Shown here: in pieces, positions 1 through 5,920 of the stretch | Layout of the letters: every line of letters begins with the position of its first letter | Numbering within the stretch: position 1 is the stretch's first letter | Source of the DNA: a bacterium | GTDB lineage: Bacteria; AUK180 | Length of the DNA stretch: 5,920 nt | Reading direction: 5' to 3' | Assembly (NCBI GenBank): GCA_030622125.1 | Contig: JAUXGM010000137.1 | Location: 1-5,920, forward strand | Translations under genes and position numbers: made by a program | Notes under the pieces: model-generated | Seen by the model: the letters and a program-made list of their open reading frames with translations, nothing else | What the model was told of the DNA's origin: nothing | Databases searched by the model: none

Positions 1-371
1 CTACTTTTACCTTTGAAATTTGCTTTTTCGGATTGATTGGATGATCGAATAGACCTACTACGATATATTTCTACCCAACTTCCATCATTGATCTTTTTGA
101 TTAAAACCAGCTGGAAAGCCCTAATAGTAGTTTGTATCGTCAGATCAACATCCATTGTGCCGTCTCCGTTGCATACCGCACTACCGCTTAAAGTGCTGAC
201 ATGAATCAAATCCATACAAACATTAGAAGTAGTATTGTTTTCAACAACCTCTTCGCTACTATACCCTTCCTGTCCATTATAATCGCTATAATCCCATGGA
301 AGAACACCACCATTAGCACTAATAACCAACATAAAACTCAACACTGCAAGCAAAACAAATGCCTTTTTCAT
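1..371 (-). CDS. Small secreted protein of unknown function, 5' part only
   Basis: Seen: an open frame starts at ATG 371 and runs off the left edge, giving 123 visible residues with no stop. The start is set by an AGGAGG six bases upstream. Residues 1-19 are a clear Sec signal peptide: MKK, then a hydrophobic stretch, then ISA, with likely cleavage before Asn20. The mature part starts with an acidic, Tyr/Asn/Ser-rich segment (25-50). It then has two cysteines (52 and 67) that could form a disulfide, and alternating hydrophobic strands (75-105) with the pattern LVLIKK..DGSWVEIYRSRS. That pattern is reminiscent of small Ig-like or beta-sandwich secreted proteins, but I do not recognise the family. 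Acidic Asp residues near 70-76 (NGDGTMDVD) resemble a calcium-type loop, which is inference. The upstream region holds a good sigma-54 promoter, so expression is probably under an enhancer-binding activator. The gene is confident; its function is unknown. Confidence 0.85.
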   Translation of the reverse strand, partial: MKKAFVLLAVLSFMLVISANGGVLPWDYSDYNGQEGYSSEEVVENNTTSNVCMDLIHVSTLSGSAVCNGDGTMDVDLTIQTTIRAFQLVLIKKINDGSWVEIYRSRSIRSSNQSEKANFKGKS

Positions 372-376
372 AATTA

Positions 377-382
377 CCTCCT
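377..382 (-). promoter_or_regulatory. Ribosome binding site AGGAGG for the secreted-protein gene
   Basis: A perfect AGGAGG lies five bases (TAATT) upstream of the ATG at 371 on the minus strand. It fixes the start of a gene that is otherwise incomplete at the window edge. Confidence 0.85.
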
Positions 383-418
383 ATGATAATTTGTTTTTTA
401 AAAGAGCACTATTTATAA

Positions 419-435
419 TGCTTCAAGCGTGCCAA
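419..435 (-). promoter_or_regulatory. Sigma-54 (RpoN) promoter for the secreted-protein gene
   Basis: On the minus strand the sequence reads TTGGCACGCTTGAAGCA. It has the invariant GG (433-432) and GC (421-420) separated by exactly 10 bases, and a full TTGGCACG block at -24, which is the best-conserved part of the sigma-54 consensus. The -12 block is AAGCA rather than TTGCA, a partial match. The predicted transcription start is near 408. This gives a leader of about 37 bases ending in the AGGAGG at 377-382, which is normal geometry. No convincing sigma-70 promoter competes on this strand. Sigma-54 promoters need an AAA+ activator; one with an intact GAFTGA loop is encoded at 3648-5012. The match to consensus is seen; that this activator controls it is inference. 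Confidence 0.72.
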
Positions 436-502
436 AGATAAAAACCAATGTAATTCCCGATATATTGTGTAATATCAAAATTACAAGAGAGGGTATTTAA
501 AT

Positions 503-512
503 TAACATGTTA
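503..512. promoter_or_regulatory. Palindrome TAACATGTTA, possible activator binding site
   Basis: A perfect 10-bp inverted repeat is centred about 100 bp upstream of the predicted sigma-54 start near 408, in the usual range for an enhancer-binding protein site. It is also about 20 bp upstream of the plus-strand -35 box, so a bound protein could affect both divergent genes. It is a single copy in very AT-rich DNA, so chance is a real alternative. A second, weaker inverted repeat (GATAT...ATATC, 459-476) lies between it and the promoter. Confidence 0.35.
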
Positions 513-530
513 CTTTTATGAAACAAAAAC

Positions 531-561
531 TTGACAATTTTTAAAAAAGTGTTAATATAAA
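531..561 (+). promoter_or_regulatory. Sigma-70-type promoter for the plus-strand sensor/kinase genes
   Basis: A perfect TTGACA -35 box (531-536) is followed by TAATAT (553-558, spacer 16) or TATAAA (556-561, spacer 19). With the first choice, transcription would start near 565, only about three bases before the ATG at 568. No Shine-Dalgarno sequence fits in that space, so the 68-codon frame would be read from a nearly leaderless mRNA, or not at all. The kinase at 767 has its own ribosome binding site and would have a leader of about 200 bases. Confidence 0.6.
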
Positions 562-567
562 GTTAAG

Positions 568-774
568 ATGAATAACAAAAAAAAATTATCCTTTACCGTA
601 CTATTTTTATTATTTTATCAGATTATGTGTTGTCAAAATAAAACAGTACGGGTAGGCATATATCAAAATCCACCAAAGATATATTGGGATAAAAATGGAA
701 AACCTAAGAGACTTTGGGTTGATATTATAAAAATAATTACTGCCAATAAGCCTTTAGGAGTAATTTATGGATAA
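568..774 (+). pseudogene. Truncated periplasmic binding-protein-type sensor domain (remnant, 68 codons)
   Basis: Residues 1-22 form a signal peptide: NNKKK, a hydrophobic core, and Cys21-Cys22 at the end. The cysteines are a poor lipobox because Met precedes them. Residues 26-57 match the start of family 3 solute-binding or BvgS-like sensor domains: VRVGIYQNPPKIYWDKNGKP followed by an LWVDIIKII helix. In that family the domain continues for roughly 200 more residues; here it stops after a non-matching tail (NKPLGVIYG). I found no continuation of the domain in the other plus-strand frames around 740-790, so most of it appears to be deleted rather than frameshifted. The frame overlaps the hybrid kinase gene by 8 bp, and that kinase has its own membrane anchor. 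Likely a relic of an older sensor gene; a functional secreted mini-peptide is possible but unsupported. No Shine-Dalgarno precedes its ATG. Confidence 0.6.
756..760 (+). promoter_or_regulatory. Ribosome binding site AGGAG deciding the hybrid kinase start
   Basis: AGGAG lies six bases before ATG 767 and inside the end of the upstream 68-codon frame. An in-frame TAA at 761-763 excludes any longer kinase start. The kinase is therefore a separate protein and not a continuation of the upstream sensor fragment. Confidence 0.8.
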
Positions 775-2884
775 AAAACGAAAACTGTTGTTTATCGGTG
801 TAATAATATGCCTTTTTGCCTGGGTAATTTCCGGCATTTATTCTTATTATTCTTTTTATGATGGTCAATATGAGGATATTATAATCGCGGATAGCATACT
901 TAAAATGATTTACTTGAGAATATTATTTACAATTATTGTTTATGTATTTGGAGTGATTCTTTCTAATGAATATGGAAAGCGGAAACAATCAGAAACGGAA
1001 CTTGAAACAGAAAAAATTTTTTTACAAACGATTTTTGATAATTCTTCAATAGGAATTTGTGTCGTTGATAAAAAAGGAAGCTTTATAAAAACAAATAACT
1101 TTTTTTGTGATCTGACGGAATATTCAGAAGATGAAATGAAGCAAATAAATCTTTTTGATATTATCTATAAAGAGGATGTGAAAGAAACGAAAGATGCCTT
1201 TACAAAAGTAATAACTGAAGCAGAAAAAAATATTTCAATTGAAGAAAGAAGTATAACAAAATATGGAAAAATAATTTATATCTCTGAAAAATTTTCCTTG
1301 ATTAAAATTGATAAAAAAAATAAATTAATTTTAGTTGTATTTGAAGATATTACAAATAGAAAAAAAATGGAGATAAAACTTGAAGAGAGTGAATACAAGT
1401 ATAGATCAATTGTAGAAAACATAGATAATGCAGTAATAATTATTCAACACTATAAATTGATCTATTGGAACAAGATTTTTTTATCTCTTACGAAATATAC
1501 TAAGAATGAAATAAAAAAAATGAAGATATATGACTTTATATATAAAGAGGATATTAATCGTTTTAAAAAATATTTAGAATTATTGGAAAAGGATAAAGCA
1601 CCTCCGAATATCTTTAATCTCAAATTAAAGACCAAAAGCAATAAATTGAGAAATATAGAAATACATACTACAGAAATTATATCCAATGATATGAGACAGT
1701 TTATTCTGGTCTTGTGGGATAGAACCGAACTAATAAAAAAAGAAAAGATACGTTTGGAACATTATAAATTAAAAGATATAGCTACATTGGTCGCCGGGAT
1801 TGCTCATGATTTTAATAATTTTTTAACAAGTATCGCCCTTAATATTCATCTTGCAATTGATGAACTTGAAAAAAATCCGAAAGGAAGTATCGCTCATCTG
1901 AAAAAAGCGTACAAGGTTACGGGCAATGCCGGTAAATTAACGCAACACCTTCTTACTTTTGCAAAAGGAGGCGAACCTATCTTGAAAAGTTTGGATACTG
2001 TTGATCTTTTTAAAACCAATGTCAAATTTTTCCTTGCAGGTTCAAAAATTAAGGTAAAATTTCACTTTTCAAAGGATACCGGTAATGTTTTTGGAGATGG
2101 AGCACAGTTAGAACAAGTAATTCAAAATCTTGCTGTAGATAGTAAAGAAGCTATCGGAAAAACTAAAAATGGAACTATTACAATAACAGTCGGTAATGAA
2201 AACTTACCCGAAGCTAATATCTATTTTTTAAAAGAAGGTAATTATGTTAAAATTATATATAAGGATACCGGACCCGGAATAAAAAAAGAAAATTTATCTA
2301 AGGTTTTTTCACCTTATTTTACTACAAAAAAAACAGGCACCGGTCTTGGACTCTCCATTGTTTACTCTATCATTCAAAAACATAATGGTTATATTGGCAT
2401 TGAGTCCGAATATGGTAAGGGTGTAATGTTCACAATATATCTTCCGGCTACCGTAAAAATATCTAAACCTAAAAGAAAAACGACTGCTATTTCTGCAAAA
2501 GATCTGACGGGAACTTCCATTCTTTTGATGGACGATGAAAAATTTATTAGAGATTCGGGAAAACTAATATTGGAAAATTTCGGCTTCAATGTTAAAACGG
2601 TAAAAAAAGGAGAGGAAGCCATTGAAAAATATAAAAACGCATTGGATAAAGGTAAACCTTTTAAATTAGTTATACTTGATATGACTATTATTGATGGGAT
2701 GGGAGGGAAGGAAACCTTTCATAAATTACGGGAAATCGATTCAGAGGTCAAGATCATCTTAATGAGCGGCTATTCTAAGGAGCAACTTCCTGAAAATCTA
2801 AAAGATAATGGGTATTATGAGTTTGTAAAAAAACCTTTTGATGTAAATGAATTTATTCAAAAGGTTAAAACTGTCTTGCAGTAG
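767..2884 (+). CDS. Membrane hybrid histidine kinase (2 TM, PAS-PAS, HisKA, HATPase, REC)
   Basis: A 705-residue inner-membrane sensor kinase that should autophosphorylate on His and pass phosphate to its own receiver. Seen: TM1 at about 7-29, a short periplasmic loop of about 20 residues, TM2 at about 48-66, then a short charged linker. PAS1 is at about 84-197 and PAS2 at about 207-322, each ending in the typical EDIT/WDRT motif. The HisKA H-box is AHDFNN with His347. In the HATPase domain the N-box is at 450-463, the G1 box DTGPGI at 500-505, the F-box near 514-521 and the G2 box TGTGLGL at 523-529. The C-terminal receiver (about 582-705) has Asp589/590, phospho-acceptor Asp638, Ser667 and Lys689. 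Odd: the N-box reads NLAVDSKEA, so the second Asn, which binds Mg-ATP in this family, is Asp458. The small periplasmic loop suggests sensing by PAS or membrane rather than a periplasmic ligand. There is no HPt domain and no cognate regulator on the same strand, so the output is unknown. It overlaps the upstream sensor remnant by 8 bp and converges on tdk. Confidence 0.93.
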   Translation: MDKKRKLLFIGVIICLFAWVISGIYSYYSFYDGQYEDIIIADSILKMIYLRILFTIIVYVFGVILSNEYGKRKQSETELETEKIFLQTIFDNSSIGICVVDKKGSFIKTNNFFCDLTEYSEDEMKQINLFDIIYKEDVKETKDAFTKVITEAEKNISIEERSITKYGKIIYISEKFSLIKIDKKNKLILVVFEDITNRKKMEIKLEESEYKYRSIVENIDNAVIIIQHYKLIYWNKIFLSLTKYTKNEIKKMKIYDFIYKEDINRFKKYLELLEKDKAPPNIFNLKLKTKSNKLRNIEIHTTEIISNDMRQFILVLWDRTELIKKEKIRLEHYKLKDIATLVAGIAHDFNNFLTSIALNIHLAIDELEKNPKGSIAHLKKAYKVTGNAGKLTQHLLTFAKGGEPILKSLDTVDLFKTNVKFFLAGSKIKVKFHFSKDTGNVFGDGAQLEQVIQNLAVDSKEAIGKTKNGTITITVGNENLPEANIYFLKEGNYVKIIYKDTGPGIKKENLSKVFSPYFTTKKTGTGLGLSIVYSIIQKHNGYIGIESEYGKGVMFTIYLPATVKISKPKRKTTAISAKDLTGTSILLMDDEKFIRDSGKLILENFGFNVKTVKKGEEAIEKYKNALDKGKPFKLVILDMTIIDGMGGKETFHKLREIDSEVKIILMSGYSKEQLPENLKDNGYYEFVKKPFDVNEFIQKVKTVLQ

Positions 2885-2962
2885 CAATGACAACGAAAAG
2901 AAGGAAATACGAAAATAAGGAAATAAGTAAAACAATATTAATCTCCGAAAAGCCATAAAAGA

Positions 2963-3007
2963 GGGACATACCTCAACTTTGGATATTTTAAAGTTGAGAT
3001 GTGTCCC
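2963..3007. repeat. Long imperfect hairpin between convergent genes (terminator or mobile palindrome)
   Basis: Two 18-base arms (2963-2980 and 2990-3007) pair around a 9-base loop. Six pairs (GGGACA/TGTCCC) and nine pairs (CTCAACTTT/AAAGTTGAG) are perfect; between them are one wobble, one A-T pair and one C/A mismatch. It is the only strong structure in the 200-bp gap between the kinase stop (2884) and the tdk stop (3085), so it could terminate transcription from both sides. There is no U-tract after the plus-strand arm. The minus-strand arm is followed by TC and then TTTT, a modest tract in the tdk direction. The arms and the following 50 bases (to about 3055) are less AT-rich than the surroundings. 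This also fits a REP-like or transposon-end palindrome. The rest of 2885-3084 shows no supported gene. Confidence 0.6.
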
Positions 3008-3084
3008 GGATTCTTCCTTAGATAACGATAGACCACCCGAGAACAGTATTGCCAAGAGAATAGGTTCAAATTCAAAATTCTTTC

Positions 3085-3648
3085 TTATTTTTCCCCACCA
3101 TTAAAACAATTTCTGCATCTCGCTTCGTAAAGTTTATTTGCACCAACCAGTATCTGCTGATCATTTTCAACTATTCTCTGTGTTTTTGTTGCAGGATTTC
3201 CACATTTCATACATATTGCTTGTGTTTTCATAACATCATCTGCAATGGCAAGAAGCTGCGGCATTGGACCAAATGGCTTACCAAGATAATCCTGATCAAG
3301 TCCCGCTATAATTATTCTTATGTTTTTATCGGCAAGTTCCTGAACAATATCAATTATTCCATCATCAAAAAATTGTGCCTCATCAATACCGATGACCTCC
3401 GTATTATCTTCAAGATGATTCATAATTTGTGAAGAATCTTTTATATTGATAGCCTTTATTTTCTGAGCAGAGTGAGAAACAACATACGCTTCATCATATC
3501 TATTATCAATCTCAGGTTTAAAGATCAACACCTTTTTTTTTGCGATTTGTGCGCGCCTTAACCGTCTTATCAATTCTTCCGATTTACCCGAGAACATACA
3601 TCCGGCAATGGCTTCGATCCAACCCAAACCGTTTGGTATAAAATTCAT
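3085..3648 (-). CDS. tdk: Thymidine kinase, type II (TK1-like)
   Basis: Transfers phosphate from ATP to thymidine to give dTMP in the pyrimidine salvage pathway, in the cytoplasm. The 187 residues are full length for bacterial Tdk. Seen: a P-loop at 16-23 (GCMFSGKS), then EELIRRLRRAQIA; KPEIDNRY at 44-51; and the Walker B/catalytic segment IDEAQFF at 88-94 with Glu90 as the likely general base. LDQDYLGKPFGPMP at 117-130 follows. A four-cysteine structural zinc site uses Cys146, Cys149, Cys178 and Cys181. The thymidine-binding lasso between them ends in LYEARC, with Tyr174. Only the P-loop residue Cys17, where Pro or Ser is usual, stands out. The start ATG shares one base with the regulator's stop (TAATG), and its AGGAGG lies within the regulator's last codons, so translation is coupled. 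It is the last gene of the string and is followed by the convergent hairpin. A run of nine A residues in codons 36-39 is a possible slippage site. Confidence 0.96.
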   Translation of the reverse strand: MNFIPNGLGWIEAIAGCMFSGKSEELIRRLRRAQIAKKKVLIFKPEIDNRYDEAYVVSHSAQKIKAINIKDSSQIMNHLEDNTEVIGIDEAQFFDDGIIDIVQELADKNIRIIIAGLDQDYLGKPFGPMPQLLAIADDVMKTQAICMKCGNPATKTQRIVENDQQILVGANKLYEARCRNCFNGGEK

Positions 3649-5012
3649 TATTTTTCCTCCTTTATATTATATTCCTTTATTTTTTTAATCAGCGTAGCTC
3701 TTGAAATTCCCAAAATTTCCGCTACCTTTGTATGATTATTATTGTATCTTTTTAAATTCTCAACCATTGCAATTCTTTCTACCTCTGCCAATGACAATCC
3801 GCTTAATTCATTTAAACCTATTTTTTCTCTTGAACTCTTTTTTCTTGACTCATTATTTTTCGGAAGATCATCCACTTCTATTGTATTCTTATTATTAAAA
3901 ACTACAATATGTTCGACCGTATTCTTTAATTCTCTGACATTTCCCTGCCAACTATATTGTTTCAAAAGATCAACCGCATCCTTTGAAAACTGCATAAGCG
4001 GTTTTTTGTAATCCCGACAGAACTTGATCATATAGTAATTCAAAAGCGGATAGATATCAATAGGTCTTTGACGCAAAGGTGGAATATCTATGTTAACAAC
4101 CTTTATTCGGTAATAGAAATCTTCCCTGAATTCACCTCTGGAAATTGCCTTTTCCAGATCCTTGTTGGTTGCAAAGATCAAACGTGTGTCAATCTTTTTT
4201 ACCGTGATACCACCGATTGTCATTATCTCCTTTGTTTCAAGAAATCTTAAAAGTTTTACCTGTGTAAAAAGTGATAGATCGCCTATCTCATCTAAGAATA
4301 ATGTTCCACCCTCGGCAAGTTGAAATTTACCTTTTTTAGATGCTGCTGCACCCGTAAATGCTCCTTTTTCATAACCGAAAAGTTCTGATTCCAATAATGT
4401 ATCTGGTAGAGCCGAACAATTAATAGGAATAAACGGACCATCCCTTCTCAATGAATTGTAATGAATAGATTTGGCAACCAGTTCCTTCCCGACACCTGAT
4501 TCCCCTGTTATTAAAACATTAGCATCCGTTGGTGCGATCTGTTTTACCTTTTCAAATATTGTTTCCATCTCAGATGAAACCGAAATAATATTTTCAAAAC
4601 TATGCCTATCTATTAAATTTTCTTTTAATCGCTTAACCTCTTTTTCAAGCCCTAATTTTTCATAAGCCTTTTCAATAAAAATCTCAAGTTCGTCAAGCTT
4701 AAACGGTTTCATCAGATATTGAAAAGCACCGCTTTTGATCGCTTCAATTGCAACATCTATTGAAGAAATGCCGGTAATTACAATGATCTCAATATTCTTT
4801 TTAGCACTTTTAACTATTTTAATAAGTTCAATTCCGCTCTTATCCCGTAAGTTCAGATCTGTAATAATTATCTCAAAGTTATGCTTTTTAAGAAGATTCA
4901 GGGCACCGGAAACACTATCGGTTGATTTTACAAACTCCCCTTTCATTGAAAAATAATCAAAAATGGTCTCCCTGAGTGTTGAATTATCTTCTACTATCAA
5001 TAATCTTTTCAT
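3648..5012 (-). CDS. NtrC-family sigma-54 response regulator (REC, AAA+, Fis-type HTH)
   Basis: A 454-residue cytoplasmic transcription activator that, once phosphorylated, should oligomerise and use ATP to open sigma-54 promoters. Seen: the receiver domain (about 2-115) has acidic pair Glu8/Asp9, phospho-acceptor Asp52, Thr80 and Lys102, all intact. The AAA+ domain (about 140-370) has Walker A GESGVGKE at 170-177, the sigma-54-contacting loop GAFTGA at 217-222, Walker B LFLDE at 238-242, FREDFYYR at 295-302, and the sensor II motif GNVREL at 357-362. The C-terminal Fis-type helix-turn-helix is at about 408-448 (HTKVAEILGISRATLIKKI). Nothing essential is missing, so it should be a true sigma-54 activator. 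Its start lies 29 bp inside the upstream soluble kinase gene, and a weak GGAAAG precedes the ATG; its stop overlaps the tdk start. The kinase next door is the likely phosphate donor. A sigma-54 promoter at 419-435 is a candidate target. The specific paralogue cannot be named. Confidence 0.95.
   Translation of the reverse strand: MKRLLIVEDNSTLRETIFDYFSMKGEFVKSTDSVSGALNLLKKHNFEIIITDLNLRDKSGIELIKIVKSAKKNIEIIVITGISSIDVAIEAIKSGAFQYLMKPFKLDELEIFIEKAYEKLGLEKEVKRLKENLIDRHSFENIISVSSEMETIFEKVKQIAPTDANVLITGESGVGKELVAKSIHYNSLRRDGPFIPINCSALPDTLLESELFGYEKGAFTGAAASKKGKFQLAEGGTLFLDEIGDLSLFTQVKLLRFLETKEIMTIGGITVKKIDTRLIFATNKDLEKAISRGEFREDFYYRIKVVNIDIPPLRQRPIDIYPLLNYYMIKFCRDYKKPLMQFSKDAVDLLKQYSWQGNVRELKNTVEHIVVFNNKNTIEVDDLPKNNESRKKSSREKIGLNELSGLSLAEVERIAMVENLKRYNNNHTKVAEILGISRATLIKKIKEYNIKEEK
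3656..3661 (-). promoter_or_regulatory. Ribosome binding site AGGAGG for tdk inside the regulator gene
   Basis: AGGAGG sits seven bases before the tdk ATG and is formed by the codons for the last residues of the response regulator (KEEK). With the TAATG stop/start overlap this gives efficient reinitiation, tying tdk translation to that of the regulator. Confidence 0.8.
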
Positions 5013-5679
5013 AACTTTCCAGATCTATCGGGAATGTAATAATAAATTCTGTTTGTTGATCCGAAGAATTGACCTTGATCTCACCCTTAATATCATCTAT
5101 GAATCGCTTTGAAATTGCAAGTCCGAAACCGCTGCCGCTGCTCTTTGTCGTTATCATCGGTTTAAATATCTTTTTCCGGATCTCTTTCGAGATCTCAGCT
5201 CCGAAATTAATTATTTTCACCATAATAAATTCACCGACTTTTTTTGTAGAAAAAATAATATCACCATTATTATAACTTGCTTCAATAGAATTTTTTAAAA
5301 TATTTTCCAATACCGTCGCAACTTTTAATTTGTCCTGATCTATTTTGCCGATCATGAGATCATACTCCGTTTTTATATGGAGAGATCTTTTGGCTATGAA
5401 ACCCTGAAAATCTTCGATGATATCATTAATTAGACAGTGGAAATCAAATTTTTCCATTACATTTTCTTCTCTAAAATAGAATCCTGTATCGCGAACTTCT
5501 CTATACAATTTTTCGGATTGTTGACAAAGTTTATCAACCATTTTTGTCATCTTTTCCCTGGGAATATTTTTTCTTTCAACTACTTTTTTTAATATTTGAG
5601 CATTTAAAAGGATTGTTTGCGTACTATTTTTTATCTTATGAATAAAATACTCAAATATCTCTCTGTTTTCCATTTTCAA
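4984..5679 (-). CDS. Small soluble histidine kinase without a sensor domain
   Basis: A cytoplasmic kinase of about 230 residues, partner of the adjoining NtrC-type regulator. Seen: a short DHp segment with H-box FIHKIKNST and His14 as the likely phosphorylated residue, followed by helices to about residue 70. The HATPase domain (about 75-217) has N-box LENILKNSIEA with Asn126 and Asn130, the F-box/TTK at 172-179, and G2 box SSGSGFGLAIS at 180-190. There is no transmembrane segment and no PAS, GAF or other input domain, so the signal must come through a partner protein or the DHp itself. Odd: the G1 box is NFGAEI at 158-163, where DxGxGI is usual; Asn replaces the adenine-contacting Asp, as in some kinase families. 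The start is uncertain: TTG 5679 (231 residues) has GAAG at good spacing, while ATG 5673 (229 residues) is the conventional choice. It begins 23-29 bp after the porB stop and overlaps the regulator gene by 29 bp. Confidence 0.88.
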   Translation of the reverse strand: MKMENREIFEYFIHKIKNSTQTILLNAQILKKVVERKNIPREKMTKMVDKLCQQSEKLYREVRDTGFYFREENVMEKFDFHCLINDIIEDFQGFIAKRSLHIKTEYDLMIGKIDQDKLKVATVLENILKNSIEASYNNGDIIFSTKKVGEFIMVKIINFGAEISKEIRKKIFKPMITTKSSGSGFGLAISKRFIDDIKGEIKVNSSDQQTEFIITFPIDLESYEKIIDSRR

Positions 5680-5702
5680 AAATACTTCAATTTTTTAGCC
5701 TG

Positions 5703-5920
5703 TTATCCGAAATATTTCTCTTTCTTTAATAGTATATCCCATTTTTTATCAACATTTCCTTGAATGAATTCAATCTCATCCTCTTTGAGATGTCTAAATC
5801 TTCCCTGCATTTTAAGGTATTCTCCAACAGGTTTTCTACTTTTGGGTTTTATATTGATCTTATATTTCCCGTTCTCTACTTCATAAAGTGGAAATACATT
5901 TGTCTGCATTGCAAGTCGAG
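5703..5920 (-). CDS. porB: Pyruvate:ferredoxin oxidoreductase beta subunit, C-terminal end
   Basis: The frame is open to the right edge, so only the last 71 or so residues are seen, starting RLAMQTNVFPLYEVENGKYK. The apparent Met near 5909 is internal, because the frame continues upstream with R-L-A, which fits the family. The sequence VFPLYEVENGKY, then a PV.EYLKMQGRFRHL block, then a charged helix ending in DKKWDILLKKE, is typical of the C-terminus of the PorB type of 2-oxoacid:ferredoxin oxidoreductase. This subunit carries the thiamine diphosphate site (in the part outside the window); the complex converts pyruvate and CoA to acetyl-CoA, CO2 and reduced ferredoxin in anaerobes. A beta subunit for another 2-oxoacid (for example 2-oxoisovalerate) cannot be excluded from this fragment. 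It is followed after 23 bp by the soluble kinase gene on the same strand, suggesting co-transcription. Confidence 0.82.
   Translation of the reverse strand, partial: RLAMQTNVFPLYEVENGKYKINIKPKSRKPVGEYLKMQGRFRHLKEDEIEFIQGNVDKKWDILLKKEKYFG

Follow-up and report, generated by a model that had tools for sequence, protein, structure and literature searches.

A gene for a small exported protein (A1) in a member of the uncultured phylum AUK180 probably belongs to a self-regulated two-component/sigma-54 regulon, which would produce exported Ig/Fn3-like beta-sandwich proteins by way of an NtrC-type activator (clade B) encoded outside the window. The phylum thereby gains a testable regulon with one enhancer sequence, one core promoter and one candidate activator, and this regulon covers three exported or membrane gene classes beyond the curated libraries searched.

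Genomes and features of the window

The window, by which the whole stretch of DNA analysed is meant, is the entire contig C20 (5920 bp) of genome G000, a 2.08 Mb draft that is 96% complete and encodes one RpoN (contig C107, E 6.9e-52). The phylum comparison set comprised seven genomes: the five of family f1 (G000 to G004) and two of a sister family (G005 and G006). Five A1 homologues were found in four of the seven genomes (two of them in tandem in G004), and within this set the A1 family is confined to these four genomes, from three lineages. Ten strong sigma-54 activators were found in G000, that of the window included, and several orthologue clades spanning five genomes emerged from a tree built on the activators of G000 to G004. 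All features of the window are listed in Table 1.

Table 1. Positions, strands and supporting evidence for the features of the 5920 bp window.
Feature	Positions	Strand	Evidence
A1 secreted-protein gene, 5' part only, cut by contig end	1..371	minus	ORF and homologue comparison
Predicted leader, 36 nt, +1 at G407	372..407	minus	inferred from GC position at -13/-12
Shine-Dalgarno AGGAGG, perfect, 5 nt before ATG	377..382	minus	invariant in five A1 homologues
Start-of-transcript box GTGCTCTTTTA, conserved; TCTTT at about +3	399..409	minus	A1 promoter comparison
Sigma-54 -24/-12 promoter TTGGCACGCTTGAAGCAT	418..435	minus	pattern match, conservation, shuffle tests
Box AATATATCGGGAATTA, conserved between enhancer and -24	451..466	minus	A1 promoter alignment
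Enhancer-like site GTTTCATAAAAGTAACATGTTAA, ACATGT centred near -99	502..524	minus	alignment, pattern and matrix searches
Sigma-70-like promoter TTGACA-N16-TAATAT of the divergent kinase gene(s)	531..558	plus	weak: shuffles yield at least as many
Hybrid histidine kinase (two PAS, HisKA, HATPase, receiver), divergent	767..2884	plus	domain search
Sigma-54 activator, clade D (receiver, Sigma54_activat, HTH_8)	3648..5012	minus	domain search; intact
Soluble histidine kinase overlapping clade-D activator	4984..5679	minus	domain search; conserved HK-EBP cluster

Core promoter and its conservation

Judged from its sequence, TTGGCACGCTTGAAGCAT is a sigma-54 promoter core of the enhancer-dependent kind, serving the gene of an exported protein. 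The GG (433-432) and the GC (421-420) stand exactly ten bases apart on the minus strand, with TGGCAC at -24. The GG-N10-GC promoter placed on this strand by the initial annotation was confirmed with exact spacing at 435-418, as was the perfect AGGAGG before the ORF (382-377; ATG at 371, minus strand), and the leader of about 37 bases given there agrees with the 36 nt predicted here. When the 2.08 Mb genome was searched with the pattern TTGGCACGNNNNNWGCAT, TTGGCACGCTTGAAGCAT was the sole match with zero mismatches. For TTGGCACG alone the expectation is 0.037 per shuffled window, TTGGCACGN5WGCA was obtained in none of 300 shuffles, and shuffling of the 120 bp upstream of the ATG gave a site of equal quality in 0 of 1000 cases. 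The -12 part of the promoter reads AAGCAT, as against TTGCAT in the consensus.

Orthologous upstream regions without the element had been named in the initial annotation as a finding that would speak against the promoter. This comparison was run, and the core was present in all five A1 homologues: TTGGCACG lies 56-68 bp upstream of the ATG in the four genomes, although the homologous proteins share only 25-34% identity with that of the window. Positions -13/-12 are GC in two promoters (G000 and G003) and GT in three (G001 and both G004 copies); the -12 element is AAGCA in the window, CAGCA in G003 and GAGTA/GGGTA in G004/G001 (consensus TTGCA).

The secreted protein

Of the signal-peptide ORF annotated initially, the signal-peptide-like start was retained (called by eye and from conservation, with no predictor), but the ORF is incomplete: it leaves the contig at base 1-3, and what the window encodes is a partial protein of at least 123 residues. 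Complete homologues consist of a signal peptide, a Tyr/Gly/Asp-rich linker and one predicted Ig/Fn3-like beta-sandwich. The earlier description as an unknown secreted protein held, in that A1 gave no match in Pfam or NCBIfam. A sequence search of the PDB returned nothing credible (E 0.095), and a PHROG match (E 0.005) of one homologue was discounted.

In the AlphaFold model calculated from the five-row A1 alignment, residues 57-159 form a beta-sandwich (pLDDT about 82), residues 16-55 are a Tyr/Gly/Asp-rich stretch modelled at low confidence, and a signal helix is also present. The best structural matches were Fn3-like and other beta-sandwiches with Z up to 9.9, many of them tied, and Foldseek gave E no better than 1.4e-3, with none below 0.001. 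The model speaks for a binding or structural domain that is exported and implies no particular function; the protein may be a surface or matrix component.

No A1 gene was detected in G002, but C346 and C344, two of its contigs, each have an enhancer-like match about 25 bp or less from a contig end. The window contig ends inside the A1 gene. Repeated copies of the gene, as in G004, may lie behind contig breaks in these assemblies.

Enhancer-like dyad

The initial annotation had overlooked three features upstream of and at the transcript start, as far as these can be read from the alignment: an enhancer-like dyad, the G[CT]TCTTT sequence at the start itself and an AATATA box between the two. In the A1 alignment a further block of conservation begins to stand out upstream of the core, at 74-77 bp from TTGG (in G001, GTTACCCCAAGGTAACATGTAAA), and the consensus of the dyad is GTTWACC-N3-GGTAACATGTAAA. 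The combination ACATGT-N60-90-TTGGCAC occurs at 1, 1 and 2 sites in G000, G001 and G004, respectively, all before A1 genes, and the reversed-pattern control at 0, 0 and 1 sites; in G003, where the enhancer consensus is loose, the true site was found together with two others.

Across the seven genomes searched, all six enhancer matches with up to 2 mismatches are located on contigs carrying clade-B activators. With up to 3 mismatches, the enhancer was found on the clade-B contigs of all five family genomes (G000:C158, G001:C128, G002:C346, G003:C31 and G004:C1, each with at least one copy) and, except for the window, on no contig of another clade. The search pattern was drawn up after those loci had been seen, so a matrix built from the A1 enhancers alone is the fairer test; this matrix recovered the operon promoters of G000, G001, G003 and G004, the DNA scanned having been partly selected by the earlier searches.

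Clade-B operon and kinases

On contig C158 of G000, genes for two small exported or membrane proteins (pair1 and pair2), a hybrid kinase and the clade-B activator follow one another on one strand, the last two overlapping by 11 bp, and the enhancer TGTTTACTAATGGTAACATATTA and the core TTGGCAAGGATGTTGT are located upstream of pair1. The order in G003, all in the same direction, is A1 gene, pair1, pair2, kinase, HD-domain protein and activator. The operons of G001 and G004 additionally contain an HD protein and a PilT-like T2SSE ATPase, the gene for which is a weak hint of a connection with type IV pili. A second small secreted protein, s2, adjoins the activator in G001 to G004, and its gene also has the enhancer; s2 models as a small beta-sandwich, and in a profile comparison with A1 the alignment was confined to the N-terminal signal region. 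The sigma-54 cores of the pair and s2 genes are weaker than that of A1 (shuffle tails 0.003 to 0.07), and some would give very short leaders; at these genes the enhancer is the stronger evidence. A sigma-54-like core before the pair genes of G003 was rejected as being at chance level (722 of 1000 shuffles; tail 0.72).

Stand-alone receiver genes of the G004/G001 island (L092 2648; L094 1990, minus) carry a site of their own, TTGGCACGAACC[CT]CGCAAT, and no clear enhancer copy. In the sister family (L183 and L184; G005 and G006), pair1-pair2-kinase-activator operons are kept, with a sigma-54-like site and without the enhancer. The activators beside these pair homologues had been expected in clade B and were placed elsewhere by the tree; an exchange of activators in these operons is possible.

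The hybrid kinase of the window is 34% identical to the C158 kinase over 704 columns and closest to it in the membrane anchor. By this resemblance to the kinase paired with the clade-B activator, it is a plausible member of the pathway, one that the initial annotation did not name. The ORF at 568-774 (68 aa, signal-like start, no Pfam match) ends where the kinase ORF begins. Its sequence (VRVGIYQNPPKIYW...) looks like the beginning of a periplasmic solute-binding sensor, and it may be what is left of a sensor domain since lost.

The circuit proposed here takes promoter, conservation, shared enhancer, operon and linkage from the sequences, and would add to these phosphorylation, binding and a direction of control. 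A histidine kinase would phosphorylate the clade-B NtrC-type activator encoded on C158, which would bind the dyad about 100 bp upstream and loop to sigma-54 RNA polymerase held at TTGGCACG-N5-AGC. On opening of the promoter by the activator, a transcript starting from about G407 would lead to a small beta-sandwich protein exported by the Sec route. The enhancer is also present in G000 ahead of the operon for the two small exported/membrane proteins, the kinase and the activator itself, so that self-amplification of the circuit is probable.

Transcript-start box and other sigma-54 sites

In all five A1 promoters TCTTT keeps the same distance from TTGG, standing at index 30 counted from the T that opens it, within the conserved consensus G[CT]TCTTT. 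Near +3 of the predicted transcript it is common to the secreted-gene and small-RNA sigma-54 promoters, but the promoters of the pair, s2 and small-heat-shock-protein genes of family f1 lack it. On the strength of its sharing by secreted-protein promoters and the promoters of a putative small RNA after another sigma-54 activator, G[CT]TCTTT might tentatively be read as an extra element of some sigma-54 promoters of the phylum that spans unrelated functions, either a lineage-specific promoter extension or a shared 5' RNA signal; this is an idea that we hold to be doubtful. Most of these promoters have a box of the form AATATA-N2-GGG-AATA between the enhancer and the core, and the box also occurs upstream of the small-RNA promoters.

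The small-RNA locus itself was observed in five genomes (L141, L187, L070, L072 and L086), with a sigma-54 promoter, TTGGCACGGAATTTGCAA, immediately downstream of the clade-G activator gene; the G000 copy is L141 (contig C171), 1294-1110, minus strand. This promoter seems to drive a small RNA with hairpins, the large loops of which display CCCCUCCUUUC (anti-Shine-Dalgarno), and with a 3' intrinsic-terminator-like hairpin plus T-run. The fold z-score is -6.4 in G000, and no credible Rfam family was found for the putative RNA. The arrangement of clade-G activator and putative small RNA recalls LuxO-Qrr. In G003 (L138 13575-13620, contig C28), a near-perfect sigma-54 site, TTGGCACAGGCATTGCTT, stands before two Hsp20-like genes and a dnaK-like gene (named by eye), which suggests sigma-54 control of small heat-shock proteins in that genome.

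Alternative explanations

The initial annotation had joined the promoter to the activator of the same window in a dedicated two-component system. That activator is indeed intact at 3648-5012, with receiver, Sigma54_activat and HTH_8 all found by domain search; 3.3 kb separate it from the promoter, and activators of the response-regulator type often have targets close to their own genes. That it drives the A1 promoter together with its soluble kinase is nevertheless improbable. Clade-D orthologues are present in all seven phylum genomes (the five of family f1 and both of the sister family), in two of which no A1 homologue was found and enhancer matches are at background level only. On the clade-D contigs of the other six genomes the enhancer was found in none (search with up to 3 mismatches); the conserved neighbours there, in family f1, are the overlapping kinase and, except in G001, thymidine kinase (tdk). 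Clade B is favoured because in each of the five family genomes it lies on a contig with the enhancer, which clade D does not do in the relatives. A sigma-54 activator can act from anywhere in the genome, and linkage on a contig is not binding; C158 and the window are separate contigs of G000. A two-component system of the kind annotated is likely involved, but the window activator is probably the wrong partner, and the clade-B activator on C158 most likely works the A1 promoter. Proximity can thus mislead: only the cross-genome comparison revealed that the A1 promoter probably works with an activator other than its neighbour.

A sigma-54-dependent promoter with the dyad at -99 bound by some other regulator, such as a different response regulator from the island, and with one of the remaining eight activators in charge, is slightly less probable again. 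Among the products of the island are also stand-alone receivers and several kinases, and the dyad occurs upstream of genes with a weak sigma-54 core as well; a position near -99 is, however, typical for an enhancer site, and the linked sigma-54 activator with an HTH is clade B every time. The least probable reading dispenses with sigma-54 and takes TTGGCACG as part of a sigma-70 promoter or as another conserved protein site. The sigma-70-like reading TTGGCA-N16-AATAGT scores 9/12, but its -10 element is found at no usable spacing in the homologues, where TTGGCACG and the G at -13 are kept; moreover, RpoN is encoded, and shuffles yield such sigma-54 sites in at most 0.6% of cases. The clade-B circuit is preferred over these readings.

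Comparison with known systems

PspF has no receiver domain. The pspA gene of E. coli has a confirmed sigma-54 promoter, TTGGCACGCAAATTGTA, with GT at -13/-12 (PMC4591121); its core is the same as here, and its GT is shared with three A1 homologues. Unlike A1, the pspA product is not exported.

In the portion of the survey by Francke et al. (2011, PMC3162934) drawn on here, the theme of sigma-54 is control of the bacterial exterior by known pathways, and the present regulon fits this surface-component theme; that portion was not found to name A1-type protein families or the AUK180 phylum.

The closest likeness is to the PEP-CTERM regulon, in which an enhancer motif and a -24/-12 motif precede exported-protein genes under the control of PrsK and PrsR (Haft et al. 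2006, PMC1569441); later work showed that an RpoN-dependent PEP-CTERM gene has a part in floc formation (PMC9850573). Both systems combine sequence-diverse exported proteins, a shared enhancer and sigma-54 motif, a histidine kinase and an NtrC-type regulator, and the PEP-CTERM regulon was likewise found by comparative logic (PMC1569441). Unlike PEP-CTERM proteins, the complete A1 homologues carry no sorting signal (they end in ...ISNSVTFTF and ...ISNIMRKAWTPIL) and match no NCBIfam entry; unlike PrsR, the activators of the window and of C158 score 400.9 and 306.3 bits, respectively, against a TIGR02915 cut-off of 502.6 bits. With the sorting signal absent and both activators under the PrsR cut-off, the regulon is taken to work like PEP-CTERM PrsK/PrsR without being a member. 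A further difference is the position of the enhancer, which here also stands before the operon that supplies the circuit's kinase and activator. The repetition of the PEP-CTERM logic without a sorting signal suggests that two-component circuits with sigma-54, dedicated to surface proteins, arose, or spread, repeatedly.
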